NCBI GenBank assembly: GCA_028277185.1
Contig: JANQGQ010000018.1
Span: 248,001 to 312,000, forward strand
DNA: 64,000 bases
DNA from: Woeseiaceae bacterium
GTDB taxonomy: Bacteria; Pseudomonadota; Gammaproteobacteria; Steroidobacterales; Woeseiaceae
Direction: 5' to 3'
Every line of letters begins with the position of its first letter. Position 1 is the stretch's first letter. This document shows positions 1-64,000 of the stretch, piece by piece. Made by a program: the position numbers and the translations under genes. A model generated the notes under the pieces. That model worked only from the letters and a program-made list of their open reading frames with translations, ran no database searches and had not been told where the DNA came from.

Positions 1-99
1 AACGGAGCGCCTAACGCAAGCCCCGCGGCTGTGATGCGGTACCGGAACCTGCCTGACCGGTAGGACATAATGCTCCCGGCAACACGACACGGAACCGCC

Positions 100-1470
100 A
101 TGCACGAAACCCTCGCCGACCTGTATGCGTGCCCGCGCTGCGACAATGCGCCGCTGACCGTGAGCGATGCCGGCCTCGCCTGCAGTGCGTGCAAGGCCGA
201 GTATCCGCTGTTGGACGGCATGCCCTGGCTGTTCGCCGAGCCGGACGCGGCCTTCGGCGAGTGGCGCAACCGGCTGCACTTTGCCGTGCAGAAGTTGAGC
301 CATGAGGTCGCGCGCCTGACGGCCGAGGAAAAGGACAAATCGCTGCACTCGCTGACGGCGCGGCGGATTCAGCGCTATCGCAAGTCGCTGGACTCACACC
401 GGCGCAAGCTGTCCCGCCTGCTGGCGCCCGTCGAGCTCGGTAGCCACAGCGGTAACGTCGAAACGTATCTGGCGCTGCGCACGCGCCTGCCGGTGGATCA
501 GGGTCTCAATACCTACTATCCGAACATCCATCGCGACTGGGCATGGGGCGAGGACGAAAACGCGGCATCGCTCAGGCAGATCGAGGCCGTGCTGCAAGAC
601 GACGCCGAGCTCGGCGACGTGCTCGTACTCGGTGCCGGCGCGGGGCGTCTGGCCTACGACATCCACATGACCCTCGACTGCCGGCGCACCGTCGCCTTCG
701 ATTTCAACCCGATGCTCATGCTCGTCGCGCGCGCCGTCACGGGCGGCGACTCTCTGCCGATGTACGAATTTCCGATAGCGCCGCGATCGCTCGAAGACGA
801 CGCGGTCCTGCGTCAGCTCCAGGCCCCCGAGCCCGTCCGTGACGGCTTTCATCTGGTACTAGGCGACGCACTGCGCCCGCCGTTCAGGCCCGCGGCGTTC
901 GACACGATCGTCACGCCGTGGCTGATCGACATCGTCACCGACGACCTCGGCGTGTTTGCGCGACGGCTCAACCGGCTGCTCCGGGAGGACGGTCGCTGGC
1001 TCAATTTCGGCTCGCTGGCCTTCCACAGCGCGAAGCGGGCCGGGCAGTACAGTCCGGAGGAGACGAAGAACATCGTCGCCGAATCGGGCTTCTCGGATCC
1101 GTACGTGGCGGAGGCCACGATCCCGTACATGTGTTCGCCGGCCAGCCGCCACGGGCGACAGGAGCACACGTTCTCGTTCTCTGCCTGCAAGGAAAAGGAC
1201 GTCGACGCGCCGCCCAGGCACAAGGCGCTGCCCGATTGGCTGGTCACGGGCAAAGAGGCCGTGCCGCTTGCCCAGGCCTTTCGCGCGCAGCAGATGACCA
1301 CCCAGGTCTACGCCTTCATCATGTCGCTGATCGACGGCAAACGCAGCATCGAGGACATGGCCAGGATCTTCGAGAAGCAGCAGCTCATGACGCGCGAAGA
1401 AGCCGTTCCGGCGATCAAGAGCTTTCTGACGCGCATGTTCGACGACGCCAATCGGCAATCGGGCTACTAA
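100..1470 (+). CDS. SAM-dependent methyltransferase with N-terminal zinc ribbon
   Basis: The protein (456 aa) opens with a Trm112-like treble of cysteine pairs (CPRC near residue 12, CSAC near 31), a small zinc-binding knuckle. A Rossmann methyltransferase domain follows: a glycine-rich SAM loop (VLGAGAGRLAYD, about residue 180), an acidic strand end (AFDFNP) and a later LGDAL/FDTIVTPW segment. The combination YYPNIHRDWAWG plus DFNPMLM resembles the N2227/carnosine-methyltransferase-like group, but the substrate cannot be read from sequence. I chose ATG 100 because the zinc ribbon begins directly there; an in-frame ATG at 70 adds ten residues with no family character. It converges on the downstream esterase gene and the two stop regions overlap by 4 nt. 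Confidence 0.75.
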   Translation: MHETLADLYACPRCDNAPLTVSDAGLACSACKAEYPLLDGMPWLFAEPDAAFGEWRNRLHFAVQKLSHEVARLTAEEKDKSLHSLTARRIQRYRKSLDSHRRKLSRLLAPVELGSHSGNVETYLALRTRLPVDQGLNTYYPNIHRDWAWGEDENAASLRQIEAVLQDDAELGDVLVLGAGAGRLAYDIHMTLDCRRTVAFDFNPMLMLVARAVTGGDSLPMYEFPIAPRSLEDDAVLRQLQAPEPVRDGFHLVLGDALRPPFRPAAFDTIVTPWLIDIVTDDLGVFARRLNRLLREDGRWLNFGSLAFHSAKRAGQYSPEETKNIVAESGFSDPYVAEATIPYMCSPASRHGRQEHTFSFSACKEKDVDAPPRHKALPDWLVTGKEAVPLAQAFRAQQMTTQVYAFIMSLIDGKRSIEDMARIFEKQQLMTREEAVPAIKSFLTRMFDDANRQSGY

Positions 1471-2303
1471 AGCGAATCCCTGGACGGCGCCAGGGCCTCG
1501 CCGATTCGCCGGGCCAACCGCTCGACGGCATCCCGGCTTTCGGGCATCACCAGAACGAAGGCCTGGAAGACGTGCCACATGTCGGGCCAGACTTCGAGCT
1601 CGACGGGGCCGCCGGCCGATCGGATGTTCGCCGCCAGACGCTCCGAGTCACTCAACAAAATCTCGTGATCGCCGACCTGTATGTACACGGGACACAGTCC
1701 GCCCGCTTCCGCGTAAACGGGAGATACTAACGGTGAGCGGAGCTCACTTTCTTCGCAGTAGAAGCGCGTCACGTGGGGCAGATCCTCGGGGTTGAACCAG
1801 GGGTCCGCCGCGCGCCGCGTTTCCATGGATTCGCCGCTCGCCGATAAATCCAGCCACGGCGACAACAGGCAGCCCAGCGCCGGCTGCGGCAAGCCGCGCT
1901 CGCGTAACGCCAGCAGCAGCGCCATGCTTAAGCCCCCGCCGGCCGAATCGCCGGCGACGACGATGGCTTCGGGGGGCGTGCCGTCGTCGATGAGCTGTGA
2001 GTAGACGCGAACCGCATCCTCGAGCGCCGCCGGAAACCGGTGCTCGGGCGCGAGACGGTACTCCGGCAACAGCGCCGCGACCCCGGCGGCCCGCGCTATG
2101 TGGCTTGCGAGATGACGATGCGAATCGCAGCTACCGAGTACGTAAGCGCCGCCGTGCAGATAAAGGAGTACCGACGGGCCCTTTGCCTCGGCCGGGCGCA
2201 GCCATTCCGCGGCCAGTCCGGCGAAACGGACGCGTTCCATGCGGACTCCGCCCGCGACCGGCACGAGGCGTGCGAAACGGTCGAGCCGCTGACGCATGCG
2301 CAC
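1467..2303 (-). CDS. alpha/beta hydrolase (HSL-like esterase/lipase)
   Basis: Hormone-sensitive-lipase type alpha/beta hydrolase. The oxyanion-hole motif HGGAYVLGS and the nucleophile elbow GDSAGGG (catalytic Ser) are both present, followed by a late Asp and the His in WPDMWHVF. It probably hydrolyses carboxyl esters in the cytoplasm. The GTG at 2303 is the first conventional start, but family-like sequence (PSFRARLIRAISARYFEFLV) continues upstream in frame to a CTG at 2405-2403 that overlaps the ferredoxin stop. The true protein is therefore probably about 34 residues longer, and the start is uncertain. It lies directly downstream of fdxA on the same strand and may be co-transcribed with it. 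Confidence 0.8.
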   Translation of the reverse strand: MRMRQRLDRFARLVPVAGGVRMERVRFAGLAAEWLRPAEAKGPSVLLYLHGGAYVLGSCDSHRHLASHIARAAGVAALLPEYRLAPEHRFPAALEDAVRVYSQLIDDGTPPEAIVVAGDSAGGGLSMALLLALRERGLPQPALGCLLSPWLDLSASGESMETRRAADPWFNPEDLPHVTRFYCEESELRSPLVSPVYAEAGGLCPVYIQVGDHEILLSDSERLAANIRSAGGPVELEVWPDMWHVFQAFVLVMPESRDAVERLARRIGEALAPSRDSL

Positions 2304-2401
2304 GACGTCCGCGGTTTCGGGGCTGACGAGGAATTCGAAGTAGCGGGCGCTGATGGCCCGGATCAGGCGCGCGCGGAAACTCGGAGTCGGTTCGTTGGCG
2401 T

Positions 2402-2725
2402 TCAGCGCTCGAGGTGCTCCAGCTTGTCCTTGACCTCACGCCAGTCGTCGGCGTCCTCGGGCGCCGGCTTCATCTCCGTGATTACGGGCCACTGCCGCGA
2501 CAGGTCGGCGTTGATCTCCAGAAACTGTTCCTGACCGGCCGGGATCTCGTCCTCGGAATAGATCGCCTCCACCGGGCACTCGGGCTCGCACAAGGTGCAA
2601 TCGATGCACTCGTCCGGATCGATGACCAGGAAATTCGGCCCTTCGTGGAAACAGTCGACGGGGCAAACTTCGACGCAATCCGTGTACTTACACTTGATGC
2701 AGGATTCGGTCACTACGAACGTCAT
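2402..2725 (-). CDS. fdxA: ferredoxin FdxA, 7Fe type
   Basis: A 107-aa bacterial ferredoxin with two cluster-binding motifs. The first ([17 protein letters not shown]) has the 3Fe-4S/4Fe-4S arrangement; the second ([15 protein letters not shown]) is a classic CxxCxxCxxxCP. Length and C-terminal tail ([14 protein letters not shown]) match the FdxA family, a cytoplasmic low-potential electron carrier. ATG 2725 is preceded by a purine-rich stretch. The stop overlaps the region where the downstream esterase reading frame begins, suggesting a two-gene transcript. Confidence 0.95.
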
Positions 2726-2969
2726 GATGGAGCCTTAGGTTTAGAACCAGTCAAAGCTATTCGAAAGGCATGCGGGTTTCAAGACGGGATTCCCGCTCGT
2801 CCCTTCGGGGCGAATGTATCGAACATGTTTCGATCTCTTGAAATTTTTGTTGCGTAGCTAGTTTCCACAGCGCTTCCTGCAACGTGCCTCGACTAGACTT
2901 CTCCTCGCCCGCGCTCCGGGCGCTCACAAAGCACAAACAGACTCACGACGGCTGCTGAAAGGAAGAGGC

Positions 2970-3590
2970 ATGACTCGCCTGCTGTTAATTTCGATAAGTG
3001 CGGTGCTAATCAATCTGCTCATATTCACGGCGATCGAATACATGGTCGGCAGCAAGCGCGTCCGCCTGACGCCGGCGGAAGACGTGCAGATCGCCAACTT
3101 CATCCGCATGACGGAGCAGTCCAGAGAAGTGCGTTCCCGGCGCGATCCGACGGCGCCGCAAAAACCGAACCAGGACGTCAACCAGGATCTGAACCGTCTC
3201 GCCGACGCATCGAATGCAGGAGGCCTCGGCACGATCGACCTCAGTGCACCGCAACTCGACATCGACATCGGCCCGGCCGTCGCCGGCGACATCCGCATCG
3301 CGCGCGAACTGACGCCGCTCGTGCGCGTGTCGCCCGACTATCCGCCCGGCGCACTGGCCAAGCGTATCGAAGGCTTCGTCCTGCTGCGCTTCGAGGTCAC
3401 GGAGACCGGCTCCGTCGAGAATCCCGAAGTCCTGCGCGCGGAGCCCGAAGGACTGTTCGAACGAGCGGCCAAACGCGCCGTAACGCGCTGGAAGTTTCAG
3501 CCGCAGATCCGCGACGGCAAGCCGACGCGCGTCGTCACGATGAACCGCATCGTCTTCATGCTCGACCGCAGCGGCGAAGTCGAAGGGTGA
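2970..3590 (+). CDS. TonB-family energy-transducer-like protein
   Basis: A 206-aa protein with one N-terminal membrane anchor (about residues 3-26, hydrophobic with ISISAVLINLLIF) and a C-terminal TonB domain: VSPDYPPGALAKRIEGFVLLRFEVTETGSVENPEV followed by the typical AVTRWKFQP. TonB proteins pass proton-motive-force energy to outer-membrane receptors. The linker is short and not strongly proline-rich, so a cognate ExbBD pair is not assured; none is adjacent. GGAAGAGGC before the ATG serves as ribosome-binding site. It ends 12 nt before pstS and may be co-transcribed with the pst genes, an unusual neighbour for that operon. Confidence 0.85.
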   Translation: MTRLLLISISAVLINLLIFTAIEYMVGSKRVRLTPAEDVQIANFIRMTEQSREVRSRRDPTAPQKPNQDVNQDLNRLADASNAGGLGTIDLSAPQLDIDIGPAVAGDIRIARELTPLVRVSPDYPPGALAKRIEGFVLLRFEVTETGSVENPEVLRAEPEGLFERAAKRAVTRWKFQPQIRDGKPTRVVTMNRIVFMLDRSGEVEG

Positions 3591-3602
3591 GCAGAGCCCG
3601 TC

Positions 3603-4622
3603 GTGTCCCGGCTCACCGCGCTCCTCGCCCTCGCCCTCTGCATCGCGGCCTGCGGTGACGCCGCCGACAAGACTCGCCTGACCGGATCGGGCGCGAGCTT
3701 TCCGTACCCGATCTATGCGACCTGGTTCAAAGCCTACGGCAAAGCGAACCCGGACGTTCTGATCAACTATCAGGCCAAGGGCAGCGGGGCCGGCATCCGC
3801 GATCTGATCAACGGCACGGTGGACTTCGCAGGCAGCGACGCCGCGATGTCCGACGCCGAGATCGCCGAACTCGAAGGCGGCGTCGTGATGATTCCGATCA
3901 CCGCCGGGAAGATCGTGATTGCGTACAACCTCCCTGGCGTCGACGCGCCGCTGCGCCTGGGCCGCGAGGTCTATCCGCGGATCTTCCTTGGCGAGATTCG
4001 CCGCTGGAACGATCCTGCAATCGCAAAGGACAACCCGAACGCCAGACTGCCCGATCTGCCGATCACGGTCGTGCGACGCGCCGACTCGAGCGGTACTACC
4101 TATGCGTTCACGAATCACCTGAGCAGCGCCTCCGCACTGTGGCAGCGCGGTCCCGGGCGCGGCAAGACGGTGCCATGGCCCAACAACGACAAGATCATTG
4201 CCGCGCCCAAAAACGACGGCGTCACGGCAACGATCCTGCAAACACCCGGCGCCGTCGGCTACGTCGAATACGGCTACGCCAAGTTCGGCCAGCTGCCGAT
4301 GGCGATGCTCGAGAACCGCGCCGGACAGTTCGTCCTGCCGGGCGCGGAGAGCGGGCGCGCCGCGCTCGAAAATGCGGCAGTGCCGGACGATCTTCGGGTC
4401 TGGATACCCGACCCGGCGAACGACGGCGCCTATCCGATCGTTACGTACACCTGGCTGCTGCTCAGGCAGCAGAACCCGGATACCGGCGTCGCGGCCGCGC
4501 TCAGGCGCCTCGTCGCCGACTGTCTCACGAGCGGCCAGACGGCGGCGGTCGACCTCGGCTATCTGCCGCTGCCCGACGCCGTGGTCGAGCGCTCGCTGTC
4601 GGCGCTGGACCGGGTTCGCTGA
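3603..4622 (+). CDS. pstS: phosphate ABC transporter, substrate-binding protein PstS
   Basis: Periplasmic or lipid-anchored phosphate-binding protein (339 aa). The signal peptide ends in a lipobox (CIAAC), so it is probably a lipoprotein. Family landmarks are GSGASFPYPIY, NYQAKGSGAGIRDLINGTVDFAGSDAAM, RRADSSGTTYAFT and GAVGYVEYGYA, all phosphate-contact segments. The start is GTG. Its stop overlaps the pstC start (TGATG). First gene of pstSCAB. No phoU follows pstB. Confidence 0.95.
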   Translation: MSRLTALLALALCIAACGDAADKTRLTGSGASFPYPIYATWFKAYGKANPDVLINYQAKGSGAGIRDLINGTVDFAGSDAAMSDAEIAELEGGVVMIPITAGKIVIAYNLPGVDAPLRLGREVYPRIFLGEIRRWNDPAIAKDNPNARLPDLPITVVRRADSSGTTYAFTNHLSSASALWQRGPGRGKTVPWPNNDKIIAAPKNDGVTATILQTPGAVGYVEYGYAKFGQLPMAMLENRAGQFVLPGAESGRAALENAAVPDDLRVWIPDPANDGAYPIVTYTWLLLRQQNPDTGVAAALRRLVADCLTSGQTAAVDLGYLPLPDAVVERSLSALDRVR

Positions 4623-5596
4623 TGGCTGGCGAGCCGGCCAAGACCGGAAACCACGGCGGCATCGCCCGCGCACCGGCGGCCGGGGAACGCATCGCCGACC
4701 GGCTGTTCCGCGGCGGCACCCGCGTGCTGACGTGGCTGGTCGTGCTGCTGTCCGCCTACATCGTCTGGGAGATCGGCGGCAGCGCGCTGCCGGCGATCCG
4801 CGAATACGGACTCGGGTTTCTGATCGGAACGGAGTGGGACCCCAACGCGGGCAAGTTCGGCGTGCTGCCGCAGATCTGGGGTACCGTGTACAGCTCGTTT
4901 CTCGCGCTGCTTATGGCCGGCACCGTCGGCCTCGTCATCGCGATCTTCCTGACTCAGGGCTTTCTGCCGGCGAAACTGGAGACGGCCTTTCGCTCCATCG
5001 TCGAGCTGCTGGCCGCCGTCCCGAGCGTCGTCTACGGGCTCTGGGGCATTCACGTCGTCATCCCGCTGCTGCGGCCGGCGGCGGACTGGCTGCACGCGGA
5101 ACTGGGGTGGGTGCCGTTTTTCGGCACGACCCTGAGCGGGCCAGGCATGTTCCCGGCCGCCCTGGTGCTCGCGATCATGGTGCTGCCGACCGTCGCGGCC
5201 ATTTCGCAGGACGCACTGAGAGCCGTGCCGCACAAGATGCGGGAGGCCGTTTACGGGATGGGAGCGACCCGCTGGCAGGCAATTCTCAAGGTCATCGTGC
5301 CGGCGGCCTCGTCGAGCATTTTCGGCGCGATGGTGCTGGGGCTCGGCCGCGCACTCGGCGAGACGATGGCGCTGGCCATGCTCGTCGGTAACAGCAATCA
5401 GATCACCCTGTCGCTGTTCTCGCCCGCCAACACACTTGCCGCCTCGCTTGCGCTGAACTTTCCCGAGGCCGGCGTCGTGGAGGCAGGCGCCCTCATGTAC
5501 GCAGCCCTCGTGCTGCTGGCGATAACGCTGATCGTCAACGTCATCGGCGCAAGCATCGTCGCACGCTCGACGCGCCGGCTCGAGGGTCAGGCGTGA
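4622..5596 (+). CDS. pstC: phosphate ABC transporter permease PstC
   Basis: Inner-membrane permease (324 aa) with about six transmembrane segments, starting with VLTWLVVLLSAYIVWEIGG. The permease signature loop is MREAVYGMGATRWQAILKVIVPAASS, typical of PstC. ATG 4622 overlaps the pstS stop; the same frame is open far upstream, but only because it is antisense-compatible with pstS. Its TGA overlaps the GTG of pstA, pointing to translational coupling in the pst operon. Confidence 0.93.
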   Translation: MAGEPAKTGNHGGIARAPAAGERIADRLFRGGTRVLTWLVVLLSAYIVWEIGGSALPAIREYGLGFLIGTEWDPNAGKFGVLPQIWGTVYSSFLALLMAGTVGLVIAIFLTQGFLPAKLETAFRSIVELLAAVPSVVYGLWGIHVVIPLLRPAADWLHAELGWVPFFGTTLSGPGMFPAALVLAIMVLPTVAAISQDALRAVPHKMREAVYGMGATRWQAILKVIVPAASSSIFGAMVLGLGRALGETMALAMLVGNSNQITLSLFSPANTLAASLALNFPEAGVVEAGALMYAALVLLAITLIVNVIGASIVARSTRRLEGQA

Positions 5597-6498
5597 GCGT
5601 CGCGCCCGGGCCGAGCGCCTTCGACAGGGCCGCGATCACGCGGTCGTGGCGGCGCCGGCACACACTCACGAGCAGCCTGCTCACCGTCTTCACCTGGCTG
5701 GTCGCGCTGCTTGCCTGCGTGCCGCTGTTTTCGGTCCTCTACATGCTCGTCGTGAAAGGCGGTGCCAGACTCAGCCTCGCCGTCTTCACGGAGCTGCCGC
5801 CCGTAGCCTTCGAGCCCGGCGGAGGCTTCGGCAACGCCATCGTCGGAACCGGTGTCATGGTCGGGATCGCGGCGCTGCTGGCCGTTCCCGCCGGCATCCT
5901 CATCGCGGTATACCTGGCCGAGTTCGGCCGCGCCAGCCGCATCGCCCGCATCGCCCGTTTCTGCATCAAGACGCTCACGGGGATGCCGTCGATTCTCGCC
6001 GGCGTGTTCGCCTACGCCGCCGTCGTGCTCGTTACGGGCGGCTACTCGGCCCCGGCGGGCGGCGTTGCGCTCGCGCTCCTGATGCTGCCCACCGTCGTAC
6101 TGACGGCCGAGGAGTCGCTCCGGATGGTGCCGCAGCCGATGCGGGAAGCCGCCTACGGGATCGGCTGCACGCCGACGCAGGCGGTGCTGCGCGTCGTCCT
6201 GCCGACCGCGGCGCCCGGGGCGCTCACGGGCATCATGCTGGCCGTCGCGCGCGCGTCCGGAGAGACCGCGCCGCTGTTGTTCACGGCCCTGTTCAGCGAC
6301 TACTGGATCAACCAGCTCGGCACGATCGAACTCATGGAGCCTACGGCATCGCTGGCCGTACTCATTTACAATTACTCGGGCATGCCCTTCGAGAACCAGA
6401 TCGAACTCGCGTGGGCGGCGTCGCTGGTACTCGTGATCCTCGTCATGCTGGCCAACGGGGCCGGCCGGCTGCTCGGCCGCAATCGGACAGGACACTAG
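5593..6498 (+). CDS. pstA: phosphate ABC transporter permease PstA
   Basis: Second permease of the Pst importer (301 aa). About six membrane segments and the PstA coupling-loop signature MREAAYGIGCTPTQAVLRVVLP are visible, preceded by GMPSILAGVFAY. It pairs with PstC to form the channel energised by PstB. The GTG start at 5593 overlaps the pstC stop by four bases. The stop is immediately followed by the pstB ATG. Confidence 0.94.
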   Translation: MSVAPGPSAFDRAAITRSWRRRHTLTSSLLTVFTWLVALLACVPLFSVLYMLVVKGGARLSLAVFTELPPVAFEPGGGFGNAIVGTGVMVGIAALLAVPAGILIAVYLAEFGRASRIARIARFCIKTLTGMPSILAGVFAYAAVVLVTGGYSAPAGGVALALLMLPTVVLTAEESLRMVPQPMREAAYGIGCTPTQAVLRVVLPTAAPGALTGIMLAVARASGETAPLLFTALFSDYWINQLGTIELMEPTASLAVLIYNYSGMPFENQIELAWAASLVLVILVMLANGAGRLLGRNRTGH

Positions 6499-7311
6499 AT
6501 GGCAATCGCGGAAAACCTCGTGACGACGGCCTTCGCAAAGGACGCGGTACTCGACTGCCGGCTCGACAGGCTGCACTACGGCAGCTTTCAGGCCGTTCGC
6601 GACAGCCACATCCCGGTCCACAAAGGCCGCATCACGGGCTTCATCGGGCCTTCCGGCTGCGGCAAGAGCTCGGTGCTGCGCTGCTTCAACCGCACGAACG
6701 ATCTGATCCCCGGATTCAGCTTCGACGGGCAGGTGCTTTTCGAAGGCAGCGACATCTACGCCGCCGACATCGATCCGGTAGCGATCCGCCGGTTTATCGG
6801 CATGGTGTTCCAACAACCCAATCCATTCGCGATGAGCATCTTCGACAACGTGGCGTTCGGCCTGAAGATCAACCGCTACAAGGGCGACGTCGCCGCACGC
6901 GTCGAAGAAGCGCTCAGGCAGGCCGCGCTGTGGGACGAGGTCAAGGACAAGCTGAAACGCAGCGGCCTCTCACTGTCCGGCGGCCAGCAGCAGCGCCTGT
7001 GCATCGCACGCGCGATCGCCACGTCGCCGACCGTCCTGCTCATGGACGAACCCTGCTCGGCGCTCGATCCGATCGCGACCCAGCGCATCGAGGAACTCAT
7101 GCTCGAGTTGAAGGAGCGGTACACGATCGCACTCGTGACGCACAACATGCAGCAGGCACGGCGCGTGGCGGACAACACCGCGTTCATGGGTGTCGACATC
7201 GCCGGAGGCCGACGCACGGGCTACCTCGTCGAGTTCGGCAGCACCGACCAGGTTTTCGAAGACCCGCGCGAGGCGCTGACGCGGGAATACCTCCGCGGCA
7301 AGTTCAGTTAG
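6499..7311 (+). CDS. pstB: phosphate ABC transporter ATP-binding protein PstB
   Basis: ATPase subunit (270 aa). It has the Walker [10 protein letters not shown] (about residue 51), Q-loop [12 protein letters not shown], signature [16 protein letters not shown], Walker [14 protein letters not shown] and switch His (VTHNMQQA). The PNPFAMSI segment is diagnostic for PstB. It is the last gene of pstSCAB; the next gene is convergent, so phoU must be elsewhere or absent. No convincing PhoB box was found upstream by eye. Confidence 0.96.
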
Positions 7312-7338
7312 CGGCAGCGGCCGCCGGACCCCGCCCCG

Positions 7339-8175
7339 TCACCGCGGATACCAGCGGTCGGATTCCAGCCGCGCGCGGCCATCGGCGGCGAGCTTTTCCA
7401 GATGCGCGAGCAGGGAGCGTTCGGCCAGACCATGTAGCGCCGCCGGGACCTCGGCATAGACGTGGGCGACCAGCTCGCCCGTCCCCAGACCCGGATTCCC
7501 CGCAAGCGCAGCGACGACCTTGGCCTCACGTTCGAGCCGGTGCTCAATGATCCAGTCGATCACCCGCCGCGGATCGTCGATCCGGTCCCCATGTCCGGGC
7601 AGCAGCGCATCCGGTTGACGGTCGCGCAGCTTCCCGAGACTCGCGAGATAGTCGCGCATGTTGCCGTCCGGCGGATCGATGACGACCGTGGAGCCGTCGA
7701 TGACGTGGTCGCCGGTGACGATCCAGTTGCTCGGCTCGTGACGGTAGCAGAGGTGGTTCGACGCGTGTCCCGGCGTGTGAACGGCCTCGAGCCGGAATTC
7801 GTCCGTGACGAGCGCGTCGCCGTCATCCAGGATGCGCAGAGGCCTGAAGCTTGCGTCCTGGTGCGGGCCTTCGGGCGCCGGGCGCCCGAGCACCTCCGCG
7901 CCGGTGCGCTCTTCCAGCAGCGCCACGCCCGGCGAGTGATCCGGGTGCGTATGCGTGACCAGTATCCAGCGGATCGGCGCGCCCGCGTAGTCGAGTATCG
8001 CGTCGATGTGCCGAAGCATGGCCGGCCCCGGATCGACGACCGCGATCTCGCGCTCGCCAAAGAGATAGGTGTTGGTGCCGGGCCCGGTCATCATCGACGG
8101 ATTCGGTGCCAGCAATCGGCGGACGCCCGGCGCAAGCGTGGCCGTTTGCGGCAGCGACGGCCCGAACGTTGTCAT
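7339..8175 (-). CDS. MBL-fold metallo-hydrolase (LACTB2/RNase-Z-like)
   Basis: Metallo-beta-lactamase superfamily hydrolase (278 aa). The dinuclear metal site is intact: HTHPDH at residues 75-80, later PGHASNHLCY, and D/H ligands in TGDHVIDGS and LPGHGD. The C-terminal 70 residues (IEHRLEREAKVVAAL and so on) look like the winged-helix domain of LACTB2-type enzymes. The substrate is unknown; a thioester or RNA substrate is possible. Its ATG overlaps the stop of the upstream NUDIX gene by 4 nt, so the two are probably translated together. Confidence 0.85.
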   Translation of the reverse strand: MTTFGPSLPQTATLAPGVRRLLAPNPSMMTGPGTNTYLFGEREIAVVDPGPAMLRHIDAILDYAGAPIRWILVTHTHPDHSPGVALLEERTGAEVLGRPAPEGPHQDASFRPLRILDDGDALVTDEFRLEAVHTPGHASNHLCYRHEPSNWIVTGDHVIDGSTVVIDPPDGNMRDYLASLGKLRDRQPDALLPGHGDRIDDPRRVIDWIIEHRLEREAKVVAALAGNPGLGTGELVAHVYAEVPAALHGLAERSLLAHLEKLAADGRARLESDRWYPR

Positions 8176-8912
8176 GCGCCGCCCGCCGGATAGCCGGGGT
8201 CGCCCGGCAGCAGCACGCGGCGCTTGCCGTCGACGGTGACGGCGACCGGCATGACCGGGTCGATGCCCGCCCGGGCGCGCGCGTCCGCGTCGCGCATCGC
8301 CGCCGCAAGCGTTTCGAATCGCTCCAGCGCGCGCAGCGTCGTGATCGTCGGCAGGAACATCGGCAGGCGGTCTTCATCGTGCCGCCTGACGGCCTCCGCC
8401 ACGCCCATCCAGCACGAGTCGGTAAGTTCCAGTCCGCAGTGACCGGCAGTCTGACCGCTCGGAGCGGCGGCGAGATAGAACCGCGTCGAGAAGCGCCGGG
8501 CGAAACGCTCGGGCGTTATCCAGTGACCGGTCAGATGCAGCGCGGCCACATCGATCCCGACGCGGTAATCCTTAAGCAGAGTAGTCCACGCGAGTTCGCC
8601 CGCGTTCAGCGCGCTGCGCGCCGCCGACAGCGACCGGGACCCCGCTGCCGTGCGTCCGAGCAGCACCCCCGTTTCCTCGAAGAGCTCGCGAACCGCCGCG
8701 CTCAGGAAAGGGATGTCGGCCGCGGCGACGTCCTTACAATCGAATTCGGATGCGGCACGTTCGTCCTCCCGTTCAAGCACACCGCCCGGAAAAGCCCATA
8801 CGTCAGCGAACGCCGTGGTCGCGCCGCGACGCACGAGGAACACCGCGAGGCCATCCGGCCGCTCGTCGAGGAGAATGACGGTCGACGAAGGTCTCGGCGC
8901 GTCGTCAGCCAC
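8172..8912 (-). CDS. NUDIX hydrolase (NUDT19/CoA-pyrophosphatase-like)
   Basis: NUDIX protein (246 aa). The Nudix helix is present as AVRELFEETGVLL, but an insertion of roughly 25 residues (containing EREDERAASEFD) separates it from the GG of FPGGVLE. This arrangement is seen in NUDT7/NUDT19-like acyl-CoA diphosphatases. It overlaps the MBL-fold gene downstream (4 nt) and the SRPBCC gene upstream (8 nt), so the three form one compact operon. Substrate assignment is inference. Confidence 0.82.
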   Translation of the reverse strand: MADDAPRPSSTVILLDERPDGLAVFLVRRGATTAFADVWAFPGGVLEREDERAASEFDCKDVAAADIPFLSAAVRELFEETGVLLGRTAAGSRSLSAARSALNAGELAWTTLLKDYRVGIDVAALHLTGHWITPERFARRFSTRFYLAAAPSGQTAGHCGLELTDSCWMGVAEAVRRHDEDRLPMFLPTITTLRALERFETLAAAMRDADARARAGIDPVMPVAVTVDGKRRVLLPGDPGYPAGGA

Positions 8913-9462
8913 CGGCCGGCGACGCTTCGGCGTTATCGGCGTCCCCGGTTTCCACCCAGGCCCCGAGTCGGGCCAGCGCCTCGCCGATGACGTAGTCGAC
9001 CGGGATCGCCACGGCGTCGAGGCCGCCCGGACGATACCCCCCCACCGCGTAGGTCCACTTCACCCGCGTCTGGCCGTCGGCCGTTGGGAAGAACTCCCAG
9101 GTCATGTTGCCGTCGACGCCCATCAGGCCCAACGGACCGAGGCCGCCGGTGAGGCGGACCAGGACGTTGCGATTGACGAAAGTCACCGTCAGATGCACGA
9201 CACCGTCGCCGTCCTCGAGGTCTTCGCAAAAACAACCCTGGGGGCGGGCGTCGATCCGGAGCCGGGACGCGTCGCCGGATATCGTATGGTCGCTGCTCCA
9301 CCAGTCCCCGACGCGGTCCACCGCCGCCGCGTAGACCGACTCGACCGGCGCATCGACGACGCGTTCGTGCTGAATCGTGAAACCGCCCGGGGCGGAGTCG
9401 AGCACCTCGGCTCCGCTTTCGGCGGCGAGGACCGGCAGCAACATCAGCAGCGCTCGGCGCAT
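8905..9462 (-). CDS. SRPBCC-family protein with signal peptide
   Basis: A 185-aa protein with a probable N-terminal signal sequence (MRRALLMLLPVLAAESGA) and a START/polyketide-cyclase-like domain: ERVVDAPVESVYAAAVDRVGDWW at the beginning and VKWTYAVGGY toward the end, the typical helix-grip pattern. It probably binds a hydrophobic ligand in the periplasm; no catalytic residues can be assigned. Its 3' end overlaps the NUDIX start. Confidence 0.75.
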   Translation of the reverse strand: MRRALLMLLPVLAAESGAEVLDSAPGGFTIQHERVVDAPVESVYAAAVDRVGDWWSSDHTISGDASRLRIDARPQGCFCEDLEDGDGVVHLTVTFVNRNVLVRLTGGLGPLGLMGVDGNMTWEFFPTADGQTRVKWTYAVGGYRPGGLDAVAIPVDYVIGEALARLGAWVETGDADNAEASPAGG

Positions 9463-9531
9463 GGATCGTTTCCGAATCGACTCCGTTCAGTCGGAGCTTA
9501 CCGCAGAACGATGCGCCGGTCCCTGGCGTCC

Positions 9532-9612
9532 TCAGAACAGGGAAATGGCGAGAAAGATTGCGCTGGCGATCGCCGTGGCGAAATACAGGCGTTTGAAAAG
9601 CGTCATGGCCAT
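9532..9612 (-). CDS. possible very small hydrophobic protein (26 aa)
   Basis: A short minus-strand frame of 26 codons from ATG 9612 encodes a basic residue pair (KR) followed by a hydrophobic helix (YFATAIASAIFLAISLF), the look of a single-span membrane micro-protein. A good AGGAGG lies further upstream, eight bases before an in-frame ATA and eleven before a CTG, which would give about 35 residues. It sits in the gap between the SRPBCC gene and the sirtuin gene. No family is recognised, and chance cannot be excluded. Confidence 0.25.
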   Translation of the reverse strand: MAMTLFKRLYFATAIASAIFLAISLF

Positions 9613-9731
9613 CCCAATCGTGGAGTACGGGGCCAGTATTGCCTGCGCCTCCTGAATCCCCCCTGAAGACCGGATCGGGACACATTGAGCATGCTTGACC
9701 GCCGAACGAACGGAATGCTGGAATCCGCGCC

Positions 9732-10565
9732 ATGAACGCCGCCCTCGAGCTTCGTGAATTCCTGGATCGCCACCGGCGGATCGCCGTGCTTACCGGGGCC
9801 GGCATCAGCACGACCTCAGGCATCCCGGACTACCGCGACGAAGCCGGCAACTGGAAGCACGCGAAACCGATGCAGTTCGCGGAATTCAGGGGAACCCTGA
9901 GTGGGCGGCAGCGGTACTGGGCGCGCAGTTTCGCCGGCTGGCAACGCATGTCCGGTGCGGCGCCCAATGCCGCGCACCGGGCAATCACGTCGCTCGAGGC
10001 GGCCGGTCGCATCACCCGGACGATCACTCAGAACGTGGACGGGCTGCACAGCCGCGCCGGCAGCCGCAACGTCATCGACCTGCACGGCCGCCTCGACCGC
10101 GTCGTGTGCATCGATTGCGGCTGGGGGCAGGCACGGCGGGACTGGCAGGCCGCACTCGAGCGCCGGAACCCGGCGTGGGATCGCGCCGTCCGGGCCGTCA
10201 GGCCGGACGGCGACGCGGTCCTGGTCAACGACGACAGCAGGGGCTTTCGGGTGCCGGACTGCCCGGACTGCGGCGGAATCGTCAAACCCGACGTGGTCTT
10301 CTTCGGCGAAAACGTGCCGACGGAGAGAGTCAGGCAGAGCCTGGCCGCGATCGACGCGGCGGAGGCGCTGCTCGTCATCGGGTCGTCGCTGATGGTGTAC
10401 TCGGGCCTGAGATTTCCGCGCTATGCCGGACAAACGGGCAAACCGGTGGCCATCCTCAACCGCGGGCGGACGCGCGCCGACGAACTCGCCAGTCTGCGGC
10501 TCACGGCAGACTGCGTTACCACGCTCGATGCCGCACTCGCCCGCCCCGACCCGCCCGCCTCCTGA
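9732..10565 (+). CDS. Sir2-family NAD-dependent deacylase
   Basis: Sirtuin (277 aa). NAD-binding GAGIS at residues 22-26 with IPDYRD, TQNVDGLH near 100-106 and catalytic His in DLHG (about 118). The zinc module has four cysteines: CIDCG near 126-129 and CPDCGG roughly 50 residues later. The insertion between the cysteine pairs is longer than in CobB. The segment KPDVVFFGENVP and the late GSSLMVYSG are typical. It removes acyl groups from protein lysines using NAD in the cytoplasm. It is followed after 12 nt by the rhomboid gene. Confidence 0.92.
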   Translation: MNAALELREFLDRHRRIAVLTGAGISTTSGIPDYRDEAGNWKHAKPMQFAEFRGTLSGRQRYWARSFAGWQRMSGAAPNAAHRAITSLEAAGRITRTITQNVDGLHSRAGSRNVIDLHGRLDRVVCIDCGWGQARRDWQAALERRNPAWDRAVRAVRPDGDAVLVNDDSRGFRVPDCPDCGGIVKPDVVFFGENVPTERVRQSLAAIDAAEALLVIGSSLMVYSGLRFPRYAGQTGKPVAILNRGRTRADELASLRLTADCVTTLDAALARPDPPAS

Positions 10566-10577
10566 ACAGGACCGGCC

Positions 10578-11462
10578 GTGAACGATGATCTTAGGGTCGT
10601 GTACCAGAGCAACAGCCGCGGCGACTGCGCGGACCGCTCGCTCGTCCTCACGGCCGCCGGAATCCCGCACGAAATCGTCCACGACGCCGGCTCGTCCGCC
10701 ATTCTGGTTCCGGCCGACTTCTCGCTCCGCGCGGGCGACGAGATCCGGCTTTACGATGCGGAAAACCCGGCCGACGCGACGGTGCCGCGCCCGCCGTCGA
10801 TGATCTATCAGAACGCGCTGCCGGGCGTAGTCGGCTACTTCGCCACCGTGTGTCTCGTCGCAGGTCTGGCCGGCCGCTCGGCGTTCGGGCTGGACTGGCG
10901 CGTCGCGGGCCGCGTTGACGGCGTACTGATCCGCGACGGCGAATGGTGGCGGACGATCACGGCGCAGACGCTGCATCTCGACGCGGTGCACCTCACCGGC
11001 AATCTCGTGTTCGGCCTGTTCTTCGGTTGGTTCGCGGGGCGCTTCGCGGGATCCGGAATAGCGTGGCTCACGATCGTCGTTGCGGCAGCGCTCGCGAATT
11101 TGACGAATACGCTGTTGCTGGACCCGACCCACCGCGCGATCGGGGCATCCAGCGCGGTCTTTGCGGCACTCGGGCTGATGTCGGGCTTCGTCTGGCGCGG
11201 GCGATTCATGAAGCAGGACCGCTGGGTCTATCGTCTCGGCCCAATCATCGGCGGTCTCGCACTCCTGATGTTCACGGGGACCGGTGACGCGAACACCGAC
11301 ATCGGTGCGCATCTTCTGGGCTTCGTCTACGGCTTCGGCGGTGGCGTAGTCCTCACCCGGCTCCAGGCACACATTCGCTGCAACCGCCGCCAGCAGGCCG
11401 CCGGGCTGCTCGTGCTGGCGCTGCTTACGGCCGCGTGGTCGCTGGCACTCCTTAGGGCCTGA
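10578..11462 (+). CDS. rhomboid-family intramembrane serine protease
   Basis: A 294-aa protein. The first 75 residues form a soluble domain resembling the DUF2007-like signal transducer fold (LVLTAAGIPHEIV). A six-span rhomboid core follows. Key residues are visible: HLTGN (residues 138-142), catalytic Ser 191 in GASS, and His 245 in AHLLGF. It would cleave membrane-spanning substrates in the inner membrane. The start is GTG 10578, shortly after the sirtuin stop. Confidence 0.88.
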   Translation: MNDDLRVVYQSNSRGDCADRSLVLTAAGIPHEIVHDAGSSAILVPADFSLRAGDEIRLYDAENPADATVPRPPSMIYQNALPGVVGYFATVCLVAGLAGRSAFGLDWRVAGRVDGVLIRDGEWWRTITAQTLHLDAVHLTGNLVFGLFFGWFAGRFAGSGIAWLTIVVAAALANLTNTLLLDPTHRAIGASSAVFAALGLMSGFVWRGRFMKQDRWVYRLGPIIGGLALLMFTGTGDANTDIGAHLLGFVYGFGGGVVLTRLQAHIRCNRRQQAAGLLVLALLTAAWSLALLRA

Positions 11463-11481
11463 GGTAGAATCGGCGCCCACA

Positions 11482-12594
11482 ATGAAGAAGCTGTTGCTCT
11501 TGCTGTTGATCCTGGCCGTAGCGCTGATGACGGGCGCCTGGCTGCGCTATGGCGGCGGCGAGCCCTACGCCAATCTCACCTCCCCGCCGCTCGTCAGTCA
11601 GGACCGTCTCGAAGCGGTCCTGAGCTACCCCGAACCGCTGGGCAACGTCGCCGTAACGGCCGACGGGCGGGTGTTCTTCACGGTGCACCCGGAAGCGCGT
11701 CCGGTCGGCAACAAGCTGCTCACCCACGTGGACGGCGCCTCCGAACCCTGGCCGGACGGACGGGCGCAGCAGGAGTACTTCGACACCCCGCTCGGCGTTG
11801 CCGCCGACGGATTCGGCCGCCTTTGGGTCATCGATCACGGCAATCACGGCATGCGGCAGCCGCGGCTCCTCGGATTCGACATCGAATCGGGCTCGCTCAT
11901 CGCGGACACACGCTTCAACCCGATGATCGCTCCGGCGGGATCGTTTCTACAGGATCTGGTCGTCAGCCCCGACGGAGCGACGATCATGATCAGCGACGCG
12001 AGTTTCTGGCGCCAGCGACCCGCTCTCATCGTCTACGACGTCGAGTCGGGAGCGTCGCGGCGGGTTCTCGAGCGGCATCCGTCGGTCGCGGGCGAGAAGT
12101 TCCTGATCGAGAGTAACGATCGCGAGATGTCGTTCCTCGGCGGTATCGTGACGCTGCGCGGCGGCGTCAACGGCCTCGCTGCGGACACCGAGTGGCTTTA
12201 CTACGGCGCCATAACCGGATCGGGACTCTATCGCGTGCCCCTCGATCAGCTCCTGGACCGGCGGCTGCCGGACTCGCAGCTCGGAGCCGCGGTGGAGCGC
12301 TACGCGACGAAGCCGCTGAGCGACGGTATCGAGATCGACCCGGCCGGCAACGTCTACGTCACGGACGTCGAGCACAACGCCGTATACCGCGTGGGCCGGG
12401 ATCGCAAGCCATTGACTCTGGTGCAATCATCGAGTATTCGTTGGCCGGATGGTCTCGCGATGGGTCCGGACGGCTTTCTGTACATCACGGACAGCGCGCT
12501 CCCGGAGCTGGTGCTCCGGTCTCCCGAAGACATTCGGAGTGCGGGTCCGTTTACGATGTATCGACTGCGTATCGAACCCGACACCACTTTGTAG
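11482..12594 (+). CDS. major-royal-jelly/yellow-like beta-propeller protein
   Basis: A 370-aa exported or membrane-anchored protein: the N-terminal hydrophobic segment (KKLLLLLLILAVALMTGAW) is followed by a propeller-like fold. Repeated blade motifs such as LGVAADGFGRLWVIDHGN, LVVSPDGATIMISDAS and GLAMGPDGFLYITDSA place it in the yellow/MRJP/SMP-30-like group, with a characteristic NGLAAD and YYGAITGSGLYRVP segment. Function in bacteria is unknown; a lactonase activity is conceivable. The adenine-poor leader is only 19 nt after the rhomboid stop, suggesting co-transcription. Confidence 0.78.
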   Translation: MKKLLLLLLILAVALMTGAWLRYGGGEPYANLTSPPLVSQDRLEAVLSYPEPLGNVAVTADGRVFFTVHPEARPVGNKLLTHVDGASEPWPDGRAQQEYFDTPLGVAADGFGRLWVIDHGNHGMRQPRLLGFDIESGSLIADTRFNPMIAPAGSFLQDLVVSPDGATIMISDASFWRQRPALIVYDVESGASRRVLERHPSVAGEKFLIESNDREMSFLGGIVTLRGGVNGLAADTEWLYYGAITGSGLYRVPLDQLLDRRLPDSQLGAAVERYATKPLSDGIEIDPAGNVYVTDVEHNAVYRVGRDRKPLTLVQSSSIRWPDGLAMGPDGFLYITDSALPELVLRSPEDIRSAGPFTMYRLRIEPDTTL

Positions 12595-12694
12595 CGCCCC
12601 CGGCGCATACGTCTTTCAAGTCCTCGATCCGGATACGGCTTAAGCCTGAAGGCGATAGTCGGTTCGGTCCGTGACGAAAATAAAGGGAGAACCC

Positions 12695-13546
12695 ATGAAC
12701 GAAGAACCGCTCACGCAGCTAACGGACTACTGGACTCAAGCCGTCGAGCTTGTCCGTACCGCAGGCATGGATTTTGCGATCAACCTCGTGACCGCGATCC
12801 TGATCTTCTATATCGGTAAGGCAATCGTCGGCATCCTGGTGCGGGCCTTTCGCAAACTGCTGGAGAAGAACGACGTCGACCCGACGCTGACATCCTTCGT
12901 CAGCAACCTGGTGCGCATGACGCTGCTCGTCTTCGTGATCATCGCCGCAATCACCCAGCTCGGGGTTCCGAGTGCGCAGTTCGTGGCCGTCGTCGGCGCC
13001 GCCGGCCTCGCGGTCGGACTCGCACTGCAGGGCTCCCTGGCGAACTTCGCGGCCGGCGTGCTCATCGTCCTGTTCCGGCCCTACAAGGTAGGCGACTATG
13101 TCGAAGCCGCAGGCGTCAGCGGCACGATCGAACAGGTGCAGATTCTGACGACCATACTCAAGACGCCGGACAACAAGCAGATCATCGTGCCGAACGGCCA
13201 GATCATGGACAGCATCATCACCAACTACTCCGCCAACGACCGTCGCCGCGTCGACCTCGTCGTCGGCGTCAGCTACGACGACGATCTGGACAAGGTTCGC
13301 AAGACGCTCGAAGAGCTGATCGCCGCCGACGACCGCATTCTCGACGATCCGGCCGTCACGATCGCCGTGTCCGAACTCGGGGACTCGAGCGTCAACTTCA
13401 TCGTTCGGCCGTGGGTGAAATCCGCGGACTACTGGGGTGTGCACTTCGACCTGACCGAGGCCATCAAGAAACGCTTCGACCAGGAAGGCATCTCCTTCCC
13501 GTTTCCGCAGCAGGACGTTCACCTCTATCAGGCTACGGCAAACTAG
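12695..13546 (+). CDS. mscS: mechanosensitive ion channel MscS-type
   Basis: Small-conductance mechanosensitive channel (283 aa). It has three N-terminal membrane helices. The pore-lining TM3 carries the alternating Gly/Ala pattern (VVGAAGLAVGLALQGSLANFAAGV), followed by the beta domain (FRPYKVGDYVEAAGVSGTIEQV, IIVPNGQIMDSIITNYS). It releases osmolytes on hypo-osmotic shock. I chose ATG 12695 because AAGGGAG sits just upstream; the alternative GTG at 12671 would place that ribosome-binding site inside the gene. Confidence 0.93.
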   Translation: MNEEPLTQLTDYWTQAVELVRTAGMDFAINLVTAILIFYIGKAIVGILVRAFRKLLEKNDVDPTLTSFVSNLVRMTLLVFVIIAAITQLGVPSAQFVAVVGAAGLAVGLALQGSLANFAAGVLIVLFRPYKVGDYVEAAGVSGTIEQVQILTTILKTPDNKQIIVPNGQIMDSIITNYSANDRRRVDLVVGVSYDDDLDKVRKTLEELIAADDRILDDPAVTIAVSELGDSSVNFIVRPWVKSADYWGVHFDLTEAIKKRFDQEGISFPFPQQDVHLYQATAN

Positions 13547-13671
13547 GTCCCGAAGGACAGTCAACCGGCACGGTTCCCGCGCGTTGGACAAGAGAAGGCG
13601 CGCGGGCCGTTCAGGTTCCGGGCCGCGCGCTGTTGCATAATCGCGGAATCGCGAGACAACGGAGCGCGAAC

Positions 13672-14025
13672 ATGACGACGAAACGGGCATGGCTTGCCGT
13701 CGGCCTTTGTGTTGCGGCTGGCTGCGCCGCAAACCCCAGGCCCATCATCGATACGCGGGGTGTCGATCCCGAACTCCTGGCGCGCGACATGACCGAGTGC
13801 GAGGAGTACACACACGAAATCGATATCGTCGAGGGAGCGGCCAAGGGAACCGCCGCAGGCGCCGTCGTCGGCGCCGCTGCGGGCGCCGTTACGGGCGACG
13901 CCGGCGAAGGCGCGGGCTTAGGCGGCATCTACGGCGCCACGCGTTCGGCGCTCGACGCCGATCGTGACAAACAACGCGTATTCAAAAACTGCATGCGGGG
14001 ACGCGGCTATCGCGTCCTGAACTAG
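13672..14025 (+). CDS. glycine-zipper lipoprotein
   Basis: A 117-aa protein with a signal peptide ending in a lipobox (VAAGC), so probably an outer-membrane lipoprotein. The middle holds a glycine-zipper helix (GTAAGAVVGAAAGAVTGDAGEGAGLGG), as in SlyB/OmpA-associated families. A C-terminal FKNCMRGRGYRVL segment is common in this family. Cellular role is unclear, perhaps envelope stability. ATG 13672 follows GGAGCG. The frame is open far upstream into mscS, but that part is antisense noise. Confidence 0.78.
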   Translation: MTTKRAWLAVGLCVAAGCAANPRPIIDTRGVDPELLARDMTECEEYTHEIDIVEGAAKGTAAGAVVGAAAGAVTGDAGEGAGLGGIYGATRSALDADRDKQRVFKNCMRGRGYRVLN

Positions 14026-14051
14026 ACCCGCACACGGGGTATCGGCCCCGG

Positions 14052-14094
14052 TTGACGACGCGTGCCCGGCCGAATACTGTATGGATTTACAGTA
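14052..14094 (+). promoter_or_regulatory. SOS promoter: sigma70 hexamers with overlapping LexA box
   Basis: TTGACG (14052-14057) and TACTGT (14075-14080) are separated by exactly 17 bp. The second hexamer is part of a LexA-type palindrome of the form TACTGT-N8-ACAGTA (14075-14094), which matches the gammaproteobacterial CTGT-N8-ACAG operator. The operator thus covers the -10 element, 15 bp upstream of the radical SAM start codon. I infer DNA-damage induction of that gene. Confidence 0.85.
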
Positions 14095-14108
14095 TCGGTT
14101 CTCCGACC

Positions 14109-15170
14109 ATGCCTCGTCACCGCAAAGGCCGCGGCGCCGTCTCCGCCCCGGACGGCCGGTTCAGCCGCCGTACCGTTGTCCTCGACGCGGCGGAAGAAGC
14201 CGCCGTGGAGGCCGCGAATCCCGCCACGAGCTACACGCCCGTCAGCGCCCGCTCGATCATCTCGGGTAACCGGTCTCCCGACGTGCCCTTCAGCCTGTCG
14301 ATCAATCCCTATCAGGGCTGCGAGCACGGCTGCATCTACTGTTACGCAAGGCCCGCCCACAGCTACCTGGATCTCTCTCCCGGCCTCGATTTCGAAACGA
14401 AGATTTTCGCCAAGACCAACGCCGCGGAGCGGCTCGAGGCGGCCTGGTCCCGGCCGGGATACCGCTGCGAGCCCATCACGATCGGCGCCAATACGGACCC
14501 GTACCAGCCGGCGGAAAAGCAGATGAAGATCACGCGCGCACTGCTGGAGCGCTTTCTCAGGCACCGGCACCCCGTGAATCTGATCACGAAGGGAACGCTG
14601 ATCCTGCGCGATCTCGACCTGCTCGAGGCGCTCGCGAAGCAGAGACTGTGTTCCGTCGCGCTGAGTCTGCCGACGCTGAGCGACTCCCTGAAACGCATCA
14701 TGGAACCGCGCGTGCCGGCCGCCTCGGCTCGCCTCGCGGCAATGCGGCAGCTTGCGGCGGCCGGCGTGCCCGTCAGCGTGCTCGTGGCACCGCTGATTCC
14801 CGCGATCAACGACCACGAGATCGAGCCGATACTCGAAGCGGTCGCCGACCACGGCGCGCGACAGGCGCACTATGTGTTCCTCCGGCTGCCGCACGAAGTG
14901 CTGCCCTTGTTCGTGGAGTGGCTGGATGAGCATTTTCCCGACCGGGCCGGTCACGTCATGAGTCTGGTGCGTCAGGCCGGCGGCGGCCGCGAGTACGATG
15001 CCCGCTTCGGGATTCGGCAGCAGGGCCGGGGCCCCTACGCGGAAATGCTTGCGGCCCGCTTCCGCACCGCGACGCGGCGTCTGGGCCTGGTGCCGGGCAG
15101 ACATGAGGACCGGCTCGACTGCACGTCCTTCGAAGCGCCGGGGCAGCGGCAGCTCGGCCTCGGTTTCTGA
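14109..15170 (+). CDS. PA0069-family radical SAM protein (SplB-like)
   Basis: Radical SAM enzyme of 353 aa. The 4Fe-4S site is CEHGCIYCYA (CxxxCxxC) at about residue 75, preceded by NPYQGC, and followed by FETKIFAK and GANTDPYQPAEK, all hallmarks of the PA0069/Rv2578c family related to spore photoproduct lyase. The reaction is not established; nucleic-acid repair is suggested by kinship and, here, by the LexA box in its promoter. I chose ATG 14109 (MPRHRKGRG), the family start; the TTG at 14052 lies inside the promoter. Confidence 0.88.
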   Translation: MPRHRKGRGAVSAPDGRFSRRTVVLDAAEEAAVEAANPATSYTPVSARSIISGNRSPDVPFSLSINPYQGCEHGCIYCYARPAHSYLDLSPGLDFETKIFAKTNAAERLEAAWSRPGYRCEPITIGANTDPYQPAEKQMKITRALLERFLRHRHPVNLITKGTLILRDLDLLEALAKQRLCSVALSLPTLSDSLKRIMEPRVPAASARLAAMRQLAAAGVPVSVLVAPLIPAINDHEIEPILEAVADHGARQAHYVFLRLPHEVLPLFVEWLDEHFPDRAGHVMSLVRQAGGGREYDARFGIRQQGRGPYAEMLAARFRTATRRLGLVPGRHEDRLDCTSFEAPGQRQLGLGF

Positions 15171-15348
15171 GCGCGGTCCCGCTCAGCCGTTTCGGTGTGT
15201 AACACGGCGGTTAACACCCGCCGGATTCCGCGGAGGACTGGTATACACTAAGGTCTGCGGCGTCGGATCGTTCGCGCTTCGCGCGAACTCAGACAGATCT
15301 GACTTGTCTTAATCCTGTTGAACAAGGCTTTTCATCGCAACGCACCCC

Positions 15349-16848
15349 ATGTACACAGCGCGACTCGTATCGAAACTGGTGTTGATCGGCACGTTGACGC
15401 TTGCCGGCGCGGTGAGGGCGGCTGACGTCGTCGAAGTCGGCCCCGACGTCGACATGACACCGCCCTCCGACGACGAGCAGGTCCCGGTCGCCGATGAAGT
15501 CGTGATGGGTCCCGAGGCGCCGGAAGACGACTACGAAGACCCGGAGTCCGCCGCCGAACTGCCGCTCGACGACGAGGCCCTGCTGCAGGACGAGTTCCAG
15601 CGCTTCAAGGACCTGATGTCGAACGGCAGCATCGATGCCGCCGACAACGTCGCCAAGCGCATTGTCGAGCTCGCGATCCGGACGAGCGGGCCGCGGTCGC
15701 CGGAGACCGCGCGAGCCCTGACGAACCTCGGGATCGTGCAGCAACGCAACGAACAGTACGAAGCGTCCATCCAGAACTTTCAGGGGGCCGTGGACATACT
15801 CGAAGACAGCTTCGACCGCCTCGACTCGCAGCTCGTCAATCCTCTGAAGGGACTGGGCGCGGCGCAGATCTCGGCGGGGCGAGCCGAAGAGGCGCTTCAG
15901 ACTTACGGCCGGGCCGTCCATATCACGCACGTCAACGAAGGTCCCCACAACATGGATCAGGTGGAGATTCTCGAGTCGATGGCGGAAACGAATCTTCGGC
16001 TCGGACTGATCGACGACGCCCTGAGAAACCACGAGCTGATCTATTCGCTCAACGAGCGCTACTACCGATCGAACATGCTCGCGCTGGTGCCGTCCCTGAT
16101 GCGCCGCGCGGAATGGCAGAACCGCACCGGGTATTTCAACGACGAGCGTACGACCTACCGCCGGGTGATTCGCATCCTCGAAACCCGGAAGGGCAAGAAC
16201 GACCTGAGCCTGATCGAACCGCTCGTTCGCCTCGGCAATTCGACGCTCAACATCGAAACCTCCGATTCACTCGGCAACCCGCCGGCGGCGGCCTACAACG
16301 GCGAGATATATTTCAAGCGCGCCGTGCGGATCGCGGAGGCAAACGACGACGGAAACTGGGCCATCGTGGCGAACACGAAACTTGCGCTCGGGGACTACTT
16401 CACCCAACAACAGTCGAGCCCGAGCGCGCGCCGCGTTTATCGCGACGTCTGGGAACTGCTGTCGTCCGACGAGATCCGACTCGAGCACCGCGAGCGCACG
16501 CTCGGGCAGCCCAACCTGCTGCGCGCCGGCAACCCGGCCGAGTTTGCCGGAAACGCGAGGCCCGAGGACGTCATCGCAAGCGACGTCGATCTCAGAGAGG
16601 GAACGGTCTCCATTCGCTACACGATCACGTCTCGCGGACGCGTCGGCAGCCTCGAGCTTGTCGAGCACAGACCGCCCGAGTTCGACGGCGTGCTGCGCGA
16701 CGTCCAGCGTCAGCTGCGTAGCCGCATGTATCGCCCACGGTTCGCCGACGGTCAGCCGGTAGACACGGGCAACCAGCAGTTCACCCATCGCTTCTACTAC
16801 CGGCAGGACGACCTCGAGACTCTGCGGCGCGAGAACGCGGCTGAATGA
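15349..16848 (+). CDS. TPR protein with C-terminal TonB-like domain
   Basis: A 499-aa exported protein with a signal peptide (residues 1-24, LVLIGTLTLAGAVRA), an acidic linker rich in Asp/Glu/Pro, and several tetratricopeptide repeats (for example PETARALTNLGIVQQRNEQY and GLGAAQISAGRAEEALQTYG). The last 100 residues resemble a TonB C-terminal domain (VSIRYTITSRGRVGSLELVEH, then LRSRMYRPRFADGQPV). It is probably a periplasmic scaffold. Its TGA overlaps the start of the M23 peptidase gene (ATGA), so the two are likely coupled. Confidence 0.75.
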   Translation: MYTARLVSKLVLIGTLTLAGAVRAADVVEVGPDVDMTPPSDDEQVPVADEVVMGPEAPEDDYEDPESAAELPLDDEALLQDEFQRFKDLMSNGSIDAADNVAKRIVELAIRTSGPRSPETARALTNLGIVQQRNEQYEASIQNFQGAVDILEDSFDRLDSQLVNPLKGLGAAQISAGRAEEALQTYGRAVHITHVNEGPHNMDQVEILESMAETNLRLGLIDDALRNHELIYSLNERYYRSNMLALVPSLMRRAEWQNRTGYFNDERTTYRRVIRILETRKGKNDLSLIEPLVRLGNSTLNIETSDSLGNPPAAAYNGEIYFKRAVRIAEANDDGNWAIVANTKLALGDYFTQQQSSPSARRVYRDVWELLSSDEIRLEHRERTLGQPNLLRAGNPAEFAGNARPEDVIASDVDLREGTVSIRYTITSRGRVGSLELVEHRPPEFDGVLRDVQRQLRSRMYRPRFADGQPVDTGNQQFTHRFYYRQDDLETLRRENAAE

Positions 16849-17705
16849 GAGCCGGTCTTCCAGTGGCCCGGATCTGTCGTCGACCGCGCATAGCTTCGCT
16901 GCTGTTGATCGTCGCGGCGGGACCCGCGGCGGGCGCCGACTGCCGCGAAGAATCCGTTTGCGTCACCGCTATCGAGAGCGCGAACCGGGTCGCTTTCGAA
17001 GCACGCAATCTCAAGCACTTTCCGGTGACGCTGACGCTCAGCATCACGCCGCTGAGTGCGGCACCGGCCGCTCCCCGGGTCGTCACACAGACGCTGCGAC
17101 CGCTGCAGTCGCGCGAGGTGCTGGAACTGGCCCATGAGGGCGGGGGAACGCGCGGCAACATCGAAGTCGATTTTGCGTGGACGGTAGGCGATCTCCACGC
17201 GGAGCACGATGACGAGCACCTGTACGCTCTGCCCTATGCGCCGGGCGCAGGCTGGCGCGTGCTGCAGGGCTACAGTTCGCGCTTCACTCATCGGGGGCTC
17301 GAGGCTTTCGCGGTGGACTTCGACATGCCGGAGGGCTCGCCGGTCCATGCTGCACGCGGCGGCGTCGTGGCGCGGGTGGTGGACACCCACGATCGGGGCT
17401 GCTGGGTTGCGGGCTGTTACCGCCACGCCAACTATATCGTGATCCTTCACAGCGACGGCACGACGGGAGAGTACTATCACCTCAAGCATGGCGGCACTCT
17501 GGTAGAGGTAGGCGACGCGGTGCAGCGCGGCCAGCAGATCGGCCTGTCCGGCAATACCGGCCATTCGACCCGTCCGCATCTGCACTTTGCGGTGTACCGG
17601 GCGGCACCTGGCGGTGAGACGCAGTCGATACCCGTGCTGTTTCAGACCGCCGACGGCGTCGTCAAACGCCCGCGCCGCGGTGCCATCTACGTTGCGGATC
17701 ACTGA
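16845..17705 (+). CDS. M23-family (LytM) metallopeptidase
   Basis: Periplasmic peptidoglycan endopeptidase-like protein (286 aa). After a signal peptide and a beta-rich domain of about 130 residues comes the LytM core: [34 protein letters not shown] and the HLHFAV metal motif near the end, with [13 protein letters not shown] between. The zinc ligands (first His/Asp and HxH) are all present, so it may be active on peptide cross-links. It starts inside the stop of the TPR gene. Confidence 0.85.
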
Positions 17706-17706
17706 C

Positions 17707-18369
17707 ATGTTCGGAATTGGAAAAAAGACCACGCTGCCCGACCGCGACCGCGCCCTGCCCGGCCGCCCCACCCCGATCGAGGTGCCGGAGACGCATTTCG
17801 TGAACGGCAACGCCATCAAGGGTCCATTCGATCCCGCGCTGCGGACCGCGGTCTTCGGGCTCGGCTGTTTCTGGGGGGCGGAACGACGCTTCTGGGAAAC
17901 CGAAGGTGTCTGGTCTACGGCGGCAGGCTATGCCGCCGGCTTCACGCCTAACCCCACCTACGAAGAAGTTTGCAGCGGCGGGACCGGACACACGGAAGTC
18001 GTGCTCGTCGTCTACGACCCGTCCATAGTCAGTTACGAGGACCTGCTGACGGTGTTCTGGGAAAGCCACGACCCTACGCAGGGCATGCGTCAGGGCAACG
18101 ACGTCGGCACTCAGTACCGGTCGGGCATCTACTCCGACGATCCCGGCGAACGACGCGTGGCGGAGCGCTCCCGCGACCGCTACCAGTCCGCGCTGGGCCG
18201 GGCGGGCCACGGCCCCATCACCACCGAAATCCTGCCGCTCGGCGAGTTCTACTACGCCGAGGATTATCACCAGCAGTATCTGGCGAAGAACCCGGGCGGC
18301 TACTGCGGAATCGGCGGGACCGGCGTGAGCTGCCCGACCGGGCTTGCCGCGGACGAGCCCGCGGCCTGA
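17707..18369 (+). CDS. msrA: peptide methionine-S-sulfoxide reductase MsrA
   Basis: MsrA (220 aa). The catalytic Cys 54 lies in GCFWGAER, followed by the substrate pocket elements [26 protein letters not shown] and YRSGIY. The C-terminal tail has two further Cys (GYCGIGG and VSCPTG) that can serve as resolving residues. It repairs oxidised methionine with thioredoxin. The N-terminus is about 40 residues longer than minimal MsrA, as in several proteobacterial forms. The stop of the peptidase gene lies one base upstream of the start. Confidence 0.95.
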
Positions 18370-18526
18370 GAAGCGCGTTCCTGGCTCTCCGTTTCGCTCT
18401 GTACCGCCGCTGACCCGACACGCTTGCGGTCGGCGCAGGACTCCCTTCGATCAACTGCAAATCGGTCGTAGATTGAAGGCGTGTTCTACCGCTGAACACT
18501 AAGCCTGGTTTGCGAACGAGTGAGGA

Positions 18527-21304
18527 ATGACCGGTGGCCATCGAATACACGTATCGACACTGATATCTCATCGCAGTCAGGATTGCCGGCAAATGATATC
18601 AGCGCCCGTAAAGATGGCCTGGGGCAAGCTGCACCGGGAACCCGGCAAGGATCCGGCGTTCCTGGAGCTATCGTCGCACTGCGCCGATGTCGCCGCAGTA
18701 GCTGTGCGTCTGCTCGAATTGCCCGTATGGCAGCGGCGCTTCGAAGCGCTTGCCGGGCGTGAGCTAACCACATACGACATCACTCGCCTCGGCCTTATCG
18801 CCTACCTTCACGATCTGGGTAAGTGTGTCACCGGATTCTGGCTCAAGCAATTCGACGAGCAAGCCGACGATGGCACTGTCGACACGAGTATCCGCCGCGA
18901 TATTGTCAGGTCTCTCGGCGGCGACATCGGCGAATGCGGGCATACGACCGTTGTCAACATGCTGTTTCGAGGTACTGTTTTAGCAACCTTGAAAACGCAC
19001 CCTGTGTTCGGGATGTTGCAGAAAGCACCTGGCCATATCGATTTGCTGATTGCGTCGGTTTCACACCACGGTCAACCGGTAGATCCCAGGGACACCCGCG
19101 ATTTCTCGTGGACGTGGAAGCCCGCCCCGCTGCTGAACTACGACCCAGGCAAGCAACTCGACATTCTTCTCGATAAAGCGGCAGCGACGTTTGAGCCTGC
19201 GTTGCAGGATGGCGATCCACTGCCGACATCGGACCGCTTCGTGCACGGGTATTGCGGACTAGTCAGTCTTGCCGACTGGATCGGCTCGAATCCGGACCCA
19301 GCGTTTTTTCCATATGGTCTTGCGTCCGTCGATGATCGCTACGCGGCTGCATACGATCGAGCCACAGACGTATTGCGGCGCATGCGCATCGACTGCGTCG
19401 ACGCCACCACGTACGTTAGGGACCGTCGATCGTCTTTCGGCGACGTCTTTTTCGACACCGAGACGAGCGAACCGTACCAACCGACCCCCATTCAGGCTGC
19501 AGCAGGCGATCTCGGCCTGGGGCCGCTGGTAATCATCGAAGACGAAACCGGGGCCGGCAAGACCGAAGCCGCATTGTGGCGATTCAAGAGTCTCTTCGAA
19601 GCGGGCGAAGTCGATAGTCTCGTCTTTTGCCTACCGACACGCGTATCTGCCGTGTCCTTGTCGAAACGCGTCGAGAGTTTCGTCTCGCAGATGTTCCCCG
19701 ACGGCGATGTTCGACTCAACACAGTCACGGCCGTGCCGGGTTACCTCGTCTCAGATGGTCTGATTGGGGAGCGCCTGGCCCGTTTCGAATTTCTATGGCC
19801 GGACTCCGAAAACGAGTCAAGCGCTCACCGACATTGGGCAGCCGAGAATTCAAAACGCTACCTCGCTGCAGCCGTCGCGGTCGGCACGATCGATCAGGCG
19901 CTGCTCGCGGGGCTTAAAACGCGCCATGCTCACCTTCGCGGCACAGCACTGCTGCGGAGCCTGCTGGTGGTCGACGAGGTGCACGCATCGGACGTATACA
20001 TGACGCGAATCCTCGAGAAACTGCTGGCACGGCATATCAAGGCCGGCGGACATGCGTTGCTGCTATCCGCAACGCTGGGCAATTCGGCGCGGTCCAAGTT
20101 CCTAAGGCTCGTCGAATCCAACGACGACACCGAAAAGAGCGGACAAACCGGAGGCAAGCCCGAAAGAAGCGCTACGATGCCATACCCTGCAATCAGCAGC
20201 GCCCGATCGTTGTGCGGGTTTGTATCGAGAGGCCGGCAAAAGCGCGTTGAGATCGAGCTAGTCCCGGCTCTCGGGGAAAGTGCCGCCGTCACTAATCTCG
20301 CCGCATCGGCGGCCATGGCCGGTGCTCGGGTTCTCGTCGTGCAAAACACGGTTAATCAGGCAATCAACGTCCAGCGCGAACTCGAACGCAGCGATGCCTT
20401 GCGCGACGTACTCTTTCGCTGCAACGGCCAACCGTGCCCGCATCACGGCCGCTTCGCAGCCGTCGATAGAAAAGTGCTCGATGGAGAAGTCGAGCGGTTC
20501 TATGGCAAACAGAGTTCAAGCGGTCCGAGGATCCTGGTTGGTACCCAAACCTTGGAGCAAAGCCTCGATATCGACGCGGACTTCCTGATCAGCGATCTGT
20601 GCCCGATGGACGTGCTACTACAGCGCATTGGGCGACTGCATCGACACCACCGCAAGCGTCCAAAGGGCTTTAAGAGACCGAAGCTAATTCTGCTCGTTCC
20701 GCAGGAACGGGATCTGGCGCGGTGTCTATCGCAACTCAAATCTCATGGCCTCGGCTCCGTGTACCAGAATGTCGTCTCCATCGAGGCAACTTGGCAGGAA
20801 CTGGAGCAGCGGACTGAACTGGCGATTCCCAACGACAACCGTGAGCTCGTGGAGCGGACGACCGATTACGATCGTCTCAAAGCACTGGCGACGGAACTGG
20901 GACCGAACTGGGAAACCAGCTGGGCACGCCTCCAAGGTGTGGAGGCGGCCCGCGGTCAGCAGGCAATGCCGTTTTTGTTGGACTGGGATAGCGAATTCGA
21001 TGCATACGAGGAAAACACCGACGTTCTCACTCGGCTTGGCGATAAGCCGAGGCTTGTGAAGTTCGCCGAAACGCGATCACCCTTCGACCAGTCTTTGACC
21101 GAACTGCAGATACCCTACTATCTATGGCCAGTTAACTGTGAGCAGGCCGAGGTCAATATTGAGCGCAAGAGCGACGGAATCTATTTCAGCGTGTCCGATC
21201 GCCTGTTCACCTATTCCCGTCTCGGTCTCGTCTGCATTCCTGCGGGCGATGCGGATTCCGGAGAACCTCGCCGCGTCCCCACCAAGAAACAGGATCGTCG
21301 ATAG
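18527..21304 (+). CDS. cas3: CRISPR-associated helicase-nuclease Cas3 (type I-E)
   Basis: Cas3 effector (up to 925 aa) that unwinds and degrades DNA recruited by Cascade. The HD nuclease comes first: SHCADVAAV, YLHDLGKCV (HD), SVSHHGQ (paired His) and LADWIGSN. The superfamily 2 helicase follows: Walker A DETGAGKTEAA (about residue 340), DEVH box, SATLGN motif III and QRIGRLHRHH motif VI. All key residues are intact. The start is uncertain: ATG 18527 has GAGGA almost touching it, while ATGs at 18593 and 18614 (MAWGKLHRE) lie closer to the conserved N-terminus. It is separated from the Cascade genes by a 428-bp regulatory interval. Confidence 0.95.
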   Translation: MTGGHRIHVSTLISHRSQDCRQMISAPVKMAWGKLHREPGKDPAFLELSSHCADVAAVAVRLLELPVWQRRFEALAGRELTTYDITRLGLIAYLHDLGKCVTGFWLKQFDEQADDGTVDTSIRRDIVRSLGGDIGECGHTTVVNMLFRGTVLATLKTHPVFGMLQKAPGHIDLLIASVSHHGQPVDPRDTRDFSWTWKPAPLLNYDPGKQLDILLDKAAATFEPALQDGDPLPTSDRFVHGYCGLVSLADWIGSNPDPAFFPYGLASVDDRYAAAYDRATDVLRRMRIDCVDATTYVRDRRSSFGDVFFDTETSEPYQPTPIQAAAGDLGLGPLVIIEDETGAGKTEAALWRFKSLFEAGEVDSLVFCLPTRVSAVSLSKRVESFVSQMFPDGDVRLNTVTAVPGYLVSDGLIGERLARFEFLWPDSENESSAHRHWAAENSKRYLAAAVAVGTIDQALLAGLKTRHAHLRGTALLRSLLVVDEVHASDVYMTRILEKLLARHIKAGGHALLLSATLGNSARSKFLRLVESNDDTEKSGQTGGKPERSATMPYPAISSARSLCGFVSRGRQKRVEIELVPALGESAAVTNLAASAAMAGARVLVVQNTVNQAINVQRELERSDALRDVLFRCNGQPCPHHGRFAAVDRKVLDGEVERFYGKQSSSGPRILVGTQTLEQSLDIDADFLISDLCPMDVLLQRIGRLHRHHRKRPKGFKRPKLILLVPQERDLARCLSQLKSHGLGSVYQNVVSIEATWQELEQRTELAIPNDNRELVERTTDYDRLKALATELGPNWETSWARLQGVEAARGQQAMPFLLDWDSEFDAYEENTDVLTRLGDKPRLVKFAETRSPFDQSLTELQIPYYLWPVNCEQAEVNIERKSDGIYFSVSDRLFTYSRLGLVCIPAGDADSGEPRRVPTKKQDRR

Positions 21305-21448
21305 CTATTTGGACATATGCCGACTTTGAGCGTCTACCAGATACGGATGTGCTTACTGGAGTTCTGCGCACGAAGCCTAGAATTCCTTTACCACTCACGT
21401 ACTCCCGCCCGCAAATAGAAAGGCTTGATGGAGCATGCAACAATGGAA

Positions 21449-21532
21449 TGCCCGAGGTGGGATTCGAACCCACATGCCTGCTGCGGCGACGGTTTACAAA
21501 ACCGCTGTGTATGCCAATTCCACCACTCGGGC
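21449..21532 (-). tRNA. class II, leucine-type tRNA-like gene with UGU (Thr) anticodon
   Basis: Reading the minus strand from 21532, all four arms fold. The acceptor is 7 bp (GCCCGAG with CTCGGGC) with discriminator A. The D arm is GTG/CAC with AATTGG in the loop. The anticodon stem is GCGGT/ACCGT (one G-U pair) with loop TTTGTAA. A 15-nt variable arm with a GCC/GGC stem follows, then a T arm GTGGG TTCGAAT CCCAC. A long variable arm plus A73 and this D loop are leucine features, but the anticodon at positions 34-36 (plus-strand 21496-21498) is TGT, which reads ACA threonine codons. The D loop differs from the usual leucine GGTAGA (here GGCATA). No CCA is encoded. It lies between cas3 and cas8e, antisense to both. 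Confidence 0.85.
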
Positions 21533-21534
21533 AC

Positions 21535-21567
21535 AAAGGCCTGCGACGAATAGTCGTGGGCCTTTTT
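21535..21567 (+). terminator. intrinsic terminator after cas3
   Basis: A hairpin with AAAGGCC pairing to GGCCTTT and an inner CGAC/GTCG stem around a GAATA loop is followed on the plus strand by a run of five T. It can end transcripts from cas3. On the minus strand the same hairpin ends only 2 nt before the tRNA-like 5' end and has just three T after it, so there it is more likely a leader structure than an efficient terminator. Confidence 0.7.
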
Positions 21568-21606
21568 GTTTTCGTTTGTCGAAGACTAATAGCTATCTTT
21601 ACGGCT

Positions 21607-21624
21607 TGCAAACCACCTTCCGTA
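21607..21624 (-). promoter_or_regulatory. Cascade target site for the mini-CRISPR guide
   Basis: On the minus strand this site reads TACGGAAGGTGGTTTGCA. The guide of the neighbouring mini-CRISPR begins TACGGCAGGTGTTTTGCA. Sixteen of 18 positions match, with mismatches only at positions 6 and 12. Beyond position 18 similarity stops (2 of 14). Positions 6, 12 and 18 are flipped out in type I-E R-loops, so every read position of the first 18 matches. The PAM-position triplet on the minus strand is AAT. Limited pairing predicts binding without efficient cleavage. Confidence 0.85.
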
Positions 21625-21630
21625 ATTATA
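21625..21630 (-). promoter_or_regulatory. -10 element of the tRNA-like gene promoter
   Basis: The minus strand reads a perfect TATAAT here, immediately followed by the guide target. No good -35 hexamer is found 16-18 bp upstream (best CCGAGA at 17 bp), where the sequence is already the first degenerate repeat. The predicted transcript starts near 21618 and reaches the tRNA-like 5' end after about 85 nt. Confidence 0.6.
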
Positions 21631-21636
21631 TTTTCT

Positions 21637-21724
21637 TAGCACCCCGCTCTCGGGGATGGCCCTTACGGCAGGTGTTTTGCACCAATTGCAAGAGAGCTAA
21701 CCCCGCCCGCGCGGGGATTCGGAT
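21637..21724 (+). ncRNA. one-spacer mini-CRISPR (CreA/CreR-like crRNA)
   Basis: Degenerate repeat 1 (21637-21663) folds CCCCG-CTCT-CGGGG and ends in ATGGCCCT, against the array handle ATGGCCCC. Then come exactly 32 nt (21664-21695), the spacer length of this system. Degenerate repeat 2 (21696-21724) carries the array hairpin CCCCGC-CCGC-GCGGGG followed by AT. Cas6e, which cuts at the 3' base of this hairpin, should release a normal-sized crRNA with a nearly normal 5' handle. Repeat 2 has lost the ATGGCCCC handle (ATTCGGAT). The unit sits entirely in the cas8e leader, and its guide matches the promoter region just upstream. Confidence 0.85.
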
Positions 21725-21732
21725 GTAACTAA

Positions 21733-23301
21733 TTGAATTTACTAACCGATTCATTGTTTTCCGTTGCCGATACCAGCTGCACGTCGCATAAGTGCAGCCT
21801 TCCCGACATCTATGAGCTGGCAACTACCGATGAGGTTTCCAACTTCGAGCGTATACGCCCGCATCAGATTCCCGCTTTGCATGCCTTTCTGGTGCAGCTC
21901 GGCTGTATCGCCTGCGAGGCTGCCGGGCTGTCTTCTCCGCCGGAACACGCAGACGACTGGCGGCGCATACTTCGGTCGCTAACCCCCGCCTGGCCTGATG
22001 ACGAACCTTGGCGGCTGCTGGTAGCCGACTGGACCCAGCCCGCTTTTCTTCAGCCCGCTCAACCTGAAGCGGCCCCGCCGCTCAAGACGCGTGTCGAGCA
22101 GCCGGATAAGCTCGACTTCCTGGTCACGGCCAAAAATCACGATCTCAAGCAGCGGCGCATGGGCAGTAGCAGCGCCGAGGACTGGTTTTTTGCGCTGTTG
22201 TCGTTGCAGACACAGGAGGGATTTCTCGGGCAGGGCAACTACGGTATCGCGCGGATGAACGGTGGCTTTGCAAACCGCAGCTTTCTGACATTGGCGCCGG
22301 AACACGCGGGTTTCGGCGGACGTGTGTTTCGTGATATCCGCGCACTGCTCTCGAACATCGATGCTTTCCATGAAACGACGGTACTCGGGAACGGCCGAAC
22401 GCTGCTTTGGCTCGAGCCTTGGGATGGAACGACGTCGATCGCCGTTCAGGAATGCCACCCGCTGTTCATCGAGGTGTGCAGACGGATTCGTCTTGTCGAA
22501 GAAAATGACACCATCAGCGCGGCATTGGGCAACAGCAAGGTTCCGCGCGTAGACGCGAAAGCGTTCTTCGGCAACGTTAGGGACCCCTGGTTACCGCTCG
22601 ATATCCGGAGCGAGCCTCCGAAAGCAATGACCCTGGCTGCCGACGGCTTCTCCTACCGCCGGATGGCACAGCTCCTGTCCGGTTTCGACGGTAGATATCA
22701 GCTCCCATTTCTTGCAAAGCCTACAAAAAGGGAAAACAAGGAGCCGATGGCTTACGAAGCCTACGGTCTCGTTCGTGGTCAGGGCAAGACCGAGGGATTT
22801 CATCGCCGACGGATTCTCGTTCCGCGGAGTGCATTGCGGTTGTTTCACGAGCCCGATGGCCAGGAAAAACTCGTCGAGCGTTGCAGGATTTTCATGGACC
22901 TCGCCGCCAATGCCTCGGGGAAGGTGCTGCGGCCGGCGCTGATCCAGCTGTATCAGGGCAAAGCCGATGTCGAATGGAACAAGCCATCGAATGACGCGCT
23001 GTGTCGGCCCTGGCTGAAGCGCTTGGATGATCAAATCGATGAACGGTTCTTTCCGGTGCTTTTCAACACGCTGGATGAAGGCGATGGTGAGGCCAGACTG
23101 AGGTTCAGCGAGGTTCTGAGAGAACACGTGCAATCGACGTTTGACGACGCCGCGGAAGCAGCACCGCATCAGGAGGACTGCCGAGACATTGCGCGTGCCC
23201 GCGCGGAGCTTCTGCTGGCACGATTGCTGAGAAAACACCTGCCGTCGCTGCGACCACAGGCCAACACCAACGAAGGAGAGCCAGATGAGCAAAGAGCCTG
23301 A
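21733..23301 (+). CDS. casA: Cascade large subunit Cas8e (Cse1/CasA)
   Basis: Large subunit of the type I-E surveillance complex (522 aa), which recognises the PAM and recruits Cas3. The start is TTG 21733: the N-terminus MNLLTDSLFSV matches the MNLL opening of E. coli CasA, and GGATG lies about 9 nt upstream. Family segments include FFALLSLQTQEGFLGQGNYGIARMNGG and a C-terminal helical bundle rich in Arg and Leu. The start codon is 16 nt after the hairpin of degenerate repeat 2, so Cas6e cleavage there would create a new 5' end of the mRNA. It overlaps cse2 by 17 nt. Confidence 0.95.
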   Translation: MNLLTDSLFSVADTSCTSHKCSLPDIYELATTDEVSNFERIRPHQIPALHAFLVQLGCIACEAAGLSSPPEHADDWRRILRSLTPAWPDDEPWRLLVADWTQPAFLQPAQPEAAPPLKTRVEQPDKLDFLVTAKNHDLKQRRMGSSSAEDWFFALLSLQTQEGFLGQGNYGIARMNGGFANRSFLTLAPEHAGFGGRVFRDIRALLSNIDAFHETTVLGNGRTLLWLEPWDGTTSIAVQECHPLFIEVCRRIRLVEENDTISAALGNSKVPRVDAKAFFGNVRDPWLPLDIRSEPPKAMTLAADGFSYRRMAQLLSGFDGRYQLPFLAKPTKRENKEPMAYEAYGLVRGQGKTEGFHRRRILVPRSALRLFHEPDGQEKLVERCRIFMDLAANASGKVLRPALIQLYQGKADVEWNKPSNDALCRPWLKRLDDQIDERFFPVLFNTLDEGDGEARLRFSEVLREHVQSTFDDAAEAAPHQEDCRDIARARAELLLARLLRKHLPSLRPQANTNEGEPDEQRA

Positions 23302-23821
23302 CGAAAAGCGCCCAGACGCCCTCTGGCGGCTCTCCAATTGGCTGCTGAATAAACGCAGGTCAACCGGCGACCTTGCCCGGCTGCGCCGCATGAACCCCAG
23401 AAGCCCCGAGGCAGCCTTCGACGTACTTCACTATCTGCACGGTGAGCCGATTCTGCATACCCCGCTGGTTCGTCTGCAACGCTGGGCATTGATCGTGCAC
23501 TGCCTGGCCCTGGCAGGAGGGCGCCATCGTAAAGGAGCCCCTGGCTTCGGTCGCGTATTGGTCGAAATTCACTATGGAGAACTCCGCCTGCGGCAACTGC
23601 TGAGAGCCGATCTCGACGTGCTTCTCGATGTACTGCCACGAGTCGCCCGGCGTCTCGCAGCCAAATCGCTCGAAGCGGACTGGTGGTTCGTCAGGGAACT
23701 CGTCCTGAACGTGCCGCCCGCCGACAGAAACGCCGACCCGGACAAGGCGGATGCCGCCCGCCGGCATATCGCCAAAGACTTCGTAATCGCCAGCCGCGCC
23801 GAACAGGCCAAAGCATCCTGA
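23285..23821 (+). CDS. casB: Cascade small subunit Cse2 (CasB/Cas11e)
   Basis: Small alpha-helical Cascade subunit (178 aa), two copies of which form the belly of the complex and stabilise the R-loop. It is recognised by position between cas8e and cas7e, length and features such as DLARLRRMNPRSPEAAFDVLHYL and RFGRVLVEIHYGELRLRQLLRADLD-like helices. ATG 23285 is preceded by GGAGAG inside the 3' end of cas8e. Confidence 0.92.
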   Translation: MSKEPDEKRPDALWRLSNWLLNKRRSTGDLARLRRMNPRSPEAAFDVLHYLHGEPILHTPLVRLQRWALIVHCLALAGGRHRKGAPGFGRVLVEIHYGELRLRQLLRADLDVLLDVLPRVARRLAAKSLEADWWFVRELVLNVPPADRNADPDKADAARRHIAKDFVIASRAEQAKAS

Positions 23822-23843
23822 CGTAAGACTATCGGAGAAACTC

Positions 23844-24983
23844 ATGCCCCGTTTCCTTCAGCTTCACTGGCTCGCTTCTTATCCTGCCACCCTCCTCAAC
23901 CGTGACGACGCGGGGCTTGCCAAACGTATTCCGTTCGGCGGCGTGACTCGCGGTCGCATCTCGTCACAGTGTCTGAAACGCCATTGGCGGCTTGCAGGTA
24001 CCGATTCGCTGGAGGCTGCGCGAACCAATCCGTGGGCCCTGCAGAATATCGGCGTCGAGACGTCGCTGCGGAGCAAGGAAGTCGTGGAACAGCGGATTCG
24101 ACCGCGTTTGGAGAGCTTGGACGCCGCTACTCCCGAGAAGCTCGACACGCTGTGCACGGCATTGATTGAGGCGATCTACGGTTCGAAGGCGGCTGATCCG
24201 AAGAAGCGTCAGGCACTGCTACTCGGAGAAGCAGAGATCGAGTATCTCGCCGGCAAGGCCGAGGAGGCGATACACGCAGTTGATGAGAACGCCGCTCTCG
24301 CGGCACTGGCAGATTCGCTTAAGAACGAGAAAAAGAACATCAAAGCTCTGGTTGGCGGCGGCGGTCTGGAAGCTGCATTGTTCGGGCGAATGGTCACTTC
24401 CGATCCGGCAGCGAATACAGATGCCGCGATTCACGTCGCGCACGCGCTGACGGTTCATCCACTCGAGCGGGAGCTTGACTTCATGGCCGTCGTCGACGAC
24501 TTGAAGCACCGGGAGGACGGTGACGACGCTGGTGCCGCCGGCATTTTCGACATGGAGCTCGCGAGCGGACTGTACTACGGCTACGTCGTCGTCGATCTGC
24601 CGCTCCTCGTCGCCAACCTGAGCGCCGACGACAGCATTGCCGGCAAAGTACTCGAGCATCTCGTACACCTGATCGCAGAGGTTTCCCCTGGCGCAAAAAA
24701 AGGTTCTACGGCGCCGTACGCCTACGCCCAGTGGATGATGGTAGAACTCGGCGACCGGCAGCCGAGAACGCTCGCGAATGCCTTCCATGAACCGCTTGTC
24801 GCACGCGGCACCGGCGTATCCGATGCAGCGGCGAAACTCGGCGAGCATCTGACAGCCATGGATGAAGCCTACGGCGCGCACGAAGACCGCCGACAGATGA
24901 GCGTGGACGCATCGCTGTCCGATATCCCCCGGATCAACCTCAACGAACTCGCGGCCTGGGCAGCAGCAGGAGTCAACAGTTGA
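23844..24983 (+). CDS. casC: Cascade backbone subunit Cas7e (Cse4/CasC)
   Basis: Backbone subunit (379 aa) that polymerises along the crRNA spacer. The N-terminus carries the Cas7e signature NRDDAGLAKRIPFGGVTRGRISSQCLKRHWR, the middle VAHALTVHPLERELDFMAVVDDL and GAAGIFDMELASGLYYGYVVVD. The ATG follows GGAG by a proper distance, 22 nt after cse2. Its stop overlaps the TTG start of cas5e. Confidence 0.96.
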   Translation: MPRFLQLHWLASYPATLLNRDDAGLAKRIPFGGVTRGRISSQCLKRHWRLAGTDSLEAARTNPWALQNIGVETSLRSKEVVEQRIRPRLESLDAATPEKLDTLCTALIEAIYGSKAADPKKRQALLLGEAEIEYLAGKAEEAIHAVDENAALAALADSLKNEKKNIKALVGGGGLEAALFGRMVTSDPAANTDAAIHVAHALTVHPLERELDFMAVVDDLKHREDGDDAGAAGIFDMELASGLYYGYVVVDLPLLVANLSADDSIAGKVLEHLVHLIAEVSPGAKKGSTAPYAYAQWMMVELGDRQPRTLANAFHEPLVARGTGVSDAAAKLGEHLTAMDEAYGAHEDRRQMSVDASLSDIPRINLNELAAWAAAGVNS

Positions 24984-25696
24984 GCGAATACTTGCTGCTG
25001 CGGCTGGAGGCACCGTTGATGAGCTTCGGCGGCGTTGCGGTCGATAACCGTGGCGTCGAAATGCCGCTGCCAGCGGTCAGCATGATGACCGGTCTGCTCG
25101 GCAATGCTCTCGGTCTGCGGCGACAGGACTTCACCGAGCTGAACGCGCTGCAATCTCGCTTACGATTTGTCGTCCGCATGGACCACAGCGGCTTCTCGCT
25201 GACGGACTTTCAAACAGCGGACCTGAACAAGTCGGATCACGGCTGGACGACACGTGGCGAAGTGGAGAGCCGCGACGGTGGAGCCGGTACGTACGCGGGT
25301 AAACACATCAGATACCGCGACTTCCATGCCGATCGCAGTGCTTTGCTGGCGTTGTGGCTCGAACCGGCACAACAGGAGCCAGAACTAGCACAGCTTCAGG
25401 AGGCTGTCCGGGAACCCCGCCGACCGTTGTTTATTGGCCGGAAGCCGTGCTTGCCGTCAACTTATCTGGATGCGGGCATCGTCGAAGCGGCCAACCCGCT
25501 CGACGCACTCGCGACACGACCAGTCAAGTCCCCTGACAGCTCAGCTCAGGTAACCGTCTTCCAGCAACTACCAGCCGACGCGGCGCCACAGCCCGGAGAT
25601 TTGCGAGTCAGCGGTCACCGCATCTGGGAGAATCAGGTACACGGCGGAGAACAGCGTTGGCGAGAGTCTCCATTCGAGCAGAAACACGACTCATGA
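24980..25696 (+). CDS. casD: Cascade subunit Cas5e (CasD)
   Basis: Cas5e (238 aa) caps the 5' handle end of the crRNA. The N-terminus has the Cas5 motif LLLRLEAPLMSFGG followed by the glycine-rich MMTGLLGNALGL, and the middle has the RDFHADRSALLAL segment. The start is TTG at 24980, overlapping the cas7e stop (TTGA); its own stop overlaps the cas6e ATG (ATGA), so the Cascade genes are translationally linked. Confidence 0.94.
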   Translation: MSEYLLLRLEAPLMSFGGVAVDNRGVEMPLPAVSMMTGLLGNALGLRRQDFTELNALQSRLRFVVRMDHSGFSLTDFQTADLNKSDHGWTTRGEVESRDGGAGTYAGKHIRYRDFHADRSALLALWLEPAQQEPELAQLQEAVREPRRPLFIGRKPCLPSTYLDAGIVEAANPLDALATRPVKSPDSSAQVTVFQQLPADAAPQPGDLRVSGHRIWENQVHGGEQRWRESPFEQKHDS

Positions 25697-26415
25697 GCGC
25701 GCTGCAAATAGTCCGATTCGAACCCGATGTGCTTGCGTTTCGCCGTTGGGGACACCAACACGGGCTGCTGGCTCCGGGCGTTGATGGCGGGTACGCGTGG
25801 CACGCGTTGATGAAGGCAGCACTGGGTGACGACGCGCCGAAGCCGTTTGTCGTCAGAACTCGCAGCGGTAGCACCGAGCTGTTGTCATACACGACGCGAG
25901 ATACCCGGCACTGGCTGCCGATGGGTCAGGAAGAAGAAGCGATCAAGGCACTCGGTCTGGCAAGCTTGCGGGTCAGACCGTTCCCAACCGATTGGACGGC
26001 CGGCGATCACGCAAGCTTCGAAGTTCGTATCAGACCCGTCGTACGAGCACGTACCAATAGAGACAACAAGCGGGAACTGGACGCCGCAGTGCACGCGCGG
26101 CAGGCCGATCCGGAAGCGCGCCGAGAAGACGTCTATCGCAGGTGGCTGAATGGCCAGTTGGGGCGCGACGGCGCAGCGAAGCTCTACGGTGCACCGAGGC
26201 TGGTGCGGTTTCGCCGCTCGTACGTTCTGCGGAGGGACCGAAGTGCAACAACATCTGCAGTGCGAAAGGTCGCCGGACCGGACGCCGTTTTTCGCGGCGA
26301 ACTCGAAGTCATCGATGGCGATGCGTTTTTAGCCCTGATCGCTCGCGGTTTGGGACGCCATCGCGCTTTCGGGTTCGGATGTTTGTTGCTGGCGCCGCCC
26401 GGCGCCTTGAGATAG
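25693..26415 (+). CDS. casE: crRNA endonuclease Cas6e (CasE)
   Basis: Cas6e (240 aa) cuts the repeat RNA at the 3' base of its hairpin and stays bound to it. Features: N-terminal RAMP fold, a His-containing segment near residue 25 (HQHGLLAPG) and the C-terminal glycine-rich loop GLGRHRAFGFGCLLL. ATG 25693 overlaps the cas5e stop; the frame is open upstream, but only within cas5e. The same enzyme should process both the main array and the degenerate repeats ahead of cas8e. Confidence 0.94.
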   Translation: MSALQIVRFEPDVLAFRRWGHQHGLLAPGVDGGYAWHALMKAALGDDAPKPFVVRTRSGSTELLSYTTRDTRHWLPMGQEEEAIKALGLASLRVRPFPTDWTAGDHASFEVRIRPVVRARTNRDNKRELDAAVHARQADPEARREDVYRRWLNGQLGRDGAAKLYGAPRLVRFRRSYVLRRDRSATTSAVRKVAGPDAVFRGELEVIDGDAFLALIARGLGRHRAFGFGCLLLAPPGALR

Positions 26416-26419
26416 CAGT

Positions 26420-27289
26420 ATGCTTCGCGGCAGGCTGGGACTGGAGACAGCGCGCGTTGCCCACGCAGACCGACACGGCATCATACTGCTGGATCGCGGC
26501 AACCTCGTGGTGGAGGACGGTTGTCTTCGGTTCTCCACGGCCGGTGGCTCGCTGGAACCGGGTGACTATCAGATACCCCATCAGACGTTGAGCGCAATTC
26601 TGCTTGGCCCCGGTAGCACAGTCAGTCACGACGCGTTGCGCCTGCTCGCACGGCACGGTACGGGACTTGCCGCAGTTGGAACGGACGGCGTGCGATGCTA
26701 CACGGCACCGCCACTCGGTCCGGACCGATCCGACTGGGCCAGACAGCAGGCGCGACTTTGGTCGGACGAGAAGCAACGACTACAGATTGCCCGACAGATG
26801 TACGCCTGGCGCCTCGGCGAGGTGCTTCCGCACCGGAGCATCGAGGTATTGCGGGGCATAGAAGGCAGCCGCATGAAGGAATCCTATCGGCTTGTCGCTC
26901 GCCGCTTCGATGTAGGATGGCATGGCCGACGTTATGACCGGCAGAACCCCGATGCAACAGACCCACCAAATCAGGCCATCAACCACGCCGCTACCGCCGT
27001 GGAGTCGGCCGCCGCAATTGCTGTTGCCTGCACGTCGACACTGCCACAACTGGGGTTCATCCACGAGGATTCCGATCAGAGTTTCGTTCTGGACATAGCA
27101 GACCTATACCGAACGTCTGTGACGCTACCCATTGCATTCGCGTCAGCCAAGGAACTGAAAACGAATCACGGAGATACCTTAGATCGGATCGTGCGGCGCC
27201 GAGCCAGCCGGGCATTTCGTAAGGAAAAGCTCATCCCGAAAATGATCGATCGAATCAAGGAGCTCTTTAGAAAGCCGGAACAACTGTGA
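26420..27289 (+). CDS. cas1: adaptation integrase Cas1e
   Basis: Type I-E Cas1 (289 aa), the metal-dependent integrase for new spacers. The catalytic set is visible: Glu in RGIEGSRMKESY, His in LGFIHEDSDQSF and the following Asp pair in VLDIADLYR. It begins 4 nt after cas6e and overlaps cas2 by 4 nt. All active-site residues are present, so the adaptation module looks functional. Confidence 0.96.
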   Translation: MLRGRLGLETARVAHADRHGIILLDRGNLVVEDGCLRFSTAGGSLEPGDYQIPHQTLSAILLGPGSTVSHDALRLLARHGTGLAAVGTDGVRCYTAPPLGPDRSDWARQQARLWSDEKQRLQIARQMYAWRLGEVLPHRSIEVLRGIEGSRMKESYRLVARRFDVGWHGRRYDRQNPDATDPPNQAINHAATAVESAAAIAVACTSTLPQLGFIHEDSDQSFVLDIADLYRTSVTLPIAFASAKELKTNHGDTLDRIVRRRASRAFRKEKLIPKMIDRIKELFRKPEQL

Positions 27290-27609
27290 GTCTGACCGTC
27301 GTAATCACCAGAGATGTTCAGAACCGCTACCGCGGATTTCTCGGTTCGGTCATGCTGGAGGTTAGTGCCGGGGTCTACATCAGCCCCCGGCTGAACGCAG
27401 GTGTAAGAAATCGGATATGGAACGTGATGTCGGACTGGCACGGACACCTTCAGCGCGGCGCGATCATCATGAGTTGGAGCTCGCCCGAAGAACCCGGCGG
27501 AGTCGGACTCAGAATTCTGGGAGAGCCGCCCAAGACTTTGTCGATAGTGGATGGAGTGCTCCTTGTACGCCGCATTGCGGAATCATCCGATAGCTCTTTA
27601 ACAAATTGA
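27286..27609 (+). CDS. cas2: adaptation subunit Cas2e
   Basis: Cas2e (107 aa) bridges two Cas1 dimers. The typical pattern is LTVVITRDVQNRYRGFLGSVMLEVSAGVYI, then NRIWNVMSDW and GAIIMSWSS. GTG start at 27286 overlaps the cas1 stop. The last codons of the gene overlap a boxA antiterminator sequence that belongs to the CRISPR leader. Confidence 0.95.
   Translation: MSLTVVITRDVQNRYRGFLGSVMLEVSAGVYISPRLNAGVRNRIWNVMSDWHGHLQRGAIIMSWSSPEEPGGVGLRILGEPPKTLSIVDGVLLVRRIAESSDSSLTN
27593..27604 (+). promoter_or_regulatory. boxA antitermination element of the CRISPR leader
   Basis: The sequence GCTCTTTAACAA is identical to the core of the boxA of bacterial rRNA operons, bound in RNA by NusB/S10. It overlaps the last codons of cas2 and lies 40 nt before the first repeat. 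BoxA elements in CRISPR leaders are known to protect long untranslated array transcripts from Rho. Confidence 0.8.
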
Positions 27610-27617
27610 TTTTTAAA

Positions 27618-27643
27618 CCTAGATCAGCAGGTTAAGATCTAGG
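27618..27643 (+). promoter_or_regulatory. leader inverted repeat with IHF-like core
   Basis: CCTAGATC (27618-27625) and GATCTAGG (27636-27643) form a perfect 8-bp inverted repeat whose right arm ends exactly at the first repeat. The segment 27622-27634 (GATCAGCAGGTTA) is close to the IHF consensus WATCAA-N4-TTR, with two departures. IHF bends the leader during type I-E spacer integration, so this is probably the integration-directing element. Confidence 0.6.
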
Positions 27644-29685
27644 GTCTGCCCCGCCTGCGCGGGGATGGCCCCTGAGCAAAAGCTGCGCGATATTGCTGAG
27701 CAGAGTCTGCCCCGCCTGCGCGGGGATGGCCCCTACATCGCCGAACTCGAGCAGCTAACCGGAGAGTCTGCCCCGCCTGCGCGGGGATGGCCCCGGCTTG
27801 GGAGACGTCAGATCAATTCGCTCGTTGTCTGCCCCGCCTGCGCGGGGATGGCCCCCAGATAATGTATGGCTCTCCGAAGTTCCAGGAGTCTGCCCCGCCT
27901 GCGCGGGGATGGCCCCGCGCCACCACGTATCGGTGACGGGCGCCTCGAGTCTGCCCCGCCTGCGCGGGGATGGCCCCTCGTACGTGTCCTAACGAGGGCA
28001 TCGTAGTGTGTCTGCCCCGCCTGCGCGGGGATGGCCCCGACCGCCGGCATTGTCGGTCTCGGCCGCGGCGGTCTGCCCCGCCTGCGCGGGGATGGCCCCG
28101 AATCTGGCGGCCGGGCTGGTGCAGGCTTTCGGTCTGCCCCGCCTGCGCGGGGATGGCCCCGTAAATGTGCCGGCCGTTATAGATCCTGACCTGTCTGCCC
28201 CGCCTGCGCGGGGATGGCCCCGCGATACCAATTGCGGAAATTCCCGACAGCTCGTCTGCCCCGCCTGCGCGGGGATGGCCCCGTAAGCACGGTGTTACTG
28301 GTATTCGTATCGTCGTCTGCCCCGCCTGCGCGGGGATGGCCCGTCATAGAGGCGCAGGTTGTTGATGCGAACGCTGTCTGCCCCGCCTGCGCGGGGATGG
28401 CCCCAGCTCTTCTTCAACGAAGTACGGATTACTACTGTCTGCCCCGCCTGCGCGGGGATGGCCCCTGGCTGTTCAGTCCCGCATCAAGCCAAGCTACGTC
28501 TGCCCCGCCTGCGCGGGGATGGCCCCATCGATTCTCAGAAGCCCGAGCGTGTTGGTGTGTCTGCCCCGCCTGCGCGGGGATGGCCCCTTGACCTCACTCG
28601 ATGCGTTCTCCTTTTGAAAGTCTGCCCCGCCTGCGCGGGGATGGCCCCGATCTCTACCTCGATCTTCGCCTTGTGCGATCGTCTGCCCCGCCTGCGCGGG
28701 GATGGCCCCACTGGCCCACCGCTCGCGTCGCTGAATTCGCAGTCTGCCCCGCCTGCGCGGGGATGGCCCCGAATCGGTGTTCGCATCGTTGACGATGAAA
28801 AAGTCTGCCCCGCCCGCGCGGGGATGGCCCCTGCTGCAGCTGGCCCGTGTCCTGCTTCGAGACGTCTGCCCCGCCCGCGCGGGGATGGCCCCTTGGCGGG
28901 GGCGCAAGGCTCCGGACGAAACTGGTCTGCCCCGCCCGCGCGGGGATGGCCCCCTAGGCTCACCGCACCCTGATCATCTATCAACGTCTGCCCCGCCCGC
29001 GCGGGGATGGCCCCGTGTTAGGCAGCTGGGGATATGCTGCGCATATGTCTGCCCCGCCCGCGCGGGGATGGCCCGCCTTCCAGGTCGTCAAACTCCCGCA
29101 CGATACGGTCTGCCCCGCCCGCGCGGGGATGGCCCCGGGACAAGCTGGCCGCCCTGGCGCGGCGTGACGTCTGCCCCGCCCGCGCGGGGATGGCCCCGTC
29201 TTGTGATTCTCCAGACTGGAGTTTTCGTAGTCTGCCCCGCCCGCGCGGGGATGGCCCCATCATCAACCGCAAATCCTCCTGCGGCATCGAGTCTGCCCCG
29301 CCTGCGCTGGGATGGTCCCACGTTCCTGAATCCGGACGCGGTCAAGTACACGTTTGCCCCGCCTGCGCGGGGATGGTCCCGATGCGACGACCGGGCAAGT
29401 GGTGCTGGGGCAGTCTGCCCCGCCTGCGCGGGGATGGTCCCGGCCAGTTAAACGGCGGGCCGTTCTGCTTGACGTCTGCCCCGCCTACGCAGGGATGGTC
29501 CCGTGTAGAACTCGGCGGCGTGATCGGCAAGCGTGTCTGCCCCGTCTGCGTGGGTAGGGTCACAGCTACCGCTTAGCAATTCGAGGTAGCTCGTAGTCTG
29601 CCCCGCCCGCACGGGGATGGTCCTCCTTCACAACACCTTTCCCGACAGGGCAAGAAGTCTACCCCGCCTGCGTGGGGATCGTTGC
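27644..29685 (+). CRISPR. type I-E CRISPR array, 34 repeats, 33 spacers
   Basis: Repeats are 29 nt and begin every 61 bp without exception from 27644 to 29657, so all 33 spacers are 32 nt. Each repeat starts GTCTG, folds a CCCCGC/GCGGGG hairpin over a four-base loop and ends ATGGCCCC, the predicted crRNA 5' handle. Repeats 1-19 have loop CTGC, repeats 20-27 loop CCGC, and repeats 28-34 mostly end GGTCCC with growing decay; the last ends ATCGTTGC. Repeats 12 and 24 end in G. The leader is on the left, next to cas2, so the right end is the oldest. No intact cas gene lies beyond it. Confidence 0.99.
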
Positions 29686-29831
29686 AATCCGGCCAGTCAG
29701 CGCACTGAGTTCGCTTGACCGGCCACCGCGGTAGGTTACAAAACTACACATTGACCCTTCATTCGCAAATTGTTTGGGTTCTGGCTGCCGGATAGGCTCG
29801 ATGTGTTCGTTCAATTGCGCAAGGAGGTTTC
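29686..29831. other. trailer between array and HNH gene
   Basis: 146 bp with no open frame of note. It begins with degenerate sequence after the last repeat, contains AT-rich stretches near 29735-29775 that may hold the promoter of the next gene, and ends in the strong ribosome-binding site AAGGAGG. Confidence 0.5.
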
Positions 29832-31169
29832 ATGGCTGCCACCAATCTCGATCGTAGGCACCATCTGGCCATTGACGAACTTGATCGGAGGATCGTCGGG
29901 CTGGCCGCGCACATCAATGCCGGTACCTACGAGCTACTACTGCTGATCCGCGAGTTCGACGAGCGCGCCGGCTGGCTGAAGTGGGGTCTGTCTAGCTGTG
30001 CCGAGTGGCTCCACTGGCGCTGCGACCTCAGCATGAGCGCCGCCCGCGAAAAAGTACGTGTGGCTCACGCTCTCAAAACGTTGCCCGGCATCTCGGCGGC
30101 CTTTGCCGGCGGCAGCCTGTCGTACACGAAGGTACGGGCGTTGACACGGGTGGCACGAACCAATAACGAAGCGGATCTGCTGGCCTTCGCCGAGCAGACA
30201 ACCGCGGCTCAAGTCGACGAACGCTGCCGGGAGCTGCGCTGCGGCACGCCGACCTCGGTCGCTGACGCCAACCGGGCGCACGCAAGCCGCTCGCTGCGGG
30301 TGTTCCGCGACCCGTCCCGCGGCACGATGACGATTACCGTGGAGCTACCGTTCGAAACGGGTGCGTTAGTAGAGAAGGCGCTGGACCGCGCTCGCGACAC
30401 CGCCGCCGCCGAGGCGCCCGAGCTGATGGACGAATCCTGGTCGGCCCGGCAGGCGGATGCCCTCATCGCCATGACCAAGGCCTATTTGTCCGGCCGTACT
30501 GCGTCGTCTGGTTCTGCGGAAAACTACCAGGTGATGGTGCACGTGGATCAGTCGGCGTTGGCAAACGGCCAAGGCCGAGCCGGCCTGCCGATCGAATCGG
30601 TGAAGCGGCTGTGCTGCGACGGCGAGCTGGTGGCTATCGTCGAGGACGAGCATGGGGAGCCGCTGAGCATCGGCCGGAAATCCCGCGCGGTACCGACGGC
30701 GATCAAGCGGGCGCTGAAGGCGCGGGATCGGGGCTGCGTGTTTCCGGGCTGCGGGAACACGCGCTTCGTGGATGCGCATCACGTCGAGCACTGGTCTGCC
30801 GGCGGCGAGACCAGCCTCGATAACCTCGTGCTCCTGTGCTCACGCCACCATCGCTTAGTGCATGAGGGTGGATTCCGGATCGAGCGCGACTATCGGAACC
30901 GCTGGTTCTTCAAACGACCGGATGGTCGCGCGGTACCGGCTTGCGGGTATCGGCCCGAAGACAGGGTTGACGATGACATAGCTGGTCTTTCCGCGGCGCT
31001 CAGAAATCCCTCCGCGGAGGGATCCTCAGGAACGGGCTGGCCGATCACGTCACAGCCCGAGCACGTCTCGCCCTTGGCGAAACACGATGTCTACCGGGAT
31101 GCCGGCTTCAGTCAAGCGGGCGAGATCGCGCGCGAGCTGCTCACCGATCATGCCCCTCGTCGCCGTTAG
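29832..31169 (+). CDS. DUF222/13E12-family HNH endonuclease
   Basis: A 445-aa protein of the 13E12 repeat family. The N-terminal 300 residues are a DUF222 helical domain (FDERAGWLKWGLSSCAEWL, LSMSAAREKVRVA, SLSYTKVRALTRVA). The C-terminal part is an HNH nuclease: GCVFPGCGNTRFVDAHHVEHW, DNLVLLCSRHHRLVHEGGF with both zinc-knuckle cysteines and the His pair. Members are often multi-copy and mobile. AAGGAGG precedes the ATG. The last 40 residues are encoded antisense to the end of the M49-like gene, suggesting loss of an earlier stop. Confidence 0.88.
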   Translation: MAATNLDRRHHLAIDELDRRIVGLAAHINAGTYELLLLIREFDERAGWLKWGLSSCAEWLHWRCDLSMSAAREKVRVAHALKTLPGISAAFAGGSLSYTKVRALTRVARTNNEADLLAFAEQTTAAQVDERCRELRCGTPTSVADANRAHASRSLRVFRDPSRGTMTITVELPFETGALVEKALDRARDTAAAEAPELMDESWSARQADALIAMTKAYLSGRTASSGSAENYQVMVHVDQSALANGQGRAGLPIESVKRLCCDGELVAIVEDEHGEPLSIGRKSRAVPTAIKRALKARDRGCVFPGCGNTRFVDAHHVEHWSAGGETSLDNLVLLCSRHHRLVHEGGFRIERDYRNRWFFKRPDGRAVPACGYRPEDRVDDDIAGLSAALRNPSAEGSSGTGWPITSQPEHVSPLAKHDVYRDAGFSQAGEIARELLTDHAPRRR

Positions 31170-32705
31170 CTCCGCGGCACCGTCGTAATCGCCGTTCGCC
31201 TGTAGCGTCAGCAGCAGACGCGACAGTGACGTCATTGCCGACTGCATGCCGTCGAAATCGACGCGGTAGTGTCCCGTGTCGGCGTCGCGCACAAATGCGT
31301 CGTTCTCCACGAAGTAGTTGAAGCAGATCATGTTCGCCTTGCCGTGAGCGCTGCCTGCGCCGAAACGAACTGAGCGGAAAACACTGGCCATGAAGGTCAC
31401 GTAGTAGTCCATGAGGCTCACGTCACCCAGCTCGCCGCGCTCGTGCAGTTCGGTGATCATGTACAAACCCAGAACGTCGGCTTTGCCCTCTTCCATGCTC
31501 GAAGCGACGTCCCTGAGCGCCTGACGCACGGTGCCGCGGTTGTTGATCGTGTTCCTGACGCCGAGTCCGTGCGCGACTTCGTGAAACATCGTATTCCCGA
31601 AGAACGCATCGAAAGTCACGTGCTGCCGCTGCTCTTCGGCGACGAGTTCGCCGGCGATCGGCACGAGAATCTGTTCGAACTTAGCCTGCATCGCGTTTTT
31701 TAACTGCAGCCGGCGCGTGCCCTTCGTGAGCTGCACCTCCTCGTCGTTCGGCAGATTGATGGCGATAGTCTTCGCCGCGGCATTGCTGTCCCCGGCATAG
31801 TAGACGGCATCGTAGGCATTGAGATCGGAATCGGTTCCGGGCGATTCGGCCTTGATCGCGTCGTCGACCGGCAAGCCTGCCTGCAGTTCGGGAAGAAACC
31901 CGGCGAAACGACTGAGGCGCTCGCTCCATTCGAGATCCTTGATCAATACGAAGGATTCGAACGCGGCGCGATAGCCGAACAGCCCGTCCTCGTAGGTCTC
32001 GATCGGGCCGAAAACGAGTTCTATGGGGTTGTTCCTGACATCCATCCAGTACATGTCGCTCGTCTGGTAGTCATCGCTGATGAGCGCCGCCGCACGCAGC
32101 TTGAGATAGGTGGCGAACTCCTGATCTTCTGCGTAGCCGGCGGCCTCGCGAAGGAGGTCCGCCGCTTCCGCAAGCTCTTCGGGGTAGGCCTGAGAGTAAG
32201 GCACGAGCACCAGCTCGCCGGCCTCGTTGCGACGGACGAGCGAATACAGGCCCGTCTTGCCCGGCAGGTAAGCCGTCTCGAAGTCCTCGATCTCCATGTC
32301 GGGCGGATAGAAGTTGGCGCCCGGCGGCTTCGGTCCGACGCCGCTGAGGAACGGCCGGTTCCCGTCCAGCCGGTCCCAGGGACCATAGTTGATCTCGACG
32401 AACCGCCGCGTCTGCGGATCGTCGATCGCATCCAGGCGTTCGCGGTAGTCGTCCGCCCAGGCCTGACGCCAGAACAGATCGTCCATGATCGCCGAAGCGT
32501 CGATCAGAAGCCCCACCATCGTCTTCTGCCGTTCGCTCAGATGCGACAGATCGGCCGTCAATGTGAACTCGGCATAGACGTCGGGCCGAACCTCGGCCAT
32601 GCCGCTGTCGGTCTCGACGGCGGGCGGCGTTTCGCCCGTGCAGGCGACGAGGGAAAGGGCGGCGGTCAGGAGTAAGGGTATTGACGGTCGGCTGGCGTGC
32701 GGCAC
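31050..32705 (-). CDS. M49-like (dipeptidyl-peptidase III-related) zinc lipoprotein
   Basis: A 551-aa lipoprotein: signal peptide with lipobox SLVAC, then a globular metallopeptidase. The metal site is FHEVAHGLG (His-Glu-x-x-His) followed about 35 residues later by SSMEEGKADVLG supplying Glu ligands, and NNRGTVRQALRD between. The arrangement matches the M49-like Zn hydrolases of proteobacteria, although classical DPP III has one extra residue in the motif. GTG 32705 is chosen because AAGGAGG lies 4 nt upstream. It is probably periplasmic and acts on peptides. Its 3' end overlaps the HNH gene by 120 bp. Confidence 0.8.
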   Translation of the reverse strand: MPHASRPSIPLLLTAALSLVACTGETPPAVETDSGMAEVRPDVYAEFTLTADLSHLSERQKTMVGLLIDASAIMDDLFWRQAWADDYRERLDAIDDPQTRRFVEINYGPWDRLDGNRPFLSGVGPKPPGANFYPPDMEIEDFETAYLPGKTGLYSLVRRNEAGELVLVPYSQAYPEELAEAADLLREAAGYAEDQEFATYLKLRAAALISDDYQTSDMYWMDVRNNPIELVFGPIETYEDGLFGYRAAFESFVLIKDLEWSERLSRFAGFLPELQAGLPVDDAIKAESPGTDSDLNAYDAVYYAGDSNAAAKTIAINLPNDEEVQLTKGTRRLQLKNAMQAKFEQILVPIAGELVAEEQRQHVTFDAFFGNTMFHEVAHGLGVRNTINNRGTVRQALRDVASSMEEGKADVLGLYMITELHERGELGDVSLMDYYVTFMASVFRSVRFGAGSAHGKANMICFNYFVENDAFVRDADTGHYRVDFDGMQSAMTSLSRLLLTLQANGDYDGAAELTATRGMIGEQLARDLARLTEAGIPVDIVFRQGRDVLGL

Positions 32706-32784
32706 GTCGCCTCCTTTGGATCGTTACGAATCGTTGTCACCGGACGCGTGGATTATCGCACAGCGTATCGCGGGCTTAGCCTCG

Positions 32785-33594
32785 CTAGATGTCCACGAGT
32801 TCGACGTCCGCGGCCGTGAGCGCCGCACCCAGAAAGCGGCCGCCGACGCGCGCGAAGCGCTTTGCGCCGTCAGTCGCGAGCAGGCGCAGCTGGCCCGTCC
32901 CGTTGTCGCGGCAGAGATTCTGTCGATCGAGCGTATCGGCGACCACTTTCGCCGTCGTGACGGCGGAGTCGACGACGCTGACTCCCGGATCGAGACACGC
33001 GCGAATTGCGTCGACCAGCAGCGGAAAGTGGGTGCAGCCAAGGATCACCGAGTCCGGGTGGGACGCATCGGTATCGAGGTAGCGCCGGACGATCGACTCC
33101 GCGATCTCCCCGCCTGTCCAGCCCTCCTCGGCGAGTGCGACGAGCAGCTCGCAAGCCAGTTCCCGGACGCGCGCCGCCGGATCCAGCGCGGCAATCGCTT
33201 TGCGGTACGCGCCGAGGCGCACGGTGGCTTCGGTTGCCAGCACGAGATGCGAGCCCTCTGGCCGCGCGCTGGTCGCCGCCAATGCCCCGGGCTCGACGAC
33301 GCCGACCACCGGCAGGGGCGCCATGGCCCGGGAAAGCGCCTCCAGCGCCACCGCCGAGGCCGTATTGCAGGCGACCACGAGAAGTTTGACGTCCTCAGCC
33401 AGCAGGCGGCGCGTCGCCTGCTCGGCATAGCGCACTACGGATGCGGGGCTTTTGGTGCCGTACGGCAGGCGCGCCGTGTCGCCGAGGTAGACGAAGTCCT
33501 CGTCGGGAAGTCGGGTCCTAAGGGCCTTGAGAACGGTCAGGCCGCCGACGCCCGAGTCGAAGACGCCGATCGGGCGGGATGGGTCATCAATCAT
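32785..33594 (-). CDS. murI: glutamate racemase
   Basis: MurI (269 aa) makes D-glutamate for peptidoglycan. The two catalytic cysteines are visible: VACNTASA (about residue 74) and LGCTHFPLL (about 185), with the N-terminal IGVFDSGVGGLTVL and GDTARLPYGTKS substrate segments. Its ATG is 61 nt before the divergent gene. It lies upstream of the M49-like gene on the same strand. Confidence 0.96.
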   Translation of the reverse strand: MIDDPSRPIGVFDSGVGGLTVLKALRTRLPDEDFVYLGDTARLPYGTKSPASVVRYAEQATRRLLAEDVKLLVVACNTASAVALEALSRAMAPLPVVGVVEPGALAATSARPEGSHLVLATEATVRLGAYRKAIAALDPAARVRELACELLVALAEEGWTGGEIAESIVRRYLDTDASHPDSVILGCTHFPLLVDAIRACLDPGVSVVDSAVTTAKVVADTLDRQNLCRDNGTGQLRLLATDGAKRFARVGGRFLGAALTAADVELVDI

Positions 33595-33685
33595 CGGCGC
33601 ATTGTGCCCAGGCCATCCCGGCGACGCACCCCTTCCGCTGATGCGGGAGGTATGATTGCGGCAACGTCAGGAGGAGTTCGTCGAT

Positions 33686-34738
33686 TTGCAGCGCATACTG
33701 TTCGCAACGCTGGCCGCCTTCCTGGCGTTTCTGCTTGCCGGCCTCTTTGTACCGCGTTTCGCCCGCGTCGAGCTTTCGGTCGAAGTGGATGCGCCCCCGT
33801 CGGTGGTTTTCGCGCAAGCCGAAGACCTTCGGCGGCTGGAGCGCTGGGCCGCGCTCTACGTAGACGATCCGGACATCCGCGTCAGCCGCTCCTCTCCGCC
33901 GCTCGGCGTCGGCGCGACGCTCGAGTGGGACGGCCCGCTGGCGGGCAGCGGCGTGCTCGAAATCGCCGAGAGCGACGCTCACGAATACGTCGCTTACCGG
34001 CTGAACCCCGGCGAACCTGGAGAAGCCGTTAGCTGGCTGGAACTCGAGCGCACGGCTGTCGGAACACGGGTGGCTTACGGGTTCGAGCACGACTACGGCT
34101 TCAATCTCGTCGGCCGGTATTTCGGGCTGCTGTGGACGGGGGTCATCCGCCGCGATCTGGAACAGGGTCTCGGCCGGCTCAAAGCTGTCGTGGAAGCACT
34201 GCCCCGCACCGACTTCGCCGATCTCGCGGTGGAACGCGCCTACGTCGAGGCGGCCGATCTCGTCATTCGACCAACCGAGGCACCGCCCGACCCGCAAGCT
34301 ACGACCCGGGTGCTTGCCGAAAGCTACCTGGAAATCCTGAGCTTCATTGCAGCGAGAGAACTCCGGGAAGCCGGCCCGCCGATCGCGGTGCTGCGGGAGT
34401 TCGACAACGCCAGCCGCCGCCTCGACGCGGGCATCCCCGTCGACGGGGTCGGGGCGGACACGCCGGCGGCTGAAGGACCGATCAGACTCGGCCGGAGCTA
34501 CGAAGGCAGCGTGCTGCGGGCTCTGCATCGGGGACCGTACGCAAGCATCGCGGAGACCCACCGGATGATGGGTTCATACCTCCGCGCCTACGGTCTCGAA
34601 CGGAACGGCCCGGCCTGGGAAGTCTACCGCCGCGGAGCGGACGGGAGGCTGGACAATGGCGAGCCCGTCACCGAGATCGTCTATCCTGTTCGCCCGACGG
34701 CGCCTGCGGGCCGCGCTAACCGACCGATTTCACAATGA
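33686..34738 (+). CDS. membrane-anchored SRPBCC protein fused to GyrI-like domain
   Basis: A 350-aa protein with three parts. An N-terminal anchor (LFATLAAFLAFLLAGLFVP) is followed by an SRPBCC domain (VEVDAPPSVVFAQAEDLRRLERWAALY, residues about 25-165). The final 170 residues resemble the GyrI/AraC-effector fold (GSVLRALHRGPYASIAETHRMMGSYL, EVYRRG). Both folds bind small hydrophobic ligands. TTG 33686 is favoured because AGGAGG lies 11 nt upstream; a TTG at 33656 is also possible. The 3' end overlaps the convergent small gene by 23 nt. Confidence 0.7.
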   Translation: MQRILFATLAAFLAFLLAGLFVPRFARVELSVEVDAPPSVVFAQAEDLRRLERWAALYVDDPDIRVSRSSPPLGVGATLEWDGPLAGSGVLEIAESDAHEYVAYRLNPGEPGEAVSWLELERTAVGTRVAYGFEHDYGFNLVGRYFGLLWTGVIRRDLEQGLGRLKAVVEALPRTDFADLAVERAYVEAADLVIRPTEAPPDPQATTRVLAESYLEILSFIAARELREAGPPIAVLREFDNASRRLDAGIPVDGVGADTPAAEGPIRLGRSYEGSVLRALHRGPYASIAETHRMMGSYLRAYGLERNGPAWEVYRRGADGRLDNGEPVTEIVYPVRPTAPAGRANRPISQ

Positions 34739-35090
34739 ACGGTTCGGCCGCCTCGCCGCCAAGTGGAACGACTCCGCTTTGTCGTTCGTCACGCGCCGCA
34801 ACCACCTCCCGGTAGAGCGAGAGCAACGACGCCGCGCAGCGGCTGGCCTCATCGGAAGACATCTTGCGAACCGTCGCGCAGACGGCAGCTTCGCCGTTCA
34901 GCGGCGTCACACGGTGCAGACGTTCCCTCAAGGAGGCGAATGCAGCCTGAACCGGCTGCGGCATCTCGTCCTCGTCGAGATCGTCGAGATTGTCCCGGTA
35001 AGCAGCGATAAGTCGTTGTTTTATACTGCCGTCACCCGCCAATACCTCGAGGGCGGCGTAGAACCGATCGACGTGGTACTGCATGTCCAC
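34716..35090 (-). CDS. conserved hypothetical protein, helical
   Basis: A 124-aa, largely helical cytoplasmic protein with no signal or membrane segment. The first half (YHVDRFYAALEVLAGDGSI and QRLIAAYRDNLDDLDEDEMP) reads like a small conserved proteobacterial family, but I cannot name it. The start is ATG. It is separated by 150 bp from ileS, which lies on the same strand upstream in transcription order the other way, and converges with the GyrI-like gene. Confidence 0.6.
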   Translation of the reverse strand: MDMQYHVDRFYAALEVLAGDGSIKQRLIAAYRDNLDDLDEDEMPQPVQAAFASLRERLHRVTPLNGEAAVCATVRKMSSDEASRCAASLLSLYREVVAARDERQSGVVPLGGEAAEPFIVKSVG

Positions 35091-35240
35091 TCCAGCGCTT
35101 TTCGTTTTCTTAGGTGCCGCTACTTCTTGAGCCTCTCGAGCGGCTTGTTACGCTTTTGTTTTGACTACAGATCCTCCTTGATCTATCAGAGTCTTGCGCT
35201 CATTTCTTATAGCAAATCCTGGAAGCCCGATGCAACCGCT

Positions 35241-38200
35241 CTAGAGCTTGCTGAATTCGAGGCGCCAGTGGTCGTCGCCGAGCGACCGATCCTCGGCGTG
35301 AAGCGGCGCCGTCTGGCCCGGCAGCCATTCGGCCGCAAGCGTCTCGCTCATCACGTAGTCGCGATGCCCGGCAAGCGCCTGTTCGATCGCGGGCGAGCCG
35401 GACACGCCGAGAACGATACGATCGGACACTTCGAGACCCGCCTGTTTGCGGGCGTCCTGGATCGACCGAACGACTTCGCGGGCGAGGCCTTCGTTGACGA
35501 GATCCTGATCGAGGGTCGTGTCCAGCGCCGTCAGGAAACCGCCATCCTCGCCGCAGGCGTAGCCCTCGGCGGAGCTGGTTTCGACGAGCACGTCGCCCCC
35601 TTCGAGGCGCAGAGTCTCGCCCTCCACGGCCAGATCGAACGCTTCGCCGCGGGTAACCGCGCCCGCGATCGCGGCGCCGTCGGCATCTGCGAGGGCCGCG
35701 CGGATCGCCGGCAGGAGCTTCCCGTAACGCTTGCCGAGAACGGGCAGATTCGGCTTGATGCGATAGTTCACGAGGCCGGCGTCGCGGGCGATGAACTCGA
35801 TCGCCTTGACGTTGAGTTCTTCCTTGATCTGGTCCTGGTGTTCGTCGAGCGCGCGATGACTTGCATCGTCGGGCGCACGGACCAGAAGGCGCGAAAGCGG
35901 CTGACGGGTGCGGACCCCCGACTGCCCGCGCGCCGCGCGCGCCAGTCCGACGACTTTCTGCACCACGCCGATTGCGTCGAGCAGTTCGTCATCCTGCCAG
36001 GCTGCATCGGGCTCCGGCCAGTCAGCCATGTGCACACTCAACGGAGCGTCGGGATTCACGGTCCGCACGAGATTCTGATACACGTGCTCGGCCAGGAACG
36101 GCACGAACGGCGCCATTAGCTTGTGCACGACGTTCAGGCATTCGTAGAGCGTGAGATACGCCGCCTGCTTGTCGTCGAGATCGGTCGACTTCCAGAAGCG
36201 CCGGCGGTTTCTTCTGACGTACCAGTTGCTCAAGCGGTCGACGAAGGTCTCGATTGCCTCGCCGGCCGCTTTGGCGTCATAGCGTTCCATCGCTTCTGTT
36301 GCCGTAACGACGGTCCGATGGGCAAGCGCAAGCGCCCAGCGATCGATCTCCGGCCGCTCGGCGGCGGCGACGTGCCGCGCGAGATCGACATCGTCGATCC
36401 GGGCATAGAGAACGAAGAAGCCATAGGTGTTCCAGAACGTATTGATGAAGGAACTCGCGACGTCCGCGACGATCTCCACCGATATGCGCTTCGGAACATC
36501 CGGCGACAGGCGTGCGAGGAAATACCATCGCAGCGCGTCGGCGCCGACGGTATCGAACACGTCGTACGGATTGACGATGTTGCCGAGCGACTTCGACATC
36601 TTCTTGCCGTCTTTGTCGACGATCAGGTTCAGGCAGATCACGTTGCGATAGGCGATGCTGTCGGACACGAGGGTCGCGATGGCATGCAGCGTGTAGAACC
36701 AGCCGCGGGTCTGGTCGATCGCCTCGCAAATGAAGTCGGCCGGGAAGTGCTCCCCGAAGGTCTCCCGGTTTTCGAACGGGTAGTGCCACTGTGCATAGGG
36801 CATCGCGCCCGAGTCGAACCAGCAGTCGATGACTTCGGGCACGCGCGTCCAGGTACGCCCGTCCTTTTCGAAGCGGATGTCGTCGACGGCCGGGCGATGC
36901 AGGTCGAGATCGGACAGATCGCGGCCGGTCAGTTCTTCGAGTTCGGCGATGGAACCAATGCAGACATACTCGCCCTGACCGTCCGTCCATACCGGTAGTG
37001 GAGTCCCCCAGAAACGCTCGCGCGAGAGCGCCCAGTCGATATTGTTTTCGAGCCACTTGCCGAAGCGCCCGTCACGGATGTGCTCGGGAACCCAGTTGAT
37101 TTGCCGATTGAGTTCGGTCATGCGATCGCGGAAAGCGGACGTCCTGATGTACCACGCATTCTTCGCGTAGTAGATGATCGGATCGCCCGTCCGCCAGCCG
37201 AAGGGATAGTTGTGGCGATAGCGTTCGTTCCGGAACAGAACGCCCAGTTCCTTGAGGATACGGATCAGCGGCTTGTCGGCGTCCTTGAAGAACATGCCTT
37301 TGACGGGTTCCACCGCGTCGACGAAGTGCCCGTCGAGCCCTACGCCGTGCAGCACCGGCAGACCGTTGGCTTCACCGAGCGCCAGGTCGTCGACACCGTA
37401 GGCTGGCGCCGTGTGCACGATGCCGGTGCCGTCCTCAGTGCTGACGAAGTCGGCCGCGTAGACCCGAAACGCGCCTTCCGCATCGACATCGAGGTAGTCG
37501 AAAAGCCGCCGATAGCGCAGGCCGACGAGCTCGCGGCCGGCAACCGTCTTTTCGACCGTGTGCTCGTGATCGCGAAGGACCTGCTCGCGCAACGCTTCGG
37601 CGACGATCAGGGTTTCGTCGCCGCTACGGCAGTAGCTGTAGTCGATATCCGCGCCGACGGCCAGCGCGACATTCGACGGCAGTGTCCACGGCGTCGTCGT
37701 CCAGACCAAAAACGACGTGTCCGGCACGTCGGCCAGCGTGAAGCGGACCGTAATGGACGGGTCCTCGACCTCCTTGTAGCCGAGCGCGAGTTCGTGTGAA
37801 GAAAGCGTCGCGCCGATCCGTGGATCGTACGGAACGACCTTGTACCCGCGGTAGACGAGGTCCTTGTCCCAGATGGTCTTCAGGAGATGCCAGACGGACT
37901 CGATGAAGCTGTTGTCGAGCGTGTAATACGCGTCGTCGAGGTTGACCCAGAAGCCCATGCGCTCGGTCATCTTCTCCCAGTCGCCGATGTAACGCATTAC
38001 CGACTCCCGGCAGCGCCGCGTGAACTCCGCAATGCCGACCTTCGCTTCGATCTCCTTCTTGTCGAAGATCCCAAGCTCTTTCTCGATCTCGTGCTCAACC
38101 GGCAGGCCGTGCGTGTCCCACCCGGCTTTTCGCGGCACGTAGTAGCCCCGCATCGTGCGATAGCGCGGGAACGCATCCTTGAAGCTGCGCGCGAGCACGT

Positions 38201-38375
38201 GATGGATGCCGGGCCTGCCGTTCGCCGTGGGCGGACCCTCATTGAAACTGAAGTGCGGCCCACCCTCGCGGTTGGCGAGCGTCCTCGCAAAGACGTCGTG
38301 TTCGCGCCAGAACGCGAGAATGTCCTGCTCCAGGGACGGACCGTCGTAGCGTCCCGATACTTCGTCGAATTTCAC
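35241..38375 (-). CDS. ileS: isoleucyl-tRNA synthetase, eukaryote-like type (IleS2)
   Basis: Class I synthetase (1044 aa) that charges tRNA-Ile. The signature region reads GPPTANGRPGIHHVLA (HIGH-equivalent HHVL), and KMSKS is intact in DGKKMSKSLGN. The editing and anticodon modules follow, with SNWYVRRNRRRFW and the C-terminal extension typical of the eukaryote-like, mupirocin-tolerant IleRS group. I chose GTG 38375 (first residues KFDEVSGRYDG, where family similarity begins); the open frame continues 26 codons into the T-box leader, but is untranslated there. It is preceded by a T-box riboswitch. Confidence 0.94.
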   Translation of the reverse strand: MKFDEVSGRYDGPSLEQDILAFWREHDVFARTLANREGGPHFSFNEGPPTANGRPGIHHVLARSFKDAFPRYRTMRGYYVPRKAGWDTHGLPVEHEIEKELGIFDKKEIEAKVGIAEFTRRCRESVMRYIGDWEKMTERMGFWVNLDDAYYTLDNSFIESVWHLLKTIWDKDLVYRGYKVVPYDPRIGATLSSHELALGYKEVEDPSITVRFTLADVPDTSFLVWTTTPWTLPSNVALAVGADIDYSYCRSGDETLIVAEALREQVLRDHEHTVEKTVAGRELVGLRYRRLFDYLDVDAEGAFRVYAADFVSTEDGTGIVHTAPAYGVDDLALGEANGLPVLHGVGLDGHFVDAVEPVKGMFFKDADKPLIRILKELGVLFRNERYRHNYPFGWRTGDPIIYYAKNAWYIRTSAFRDRMTELNRQINWVPEHIRDGRFGKWLENNIDWALSRERFWGTPLPVWTDGQGEYVCIGSIAELEELTGRDLSDLDLHRPAVDDIRFEKDGRTWTRVPEVIDCWFDSGAMPYAQWHYPFENRETFGEHFPADFICEAIDQTRGWFYTLHAIATLVSDSIAYRNVICLNLIVDKDGKKMSKSLGNIVNPYDVFDTVGADALRWYFLARLSPDVPKRISVEIVADVASSFINTFWNTYGFFVLYARIDDVDLARHVAAAERPEIDRWALALAHRTVVTATEAMERYDAKAAGEAIETFVDRLSNWYVRRNRRRFWKSTDLDDKQAAYLTLYECLNVVHKLMAPFVPFLAEHVYQNLVRTVNPDAPLSVHMADWPEPDAAWQDDELLDAIGVVQKVVGLARAARGQSGVRTRQPLSRLLVRAPDDASHRALDEHQDQIKEELNVKAIEFIARDAGLVNYRIKPNLPVLGKRYGKLLPAIRAALADADGAAIAGAVTRGEAFDLAVEGETLRLEGGDVLVETSSAEGYACGEDGGFLTALDTTLDQDLVNEGLAREVVRSIQDARKQAGLEVSDRIVLGVSGSPAIEQALAGHRDYVMSETLAAEWLPGQTAPLHAEDRSLGDDHWRLEFSKL

Positions 38376-38398
38376 TGCCTTGTCGCCTGCTCCAAAAA

Positions 38399-38640
38399 CC
38401 AAAACGCCCCGGACGCATCGTTGCGTCCGGGGCGAGGATTCTCGCGGTACCACCCGGTTTCAGCCTGCCCTCACGGACAGACCCTTTGCGGCTTGGTCGC
38501 CCAAGCGCCGGGGCCTTTGTCGGCGGCCCGCCCGGCTGAGCCTACCGGGCTCAACAAAGCCGTTCGGTCAGCGACTCGGGGGTGATATTCGGCGGGATCG
38601 GGCCGGAGCTCTCACCATCCTCCGGTCGCTGAAATTGCCC
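38399..38640 (-). promoter_or_regulatory. T-box riboswitch (isoleucine) of ileS
   Basis: On the minus strand the leader has a Stem I closed by TCAGCGA (38632-38626) and TCGCTGA (38574-38568), a distal loop GGTGAGA, and a specifier region GAATATCACC with ATC (Ile) at 38586-38584. The T-box itself, GGGTGGTACCGCGAG, is at 38455-38441. It is followed by a 13-bp GC-rich terminator hairpin (38434-38405) and TTTT. Uncharged tRNA-Ile would favour the antiterminator and allow ileS transcription. Confidence 0.92.
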
Positions 38641-38730
38641 GACGGTCCGCGTACTCGTCCCCGTCTCCGTCTTGAGCCGGAAAGTAACGGAAAAGCCCCA
38701 CGAGGGCAATTGCGCGGGCGTAATACGGCG

Positions 38731-39453
38731 TCAGTGCAAAGCCGGCGACGTCGGGGCGTCGGTACCCTCGCCGAACATGGCCCGGTCGAACGCACCGACG
38801 AGCGTATCGGTCGACTGGGCGCCGACGACCAGCAGGCGCCGGTTGAGCAACACGCCGGGCACGCCGGTGAGCCCGCTTGCCCGCACCTCCGCTTCGCGCT
38901 TCTGAACGAACTCGCGCGTCGAGGTGTCCGCGAGGGATGCAAGCAGCCGCTCCGTGCTGATGCCGTGGCGTACGGCGATCCGACTAAGTACGTCCGTGTC
39001 GCCGATATCGAGCCCGCGAACGAAGTAGGCCTCGAAGAGCGACTCGGCGAGCGGCGTCTGATCGATCCCGTCGAGAGCCGCGATGTACATGAGCTGGTGG
39101 GCCGCCGTCGTGTTGGGCACGCGCTCGATCCGGTCGAAGTCGAAGTCGATACCCGCATCCCGGCCGTCGGCGATCAGCTTGTCCAGCACCGGCTGAACTT
39201 TGGCGCGACTGCCGAAGCGGCTGTCGATGTAGGAGTCGAACGGCGTGCCGCCGGCGGGCAGATCCGGATTGAGCTGAAACGGGTACCAGGCGACTTCCGA
39301 CGGACCGCCGACGGCGTCGAGCGCCGTGTCGAGATGGCGCTTTCCGATGTAGCTGAAAGGACACACGAAATCGGCGACGACCTCGACGCGCAGCGCCGCC
39401 GCGGGCGTCAGCCGATCCTCGGCGTTCGGGGCGTTGTAAAGAAACTGGCTCAT
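38731..39453 (-). CDS. DsbA-family FrnE-like oxidoreductase
   Basis: A 240-aa protein of the FrnE / 2-hydroxychromene-2-carboxylate isomerase group in the DsbA superfamily. The active-site region reads CPFSYIGKRHLD: the usual CxxC is reduced to CxxS, so it cannot act as an ordinary dithiol oxidase. Also present are LPAGGTPFDSYI, an RIAVRHGI helix and ASGLTGVPGVLLNRR (cis-Pro loop). No signal peptide, so cytoplasmic. ATG 39453 is preceded by GAGGAG; the open frame extends 18 codons further but without a ribosome site. Confidence 0.85.
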   Translation of the reverse strand: MSQFLYNAPNAEDRLTPAAALRVEVVADFVCPFSYIGKRHLDTALDAVGGPSEVAWYPFQLNPDLPAGGTPFDSYIDSRFGSRAKVQPVLDKLIADGRDAGIDFDFDRIERVPNTTAAHQLMYIAALDGIDQTPLAESLFEAYFVRGLDIGDTDVLSRIAVRHGISTERLLASLADTSTREFVQKREAEVRASGLTGVPGVLLNRRLLVVGAQSTDTLVGAFDRAMFGEGTDAPTSPALH

Positions 39454-39762
39454 CGTGTCACTCCTCGCGGTTAATGCACGAAATGCGGCCTTTCGCCGGC
39501 TTATCAAGGTCGCCTCACGGTCGCCTCACGGTCGCCGATAGCCCCTTAACCGGGCCTGAACGAAGCGGCAACAGCGTTAATAGCTTGGACTGCTTGAGGA
39601 CAGCGAAGTTGAGGGAACTTTCCATGGAGCGCCTGCCGCCGGCCGACGGCGGCCGAAGGTTGCGTAACATTTTGTTCCCGGGCTCCTCTGCGCCTGCCGG
39701 ATCGTGCAATATTTGCGGGACTTTCGCGGTCTGAATAGTGGAACCGTAGCGAGGATTGCAAG
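39454..39762. other. divergent intergenic region between frnE-like gene and msrP
   Basis: 309 bp holding the promoters of two divergent genes. It contains an 11-bp tandem duplication around 39511-39535 (GTCGCCTCACG twice). No open frame or RNA fold of note was seen, and I identified no convincing promoter hexamers. Confidence 0.4.
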
Positions 39763-40722
39763 GTGCTGATCAGAAAACCCGCCGACATCCGGCCGTCGGA
39801 GATTACGAGCAAGTCGAACTATGTTAACCGCCGCAGCTTCATTAAAGCCGGTCTGGCGGCCGGCGGCGGACTCATCGCCTCGCCGGGACTGAGCGCCGTG
39901 CTGCCGAGGGAACCGCGCGCGAAGCTTGACGATATCTCGCCGAGCCCCTTCAGCACCGACGAAACGCCGACCAGCTACGAAGATATAACGACCTATAACA
40001 ATTTCTACGAGTTCGGCACCGGCAAGGACGATCCGCATCGCAATGCGCGCGATTTCGAGCCGTGGCCATGGACGCTCGAGGTCGAGGGACACGCCGACAA
40101 GACCGGCGCTTTTCATCTCGAGGACTTCGTCAAACCCTATGCGCTCGAGGAACGGATCTACCGGATGCGCTGCGTCGAAGCCTGGTCCATGGTAATACCG
40201 TGGGTAGGCATTCCGCTGGCCGACGTCATCAAAACCCTGCAACCGACGTCGAAGGCGAAGTACGTCGCGTTCCGGACGCTGCACGACCCGAAGCGCATGC
40301 CGGGCCAGCGGCGGCGGGTACTGGACTGGCCGTACCGTGAAGGACTGACGATCGCCGAGGCGATGCACCCGCTGACTATCCTCGCGGTCGGCGTCTACGA
40401 CGAGGTTATGCCCAACCAGAACGGTGCGCCGATACGGCTCGTCGTTCCCTGGAAATACGGATTCAAAGGCATCAAAAGCATCGTCGGCATCCGCTTCACC
40501 GAAAGGATGCCGAGGACGAGCTGGAACATGTCGGCGCCGCACGAGTACGGTTTCTACGCGAACGTCAACCCGAACGTGGACCATCCGCGTTGGTCGCAGG
40601 CGCGGGAACGGCGCATCGGATCGGGCCTGTTCGCCAGTCGCCAGCCGACTCTGATGTTCAACGGTTATGCGGAGCAGGTGGCCAGCCTCTACGAGGGCCT
40701 CGACCTCGTGCGCAACTACTGA
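39763..40722 (+). CDS. msrP: protein-methionine-sulfoxide reductase catalytic subunit MsrP
   Basis: MsrP (YedY, 319 aa), a molybdopterin enzyme that repairs oxidised methionines in periplasmic proteins. It has the Tat signal [15 protein letters not shown] and the sulfite-oxidase fold: Mo-ligand Cys in [15 protein letters not shown], plus [26 protein letters not shown]. The family N-terminus ([14 protein letters not shown]) fixes the GTG start at 39763. It is followed after 9 nt by msrQ. Confidence 0.96.
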
Positions 40723-40731
40723 GCGTCCGGC

Positions 40732-41379
40732 GTGACGACGATCCAGCGAGTCCGCTATATCGGCAAACCGCTAGTCTTCGCGGTATGCCTCGTTCCCGCG
40801 TTTCTCGTCGTGGGCGACCTGTTCGGGATCACGGGTACGCTGGGAGCGAATCCGGTCGAGGAAATCCTCGACCGCTTCGGCAACTGGGGCCTGCGCTTCA
40901 TGATGATCGCGCTCGCGGTCACCCCTCTCAGAGTCCTGACCGGATACAACTGGATCGGCGGTTTCCGGCGCATGCTCGGCCTGTTTGCCGCCTTTTACGT
41001 CTTCATGCACTTCCTGGTCTGGCTTGTCCTCGATCAGGGAATCTATCTGCCCGGCATCCTCGAGGACATCGTCGAGCGGCCGTTCATCACGATCGGGATG
41101 ATTGCCCTGCTGCTGCTGGGTGCGATGGCAGCCACGTCGACCGCGGGAATGCGCCGCCGCCTGGGACGGCAGTGGCAGCGCCTGCACTATGGCGCCTACG
41201 TGGCCGCCATACTCGGGGTCTGGCACTACTGGTGGCAGGTCAAAGCCGACATACTGGAGCCCGCGATCTACGCCGCGATACTTGCGCTCCTTCTCGGCTT
41301 CAGGCTCTGGAAGAAGCTCACGCGGCGCTCGCTTCCTATGCGAAGATCGGCAGTACCTGCTGCGCAAACGGGAAGTTAG
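40732..41379 (+). CDS. msrQ: MsrQ heme-binding membrane subunit
   Basis: MsrQ (YedZ, 215 aa), the ferric-reductase-like membrane partner that feeds electrons to MsrP. Five or six helices with the heme-ligand His residues: MHFLVWLVLDQ, LHYGAYVAAILGVWHYWWQVK. The GTG start lies in the msrP-msrQ gap. Its 3' end overlaps the convergent DUF1501 gene by 44 bp. Confidence 0.94.
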   Translation: MTTIQRVRYIGKPLVFAVCLVPAFLVVGDLFGITGTLGANPVEEILDRFGNWGLRFMMIALAVTPLRVLTGYNWIGGFRRMLGLFAAFYVFMHFLVWLVLDQGIYLPGILEDIVERPFITIGMIALLLLGAMAATSTAGMRRRLGRQWQRLHYGAYVAAILGVWHYWWQVKADILEPAIYAAILALLLGFRLWKKLTRRSLPMRRSAVPAAQTGS

Positions 41380-42658
41380 ACGTCACTCCCGGATTCTGAT
41401 CGATCCCTGCGAGGCTTCGAAGCGCCTGGTGCATGTACTCCGGTGTCAACTCGACGCCGTTGTCGTCGAACGCCAGCGTAGCGGCGTTCAGTCGCCTCGA
41501 GCGCTGCACGTCGTCGGTGCCACCGACGACGCGATCGCCGTCGAAGTAGGTCGAAGAACCCCAGACCATCATGCTTGTATGCGCCCAGTGATCCTTGCCG
41601 TTGTCGTTGTTGTAGCGATTCGTGCGCGCGAAGTCTGACGCCATGACGATAATCAAGCGATCGCCGATGCCGCGCTGATTGGCATCGCTGATGATGTTGT
41701 CGATGCCCGCCAGGTAGTCCATGAGCCGCGGGTAGTGACGGTTGTCGTGATCGTTGTGCGTATCGAAACCGCCCATGCGGATCTGCGCGGTTGCTGCAGC
41801 ACCGGACTCGAACGCGGCGAACGCGGTTTGCGCGGCATCGAAGAGGCTGCGTGCCCGGCTGCGCGAATCGACGTAGCTGTTCGGGTTCGACGTGCCGTTC
41901 AACCCGTCCACAAAATCACGCAGCGCGGCAACATCGCGATTACGCGCCGCATCGTGCTCCGCCAGCGCGTCGGTCAGCCTCTGCAGGCGCTGCTCGTTGA
42001 GCTGGCGCTGCCGGCGTGCCGAGGCAGCCTGGTCGATCAGCAGGCGAGCTCCGTCGCTATGGTACTGACCGGTCTGGAAGACGTTGCTGCGATTCGGGAA
42101 CGCGATCTCCCTGACCGCGTTCAGATCGCCGCCGTTGAGCAGTGTGCGGGGCACGATACCGTTGGTCTTGCTGCTCTCGGAACTCGAACTCGCCACCATG
42201 GGCAGCGCAAGGTCACCCGCGTTTTCCGACGCGATCAGCGCACCGATACTCGGGTAGTCGAGGGCGCGTGAACCGGTCCAGCTTGCGGTACGTCCGACCT
42301 GGTGCGAGTTGGTGCCGTGGTTGATCCCGTTGACGACGACGAGCCGCTGGTAGTGAGCTTCGAAGAAGTCCTGATTGCTGAACAGCGTCGAGCTGGCAAA
42401 CGAATCGGGCGGCGGCGCGTAGCGGATGTTGCCGATTTGTCGGATGTCGCCCTGATCGTAGTTGTTGATGTCGCCGTTGGGCCCGAGCCCGGAGCCCTTG
42501 GGATCGCAAAAACTCGTCGGGTCCCAGCCACCGTCGGCTTCGATGAACAGCCAGTATGGGCCGCTGTAGGCCTGCTGTGCCATCGCGAGCCGGGTACCGC
42601 CGCAAAGCAGCATGCCGCCCGCGGTCACCGTCATGCGCATAAAGTCACGTCGTTTCAT
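41336..42658 (-). CDS. DUF1501 domain protein with Tat signal
   Basis: A 440-aa protein with a Tat-type leader (KRRDFMRMTVTAGGMLLCGG) and the DUF1501 core, alkaline-phosphatase-superfamily-like: ADGGWDPTSFCDP, GINHGTNSHQVGRTASWTG, MGGFDTHNDHDNRHYPRLMDYL and VMASDFARTNRYN. The metal-binding Asp/His residues of that fold seem present. It is 15 nt downstream of the large HYR/cytochrome gene and surely co-transcribed; the pair is usual for this family. The substrate is unknown. Confidence 0.85.
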   Translation of the reverse strand: MKRRDFMRMTVTAGGMLLCGGTRLAMAQQAYSGPYWLFIEADGGWDPTSFCDPKGSGLGPNGDINNYDQGDIRQIGNIRYAPPPDSFASSTLFSNQDFFEAHYQRLVVVNGINHGTNSHQVGRTASWTGSRALDYPSIGALIASENAGDLALPMVASSSSESSKTNGIVPRTLLNGGDLNAVREIAFPNRSNVFQTGQYHSDGARLLIDQAASARRQRQLNEQRLQRLTDALAEHDAARNRDVAALRDFVDGLNGTSNPNSYVDSRSRARSLFDAAQTAFAAFESGAAATAQIRMGGFDTHNDHDNRHYPRLMDYLAGIDNIISDANQRGIGDRLIIVMASDFARTNRYNNDNGKDHWAHTSMMVWGSSTYFDGDRVVGGTDDVQRSRRLNAATLAFDDNGVELTPEYMHQALRSLAGIDQNPGVTSNFPFAQQVLPIFA

Positions 42659-42673
42659 GCTGATTCTCCGGCT

Positions 42674-45600
42674 TTACTGGTACAGGAAGCGGTAGTCGGA
42701 CAACAGGTAGGTCACGACCGCCATCCATGGGAGCACTGTCTGGTTGCCGTCGCTCGACTGGCCGTTGCTGCGGCAGTCGCTGGGAATGGAGGTTTCACCC
42801 AATGCGCGCGCGTCGAGGAACAACTGGTACGTCGCATCGACCTCAGCCGAATCGCTTGCCAGATCCTCCCCGAGGAGATGCCGGTGCAGGAACACGATGT
42901 TGTCGCGAATCGCTGCCTCGCCCGCGGGCGGCACCGTCGTCTCGTCGACGCTGGGGAACAGCGGCCCGTCGTTGTACAGATCGTCGGCTACTCTGTCGCA
43001 GGCGACCTGATTCGCGATGCGCTCCTGAATGCCGTCGATGAGCGAGTTCGGGGACGTGGTACGGAGGATTACCTCATCGGAGTCGATGCCGCCGTACAGC
43101 ATGTAGTGGCGTCCCGTCAGGCCGCTGTTCGAGTTTGGCCCGCGCCACTCGTAGCTGCCGCCGGTCACCGCTGAGATCTTGCGGGCAAGCTCCTCCGGCG
43201 TTAAGAGCCGGCCCGTCCCCACGTCCGCGTAGCTTGCCGGGTTCTCCGTCGGCGCGAGATTCCGCGCCCGGAAGAAGTCGCTGAGCACGATGTCCTTGAC
43301 GAGTGCCTTGAAGTTGTAGTTCGAGCCCACGAATCGGGTTTTCGTGTCATTGACGAAGGCAGTACCGGCCGGGCTCGACGGAGCGATTCCGGTGAGCGAA
43401 CCGAAAACCGTGCGGACGGTTTTGTCCGCGAAGCGGTCGTCGGCGGCGAGTCTGCTGCCGAGGAAAACCAGCGGGTTGAACTCATTGGCTGACGGCAGTT
43501 CGTCCGCCGGGTCCATAGAGTAACCCGCCGTCACCATGCGGGGCACACCGCCGGTCGTCCGCGTGTGCTGGTAGACATTGTCATCGTCGTACTCGCCGTC
43601 GTTGTCGCGCATCGTGAACAGTCCGGCCACCGGATCCATGACGTCGTGGCAGACGGTGCACTGCGGGTCCTCGTAGGTCGGCACGTCGCCGATCACGTTG
43701 TCGAGATCGAGACCGTCGCGTGCCGCAAGTCCCTCGATGTCGATGCCGAGGAAATAGTAGAAGACGAAGCGCGCGCGCCGCCGGTTGACGTTCGTGTTGG
43801 TGGACGGATAGCGGGCAAGGAATGCATGTGTGCTGATAACGCCCGCCAGCGGTACGACGTCGCCGCTCTGCTGGACGAGACCCTGGGCAGGACGGAACTC
43901 GTTCGGATCGTGATTGCCGATGTTCTCGGTCGCGCTGAAGGGGAAGCCCGGATCGCCTGCGTTCGTGCCCAGAATATCGGCGGAGTACGGGTTCACCATG
44001 ACGTAGTCCGCGGTGAGGATCTCGGTAAACGGTCGATCGTTGCGGATCACATATTTGACGAGCTCGATTGGCGCGCGCGCCATGCCGAAGTTGGCGTTCT
44101 CGCGCAGGTCGTTGCGCAAGTTGTTGCCGGTCGGGAAACCCTCGAAATAGTCGCGATTCGGAAACGCATCGACGTCGAAGTTATTACTCACGGTGCCCCG
44201 GTCGTCGGCATCGCGGTCCGTCAGAAGCAGATCGTTGTACATCTCGGTAACGCGTTCGTAGAACGCGTCTTCGGCAAGCAGTCCGTCGATCACGGCCCCA
44301 AGCGCCTGGTCGATCGCCGCCTGGTCCGTGCCGGCTGCGGCCACGAGATTCGCTTCGTCCACGGTCGGGACACGGCTGCCCAGCGCTGCCACGATTTTGT
44401 AGAGTTGCTCGTAACCCGAGCCGAGTTCGACCCTCTCTGCCGTGCTGCTTTGGGGGACGCAGGCCTGAGCCCGCCCAACGAAGTCCGCGAAAGTCTGATA
44501 GTCGGGATCGTTCGCGGCATCGGGAAAGCGGTTGCCGCCGGCGTGCCCCGCGAGGCCGAGCGCCTTGGCCAGGACGAGCGACTGGCCGTTCGAGTCGATG
44601 TTCGCCACGGTTCGGAAGACTTCGAAGTCGTCGGCCGTAGGCGGATTGTTGCGGAACTCGAAACCGTTCGGCGTAGCGAGCGGAGCCGTTCCCACATGAC
44701 AGCTTTCGCAGGTCTGTGGGTTAGCCTGATTCATGATCGGAAACGCGACCGTTTGGAAGTCGCCGACGAGGTCCGAACAGATTTCCGCGACGAAGGCCGT
44801 AACGGTGACGACCTGGACGCCGGTTGCGGTGTTACCGCTGGCATCCGTCGCAGTCCAGGTGACGGTTGTGTTGCCGACCGGATATCCGCCGGCCGGTGCG
44901 TCGTTCGACACGACCGGGGTCGGGTCTGCAAGGTCGGTCGCAGTCGCCGCACCGATATCGACGTCAGTATTGCCAAGGCCTGCGCCCTGGGAGGCCGTGA
45001 CGTTGCCGGGCACGGTCAGCGACGGTGCCGTCGTGTCGGTGACGTTCACGCGCTGCTGTGCGGTGGCTGTCGCCATGGCAGCGTCGGTCGCTGTCCAGGT
45101 GACCTGCGTCTGTCCGACCGGGAACCCGTTCGCCGGGGCGTCATTCGCGATCGTCACCGGTGCCGTGCCGCCGGTAACCATCGCCGCACCGAGCGTCACG
45201 GCAGACAAGGCCGCTGACGCCTCGACCGTCACGTCAGCGGGCGCCGTGACCGTCAGAGGACCGCCGCCCGACGGCTGGGCAACCGTGATCATTTGAACGG
45301 CCGTGGCGACGTTGCCGCTTGCGTCCGTAGCGGTCCAGGTCACTGCCGTACTGCCGAGCGGAAAGCCCGCCGCCGGCATGTCATTGCTCAGGTTTGGCGA
45401 CGTATCCACGAGATCGGTCGCCGTCGCGGCGCCAATGTCGACGCTGGTGAGCGCGCCGGTTGTCTCGACCTGAAGGTCGGCCGGTTTGTCGATGGTCGGC
45501 GGCGTCGTGTCGCCCACGCTCACGGTCTGCGCCGCGCTGGCCTGAGCGTTCGTGCCGTCGGTCACCGTCCATGTTACGACGGTGTCGCCAAGCAGAAAGC

Positions 45601-45877
45601 CGCCGGCGGGCGCATCGTTTGCGTACGTGTAGCTGCCGTCGCCGCCGCTGGCGCTTGCCTGACCAATGCTCAACGATGTCGCCGGCCCCGTGGCCTCGGC
45701 CTGCATGTCCAGAGGCGCCGTTATCGACAGACTCCCCGGCGGCGGCGAGCCCGGCGGCGGGTTGCCGCCGCCGATCGGATCGGACGGATTGTCCGTGAGC
45801 GCTTCCTCTTCCCGGACGCAGCCGGCAAGAACGAACACCGAAACTGAAACAAGCCAAACAAGTCGCGAGATTGTCAT
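42674..45877 (-). CDS. large HYR-domain cytochrome lipoprotein (DUF1588/DUF1592 type)
   Basis: A 1067-aa exported lipoprotein (lipobox VLAGC). It starts with a Pro/Gly linker and four HYR/Ig-like repeats of about 75-80 residues, each ending in a motif like GSTAVTWTATDASGN. The rest is the DUF1592/1595/1588 domain group of planctomycete-type cytochromes. There are two CxxCH heme sites: CESCH near residue 392 and CTVCH in the C-terminal half, next to DPVAGLFTMRD. It probably sits on the cell surface or in the periplasm. It precedes the DUF1501 gene. Confidence 0.85.
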   Translation of the reverse strand: MTISRLVWLVSVSVFVLAGCVREEEALTDNPSDPIGGGNPPPGSPPPGSLSITAPLDMQAEATGPATSLSIGQASASGGDGSYTYANDAPAGGFLLGDTVVTWTVTDGTNAQASAAQTVSVGDTTPPTIDKPADLQVETTGALTSVDIGAATATDLVDTSPNLSNDMPAAGFPLGSTAVTWTATDASGNVATAVQMITVAQPSGGGPLTVTAPADVTVEASAALSAVTLGAAMVTGGTAPVTIANDAPANGFPVGQTQVTWTATDAAMATATAQQRVNVTDTTAPSLTVPGNVTASQGAGLGNTDVDIGAATATDLADPTPVVSNDAPAGGYPVGNTTVTWTATDASGNTATGVQVVTVTAFVAEICSDLVGDFQTVAFPIMNQANPQTCESCHVGTAPLATPNGFEFRNNPPTADDFEVFRTVANIDSNGQSLVLAKALGLAGHAGGNRFPDAANDPDYQTFADFVGRAQACVPQSSTAERVELGSGYEQLYKIVAALGSRVPTVDEANLVAAAGTDQAAIDQALGAVIDGLLAEDAFYERVTEMYNDLLLTDRDADDRGTVSNNFDVDAFPNRDYFEGFPTGNNLRNDLRENANFGMARAPIELVKYVIRNDRPFTEILTADYVMVNPYSADILGTNAGDPGFPFSATENIGNHDPNEFRPAQGLVQQSGDVVPLAGVISTHAFLARYPSTNTNVNRRRARFVFYYFLGIDIEGLAARDGLDLDNVIGDVPTYEDPQCTVCHDVMDPVAGLFTMRDNDGEYDDDNVYQHTRTTGGVPRMVTAGYSMDPADELPSANEFNPLVFLGSRLAADDRFADKTVRTVFGSLTGIAPSSPAGTAFVNDTKTRFVGSNYNFKALVKDIVLSDFFRARNLAPTENPASYADVGTGRLLTPEELARKISAVTGGSYEWRGPNSNSGLTGRHYMLYGGIDSDEVILRTTSPNSLIDGIQERIANQVACDRVADDLYNDGPLFPSVDETTVPPAGEAAIRDNIVFLHRHLLGEDLASDSAEVDATYQLFLDARALGETSIPSDCRSNGQSSDGNQTVLPWMAVVTYLLSDYRFLYQ

Positions 45878-46288
45878 CTGCCCTAACGCCTCCTGCGTAC
45901 CGGCACGTTGTCGTGCGCTGCTTGTCTTCGTGCCGGATCGACGTGACGTTTTGTGTCACTTCCTGTCGCTTGCCGACGACCTGGCGCGACCGTAGCGCCT
46001 GAAAAGGGCGATCAAGAGCAGTTGCTACATAATCGAAAAGGTCGTCCCTGGAGTGTGATGCACTTCACATGGAACGGGATCGCATCCCGGTGTGTGAAGC
46101 CACTCCGGAACGAAGATTTACCCGAGTTCAATCAGCCGCTTGGAGAGTTGCGATGAACTCGAGGTCGAAGTACCGAGCGTAAACGGCATCGGCAAAGCAA
46201 AATCCGAAAACTGTGACGAAACCGTTTCGCTGCGCAAAACGACCTGTCTGCTATTGGCGACAGCCTGGGTATTGCGACGGTTCCCGGG
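45878..46288. other. intergenic region with CRP-like site
   Basis: 411 bp between two minus-strand genes. It is the promoter region of the HYR-cytochrome gene. A CRP-type palindrome lies at 46054-46069. Short AT-rich blocks occur around 46020-46040 and 46195-46215. I saw no open frame or RNA structure worth calling. Confidence 0.4.
46054..46069 (-). promoter_or_regulatory. CRP/Vfr-like operator
   Basis: TGTGA-TGCACT-TCACA, the perfect half-sites of CRP separated by six bases. It lies about 180 bp upstream of the HYR-cytochrome start codon, so regulation of that gene by cAMP is possible, but the distance to the unknown promoter prevents a firm call. Confidence 0.5.
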
Positions 46289-48100
46289 CTAACCGCCGTT
46301 CAGCGATGCCAGGACGCCATCGTGACCGAAACGCTCTGCGAGATCCTGAGCGTTGAGACGCGCGGCATTGACCTCCCCGGCATCGGCGCCGAGTGCGAGC
46401 AGCGCCGCCACGGCGTCCGCGTCGCCGCGCTGTGCCGCAATATGGAGTGCCGTGTTGCCTGCGGCATTGCGGACATCGGGATCGTGGCCGAGGTCTCTGA
46501 GCTGTTCAGCAAGCGCGAAGTGACCGTTGGTCACGGCGAGCATCAACGGCGTCATGCCGTCGGCGTTCCCCACGTCGCGATCGTCGCCGGCTCGAACCAA
46601 CGCTCGCAGCACGCCTGCATGACCCCGCTCCGCTACGCGATGCAGCGGCGTATCGCCGTGGCTGTCGGCAAGCGCACCGTCGGCGCCGAAGCGCGCCAAC
46701 AGCAGCACCGCATCCCGGTTGCCTGCGTCCGCGGCATGCCACACCGCGGTCCGCCCGGCGGCATCTCGCCGATCGATGGGTGCTCCGGCATCGAGCAGGG
46801 ACCGGAGCAACGATAGATCGCCGCCCGCGGCCGCATGAGCGATTGCCGGCACGCCCTCGCTGTCGACCGTGTCGGCGGATGCGCCGGCCGACAGCAAGAC
46901 GTCCGTGACTTCGGCCCGCCCGAACCGTACAGCGGGAATCAGCCCTTCGAGGGGCGACGCGCCGGCGGCAAGCAGCGCGCGAACCGTCGCCGCATGGCCC
47001 CCTGCCGCTGCCGCGGCAAGCGGCGTAGTCCCGTCGGCCGACCCGAGCGTCGGCGACGCGCCGGCGTCGAGGAGTACCGCGAGCGCTGCGAGGTAGCCGC
47101 GCTCGGCGGCGATCATCAGCGCGGTCCGGCCCGCGGCATCGCGGCGATTGGGCTGGGCACCGGCCGACAGCAGCACGCGGAGCGCCTCGTCGTTGCCGCG
47201 ATCGGCCGCTACGAACCAGACCGGACGTCCGTTCGCCTGACTCGCCCCCAGTCTCAGGCCGCCCAGGCTCGAACGGACCGGGAGCTCAAGCGCACCGGGA
47301 TCGGCATTGCGCGCCAGCAGCGAAGCTGCGATCGCCCGGTGTTCGCGCGCGCTCGCGATGCCGAGCGCCGTATTGCCCGCGTCGTTTCTCGCATTCACGT
47401 CGGCGCCGGCTTCCAGCAATGCGGTAAATGCCGCTTCGGAGTTTTTCTGCGCGGCAACGATCAGCGGCGTGTTGCCATTCGCCCCGGCCCGTGATGGATC
47501 CGCCCCGCCGCCCAGCAGCGTCTCGACGGCTGCCGATCGTCCGCGCCGCACAGCCTGTATCAGCGCCGTATCGCCGGCGAGATCGACGGCATCGGGTTCC
47601 GCCCCGGCAGCGATCAACGCCTGCAGACTGGCCTCCCTGCCGGCCTCCGCGGCCTCGATCAGAGCCGTACGCCCGAACGGTCCGCGATGGCTCGGGTCGA
47701 CGCCGGCCTCGAGCAGCGCCGTCAGCACGTCGAGGCGTCCGCGTTCCGCCGCCCATATCAACCGGAGAGCGGCATCGTCCCGTTCGGCGTCGAACCAGCT
47801 TTGTTCGGAAGAGCGCCGCGCGAGCGCCTGCACCGCGCCCGGATAGTCCCGCGCAGCCAGATCCGCATACATCCCGGCGGCTCGCCGTTCGTCGCGCGGC
47901 ACGCCCAAACCGCGGCGATACAAACCCGCCAGGCGATACAGGGCGGCGTCGTTTCCGCTATCGGCGGCGGCGCGGAGTTCGTCGACCGCGGTCTGGAAAT
48001 CCTTGAGGGCGATCGCCGCCACGGCTTCCCGCGGCACGTCTGCGAGAACCGCGAACGGCGAACAGAGTAGCAGCGCCACGCTGAGTCTGATCGTCTTCAT
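46289..48100 (-). CDS. exported ankyrin-repeat protein
   Basis: A 603-aa protein with a signal peptide (IRLSVALLLCSPFAVLA), a short Sel1-like segment (ALYRLAGLYRRGLGVPRDERRAAGMY) and about 13 ankyrin repeats from residue 120 to the end, each of the form GNTALxxAAxxG followed by VxxLLxxGAD. Some repeats have drifted. Likely a periplasmic protein-protein scaffold. The gene has high GC and no obvious partner; 217 bp upstream separate it from the next, divergent gene. Confidence 0.85.
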   Translation of the reverse strand: MKTIRLSVALLLCSPFAVLADVPREAVAAIALKDFQTAVDELRAAADSGNDAALYRLAGLYRRGLGVPRDERRAAGMYADLAARDYPGAVQALARRSSEQSWFDAERDDAALRLIWAAERGRLDVLTALLEAGVDPSHRGPFGRTALIEAAEAGREASLQALIAAGAEPDAVDLAGDTALIQAVRRGRSAAVETLLGGGADPSRAGANGNTPLIVAAQKNSEAAFTALLEAGADVNARNDAGNTALGIASAREHRAIAASLLARNADPGALELPVRSSLGGLRLGASQANGRPVWFVAADRGNDEALRVLLSAGAQPNRRDAAGRTALMIAAERGYLAALAVLLDAGASPTLGSADGTTPLAAAAAGGHAATVRALLAAGASPLEGLIPAVRFGRAEVTDVLLSAGASADTVDSEGVPAIAHAAAGGDLSLLRSLLDAGAPIDRRDAAGRTAVWHAADAGNRDAVLLLARFGADGALADSHGDTPLHRVAERGHAGVLRALVRAGDDRDVGNADGMTPLMLAVTNGHFALAEQLRDLGHDPDVRNAAGNTALHIAAQRGDADAVAALLALGADAGEVNAARLNAQDLAERFGHDGVLASLNGG

Positions 48101-48332
48101 CGGGCGTCCCGACGCTCGTCCATAAGAAACCTCCAGCCATCCCGCGGGGGCCCGAATCGAGTCTACGGATACGCCGAAAACTTAATGTGACGGTGATCAC
48201 GGGAGCGCCACGGGCGCTGCGCTATCGTTCCCCGACGCCCCGGTCCGCCCGGGTTTCTGCCGCCACGACGCTCGCCGGTCCAGGCCCGACGACGGCCGGC
48301 GCGGCGTCGTACGCTCAATGGACGAGCTGCAC

Positions 48333-48755
48333 ATGAAGGGACGACTCGCGACGCCAGGATCATTGACCCGGGGGCTGCCGCTTCTCATGGTGCCGATCCT
48401 CGGGCTCGGCGCCTGCGCCCCCGAGTCCGGAAGTCCGGACGAAGGCGCAACCGCAAACGACGACGAACTCGCGATTGTGCGCGAGTGGGCGACCGACGGC
48501 GGCCCCGCGCCTTCGTCCGCCCCGATGACCGAGCCCGCCAGCGTTCCGCCCGTCGAGGACATGATCGCCGGACTCGAGGCTCGCCTCGCCTCCAACCCGG
48601 ACGACGTCGAAGGATGGTCGCTACTCGCCCAGTCTTATGCCTACGTCGGCCGCATGAGCGACGCGCGGGACGCGGTGGACCGGGCCGTCGCACTCGGTGC
48701 CGGGCGCGCCGCACTGGAAGAGCGCGTTCGCCGCGCGCACGTCGGGACGCCCTAG
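48333..48755 (+). CDS. TPR lipoprotein resembling the CcmI/CcmH tail
   Basis: A protein of about 140 aa with a signal peptide and lipobox (LGLGAC), an acidic linker, then one TPR-like helical pair (VEGWSLLAQSYAYVGRMSDARDAVDRAVAL) seen in CcmI/CcmH-type cytochrome maturation factors. The start may be ATG 48333 (MKGRLATPG) or 48318. It is directly upstream of a run of cytochrome genes, so a role in their assembly is plausible, though this is only inference from position. Confidence 0.6.
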   Translation: MKGRLATPGSLTRGLPLLMVPILGLGACAPESGSPDEGATANDDELAIVREWATDGGPAPSSAPMTEPASVPPVEDMIAGLEARLASNPDDVEGWSLLAQSYAYVGRMSDARDAVDRAVALGAGRAALEERVRRAHVGTP

Positions 48756-48765
48756 AGCCCGCGGC

Positions 48766-49707
48766 GTGGCAGCCAACCCTTCGACGATAGGCTCCGGAAG
48801 AAGCCGCGCGCACGGAGCGACCGGCCGCGCCGACGAAACGCATAAGCCGCGCTGGAAGCGCCTGTACGACAAGTATGGGACGGCCGCCGGCATGTCGCTG
48901 GCGGCGCTGGCGATCGTGATCGGTTACGCCGGCCGGGATTCCCGCCGCCTGTTCGCCGAGCACGGCCTGGGTTATGCGCTGGGCATCATCGGCAGTCTGC
49001 TGATTCTCGTTCTGCTGCTGTACCCGCTGCGCAAACGCTATCGAATCCTGAAGGTGCTGGGTCCGGTCAAGAACTGGTTCCGGGTTCACATGATGCTCGG
49101 GGTGGTCGGTCCGATAGCCATCCTGTATCACAGCAACTTCGCGCTCGGATCCGTGAACAGCACCGCCGCACTCCTGTCGATGCTGCTGGTCGCCGGAAGC
49201 GGTCTCGTGGGGCGCTTCCTCTATGCGAAGGTCCACAAAGGTCTGTACGGCCGCAAGACCAGCCTCAAGGAGCTTCTGGCAGGCGTCAAACTGACGACCG
49301 CGGAGACCGGAGGCGCAGCCCGCTTCGTGCCCGACCTCCTGTCGATGGTCGCCGAGTACGACCGTCAGGTGCTCAAACCGCCGGTCGGCATCGTCGACAG
49401 CATCCTGCTGCCCATGCGGCTGGAGTTCAAAACCCGCGCCGGGTATCGCAGCATCGTGGCAAGAGTTCGACAACAGCTCGATGAGCAGGCAGCGCAGTCG
49501 CCGGTCGTTCGCCAACACCGCGACCGGCTGCTCGAACTCGCATGCGCGTTCGTGCGCGAACACCTGAAGCGCGTGAGACGGGTCGCCGCCTTCGCCGCCT
49601 ACGACCGGCTGTTCGCGCTATGGCACAAAGTGCATCTGCCGTTTTTCTATCTCCTCATCGTCACGGCGATTGTGCACGTCATAGCCGTGCACCTGTACGC
49701 GGTATGA
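48766..49707 (+). CDS. cytochrome-b-like inner-membrane protein
   Basis: A 313-aa protein with about five membrane helices: TAAGMSLAALAIVIGY, GLGYALGIIGSLLILVLLLY, VHMMLGVVGPIAILYHSN and the final pair around LPFFYLLIVTAIVHVIAVH. Several His residues lie on the helices (VHMM, LYHSN, WHKVHLP, VHVIAVH), in pairs suitable for heme coordination as in ferric-reductase-like cytochromes. A long cytoplasmic loop of about 100 residues separates the halves. GTG start 48766. Its stop overlaps the start of the 21-heme gene. Confidence 0.65.
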   Translation: MAANPSTIGSGRSRAHGATGRADETHKPRWKRLYDKYGTAAGMSLAALAIVIGYAGRDSRRLFAEHGLGYALGIIGSLLILVLLLYPLRKRYRILKVLGPVKNWFRVHMMLGVVGPIAILYHSNFALGSVNSTAALLSMLLVAGSGLVGRFLYAKVHKGLYGRKTSLKELLAGVKLTTAETGGAARFVPDLLSMVAEYDRQVLKPPVGIVDSILLPMRLEFKTRAGYRSIVARVRQQLDEQAAQSPVVRQHRDRLLELACAFVREHLKRVRRVAAFAAYDRLFALWHKVHLPFFYLLIVTAIVHVIAVHLYAV

Positions 49708-51263
49708 CGATCTCGAGCCGGGTAGCCATAGTCTTCGCCGTAGCCGGCCTGGCGCTGTTGTCCACCGACGCCGCGGCGCAGATACTCGAGAAGCTGGTCA
49801 TGCCCGGCCGCCTCGTCGAAGCGCATGCCGACATTGAGTCCGACTGCGGCGCCTGCCACGCTGCCGAGACCGACGAGGCCGTCAGCAGTCTGTGCGTCGC
49901 CTGTCATGAGGACGTGGGCGCGGACATTGCCGCGCACACAGGATTTCACGGCCGCTTCGCTCCGGCGCGAAACAGCGAGTGCATCGCCTGTCACACCGAT
50001 CACGAAGGACGCGACGCCGACATCGTGGGACTCCATGCCGGCGTGTTCGATCACGCGTTCACGGATTTCCCGTTGGGCGGCAGTCACGCCGCCTCGGCCT
50101 GCGGCGACTGCCACGCAAGCGGCGACGCGCACCACGAGGCGCCGACGAGCTGCGGCAGCTGCCACGCCGACGACGACGTCCACGACGGCAAGCTCGGTGA
50201 AGATTGCGGCAGCTGTCACAGCGACCGCAACTGGATCGACTACGAGTTCGATCACGCGTCGACGGGCTATCCTTTGACGGGCGCACACGCGAGGACGGCC
50301 TGCGCCGACTGCCATCAGAACAACTCGTTCGCCGACACGCCGCGGAGCTGCAATAGCTGCCATGCGATCGACGACGTACACGCTGGCAGCAAGGGCACAC
50401 AGTGTCAGGACTGCCACACGACGGCTACGTGGCAGTCGATCGGGTTCGATCACTTCCAGGAGACGGGTTTCGCTTTGCTCGACGGGCACTCGGGCCTGGC
50501 CTGTACGGATTGCCACACGCGCGAGGATTACAAGGATCCGTTTCCGAACGGTTGCGTGGACTGCCATCGGGCCGACGACGACCATCAGGGCCGCAACGGC
50601 GACGATTGCGCAAGCTGCCACGTGCCGACGTACTGGGCGGACAGCCGCTTCGATCACGGCGATACGGGCTTTCACCTGGTCGAGGCGCACGCCGACCTGA
50701 ACTGTTCGGCGTGCCACAAAGCGTCGACGGCCGCGGAGGTGGCGAACACCTGCTCCGACTGTCATGCCATGGACGACAGCCACGGCGGGCAGATGCAGGC
50801 GGAGTGCAGCACCTGCCACACGCAGACGGCATGGCACAGCTCGGTCAACTTCGACCACGATCTGTCGTCGTTTCCGCTCACGGGACTGCATGCCGTCGTA
50901 TCCTGCGGCGCCTGCCATGAGAGCAATCGTTTCCTGGACGCCGAGCCCAACTGCGTCAGCTGCCATGAAGACGACGACGCGCACGAGGGTACGCTCGGGC
51001 CGGACTGTGCCAGCTGCCACACGAGTAACGGCTGGACCGTCACGGTGTTCGATCACGACCTGCATACGCGCTTCCCCCTCGAAGGCCGGCACGACGGTCT
51101 CGCCTGCACCGACTGCCATAAGACGAGCGCCGCCAGCGCCAGCGACGTGCCGTCGACCTGCGGCGGCTGCCATGCGAAAGACGACGTCCACGACGGTCAG
51201 TTCGGAGGCGACTGCGGTCAGTGTCACAACGTGAACTCGTTCGGCGAGGTCGAGTCGCTGTGA
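49704..51263 (+). CDS. large multiheme c-type cytochrome (21 CxxCH)
   Basis: A periplasmic cytochrome of 519 aa with a signal peptide (VAIVFAVAGLALLSTDAAAQ) and 21 CxxCH heme sites by direct count, spaced fairly evenly and accompanied by free His residues for axial ligation. Repeating units of about 50 residues (FDHDxTGFPLxGxHAxxxCxxCH) resemble the multiheme proteins of electron conduits. No membrane anchor, so probably soluble or bound to the outer-membrane partner. ATG 49704 overlaps the upstream stop; its own stop overlaps the 5-heme gene. Confidence 0.9.
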   Translation: MTISSRVAIVFAVAGLALLSTDAAAQILEKLVMPGRLVEAHADIESDCGACHAAETDEAVSSLCVACHEDVGADIAAHTGFHGRFAPARNSECIACHTDHEGRDADIVGLHAGVFDHAFTDFPLGGSHAASACGDCHASGDAHHEAPTSCGSCHADDDVHDGKLGEDCGSCHSDRNWIDYEFDHASTGYPLTGAHARTACADCHQNNSFADTPRSCNSCHAIDDVHAGSKGTQCQDCHTTATWQSIGFDHFQETGFALLDGHSGLACTDCHTREDYKDPFPNGCVDCHRADDDHQGRNGDDCASCHVPTYWADSRFDHGDTGFHLVEAHADLNCSACHKASTAAEVANTCSDCHAMDDSHGGQMQAECSTCHTQTAWHSSVNFDHDLSSFPLTGLHAVVSCGACHESNRFLDAEPNCVSCHEDDDAHEGTLGPDCASCHTSNGWTVTVFDHDLHTRFPLEGRHDGLACTDCHKTSAASASDVPSTCGGCHAKDDVHDGQFGGDCGQCHNVNSFGEVESL

Positions 51264-51907
51264 GCTGCGTCCGGACATGGCTGCCGGTGCTGCTGCTCCT
51301 CCTCCCGGGCATCGCTGCCGCGCAGAGCACGATCCGCTCGGACTTCGATCACGACTCGACGGGCTTTCGTCTCGACGGCGCTCACCTCGCAAGCGGCTGC
51401 GGCGATTGCCATTCGCGCGGGATCTTCGAAGGCACGCTCCGCGAGTGCGAGGACTGCCACACCCAGGGCCGCATCGTCACGGCCACCCCGAAGCCGGCGC
51501 GACACGTGCTGACGAGCGAGCGCTGCGCAGCGTGCCATGCGACGCGCAGTTTCGTTCCGCTGGCCCGAATGGATCACACGGAAGCGTTCGGCGATTGCGT
51601 GAGCTGCCACAACAACCAGGCGGTGCCGGGCAAACCACCGGACCACCCGCCGGCGGGCGATAACTGCGGCACCTGTCATCTGACGTCGACGTTCGAGGTC
51701 GTCGTTTTTGGCCAGTCGGGCCTTAGCCGCGACTCGCGGAGCGGGATCGATCGCGCCACGGTCCACGCGTTCGATATCGACCGCCTTCTCGACCAGCCGC
51801 GGGGTACCTGCGCCGGGTGCGCCGACAACGTCCCGGCCTCGGGTTCGAAGGCCGATACCGCGCGGCCTGATGAGATGTGCGGTAGCTGCGGTCTGAAGGA
51901 GCGCTGA
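51260..51907 (+). CDS. small multiheme c-type cytochrome (5 CxxCH)
   Basis: A 215-aa exported protein with signal peptide (TWLPVLLLLLPGIAAAQS) and five CxxCH motifs (CGDCH, CEDCH, CAACH, CVSCH, CGTCH). The FDHDSTGF unit is shared with the 21-heme protein, so the two are related by duplication. Near the C-terminus two more CxxC motifs lack the His (CAGCA and CGSCG). GTG start at 51260 overlaps the upstream stop. It ends just before the outer-membrane gene. Confidence 0.85.
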   Translation: MSCVRTWLPVLLLLLPGIAAAQSTIRSDFDHDSTGFRLDGAHLASGCGDCHSRGIFEGTLRECEDCHTQGRIVTATPKPARHVLTSERCAACHATRSFVPLARMDHTEAFGDCVSCHNNQAVPGKPPDHPPAGDNCGTCHLTSTFEVVVFGQSGLSRDSRSGIDRATVHAFDIDRLLDQPRGTCAGCADNVPASGSKADTARPDEMCGSCGLKER

Positions 51908-51910
51908 GTC

Positions 51911-54460
51911 GTGCCCTGTTGCCGCCGCATCGTCGTCGTCATCGCCGCGCTGGCCTGCCCGATGAGTCTGTTCGCGGGTCCGAACGTAGCACTGGACAAC
52001 ATCCTGCTGAGTAAGGTCGACGGCGTCACCAAGGTCGAGATCTGGCCAGGCTGCACGATGCGCTACGTAGACCACTCGCCCGCGGCCGCGGGTGTCGAGC
52101 TGCGCATCCGCGTCGCGGTCGACCCGGACTGTGCCGAACGGCTCGATGCGGTCGTCAGCGAACGATATGCGCCGTCGAGCCTGCGCCTCGGCAACGTCGA
52201 AGAAATCGTGTTCGACCGCTTCTCCGACCGCGACACCTTCATCACTCTCAACTTTCGCGAACCGCAGCAGTTCGAAGTGCGCCAGCATCAGGTCGGCTGG
52301 ATCGAGGTCTTCGTCGACACGACGATCGCGTCGGCAAGCCTGCCGGCCGCGCGACCCGAGCCGCAGATACGTGCGGTACCGGACAGCCCGATACCGCCCG
52401 CGCCTCGCCCGGAGGTTCGCGACCGCCGCTCGGCGGCGTCGCGGCCGGCAGCCCGGGTCAACGTGCCGCCCTCGACGACCGGTGACATCGTCATCCAGCT
52501 CGGCGTGTTTGCCGACGCGGCCCCGGCAATCGCCGAACTCACGCGCAACGGCTCGCCGCATTTCGCGTATACGACGGAGTTCGAAGTCAACGCCAGGGAC
52601 TGGGAAGGTCTTGCGCTGGGATTTTTCGATACCGAAGACGAGGCCAGCGCAGCGCTCGACGGCCTGCGGTCCAGCTTCCCCGATGCCTGGATTCGCTTCG
52701 TCGACGCGGACGAGCGCGACCGCGCCATGGCGGCCGGCGAGGCGCGCGAGCGTCTCCGCGCAAGCGTTCCTGCCGTACGGCGCGGCGCCGGCGAGCCCCT
52801 ATCGGCCGCTGCGCTCGACGCGGCGATGAGCGAGGGCCGGCGTGCCATCCTCGAGCGGCGCCACTCCGACGCCGTGCGTCTGTACACCGACGTGCTCGGA
52901 TCGCCGGGACACGAGCACGGCCCCGAGGCCCGCGAGATGCTGGGCATTGCGCTCGAGCGCAGCGGCAACGTCGAGGCGGCGCTTGCCGAATACCGCGCGT
53001 TCGAACTCGAGTACCCGGAGCACATGCTGGCCGGCCGCGTCGGCACGCGACGCGAGGCGCTCGAAACCGCTCTCGCGCAGGCCGCCGTCGTGGCCAGTCC
53101 TGCACCCGCCGCCCGTTCGCGGCGACACGAGGGCGCCTGGCAGCTTCACGGGGGCGTTTCGCACTACTACTGGCGCAACCAGGAGCAGATCGTCCATGAC
53201 GGCAATCGCCGCGTGACGAGCTCGGGTGTGCTCGGGCTTCTGGACCTCACCGCCACCCGCCGGGGCGATCGCTTCGACGTACTCGCGAGGGTCAACGCCG
53301 CCTATCAACACAACCTCGTCGACTTCGACCGGAGCGGCGACGTCGGCTGGGTGTCCAGTGCGTTCGTGGATTTGCGGGACAACGACCTGGGCTGGCAGAG
53401 CCGCCTCGGCCGGCAGACGCGGCGCGAGGACGGCGTACCGGGCCGCTTCGACGGCATCGGGATTCGCTACGACTGGCGCCCCGAGTTGAGCTTCAGCGTC
53501 AGCGGCGGCGTACCGGTCGATTCGCCGCGCTTCCTCGCCGACGGCGGACGGGCCTTCGTCGCGGCCAGCGCCCACGCCGGCGGCCTCTGGGACGGGCGCG
53601 TCGATGCAAGCGTCTACACACACCAGCAAACGGCGGACGGGATCTATGACCGGCAGGCCGTCGGGGGCGAACTGAGTTATCGCGAGGGCGGATTCACGGC
53701 CATCGCGCTCATCGACTTCGACGTCTCGTACAGTGTCCTGAACACGTTCCTTCTCAACACGACGTGGCGGCTCGACAACGGCTGGATTCTCACGGGACGG
53801 GTCGACGTCGGCGCACTGCCGTATCTCACGACCCGCAATGCGCTTGCGGGACAAACCGCTACGACGATCGACGAGCTGCTCGAGAGCTATACCGAGGGTC
53901 AGGTACGTCGGCTCGCACGGGACCGGACCGGGCAGGCGAGCACGGTGTCGGCGGGTCTGTCGCTGCCGCTCGGTGAGCGTTTCGACCTGAGTTTCGATGC
54001 GACCCTGCGCCAGAACGAGGGCACCGTCGAGTCCGGCGGCGTCGCGGCGATTCCCGACACCGGCGCACAACTCTTCTTCAACGCGATGGTCGTCGGAACC
54101 TCGCTCGTGAAGCGGAACGACCTTTGGATGCTGTCGCTGCGCTCGGACAGCAACTTGTCGCGCGACAGCAGGACGCTCATCGCCGACTGCCGGCTGCCGT
54201 TCGGCCGCGCACTCAGAATCAACCCGCGGCTCACGGTGGCGGTGCACACACCCAACGTCGTCGCAGCCAGCGAGCAGACCGTGATTACCCCGGCGCTCAG
54301 GCTGCTCTGGCGCTGGAACCGCGTGCTGATCGATCTGGAAGCCGGCGCGCGCTGGTCGAACCGCGAGCTGCCGCCACTGGAAGCCGATCCGTTCACGCCG
54401 GACGGCACCGAGGAACTCAGCGGCGGTTTCGTGAACCTCGGTTATCGCCTGGAGTTCTGA
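51911..54460 (+). CDS. outer-membrane beta-barrel protein with SPOR and TPR modules
   Basis: An 849-aa protein with a signal peptide (VVVIAALACPMSLFA). After an AMIN-like beta domain (residues about 25-140) and a Pro-rich linker comes a SPOR-like domain (IVIQLGVFADAAPAIAELTRNG, GFFDTEDEASAALDGLRSSF), then a TPR pair (GRRAILERRHSDAVRLYTDVLG). The last 430 residues have alternating beta-strand patterns and a terminal Phe, typical of an outer-membrane barrel. It immediately follows two multiheme cytochromes, so it may be the porin sheath of an electron conduit. The GTG start is 51911. Confidence 0.75.
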   Translation: MPCCRRIVVVIAALACPMSLFAGPNVALDNILLSKVDGVTKVEIWPGCTMRYVDHSPAAAGVELRIRVAVDPDCAERLDAVVSERYAPSSLRLGNVEEIVFDRFSDRDTFITLNFREPQQFEVRQHQVGWIEVFVDTTIASASLPAARPEPQIRAVPDSPIPPAPRPEVRDRRSAASRPAARVNVPPSTTGDIVIQLGVFADAAPAIAELTRNGSPHFAYTTEFEVNARDWEGLALGFFDTEDEASAALDGLRSSFPDAWIRFVDADERDRAMAAGEARERLRASVPAVRRGAGEPLSAAALDAAMSEGRRAILERRHSDAVRLYTDVLGSPGHEHGPEAREMLGIALERSGNVEAALAEYRAFELEYPEHMLAGRVGTRREALETALAQAAVVASPAPAARSRRHEGAWQLHGGVSHYYWRNQEQIVHDGNRRVTSSGVLGLLDLTATRRGDRFDVLARVNAAYQHNLVDFDRSGDVGWVSSAFVDLRDNDLGWQSRLGRQTRREDGVPGRFDGIGIRYDWRPELSFSVSGGVPVDSPRFLADGGRAFVAASAHAGGLWDGRVDASVYTHQQTADGIYDRQAVGGELSYREGGFTAIALIDFDVSYSVLNTFLLNTTWRLDNGWILTGRVDVGALPYLTTRNALAGQTATTIDELLESYTEGQVRRLARDRTGQASTVSAGLSLPLGERFDLSFDATLRQNEGTVESGGVAAIPDTGAQLFFNAMVVGTSLVKRNDLWMLSLRSDSNLSRDSRTLIADCRLPFGRALRINPRLTVAVHTPNVVAASEQTVITPALRLLWRWNRVLIDLEAGARWSNRELPPLEADPFTPDGTEELSGGFVNLGYRLEF

Positions 54461-54461
54461 G

Positions 54462-55013
54462 ATGCGGCTCAGAGAATTGCTCCTCGGACTGCTTGCAGCC
54501 CTGTCGCTCCAGGGCTGCGCCGGAACGCCCGACAACGGTGTCGTCGCGGACGTCGACGAAAGCACTGGCGACTCGCTTGCGAGACCTAAGGAGCCGTTGC
54601 GTCTCGCGACGACCCGTCCCGCGCTGTCCACGGTGGGCAAGGACTACCTGCTCATCGCGCCGGTTGCCGTGAGCGGGTCGGTACACCGTGGACTCTATCT
54701 CTGGTTCGCCATCGGCAGTACCGTCGACCGCGAACTGCACGGGCTCTCCGCGCCGGGGATCGATCGCATCGTCTTGCTCGTCGACGGCATGCCGATGAGC
54801 TTCGATCTCGTCGACTGGTCGGAACGATCGGGCGTCGAACCGTATCGGGTGCCCGTGAAGACGCACCGTAGCTTCGCCGCGCGCGTGACCCGCAACCAGC
54901 TTGAGCGCATCCGCTCGGCGGATGCATTGAGCGCCTGGGTTACGAACCCGTCGCAGCGCTCGCCGGACTACGAATTGGTCCGGGGTCATCCATCCGACTG
55001 GAACACGTTCTGA
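54462..55013 (+). CDS. outer-membrane lipoprotein of the cytochrome operon
   Basis: A 183-aa lipoprotein (lipobox LQGC) with a beta-rich domain containing DYLLIAPVAVSGSVHRGLYLWFAIG and LVDGMPMSFDLVDWSE. I do not recognise the family. Only one base separates its ATG from the barrel gene stop, so it belongs to the same transcript and is likely an accessory of the barrel. Confidence 0.65.
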   Translation: MRLRELLLGLLAALSLQGCAGTPDNGVVADVDESTGDSLARPKEPLRLATTRPALSTVGKDYLLIAPVAVSGSVHRGLYLWFAIGSTVDRELHGLSAPGIDRIVLLVDGMPMSFDLVDWSERSGVEPYRVPVKTHRSFAARVTRNQLERIRSADALSAWVTNPSQRSPDYELVRGHPSDWNTF

Positions 55014-55024
55014 CGAAGGAAGAA

Positions 55025-55043
55025 GCCCGGCCGGCGGCCGGGC
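55025..55043. terminator. bidirectional hairpin between convergent genes
   Basis: A GC-rich palindrome GCCCGGCC-GGC-GGCCGGGC lies between the lipoprotein gene and the convergent spondin gene. Its position suggests a terminator, but it lacks a T run on either side, so strength is doubtful. Confidence 0.4.
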
Positions 55044-55057
55044 CTCCTATTCCCGAG

Positions 55058-55753
55058 CTACTGCACGCGTCGAACGCTCACGCGGGCGACAGGGTTCCGC
55101 CAGTCGTAGGCGTCGGGCGCGAGGTCCGCGATACCGTGCACGCCGTTGTGGATGTGCACGAATCCCTCACCGCCATCGGGTGTGCGCGCATTGCCGCTAT
55201 CGGGCGGACATGCAGGACCCGGAATGAAGGCGCAATCCTCGTTGTTCGCCTCGCTGCCGGCATCGTAGGCGTTTGCACTGAAGGAGCGCGTCGAGAAACG
55301 GCTTCGCGGCAGCGATCGCGAGTCGATCGCGAGAAACGCATCGTTCGTGTTGACGAGCATGGACACCACGCTCAGGACCCGGAAACGACGAGTGCTCTCG
55401 ATCCGGTACGCGGCCGACGCGCCCGGCGGGATCGGCGCCGTCGTCGATTGCGCCTCGAAGACCTCGGGCAAGGATCCGGCAAGATCCGCAAGCGGCACGC
55501 CGTCGCCGTCCTCGGCGACGATCGCGAGTTCGTCCAGCGCCGGTTGCCCGGCCTCGAACAGCGCGACGTCGCGTGAGTGCGTCACGAGAACGGGCGGACT
55601 GAAGACCTGCCCTTTCGTGATGTTGGTGATGGTCACCTCGTACACGAGTGTGCGCGGCTTGTAGCTGTAGCCGTCCGCCTGTGCGGCAATCGGCAGCGCC
55701 GCCGTAGCGAGCAGCGAGCAGAACGCAAGCGCTCTGCGAAGAGTGATCGTCAT
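55058..55753 (-). CDS. spondin-domain exported protein
   Basis: A 231-aa protein with signal peptide (ALAFCSLLATAALPIAAQA) followed by a spondin_N domain: YEVTITNITKGQVFSPPVLVTHS at the start, then SVVSMLVNTNDAFLAID and EGFVHIHNGVHGI toward the end. Spondin domains bind metal or glycans in the extracellular space; the bacterial role is unknown. GAGGAG precedes ATG 55753; the open frame extends 31 codons further without a start signal. It lies downstream of the two-component genes on the same strand. Confidence 0.88.
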   Translation of the reverse strand: MTITLRRALAFCSLLATAALPIAAQADGYSYKPRTLVYEVTITNITKGQVFSPPVLVTHSRDVALFEAGQPALDELAIVAEDGDGVPLADLAGSLPEVFEAQSTTAPIPPGASAAYRIESTRRFRVLSVVSMLVNTNDAFLAIDSRSLPRSRFSTRSFSANAYDAGSEANNEDCAFIPGPACPPDSGNARTPDGGEGFVHIHNGVHGIADLAPDAYDWRNPVARVSVRRVQ

Positions 55754-55882
55754 CTTCGGTTTCTCCTCAATGGTTTGGAAACGAATGGGTCGGCGCCAGA
55801 GCGCTGCCCCATTCAAGCAGGGAGAAAACCGGCAAATATCACGCAACCATCACGATTCTATGGAGATTCTTCGCGCGGCCGC

Positions 55883-57358
55883 TCAAGCGGCCTGACGATG
55901 CCGCGGCAGCTCGAACTCGAAACGCGTGCCGGCATTGAGGCGGCTCGTCACGGCAATCCTCGACTCGTGCAGGTCGAGGATCCGCTTGACGATCGCAAGC
56001 CCCAGCCCGGACGAGTCGGACAGCGCTTCCTCGCCCTGCTCCGCCCGATAGAAACGATCGAATATCCGACCGAGCTCGTTCTCGGGAATGCCGATTCCGG
56101 TATCGCTGACCGCGACGGACACCGCCTCGGGACGCTCCGCGATGCTGAGCACGATCTCGCCGCCGGCCGGCGTAAAGCGAATGGCGTTGCGAACCAGATT
56201 CTCGAGCACGCGCTGAATCAGGCCGATATCGCCGACCGTCAACGCCGTATCCGCGTCGAGCCGCATCGACAGGCCGATGCCCTTGCGCTCCGCCTCGAGC
56301 TTGAACTCCTGCACGACGTCCTGGGCCAGCTCGGGAACGGAGAACGCCTCGAGACTCGGCGTAACGCTTGCCGAGTCGAGCTTCGACAGCTCGAACAGAT
56401 CGCCGATCAGCGTGCCGAGCCTGATGACGTGGCGCCGGGCGATTTTGAGATAGTGCGCACGCTCCTCCGGAGCGAGCGACTCGCCCTTGAGCAACAGCGT
56501 TTCCAGATAGCCCTGCATTGCCGACAGCGGCGTCCTCAGGTCGTGGGAGATGTTCGTCACGAGCTCGCGGCGCAGGCGATCGTTCTCTTTGAGCTGCTCG
56601 ATCTGCTGACGGATCTGCGCCGACATCGCCACGAAGGAGCGTGCGAGGCAGTCGATCTCGTCGGTACCCGCCTCCGTGACGTCGAGTGCGGGCTCTGCCT
56701 CGAAGTTCGACTCGACGAGTTTCTTGACTGCCGTGCTCAGGCGCTTCAGGCGCCCGGTGAGCAAGCCGAAGACGAGCAGGCCGACGGAAGCGGCCGCGAG
56801 TACGATCACTACCGCCATCACGGCACTGACGTTGCCGACATACGTGCTGCCGATATCGCTGGCCAGCTCTTCGTATTTCTGGCCGCCCAGGACGACGTAC
56901 AGATAACCTTCGAGCCGGCCGTTGTGCCGAATCTCGGCCGCGGAGAAGACCTTTCTCGTTCCCGGGCTCCGCGGGTCGTCGCCGTGAATCGGCATGTGGA
57001 CGCCGCCCGCAATCAGCGCCCGTACCGGCTCGAGATCGACGCGGTCGCGGATGGTCACATCGGGCGCGAAGCCATGCCCCAAAATCAGTCCCGTCGCGTC
57101 GAGCAGATAGATCTCCGCGGTCGGATTGATGATCATCGCGTGATGCGCAAGGTCGCGCAGACTGTCGATGTCCGCGACGCCGTCGGCGATCAGCTGCCGC
57201 TGCTCGATCACGTACATGGCGATCGGCGCGTTGAGCTGTTGCGTCAGCTCCTCGTAGTAGAGACGTGTGTTGTGGCGATCGACGAGGAAAAACGCGGCCC
57301 CCATCAGGACGACGATGGCGAGCAGCGCCGCGGACAGCTTCGCGAACAGCGAGTTCAT
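55883..57358 (-). CDS. sensor histidine kinase
   Basis: A 491-aa membrane kinase. Two membrane segments (residues about 8-26 and 163-185) enclose a periplasmic sensor domain of about 135 residues. A HAMP domain follows, then the HisKA box SHDLRTPLSAMQG (His phospho-acceptor) and the ATPase domain with NLVRNAIRFTPAGG, DTGIGI and GLGLAIVKR. ATG 57358 overlaps the response-regulator stop, so the two are made together. The signal is unknown. Confidence 0.92.
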   Translation of the reverse strand: MNSLFAKLSAALLAIVVLMGAAFFLVDRHNTRLYYEELTQQLNAPIAMYVIEQRQLIADGVADIDSLRDLAHHAMIINPTAEIYLLDATGLILGHGFAPDVTIRDRVDLEPVRALIAGGVHMPIHGDDPRSPGTRKVFSAAEIRHNGRLEGYLYVVLGGQKYEELASDIGSTYVGNVSAVMAVVIVLAAASVGLLVFGLLTGRLKRLSTAVKKLVESNFEAEPALDVTEAGTDEIDCLARSFVAMSAQIRQQIEQLKENDRLRRELVTNISHDLRTPLSAMQGYLETLLLKGESLAPEERAHYLKIARRHVIRLGTLIGDLFELSKLDSASVTPSLEAFSVPELAQDVVQEFKLEAERKGIGLSMRLDADTALTVGDIGLIQRVLENLVRNAIRFTPAGGEIVLSIAERPEAVSVAVSDTGIGIPENELGRIFDRFYRAEQGEEALSDSSGLGLAIVKRILDLHESRIAVTSRLNAGTRFEFELPRHRQAA

Positions 57359-58113
57359 CGTCTGTCGAAAGCGAGGACGTTGGACTCGGCGGCGAACTTG
57401 TACCCGACTCCCCACACCGTAACGATCATCGCGGGCCTGGACGGATCCTCCTCGATCTTCGCGCGCAGCCGGTTGATATGGGAGTTGACCGTATGCTCGT
57501 AGCCTTCGTGACCGTAGCCCCAAACCTGGTCGAGCAGATCCGCGCGCCGAAAAACGCGCCCCGGATGACGCGCGAAGAAATCCAGGAGATCGAATTCGCG
57601 CGCGGTCAGGTCGACGGTCTTCTCGTCCAGACGCACCTCGCGCCGCGCCGCGTCGATAGCAAGCCTGCCGATACGCAGAGGCCTGTCGGGGTCCGGGCCG
57701 GAAGCCAGCTGCCGCCGCAGATTGTCGATGCGCCGAAAAATCGCCCGAACCCTGGCCACGAGTTCCAGCACGCTGAACGGCTTGGTCAGATAGTCGTCGG
57801 CACCGGTTTCGAGGCCCAGCACACGGTCCATCTCGGCTGACTTCGACGTCAGCATGAGGATGGGCTGGTACGGCCGGAGACGGCGGACGGTCCGGCAGAT
57901 TTCGAGCCCGTCGGGGCCCGGAATCCGGAGATCGAGGATGATTAGCGTCCACGTCTCCGAGGTGGCAAGTCGAAGGCCGTCGTAGCCGTCGCGCGCGACG
58001 GTAACCTCATCGCACACGTCGCCGAGATGCATCGCCACCAGATCGGCGATATCGCGCTCGTCCTCGACCAACAGGACTTTACGGATCTGCGGCGAATGGG
58101 CGTGGCTCGACAC
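57355..58113 (-). CDS. OmpR-family response regulator
   Basis: A 252-aa regulator. The receiver domain holds the acidic pocket VEDERD, phospho-acceptor Asp in ILDLRIPGPDG (about residue 60), Thr in MLTSKS and Lys in LTKPFSV. The winged-helix DNA-binding domain is OmpR-type: LTAREFDLLDFFARHPGRVFRRADLL and VNSHINRLRAKIE. It partners with the overlapping kinase gene downstream. Target genes cannot be inferred; the following spondin gene is a neighbour candidate. Confidence 0.93.
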   Translation of the reverse strand: MSSHAHSPQIRKVLLVEDERDIADLVAMHLGDVCDEVTVARDGYDGLRLATSETWTLIILDLRIPGPDGLEICRTVRRLRPYQPILMLTSKSAEMDRVLGLETGADDYLTKPFSVLELVARVRAIFRRIDNLRRQLASGPDPDRPLRIGRLAIDAARREVRLDEKTVDLTAREFDLLDFFARHPGRVFRRADLLDQVWGYGHEGYEHTVNSHINRLRAKIEEDPSRPAMIVTVWGVGYKFAAESNVLAFDRR

Positions 58114-58204
58114 CGAGCGGTTCTCCGACTACATCGGCACGCCATAGTAGACCGGGGATATCACGCAAATATCACGGCCCCTTCCGGCGCCTATCCCCGG
58201 CGCC

Positions 58205-58238
58205 AAAAAAAGAAAACCCGGTGCGAAGACCGGGTTTT
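58205..58238 (-). terminator. groEL intrinsic terminator
   Basis: A 10-bp hairpin AAAACCCGGT/ACCGGGTTTT with a six-base loop. On the minus strand it is followed by a long T tract (a T run corresponding to plus-strand 58205-58211), placed 27 nt after the groEL stop. Confidence 0.85.
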
Positions 58239-58264
58239 CTCGTAGAACGCCCTGAGGCGACGAC

Positions 58265-59920
<1,656 letters not shown>

Positions 59921-59981
59921 TTATGAAGTTTGGTCTTTGCGGCGGATGCCGCAACGATAAGTAAACGTGTGCGGGTGGGCC

Positions 59982-60272
59982 TTAAGCCTCGACCACCGCC
60001 ATGATGTCGTCTTCTTTCATCACGAGCAGCTCTTCACCGTCGACTTTGACTTCGGTGCCGGCGTACTTGCCGAACAGCACCTGGTCGCCAGCTTTGACGT
60101 CGAGGGCGCGAATCTCGCCGGAGTCGAGGATCTTGCCGTTGCCGACCGCTATCACCTCGCCCTTGATGGGCTTTTCGGTGGCCGCGTCGGGAATCACGAT
60201 GCCGCCGGGCGATGTGCGCTCTTCTTCCATGCGCTTGACGATTACCCGGTCATGAAGCGGACGAATCTTCAT
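59982..60272 (-). CDS. groES: 10 kDa co-chaperonin GroES
   Basis: GroES (96 aa), the lid of the chaperonin. Typical N-terminus [13 protein letters not shown] with mobile loop [19 protein letters not shown], and C-terminal [22 protein letters not shown] precedes ATG 60272. The promoter region upstream carries sigma32 and CIRCE elements. Confidence 0.98.
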
Positions 60273-60335
60273 GGTGCAGATCTCCTGTAAGATATTGATT
60301 TAAAACCGATATGTAGCAGCGAATGGGGCGAATTG

Positions 60336-60362
60336 TTAGCACTCCCCCCGAAGGAGTGCCAA
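60336..60362 (-). promoter_or_regulatory. CIRCE operator (HrcA)
   Basis: TTAGCACTC - nine bases - GAGTGCCAA, only one base off the CIRCE consensus. It lies 63 bp upstream of groES and would be bound by HrcA to repress groESL in the absence of heat stress. Confidence 0.93.
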
Positions 60363-60364
60363 TG

Positions 60365-60390
60365 ATAGGGGCCGGCCACGAAAATTCAAG
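60365..60390 (-). promoter_or_regulatory. sigma32-type heat-shock promoter of groESL
   Basis: On the minus strand CTTGAA (60390-60385) and CCCCTAT (60371-60365) are separated by 13 bp, close to the RpoH consensus CTTGAA - N13-17 - CCCCATT. The CIRCE operator begins 2 bp downstream and covers the predicted start of transcription, so activation and repression meet here. Confidence 0.75.
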
Positions 60391-60560
60391 CGCTCAACCG
60401 TCGAAAAAACCGGACCTGAGTCGATGACAGCCGCCCCGGAGCAGCCGATAATCCCAGCCGGAACCCGTGGAACCGCCCGCTGTCGGTAACAATGCCGGCG
60501 GCCCGGCGGTCTGTTCCTTGAGTTCCGGCCACTGCTCATGTCACCCCAAAACGCGTCTTG

Positions 60561-62837
60561 ATGAATATTCAGCGACTGAAAACTTGGTTTCTCCTCGCCG
60601 GGCTCATGCTGCCCGCGCTCTCGACGGCCCAAACCGAGCCGCCTCCGCCGCCCGAGGAGGTGTTTCATTACGTGGTGTTCGATGCCGGTGACGCGCTGGA
60701 GATCGACTGGGCGGTCGACGACGGCTACTACATGTACCGGGACTGGTTCGGCTTCGAGACCGACGCCGACGGCATCAGGCTCGGCGAACCGGAAATGCCG
60801 GAGGGCCAGGTGTACGAGGACGAGTTCCTCGGCGAGCAGGTCATCTACCGGCGGAACTTCCTCATCAGGATTCCCTATACGTCGACCGGGGACAGGCCGA
60901 CGAAACTGGACCTCGTCATCGAAAGCCGCGGCTGCAGCGACGGCGGCTTTTGCTACATGCCGACGACATGGACGGAAACGGTCGCGCTCGAGCCGGCTAA
61001 GCCGAAGCTATCGCTGAGCGGTCTGGCGGGCAGCGGCCCGACGCTGGTCACGGGCAGCAACGACTTCCCGCCGCAGGAAGAAGTATTCATCCCGAGCGTT
61101 TCCGCGGTCGACGGCAACACGGTCGAAATCGATATCCGGATCGAGCCGGGCTACTACATATACAAGGACAAGATTGCGGTCCGCGCACTCAGCGACGCGG
61201 CCGAGGCCGGACGGCCGGACCTGCCGGACGGCAAGATGAAGTTCGACGAGTACTTCGGCGAGCAGGAAGTCTATCTGTCCGACGTTCGCTGGCGGCAGTC
61301 GATCGCCCGCGCTACGCCCGAGGCGATGAGCCTCGACATCGAACTCGACTACCAGGGCTGCGCCGACGGCGGCATTTGCTACATGCCGAAGACTACGAGC
61401 TTCACGGTCAGCCTGCCCGAAGCGACGGCCGTCACGGCGCTCAGCGGCATTGCGGGCGGCGGCTCCTCCGGCGGCGCACCCGTAGTGTCCGAACAGGGCC
61501 GCCTCGCGCAAATCATTACCGGATCGAGCCTTTGGGTCGCGGCCGGCGTGTTCTTCCTCGCCGGGCTCGGCCTCGCGTTTACGCCCTGCGTCCTGCCGAT
61601 GGTGCCGATCCTGTCCGGGATCATCGCCGGCGAAGGCGACGACGTGTCGCCGCTGCGCGGCTTTACGCTGGCATTGTCCTACGTCATGGGCATGGCGATC
61701 GTCTATACGCTGGCCGGCGTCGTCGCCGCAAGCGCCGGCGCGAACCTCCAGGCGATCTTCAACCAGCCGTGGGTCCTCCTCATATTCTCGGGCTTGTTCG
61801 TGGTGCTGGCCCTGTCGATGTTCGGCGTGTTCGAGCTGCAGATGCCGAGTTCGATACAGAGCAGGCTCTCGACCATGTCCGGCAACCAGAAGTCCGGCAC
61901 GATGGTCGGCGCGTTCGTCATGGGCGCCATATCGTCGCTGGTCGTCACGGCTTGCGTCGCACCGGCGCTGATCGCCGCGCTTACGGTCATGGCCCAGACC
62001 GGCGACATGGTCCGGGGCGGCGCGGCTCTGTTCGCCATGAGCTTAGGCATGGGCGCGCCGCTGCTTGCCGTCGGTGCCGCGCAGGGCAAGCTCCTGCCGC
62101 GCGTCGGCCCCTGGATGGTCGCGGTCAAGGGCGCTTTCGGCTTCATGATGCTCGGCCTCGCGATCTGGATGCTCTCGCGCATGCTGCCGGGCATCGTCAC
62201 GATGTCGCTCTGGGCGTTGCTGGCGATCATGATCGGAGTGTTCCTCGGTGGACTGACGACGCTGGGCACCGACTCGACGACCGGGCAGAAACTCGGCAAG
62301 GGCTTCGGCGTGGTCTCGCTGGTCTACGGACTTGCGATGTTCGTAGGCGTACTCGCGGGCGGCAGCAACCCGCTCAAGCCGCTGGAGGCGCTCACGGTCA
62401 CCCGCAGCGCGGACGGCGGTGCCGAAGTCGTCAATGCGCACGACATGTTCAAGCGCATCAAAACCAGCGCCGACCTCGATCGCGAGGTCGCCGCGGCAGC
62501 CGCCTCCGGCAAATCGGCGCTTCTGGACTTCTATGCCGACTGGTGCGTATCGTGCAAGGAAATGGAGGCGTTTACGTTCCCGGCACCCGAAGTGCGCGCG
62601 GCTCTGAGCAATACCGTGATGCTGCAGGCGGACGTGACGGCCAACGACGAACTCGACAAGGAACTGCTCGATCGCTTCGGCGTCTTCGGACCGCCGACGA
62701 TCATTTTTTTCGGCACGGACGGCCAACAGCGCCACGGCTATGAAGTCGTCGGCTACATGAAAGCCAGGGACTTCGCGGCTCACGTTAACGAGGCGTTCGC
62801 GCCGACGGCCATGGCGGCCGACGCCGACCAGCCGTAA
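60561..62837 (+). CDS. dsbD: thiol:disulfide interchange protein DsbD
   Basis: DsbD (758 aa) moves reducing power from cytoplasmic thioredoxin to the periplasm. It carries two N-terminal DsbD-alpha-like domains: each contains a GC-DGG-CYMP site (RGCSDGGFCYMP near residue 130, QGCADGGICYMP near 270), whereas most DsbDs have one. The transmembrane domain with FTPCVLPMVP and VVTACVAPAL (the cysteine pair) follows, then a C-terminal thioredoxin domain with WCVSCKEM. ATG 60561 has signal peptide LLAGLMLPALSTAQ; a TTG is just before. It is followed by a TlpA-like gene. Confidence 0.93.
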   Translation: MNIQRLKTWFLLAGLMLPALSTAQTEPPPPPEEVFHYVVFDAGDALEIDWAVDDGYYMYRDWFGFETDADGIRLGEPEMPEGQVYEDEFLGEQVIYRRNFLIRIPYTSTGDRPTKLDLVIESRGCSDGGFCYMPTTWTETVALEPAKPKLSLSGLAGSGPTLVTGSNDFPPQEEVFIPSVSAVDGNTVEIDIRIEPGYYIYKDKIAVRALSDAAEAGRPDLPDGKMKFDEYFGEQEVYLSDVRWRQSIARATPEAMSLDIELDYQGCADGGICYMPKTTSFTVSLPEATAVTALSGIAGGGSSGGAPVVSEQGRLAQIITGSSLWVAAGVFFLAGLGLAFTPCVLPMVPILSGIIAGEGDDVSPLRGFTLALSYVMGMAIVYTLAGVVAASAGANLQAIFNQPWVLLIFSGLFVVLALSMFGVFELQMPSSIQSRLSTMSGNQKSGTMVGAFVMGAISSLVVTACVAPALIAALTVMAQTGDMVRGGAALFAMSLGMGAPLLAVGAAQGKLLPRVGPWMVAVKGAFGFMMLGLAIWMLSRMLPGIVTMSLWALLAIMIGVFLGGLTTLGTDSTTGQKLGKGFGVVSLVYGLAMFVGVLAGGSNPLKPLEALTVTRSADGGAEVVNAHDMFKRIKTSADLDREVAAAAASGKSALLDFYADWCVSCKEMEAFTFPAPEVRAALSNTVMLQADVTANDELDKELLDRFGVFGPPTIIFFGTDGQQRHGYEVVGYMKARDFAAHVNEAFAPTAMAADADQP

Positions 62838-62853
62838 ACCCCAGGGAATACTC

Positions 62854-63468
62854 GTGCAACGATCTATGCTGATTTTCGGCGTCGCGCTGCTTGCGCTGAT
62901 GTCGGGCGCTCTGTTCTACGCCGCGCAGGCACCGGTCAGGGTGGCGGAGCCGTCAGCGGCCGCCACGCCGGCAGACGAGTCGGGCGGCGGCGCTGCCGAG
63001 GAGCGCGTAAGCTTCCTGCTGAACGACATGGACGGCGTCAAGCGCGATTTCAGCGAGTACGCCGGCCGGCATTCGCTGCTCAACTTCTGGGCGACGTGGT
63101 GTGCGCCCTGCCGCCGCGAGATCCCGATTCTCAAGGAGTTCCACGCGAAGCAGGACGAGCACGGCGTTCAGGTGTTGGGCCTGGCGTTCGACGTTCCCGA
63201 GGAAGTATCGGTCTACGCCGAGGCAGCGGAGTTCAACTATCCGATTCTCGTCGGCGAGCAGGACGTCATGGCCGTCGCCGAAACCTCGGGCGTGGACGTC
63301 GTCGGACTTCCGTTCACGATGATCGTGCACCGTGACGGAGAACTCCTCAGCGCGCACATGGGCGAGATCCATCAGGAGCAGCTCGAGGCAATCGCCGACG
63401 TGTTCGTGGAACTCGACGCGGGCGATATCGACAGGGATACCGCCCGCGCGAGGCTCAGCTCGCTCTAG
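62854..63468 (+). CDS. TlpA/ResA-like thioredoxin
   Basis: A 204-aa membrane-anchored thioredoxin: N-terminal helix (LIFGVALLALMSGALFYAA), then a thioredoxin fold with the redox motif WCAPCRREIPIL and cis-Pro loop GLPFTMIV. Its active site faces the periplasm and is likely kept reduced by DsbD, whose gene is 16 nt upstream. Possible targets are cytochrome c apoproteins, given the many c-type cytochromes in this window. GTG start. Confidence 0.88.
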   Translation: MQRSMLIFGVALLALMSGALFYAAQAPVRVAEPSAAATPADESGGGAAEERVSFLLNDMDGVKRDFSEYAGRHSLLNFWATWCAPCRREIPILKEFHAKQDEHGVQVLGLAFDVPEEVSVYAEAAEFNYPILVGEQDVMAVAETSGVDVVGLPFTMIVHRDGELLSAHMGEIHQEQLEAIADVFVELDAGDIDRDTARARLSSL

Positions 63469-63521
63469 CGAGGCGGTGTCGGAATAGGACTATCCTGATC
63501 CGTCACGCTGACGCGGATCAG

Positions 63522-63935
63522 TTACGCATCGGAGTTCAAGAGATCGGCGATCATGCGCACGGTCCGAATCAGTGACTCGAGCAGCGCTTCACTAACGTCG
63601 AGTTCGCCTTCGTACTCGGCAATGTTCCTCAATCGGTGGGCGTTATCCAGCACACGCCAGCTTTCGTTGGGGAAGTCCAGCGTGTGTTTCAGGCACTGAA
63701 AAACGATGTAGCGACTTTCGGATCGATAACCGGCCTTTCGCAGCGCAGCAAGCGAAAGTGCATGCGCGGCGTTGTAGGCGAGATCGAAACGTGACTCGAT
63801 ACTGAGCGATTCGTTTGCTGAATCATTCAATCGCGCCAGCCCGGACTTGATAAGGCCGCTGATATCCTTTTCAGAGGGAGGCTCCGGCTTGAGCTGCCTG
63901 ACCTTCACGAGGTTTTCCCGCTGATCAGATGGCAT
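63522..63935 (-). CDS. HEPN-like protein, possible toxin of a MNT/HEPN pair
   Basis: A 137-aa helical protein with the features of HEPN domains: a first half with FDLAYNAAHALSLAALRKAGY and a second half with RYIVFQCLKHTL and RLRNIAEYEGELDV (the RxxxxH-type site reads RNIAEY, so the His is replaced). Start ATG 63935 lies inside the upstream gene; TTG 63947 is also possible. HEPN domains act as RNases or antitoxins with nucleotidyltransferase partners. The altered catalytic His is a reason for doubt. Confidence 0.55.
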   Translation of the reverse strand: MPSDQRENLVKVRQLKPEPPSEKDISGLIKSGLARLNDSANESLSIESRFDLAYNAAHALSLAALRKAGYRSESRYIVFQCLKHTLDFPNESWRVLDNAHRLRNIAEYEGELDVSEALLESLIRTVRMIADLLNSDA

Positions 63936-64000
63936 CGAGTTGGCCAACCAACGGGCTCACAGGGCCGCTGAGAATGCGCTCCAGGAACGGGTTGCCGCCG
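63925..64000 (-). CDS. 3' end of an upstream gene, possibly a nucleotidyltransferase (partial)
   Basis: The last 24 residues of a minus-strand frame that enters from beyond the right edge (GGNPFLERILSGP and onward, stop at 63927-63925). The tail NPF-ERIL-GP is like that of MNT nucleotidyltransferase or HTH-MNT proteins that usually sit next to HEPN genes. It overlaps the HEPN start by 11 nt. Too short for a firm call. Confidence 0.4.
   Translation of the reverse strand, partial: GGNPFLERILSGPVSPLVGQLDAI

Follow-up and report, generated by a model that had tools for sequence, protein, structure and literature searches.

The gap between cas3 and cas8e of a Woeseiaceae type I-E CRISPR locus contains a one-spacer mini-CRISPR that, judged from its sequence, likely plays a CreR/CreA-like role: its guide partly matches a target in front of cas8e, and beyond that target stands a divergent tRNA-like gene. 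The explanation that we prefer, and to which we give an even chance, is that the mini-CRISPR RNA together with Cascade silences both the cas8e operon and the divergent Leu-type tRNA, the latter being an addiction toxin. Self-repression of cas genes is already known in the form of CreR; the tRNA partner is the new element. In the letters of the window, by which we mean the whole 64,000-nucleotide stretch that was analysed, and of a same-genus relative (G045), we read the repeats, the guide, the target, the PAM-side triplet, the co-variation of guide and target in the relative and a tRNA gene whose anticodon is not one of leucine.

The mini-CRISPR and its setting

The type I-E cas set is complete in the window (cas3, cas8e, cse2, cas7e, cas5e, cas6e, cas1e and cas2e) and is accompanied by a main array (Table 1). 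Running through the cas3-cas8e gap are, in order, the minus-strand tRNA-like gene, a plus-strand predicted terminator, the target and the mini-CRISPR. The original prediction had described two degenerate repeats around exactly 32 nt, the first of them with a near-intact 5' handle; re-reading of 21637-21724 gives the same picture, with the spacer at 21664-21695 and the handle-like ATGGCCCT at 21656-21663. Repeat 1 also keeps a 5-bp hairpin (21642-21655), and the hairpin of repeat 2, CCCCGC-CCGC-GCGGGG, is intact at 21701-21716. What stands beside the cas operon is a crRNA-like unit with repeat-derived ends, as in CreR; creA of CreTA is built likewise, from a pair of degenerate repeats and a guide with a partial match to a promoter region, which here is a predicted one.

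Table 1. Features of the cas locus and of the gap between cas3 and cas8e, in window coordinates
Feature	Position	Strand	Basis
cas3 (helicase-nuclease), upstream of the module	18527..21304	+	Pfam Cas3_HD, Cas3-like_C_2; TIGR01587
tRNA-like gene, type II (Leu-like) body, candidate CreT-like payload	21448..21533	-	ARAGORN; RF00005 57.6 bits
Hairpin and T-run, predicted terminator, between tRNA-like gene and target	21535..21565	+	terminator scan
Candidate -10 TAGTCT for the tRNA-like gene, weak	21583..21588	-	sequence reading, 17 nt from TTGCAA
TTGCAA palindrome, candidate -35 for both directions, overlaps target	21606..21611	.	sequence reading
Target (protospacer)	21607..21624	-	16/18 match, mismatches 6 and 12
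PAM-side triplet AAT on the protospacer strand	21625..21627	-	sequence; AAT in G045 too
Candidate -10 TATTTT for the mini-CRISPR/cas8e promoter, weak	21629..21634	+	sequence reading
Degenerate repeat 1, 27 nt (array repeat: 29 nt), with handle-like ATGGCCCT at its 3' end	21637..21663	+	sequence reading; repeat family
Guide (spacer), 32 nt	21664..21695	+	sequence reading
Degenerate repeat 2, 29 nt, intact 6-bp hairpin	21696..21724	+	sequence reading; repeat family
cas8e (cse1/casA), TTG start, first gene 3' of the mini-CRISPR	21733..23301	+	TIGR02547 81.4 bits; 76% identity in G045
cse2, cas7e, cas5e, cas6e, cas1e, cas2e	23285..27609	+	ORFs and domain matches
Main CRISPR array, 29-nt repeat GTCTGCCCCGCCTGCGCGGGGATGGCCCC, 61-nt period	27644..29624	+	repeat search

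Guide-target pairing in the genome and in a relative

Guide positions 1-18 (TACGGCAGGTGTTTTGCA), set against minus-strand 21624-21607 (TACGGAAGGTGGTTTGCA), are mismatched at positions 6 and 12 only, and the target lies 40-57 bp upstream of the guide, before cas8e. As is characteristic of CreR, the guide is partly complementary (16/18) to the predicted promoter region of its cognate cas operon. The earlier claim of a 16/18 match with mismatches at 6 and 12 is confirmed by the sequence, and the accompanying arithmetic, which put two or fewer mismatches in 18 at about 2 in 10^8 per position, is correct. Searching the whole genome (4,411,823 bases) with positions 6 and 12 left free and up to two further mismatches allowed returned three matches. 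The exact ones are the guide and the target only; the third is a 2-mismatch site on another contig. Genome-wide uniqueness and the rates obtained with control guides (see below) both agree with the view that a chance match is very unlikely, and together they rule it out.

What kind of binding would such pairing produce? According to the available text of one study, the affinity of E. coli Cascade is maximal with a PAM-proximal match of up to 18 bp, and interference needs longer pairing (PMC5904413). The pattern seen here appears to be that expected of a guide that binds without cutting. It is also very like that of the type I-F CreA of Acinetobacter, for which the excerpt at hand gives 17 of 20 positions paired, positions 6, 11 and 18 unpaired and a target downstream of the creT promoter (PMC10097628); here the paired part is guide 1-18 without 6 and 12. 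The two systems differ in subtype and in payload, the Acinetobacter CreT being no tRNA but a small RNA that carries a start codon and a hairpin.

G045 (locus L035 of the survey below) is the only same-genus genome in which we found this cas8e, at 76% identity; among 107 genomes of the family cas8e occurs in two, own genome included. The order of elements in G045 is the same: tRNA-like gene, hairpin, TTGCAA, target, mini-CRISPR and cas8e. Its guide TATGATGGGCGCGTTGTG faces the target TATGAAGGTCGCGTTGCA, with AAT on the PAM side. Conserved pairing with co-varying changes had been put forward as a check in related genomes. When it was sought, G045 was found to differ from the window on both sides at positions 3, 5, 7, 10 and 13 with pairing kept (five double changes), pairing being lost at positions 9 and 17 (two breaks). 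Guide-target pairing is thereby kept under change, as it is in CreR. The unit could instead be the remnant of a decayed array with a fortuitous self-match, and its repeats are indeed degenerate. This reading is disfavoured by the co-variation in G045, as well as by the uniqueness of the guide-target match in the genome and by the finding of pairs in 19 of 81 loci against a control rate near 1%, and we regard it as scarcely credible.

Other close cas8e homologues (P0002-P0004 and P0006-P0010) have 56-82% identity. At locus L036, which has the next closest cas8e reached (60%), there is no guide-target pair and no tRNA. In G045 a Cas3 C-terminal domain precedes the main array, and a TumE/HVO_A0114-type toxin pair is located between that array and the tRNA-like gene (L004, 3914-4581, minus strand).

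Survey upstream of cas8e

Up to 700 nt upstream of cas8e were scanned in the window and in the best 80 of 235 genome-contig loci, 81 loci altogether. Pairs were scored over 15 positions, namely guide 1-17 without 6 and 12, and a locus was called paired at a score of at least 13/15. Once the threshold was applied, a repeat-like element was present in 33 of the 81 loci and yielded 54 candidate guides. A local guide-target pair of at least 13/15 was found in 19 loci, where about 0.6 would be expected from controls among 54 guides, and one of at least 14/15 in 14 loci (about 0.2 expected). Control guides not beside a repeat (n=104,120) reached 15/15 in 0.13%, at least 14 in 0.36% and at least 13 in 1.03% of cases. 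L058 and L106 (14/15) and L107 (13/15) fell below the repeat threshold and L047, L065, L066, L083 and L112 scored 12/15; all of these stand outside the 19.

One of the paired loci, L052, has ACG on the PAM side, matches at positions 6 and 12 too and resembles chance; it was left out of a second count, which covers 18 loci. On the PAM side these carry AAT (9), AAC (6), AGT, AAA and CAA (1 each), so that AAT or AAC accounts for 15/18. Guide position 6 is mismatched in 18/18 (chance 0.006 if a quarter matched; with L052 counted, one match in 19, chance 0.03). Some of the paired loci are mutually related, and the 18 are for that reason not independent events. Free drift would let position 6 match in about a quarter of loci, and the constant mismatch may have been selected. 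Position 12 matches in 4/18 and position 18 in 6/18. The spacer measures 31-32 nt in 9/18, 38 nt in L038 and about 19-21 nt in seven (L037, L048, L054, L063, L064, L073 and L090); in L099 it was misplaced by the script. The spacers of about 19-21 nt just cover the paired part, as against 32 nt.

Similar pairs upstream of cas8e recur in lineages far removed from this one, and in most of them the PAM-side triplet is AAT or AAC. The survey suggests a pattern for type I-E regulatory guides, in which pairing is mostly confined to positions 1-17, position 6 is unpaired (18/18) and the PAM-side triplet is AAT or AAC (15/18); such a pattern could help to separate self-matching guides that bind from those that cut. 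Stand-alone repeats and mini-arrays partly matching cas8 promoters in type I systems were reportedly described by Shmakov et al. in NAR in 2023, and the unit in the window shares with them the partial match to a cas8 promoter, here a predicted one. The original prediction of a type I-E CreA/CreR-like RNA holds as the best reading of the unit, which is unique in its genome, co-varies in G045 and recurs elsewhere; the unit is not singular (19/81), and the tRNA-like gene, the most surprising element of the locus, had been missed.

How far does the cas8e of this locus extend? With own genome counted, it was found in 2/197 relatives, 2/396 genomes of the order and, by alignment, 8/369 of the class; it was also present in 9/148 genomes of the class of L084's genome and in 7/396 of the phylum of L073's genome. 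None of the searches of relative, order, family, class and phylum genomes gave a further close relative bearing the tRNA. Sixteen further cas8e loci from the class and phylum searches contained no pair of 12/15 or better and no tRNA at ARAGORN -ps95, with two weak calls at -ps88. cas8e alone, run against genome contigs, retrieved 22 stretches and no relatives; the cas8e alignment retrieved 80 stretches and no relatives from viral contigs, and the module DNA had no match in phages. Five plasmid records contain cas8e, all below 60% identity.

A tRNA-like gene on the other side of the target

The tRNA-like gene has a long variable arm, discriminator A and the 7-nt anticodon loop TTTGTAA with anticodon TGT. 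Arm-by-arm pairing shows every arm present with one D-stem mismatch, which is common to the genome's own canonical Leu tRNA, and among the tRNAs compared the gene is nearest to Leu(TAA) (73.8-76.2%). Its anticodon, UGU, corresponds to the threonine codon ACA; the G045 copy has TTA (UUA), which would read the stop codon UAA. Neither anticodon belongs to leucine, and UUA pairs with no sense codon. Both copies have normal 7-nt anticodon loops, neither encodes a full CCA, and their minimum-energy folds are not cloverleaves. Across 73 genus genomes the DNA at 21440-21640 matches three: G000, G045 and, through its canonical Leu(TAA), G024. Besides this last, the DNA of the tRNA-like gene and cas8e co-occur in the same two genomes.

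Might the gene be an ordinary spare tRNA, or an integration scar left by a CRISPR island? tRNA genes are common integration sites, and the genome's own contig C30 has a tRNA cluster with some odd members. The gene is, however, a whole tRNA, and it is flanked by cas3 and cas8e within the cas locus; it is this position that disfavours island integration at a tRNA. UUA would be of no use as a sense anticodon, and among the own tRNAs read, canonical Leu genes already cover five anticodons and a canonical Thr(TGT) exists as well. We therefore consider the spare or scar reading distinctly improbable. The C30 cluster itself, at about 14.3-18.4 kb, includes several low scores or odd anticodon calls and possibly lies on a mobile element.

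The tRNA-like gene lies 74 nt from the target and shares the target region; its candidate minus-strand promoter is weak. In G045, TAGTAT occurs on the minus strand at the same spacing from TTGCAA, and on the plus strand the consensus scan reports TTGCAA-17-TATCAT. A hairpin similar to the predicted terminator is seen in the G045 alignment; the terminator scan of G045 is without it. No promoter in the gap of the window passes the consensus scan (TATTTT and TAGTCT go unreported), nor does any minus-strand promoter in G045. Since the minus-strand promoter is reported by neither scan and the plus-strand one is weak, it is by inference that we assign dual control of both neighbours to the target.

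One alternative is a plain CreR: the mini-CRISPR would do no more than repress its own cas operon, with the tRNA-like gene as a bystander. CreR, attributed to Liu et al. (2023, Cell Host Microbe), is a crRNA-like RNA repressing its own cas operon and is called widespread in type I and V-A systems in the portion of a review available to us (PMC12737573). Like CreR, the unit in the window is crRNA-like, adjoins the cas operon and partly matches the sequence in front of it. All the guide-target evidence fits this view, the target lies 35-106 nt from the guide in 13 of the 19 paired loci, window included, and 14 of the 19 are without a tRNA-like gene even when weak ones are counted. Yet the module is accompanied by the tRNA-like gene in both relatives, the two copies have different anticodons, and the target falls inside the DNA from which the gene would need to be transcribed. 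CreR generally comes without a coupled toxin gene; here the target region is shared with a tRNA-like gene, on its far side, that may be toxic. We rate plain CreR as a serious contender that falls somewhat short of an even chance.

tRNA-like sequences at other cas8e loci

At three paired loci of the Acidobacteriota group, L073 (Acidobacteria), L084 and L054 (both Thermoanaerobaculia), a tRNA-like sequence is located between target and mini-CRISPR; target and guide are on one strand there, with the target 269-405 nt upstream. A model built from own-genome tRNAs scores 42.5 bits in L073, 17.9 in L084 and 15.7 in L054; with default filters this model does not list the L054 stretch at E<=5, and at the same cut-off Rfam reports no tRNA at any of the three loci. 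The minimum-energy fold of the L073 stretch is not a cloverleaf, and the L084 stretch folds no better than shuffles (z 0.13). As read from the sequence, the anticodon loops of L054 and L084 look enlarged, at about 10 nt. Between these two loci, whose cas8e are 74% identical, the DNA from promoter to mini-CRISPR aligns poorly and the tRNA-like stretch aligns best, with some stem changes that appear to be compensated. Of 147 genomes of the class, the L084 stretch matches three, namely the genomes of L084 and L054 and a third in which the match covers just 23 nt.

With ARAGORN at default settings, a tRNA lies within 700 nt upstream of cas8e in 3/19 paired loci versus 2/62 others; of these latter two calls, L083 is a canonical Leu(CAA) and L103 is doubtful. 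The counts become 4/19 versus 4/62 at -ps90 and 5/19 versus 8/62 at -ps88, and across these levels of strictness an enrichment of tRNAs at paired loci is only suggestive. Adding two weak loci by hand and taking L103 out gives 5/19 versus 1/62 (Fisher 0.002), which is a selected count. Most paired loci are thus without a tRNA (14/19, weak ones counted). L037 and L076, which are paired and have distant targets, contain no convincing tRNA. In the interval between target and mini-CRISPR of L076, at about -240 to -60, a small ORF with a ribosome-binding-like site is possible, and no tRNA is seen there.

A model for the module

How might a single guide serve two neighbours? By analogy with known systems, Cas6e would cut after 21716, the 61-nt RNA so released (21656-21716) would load onto Cascade, and Cascade, held in the gap by pairing over about 17 bp, would repress transcription towards either side. 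We propose that Cas3 does not cleave the site because pairing stops at about 17 bp. TTGCAA, which overlaps the target, may, with less certainty, act as the -35 element for both directions; with a shared -35, one bound Cascade would both lower its own operon in the manner of CreR and keep the tRNA off in the manner of CreA. The most speculative step comes last. If Cascade were lost or blocked, the tRNA would be made and charged with leucine, and it might then misread ACA codons here, or the stop codon UAA in G045, with harm to the cell and addiction to CRISPR as the outcome. In bacteria such as E. coli, leucyl-tRNA synthetase recognises its tRNAs largely without regard to the anticodon. Our proposal, short of proof, is a CreTA-like module in which a mis-decoding tRNA takes the part of CreT. 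In its fullest form the proposal is a poison tRNA guarded by CRISPR: Cascade silences a Leu-type tRNA (UGU here, UUA in the relative), loss of Cascade leads to mistranslation, and other type I-E lineages have independently recruited other tRNA-like RNAs. This form we put forward tentatively and think unlikely as a whole.

The tRNA-like RNA might instead be a decoy, a payload that clogs a synthetase, RNase P or the ribosome and does not mis-decode. Up to its last step this account is the same as our preferred explanation. It would suit the difference between the anticodons, TGT and TTA, and the anticodon loops of about 10 nt in L054 and L084, which should not decode normally. The window and G045 copies, with normal 7-nt loops and full arms, have more than a decoy needs, and we judge the decoy improbable.

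The CreTA modules of haloarchaeal type I-B systems, as far as the consulted excerpts go, have a CreT that is a mini-ORF RNA trapping a rare tRNA, and the creTA of H. hispanica occupies the intergenic region in front of cas8, a region that feeds cas transcription (PMC8501985; PMC9458426). The module in the window shares with them two divergent degenerate repeats and, with H. hispanica, the site before cas8. The difference is that the haloarchaeal CreT traps a tRNA, whereas the candidate payload here is itself tRNA-like. The known CreT toxins either trap rare tRNAs or likely block translation initiation, according to those parts of the CreTA literature that we could draw on. CreT is typically a mini-ORF or hairpin RNA; the candidate here is a tRNA by RF00005 (57.6 bits) and ARAGORN. 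Within the accessible portions of the literature searched on CreR, CreTA and tRNA toxins we found no tRNA acting as CreT, which is not proof of absence. If the proposal is true, tRNAs join the known CreT toxins: with a tRNA gene controlled by the guide that also controls cas, CRISPR-addiction toxins would gain a new class. It would be easy to test, and a tRNA with the wrong anticodon could poison without any protein.

Further observations concern the RNA and the main array. In the predicted 61-nt RNA the guide (21664-21695) can fold on itself into the GGTGTTTTGCACC hairpin, and this could influence loading or pairing. If Cas6e cuts repeat 2, the cas8e mRNA would keep a leader of about 16 nt (21716-21733), and processing of the mini-CRISPR could in this way also affect cas8e translation. 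As cas2e and the first repeat of the main array are only about 35 nt apart (27609-27644), the array leader may overlap the end of cas2e. At the far side, the repeats at 29291-29624 carry changes, which suggests that this is the old end of the array.
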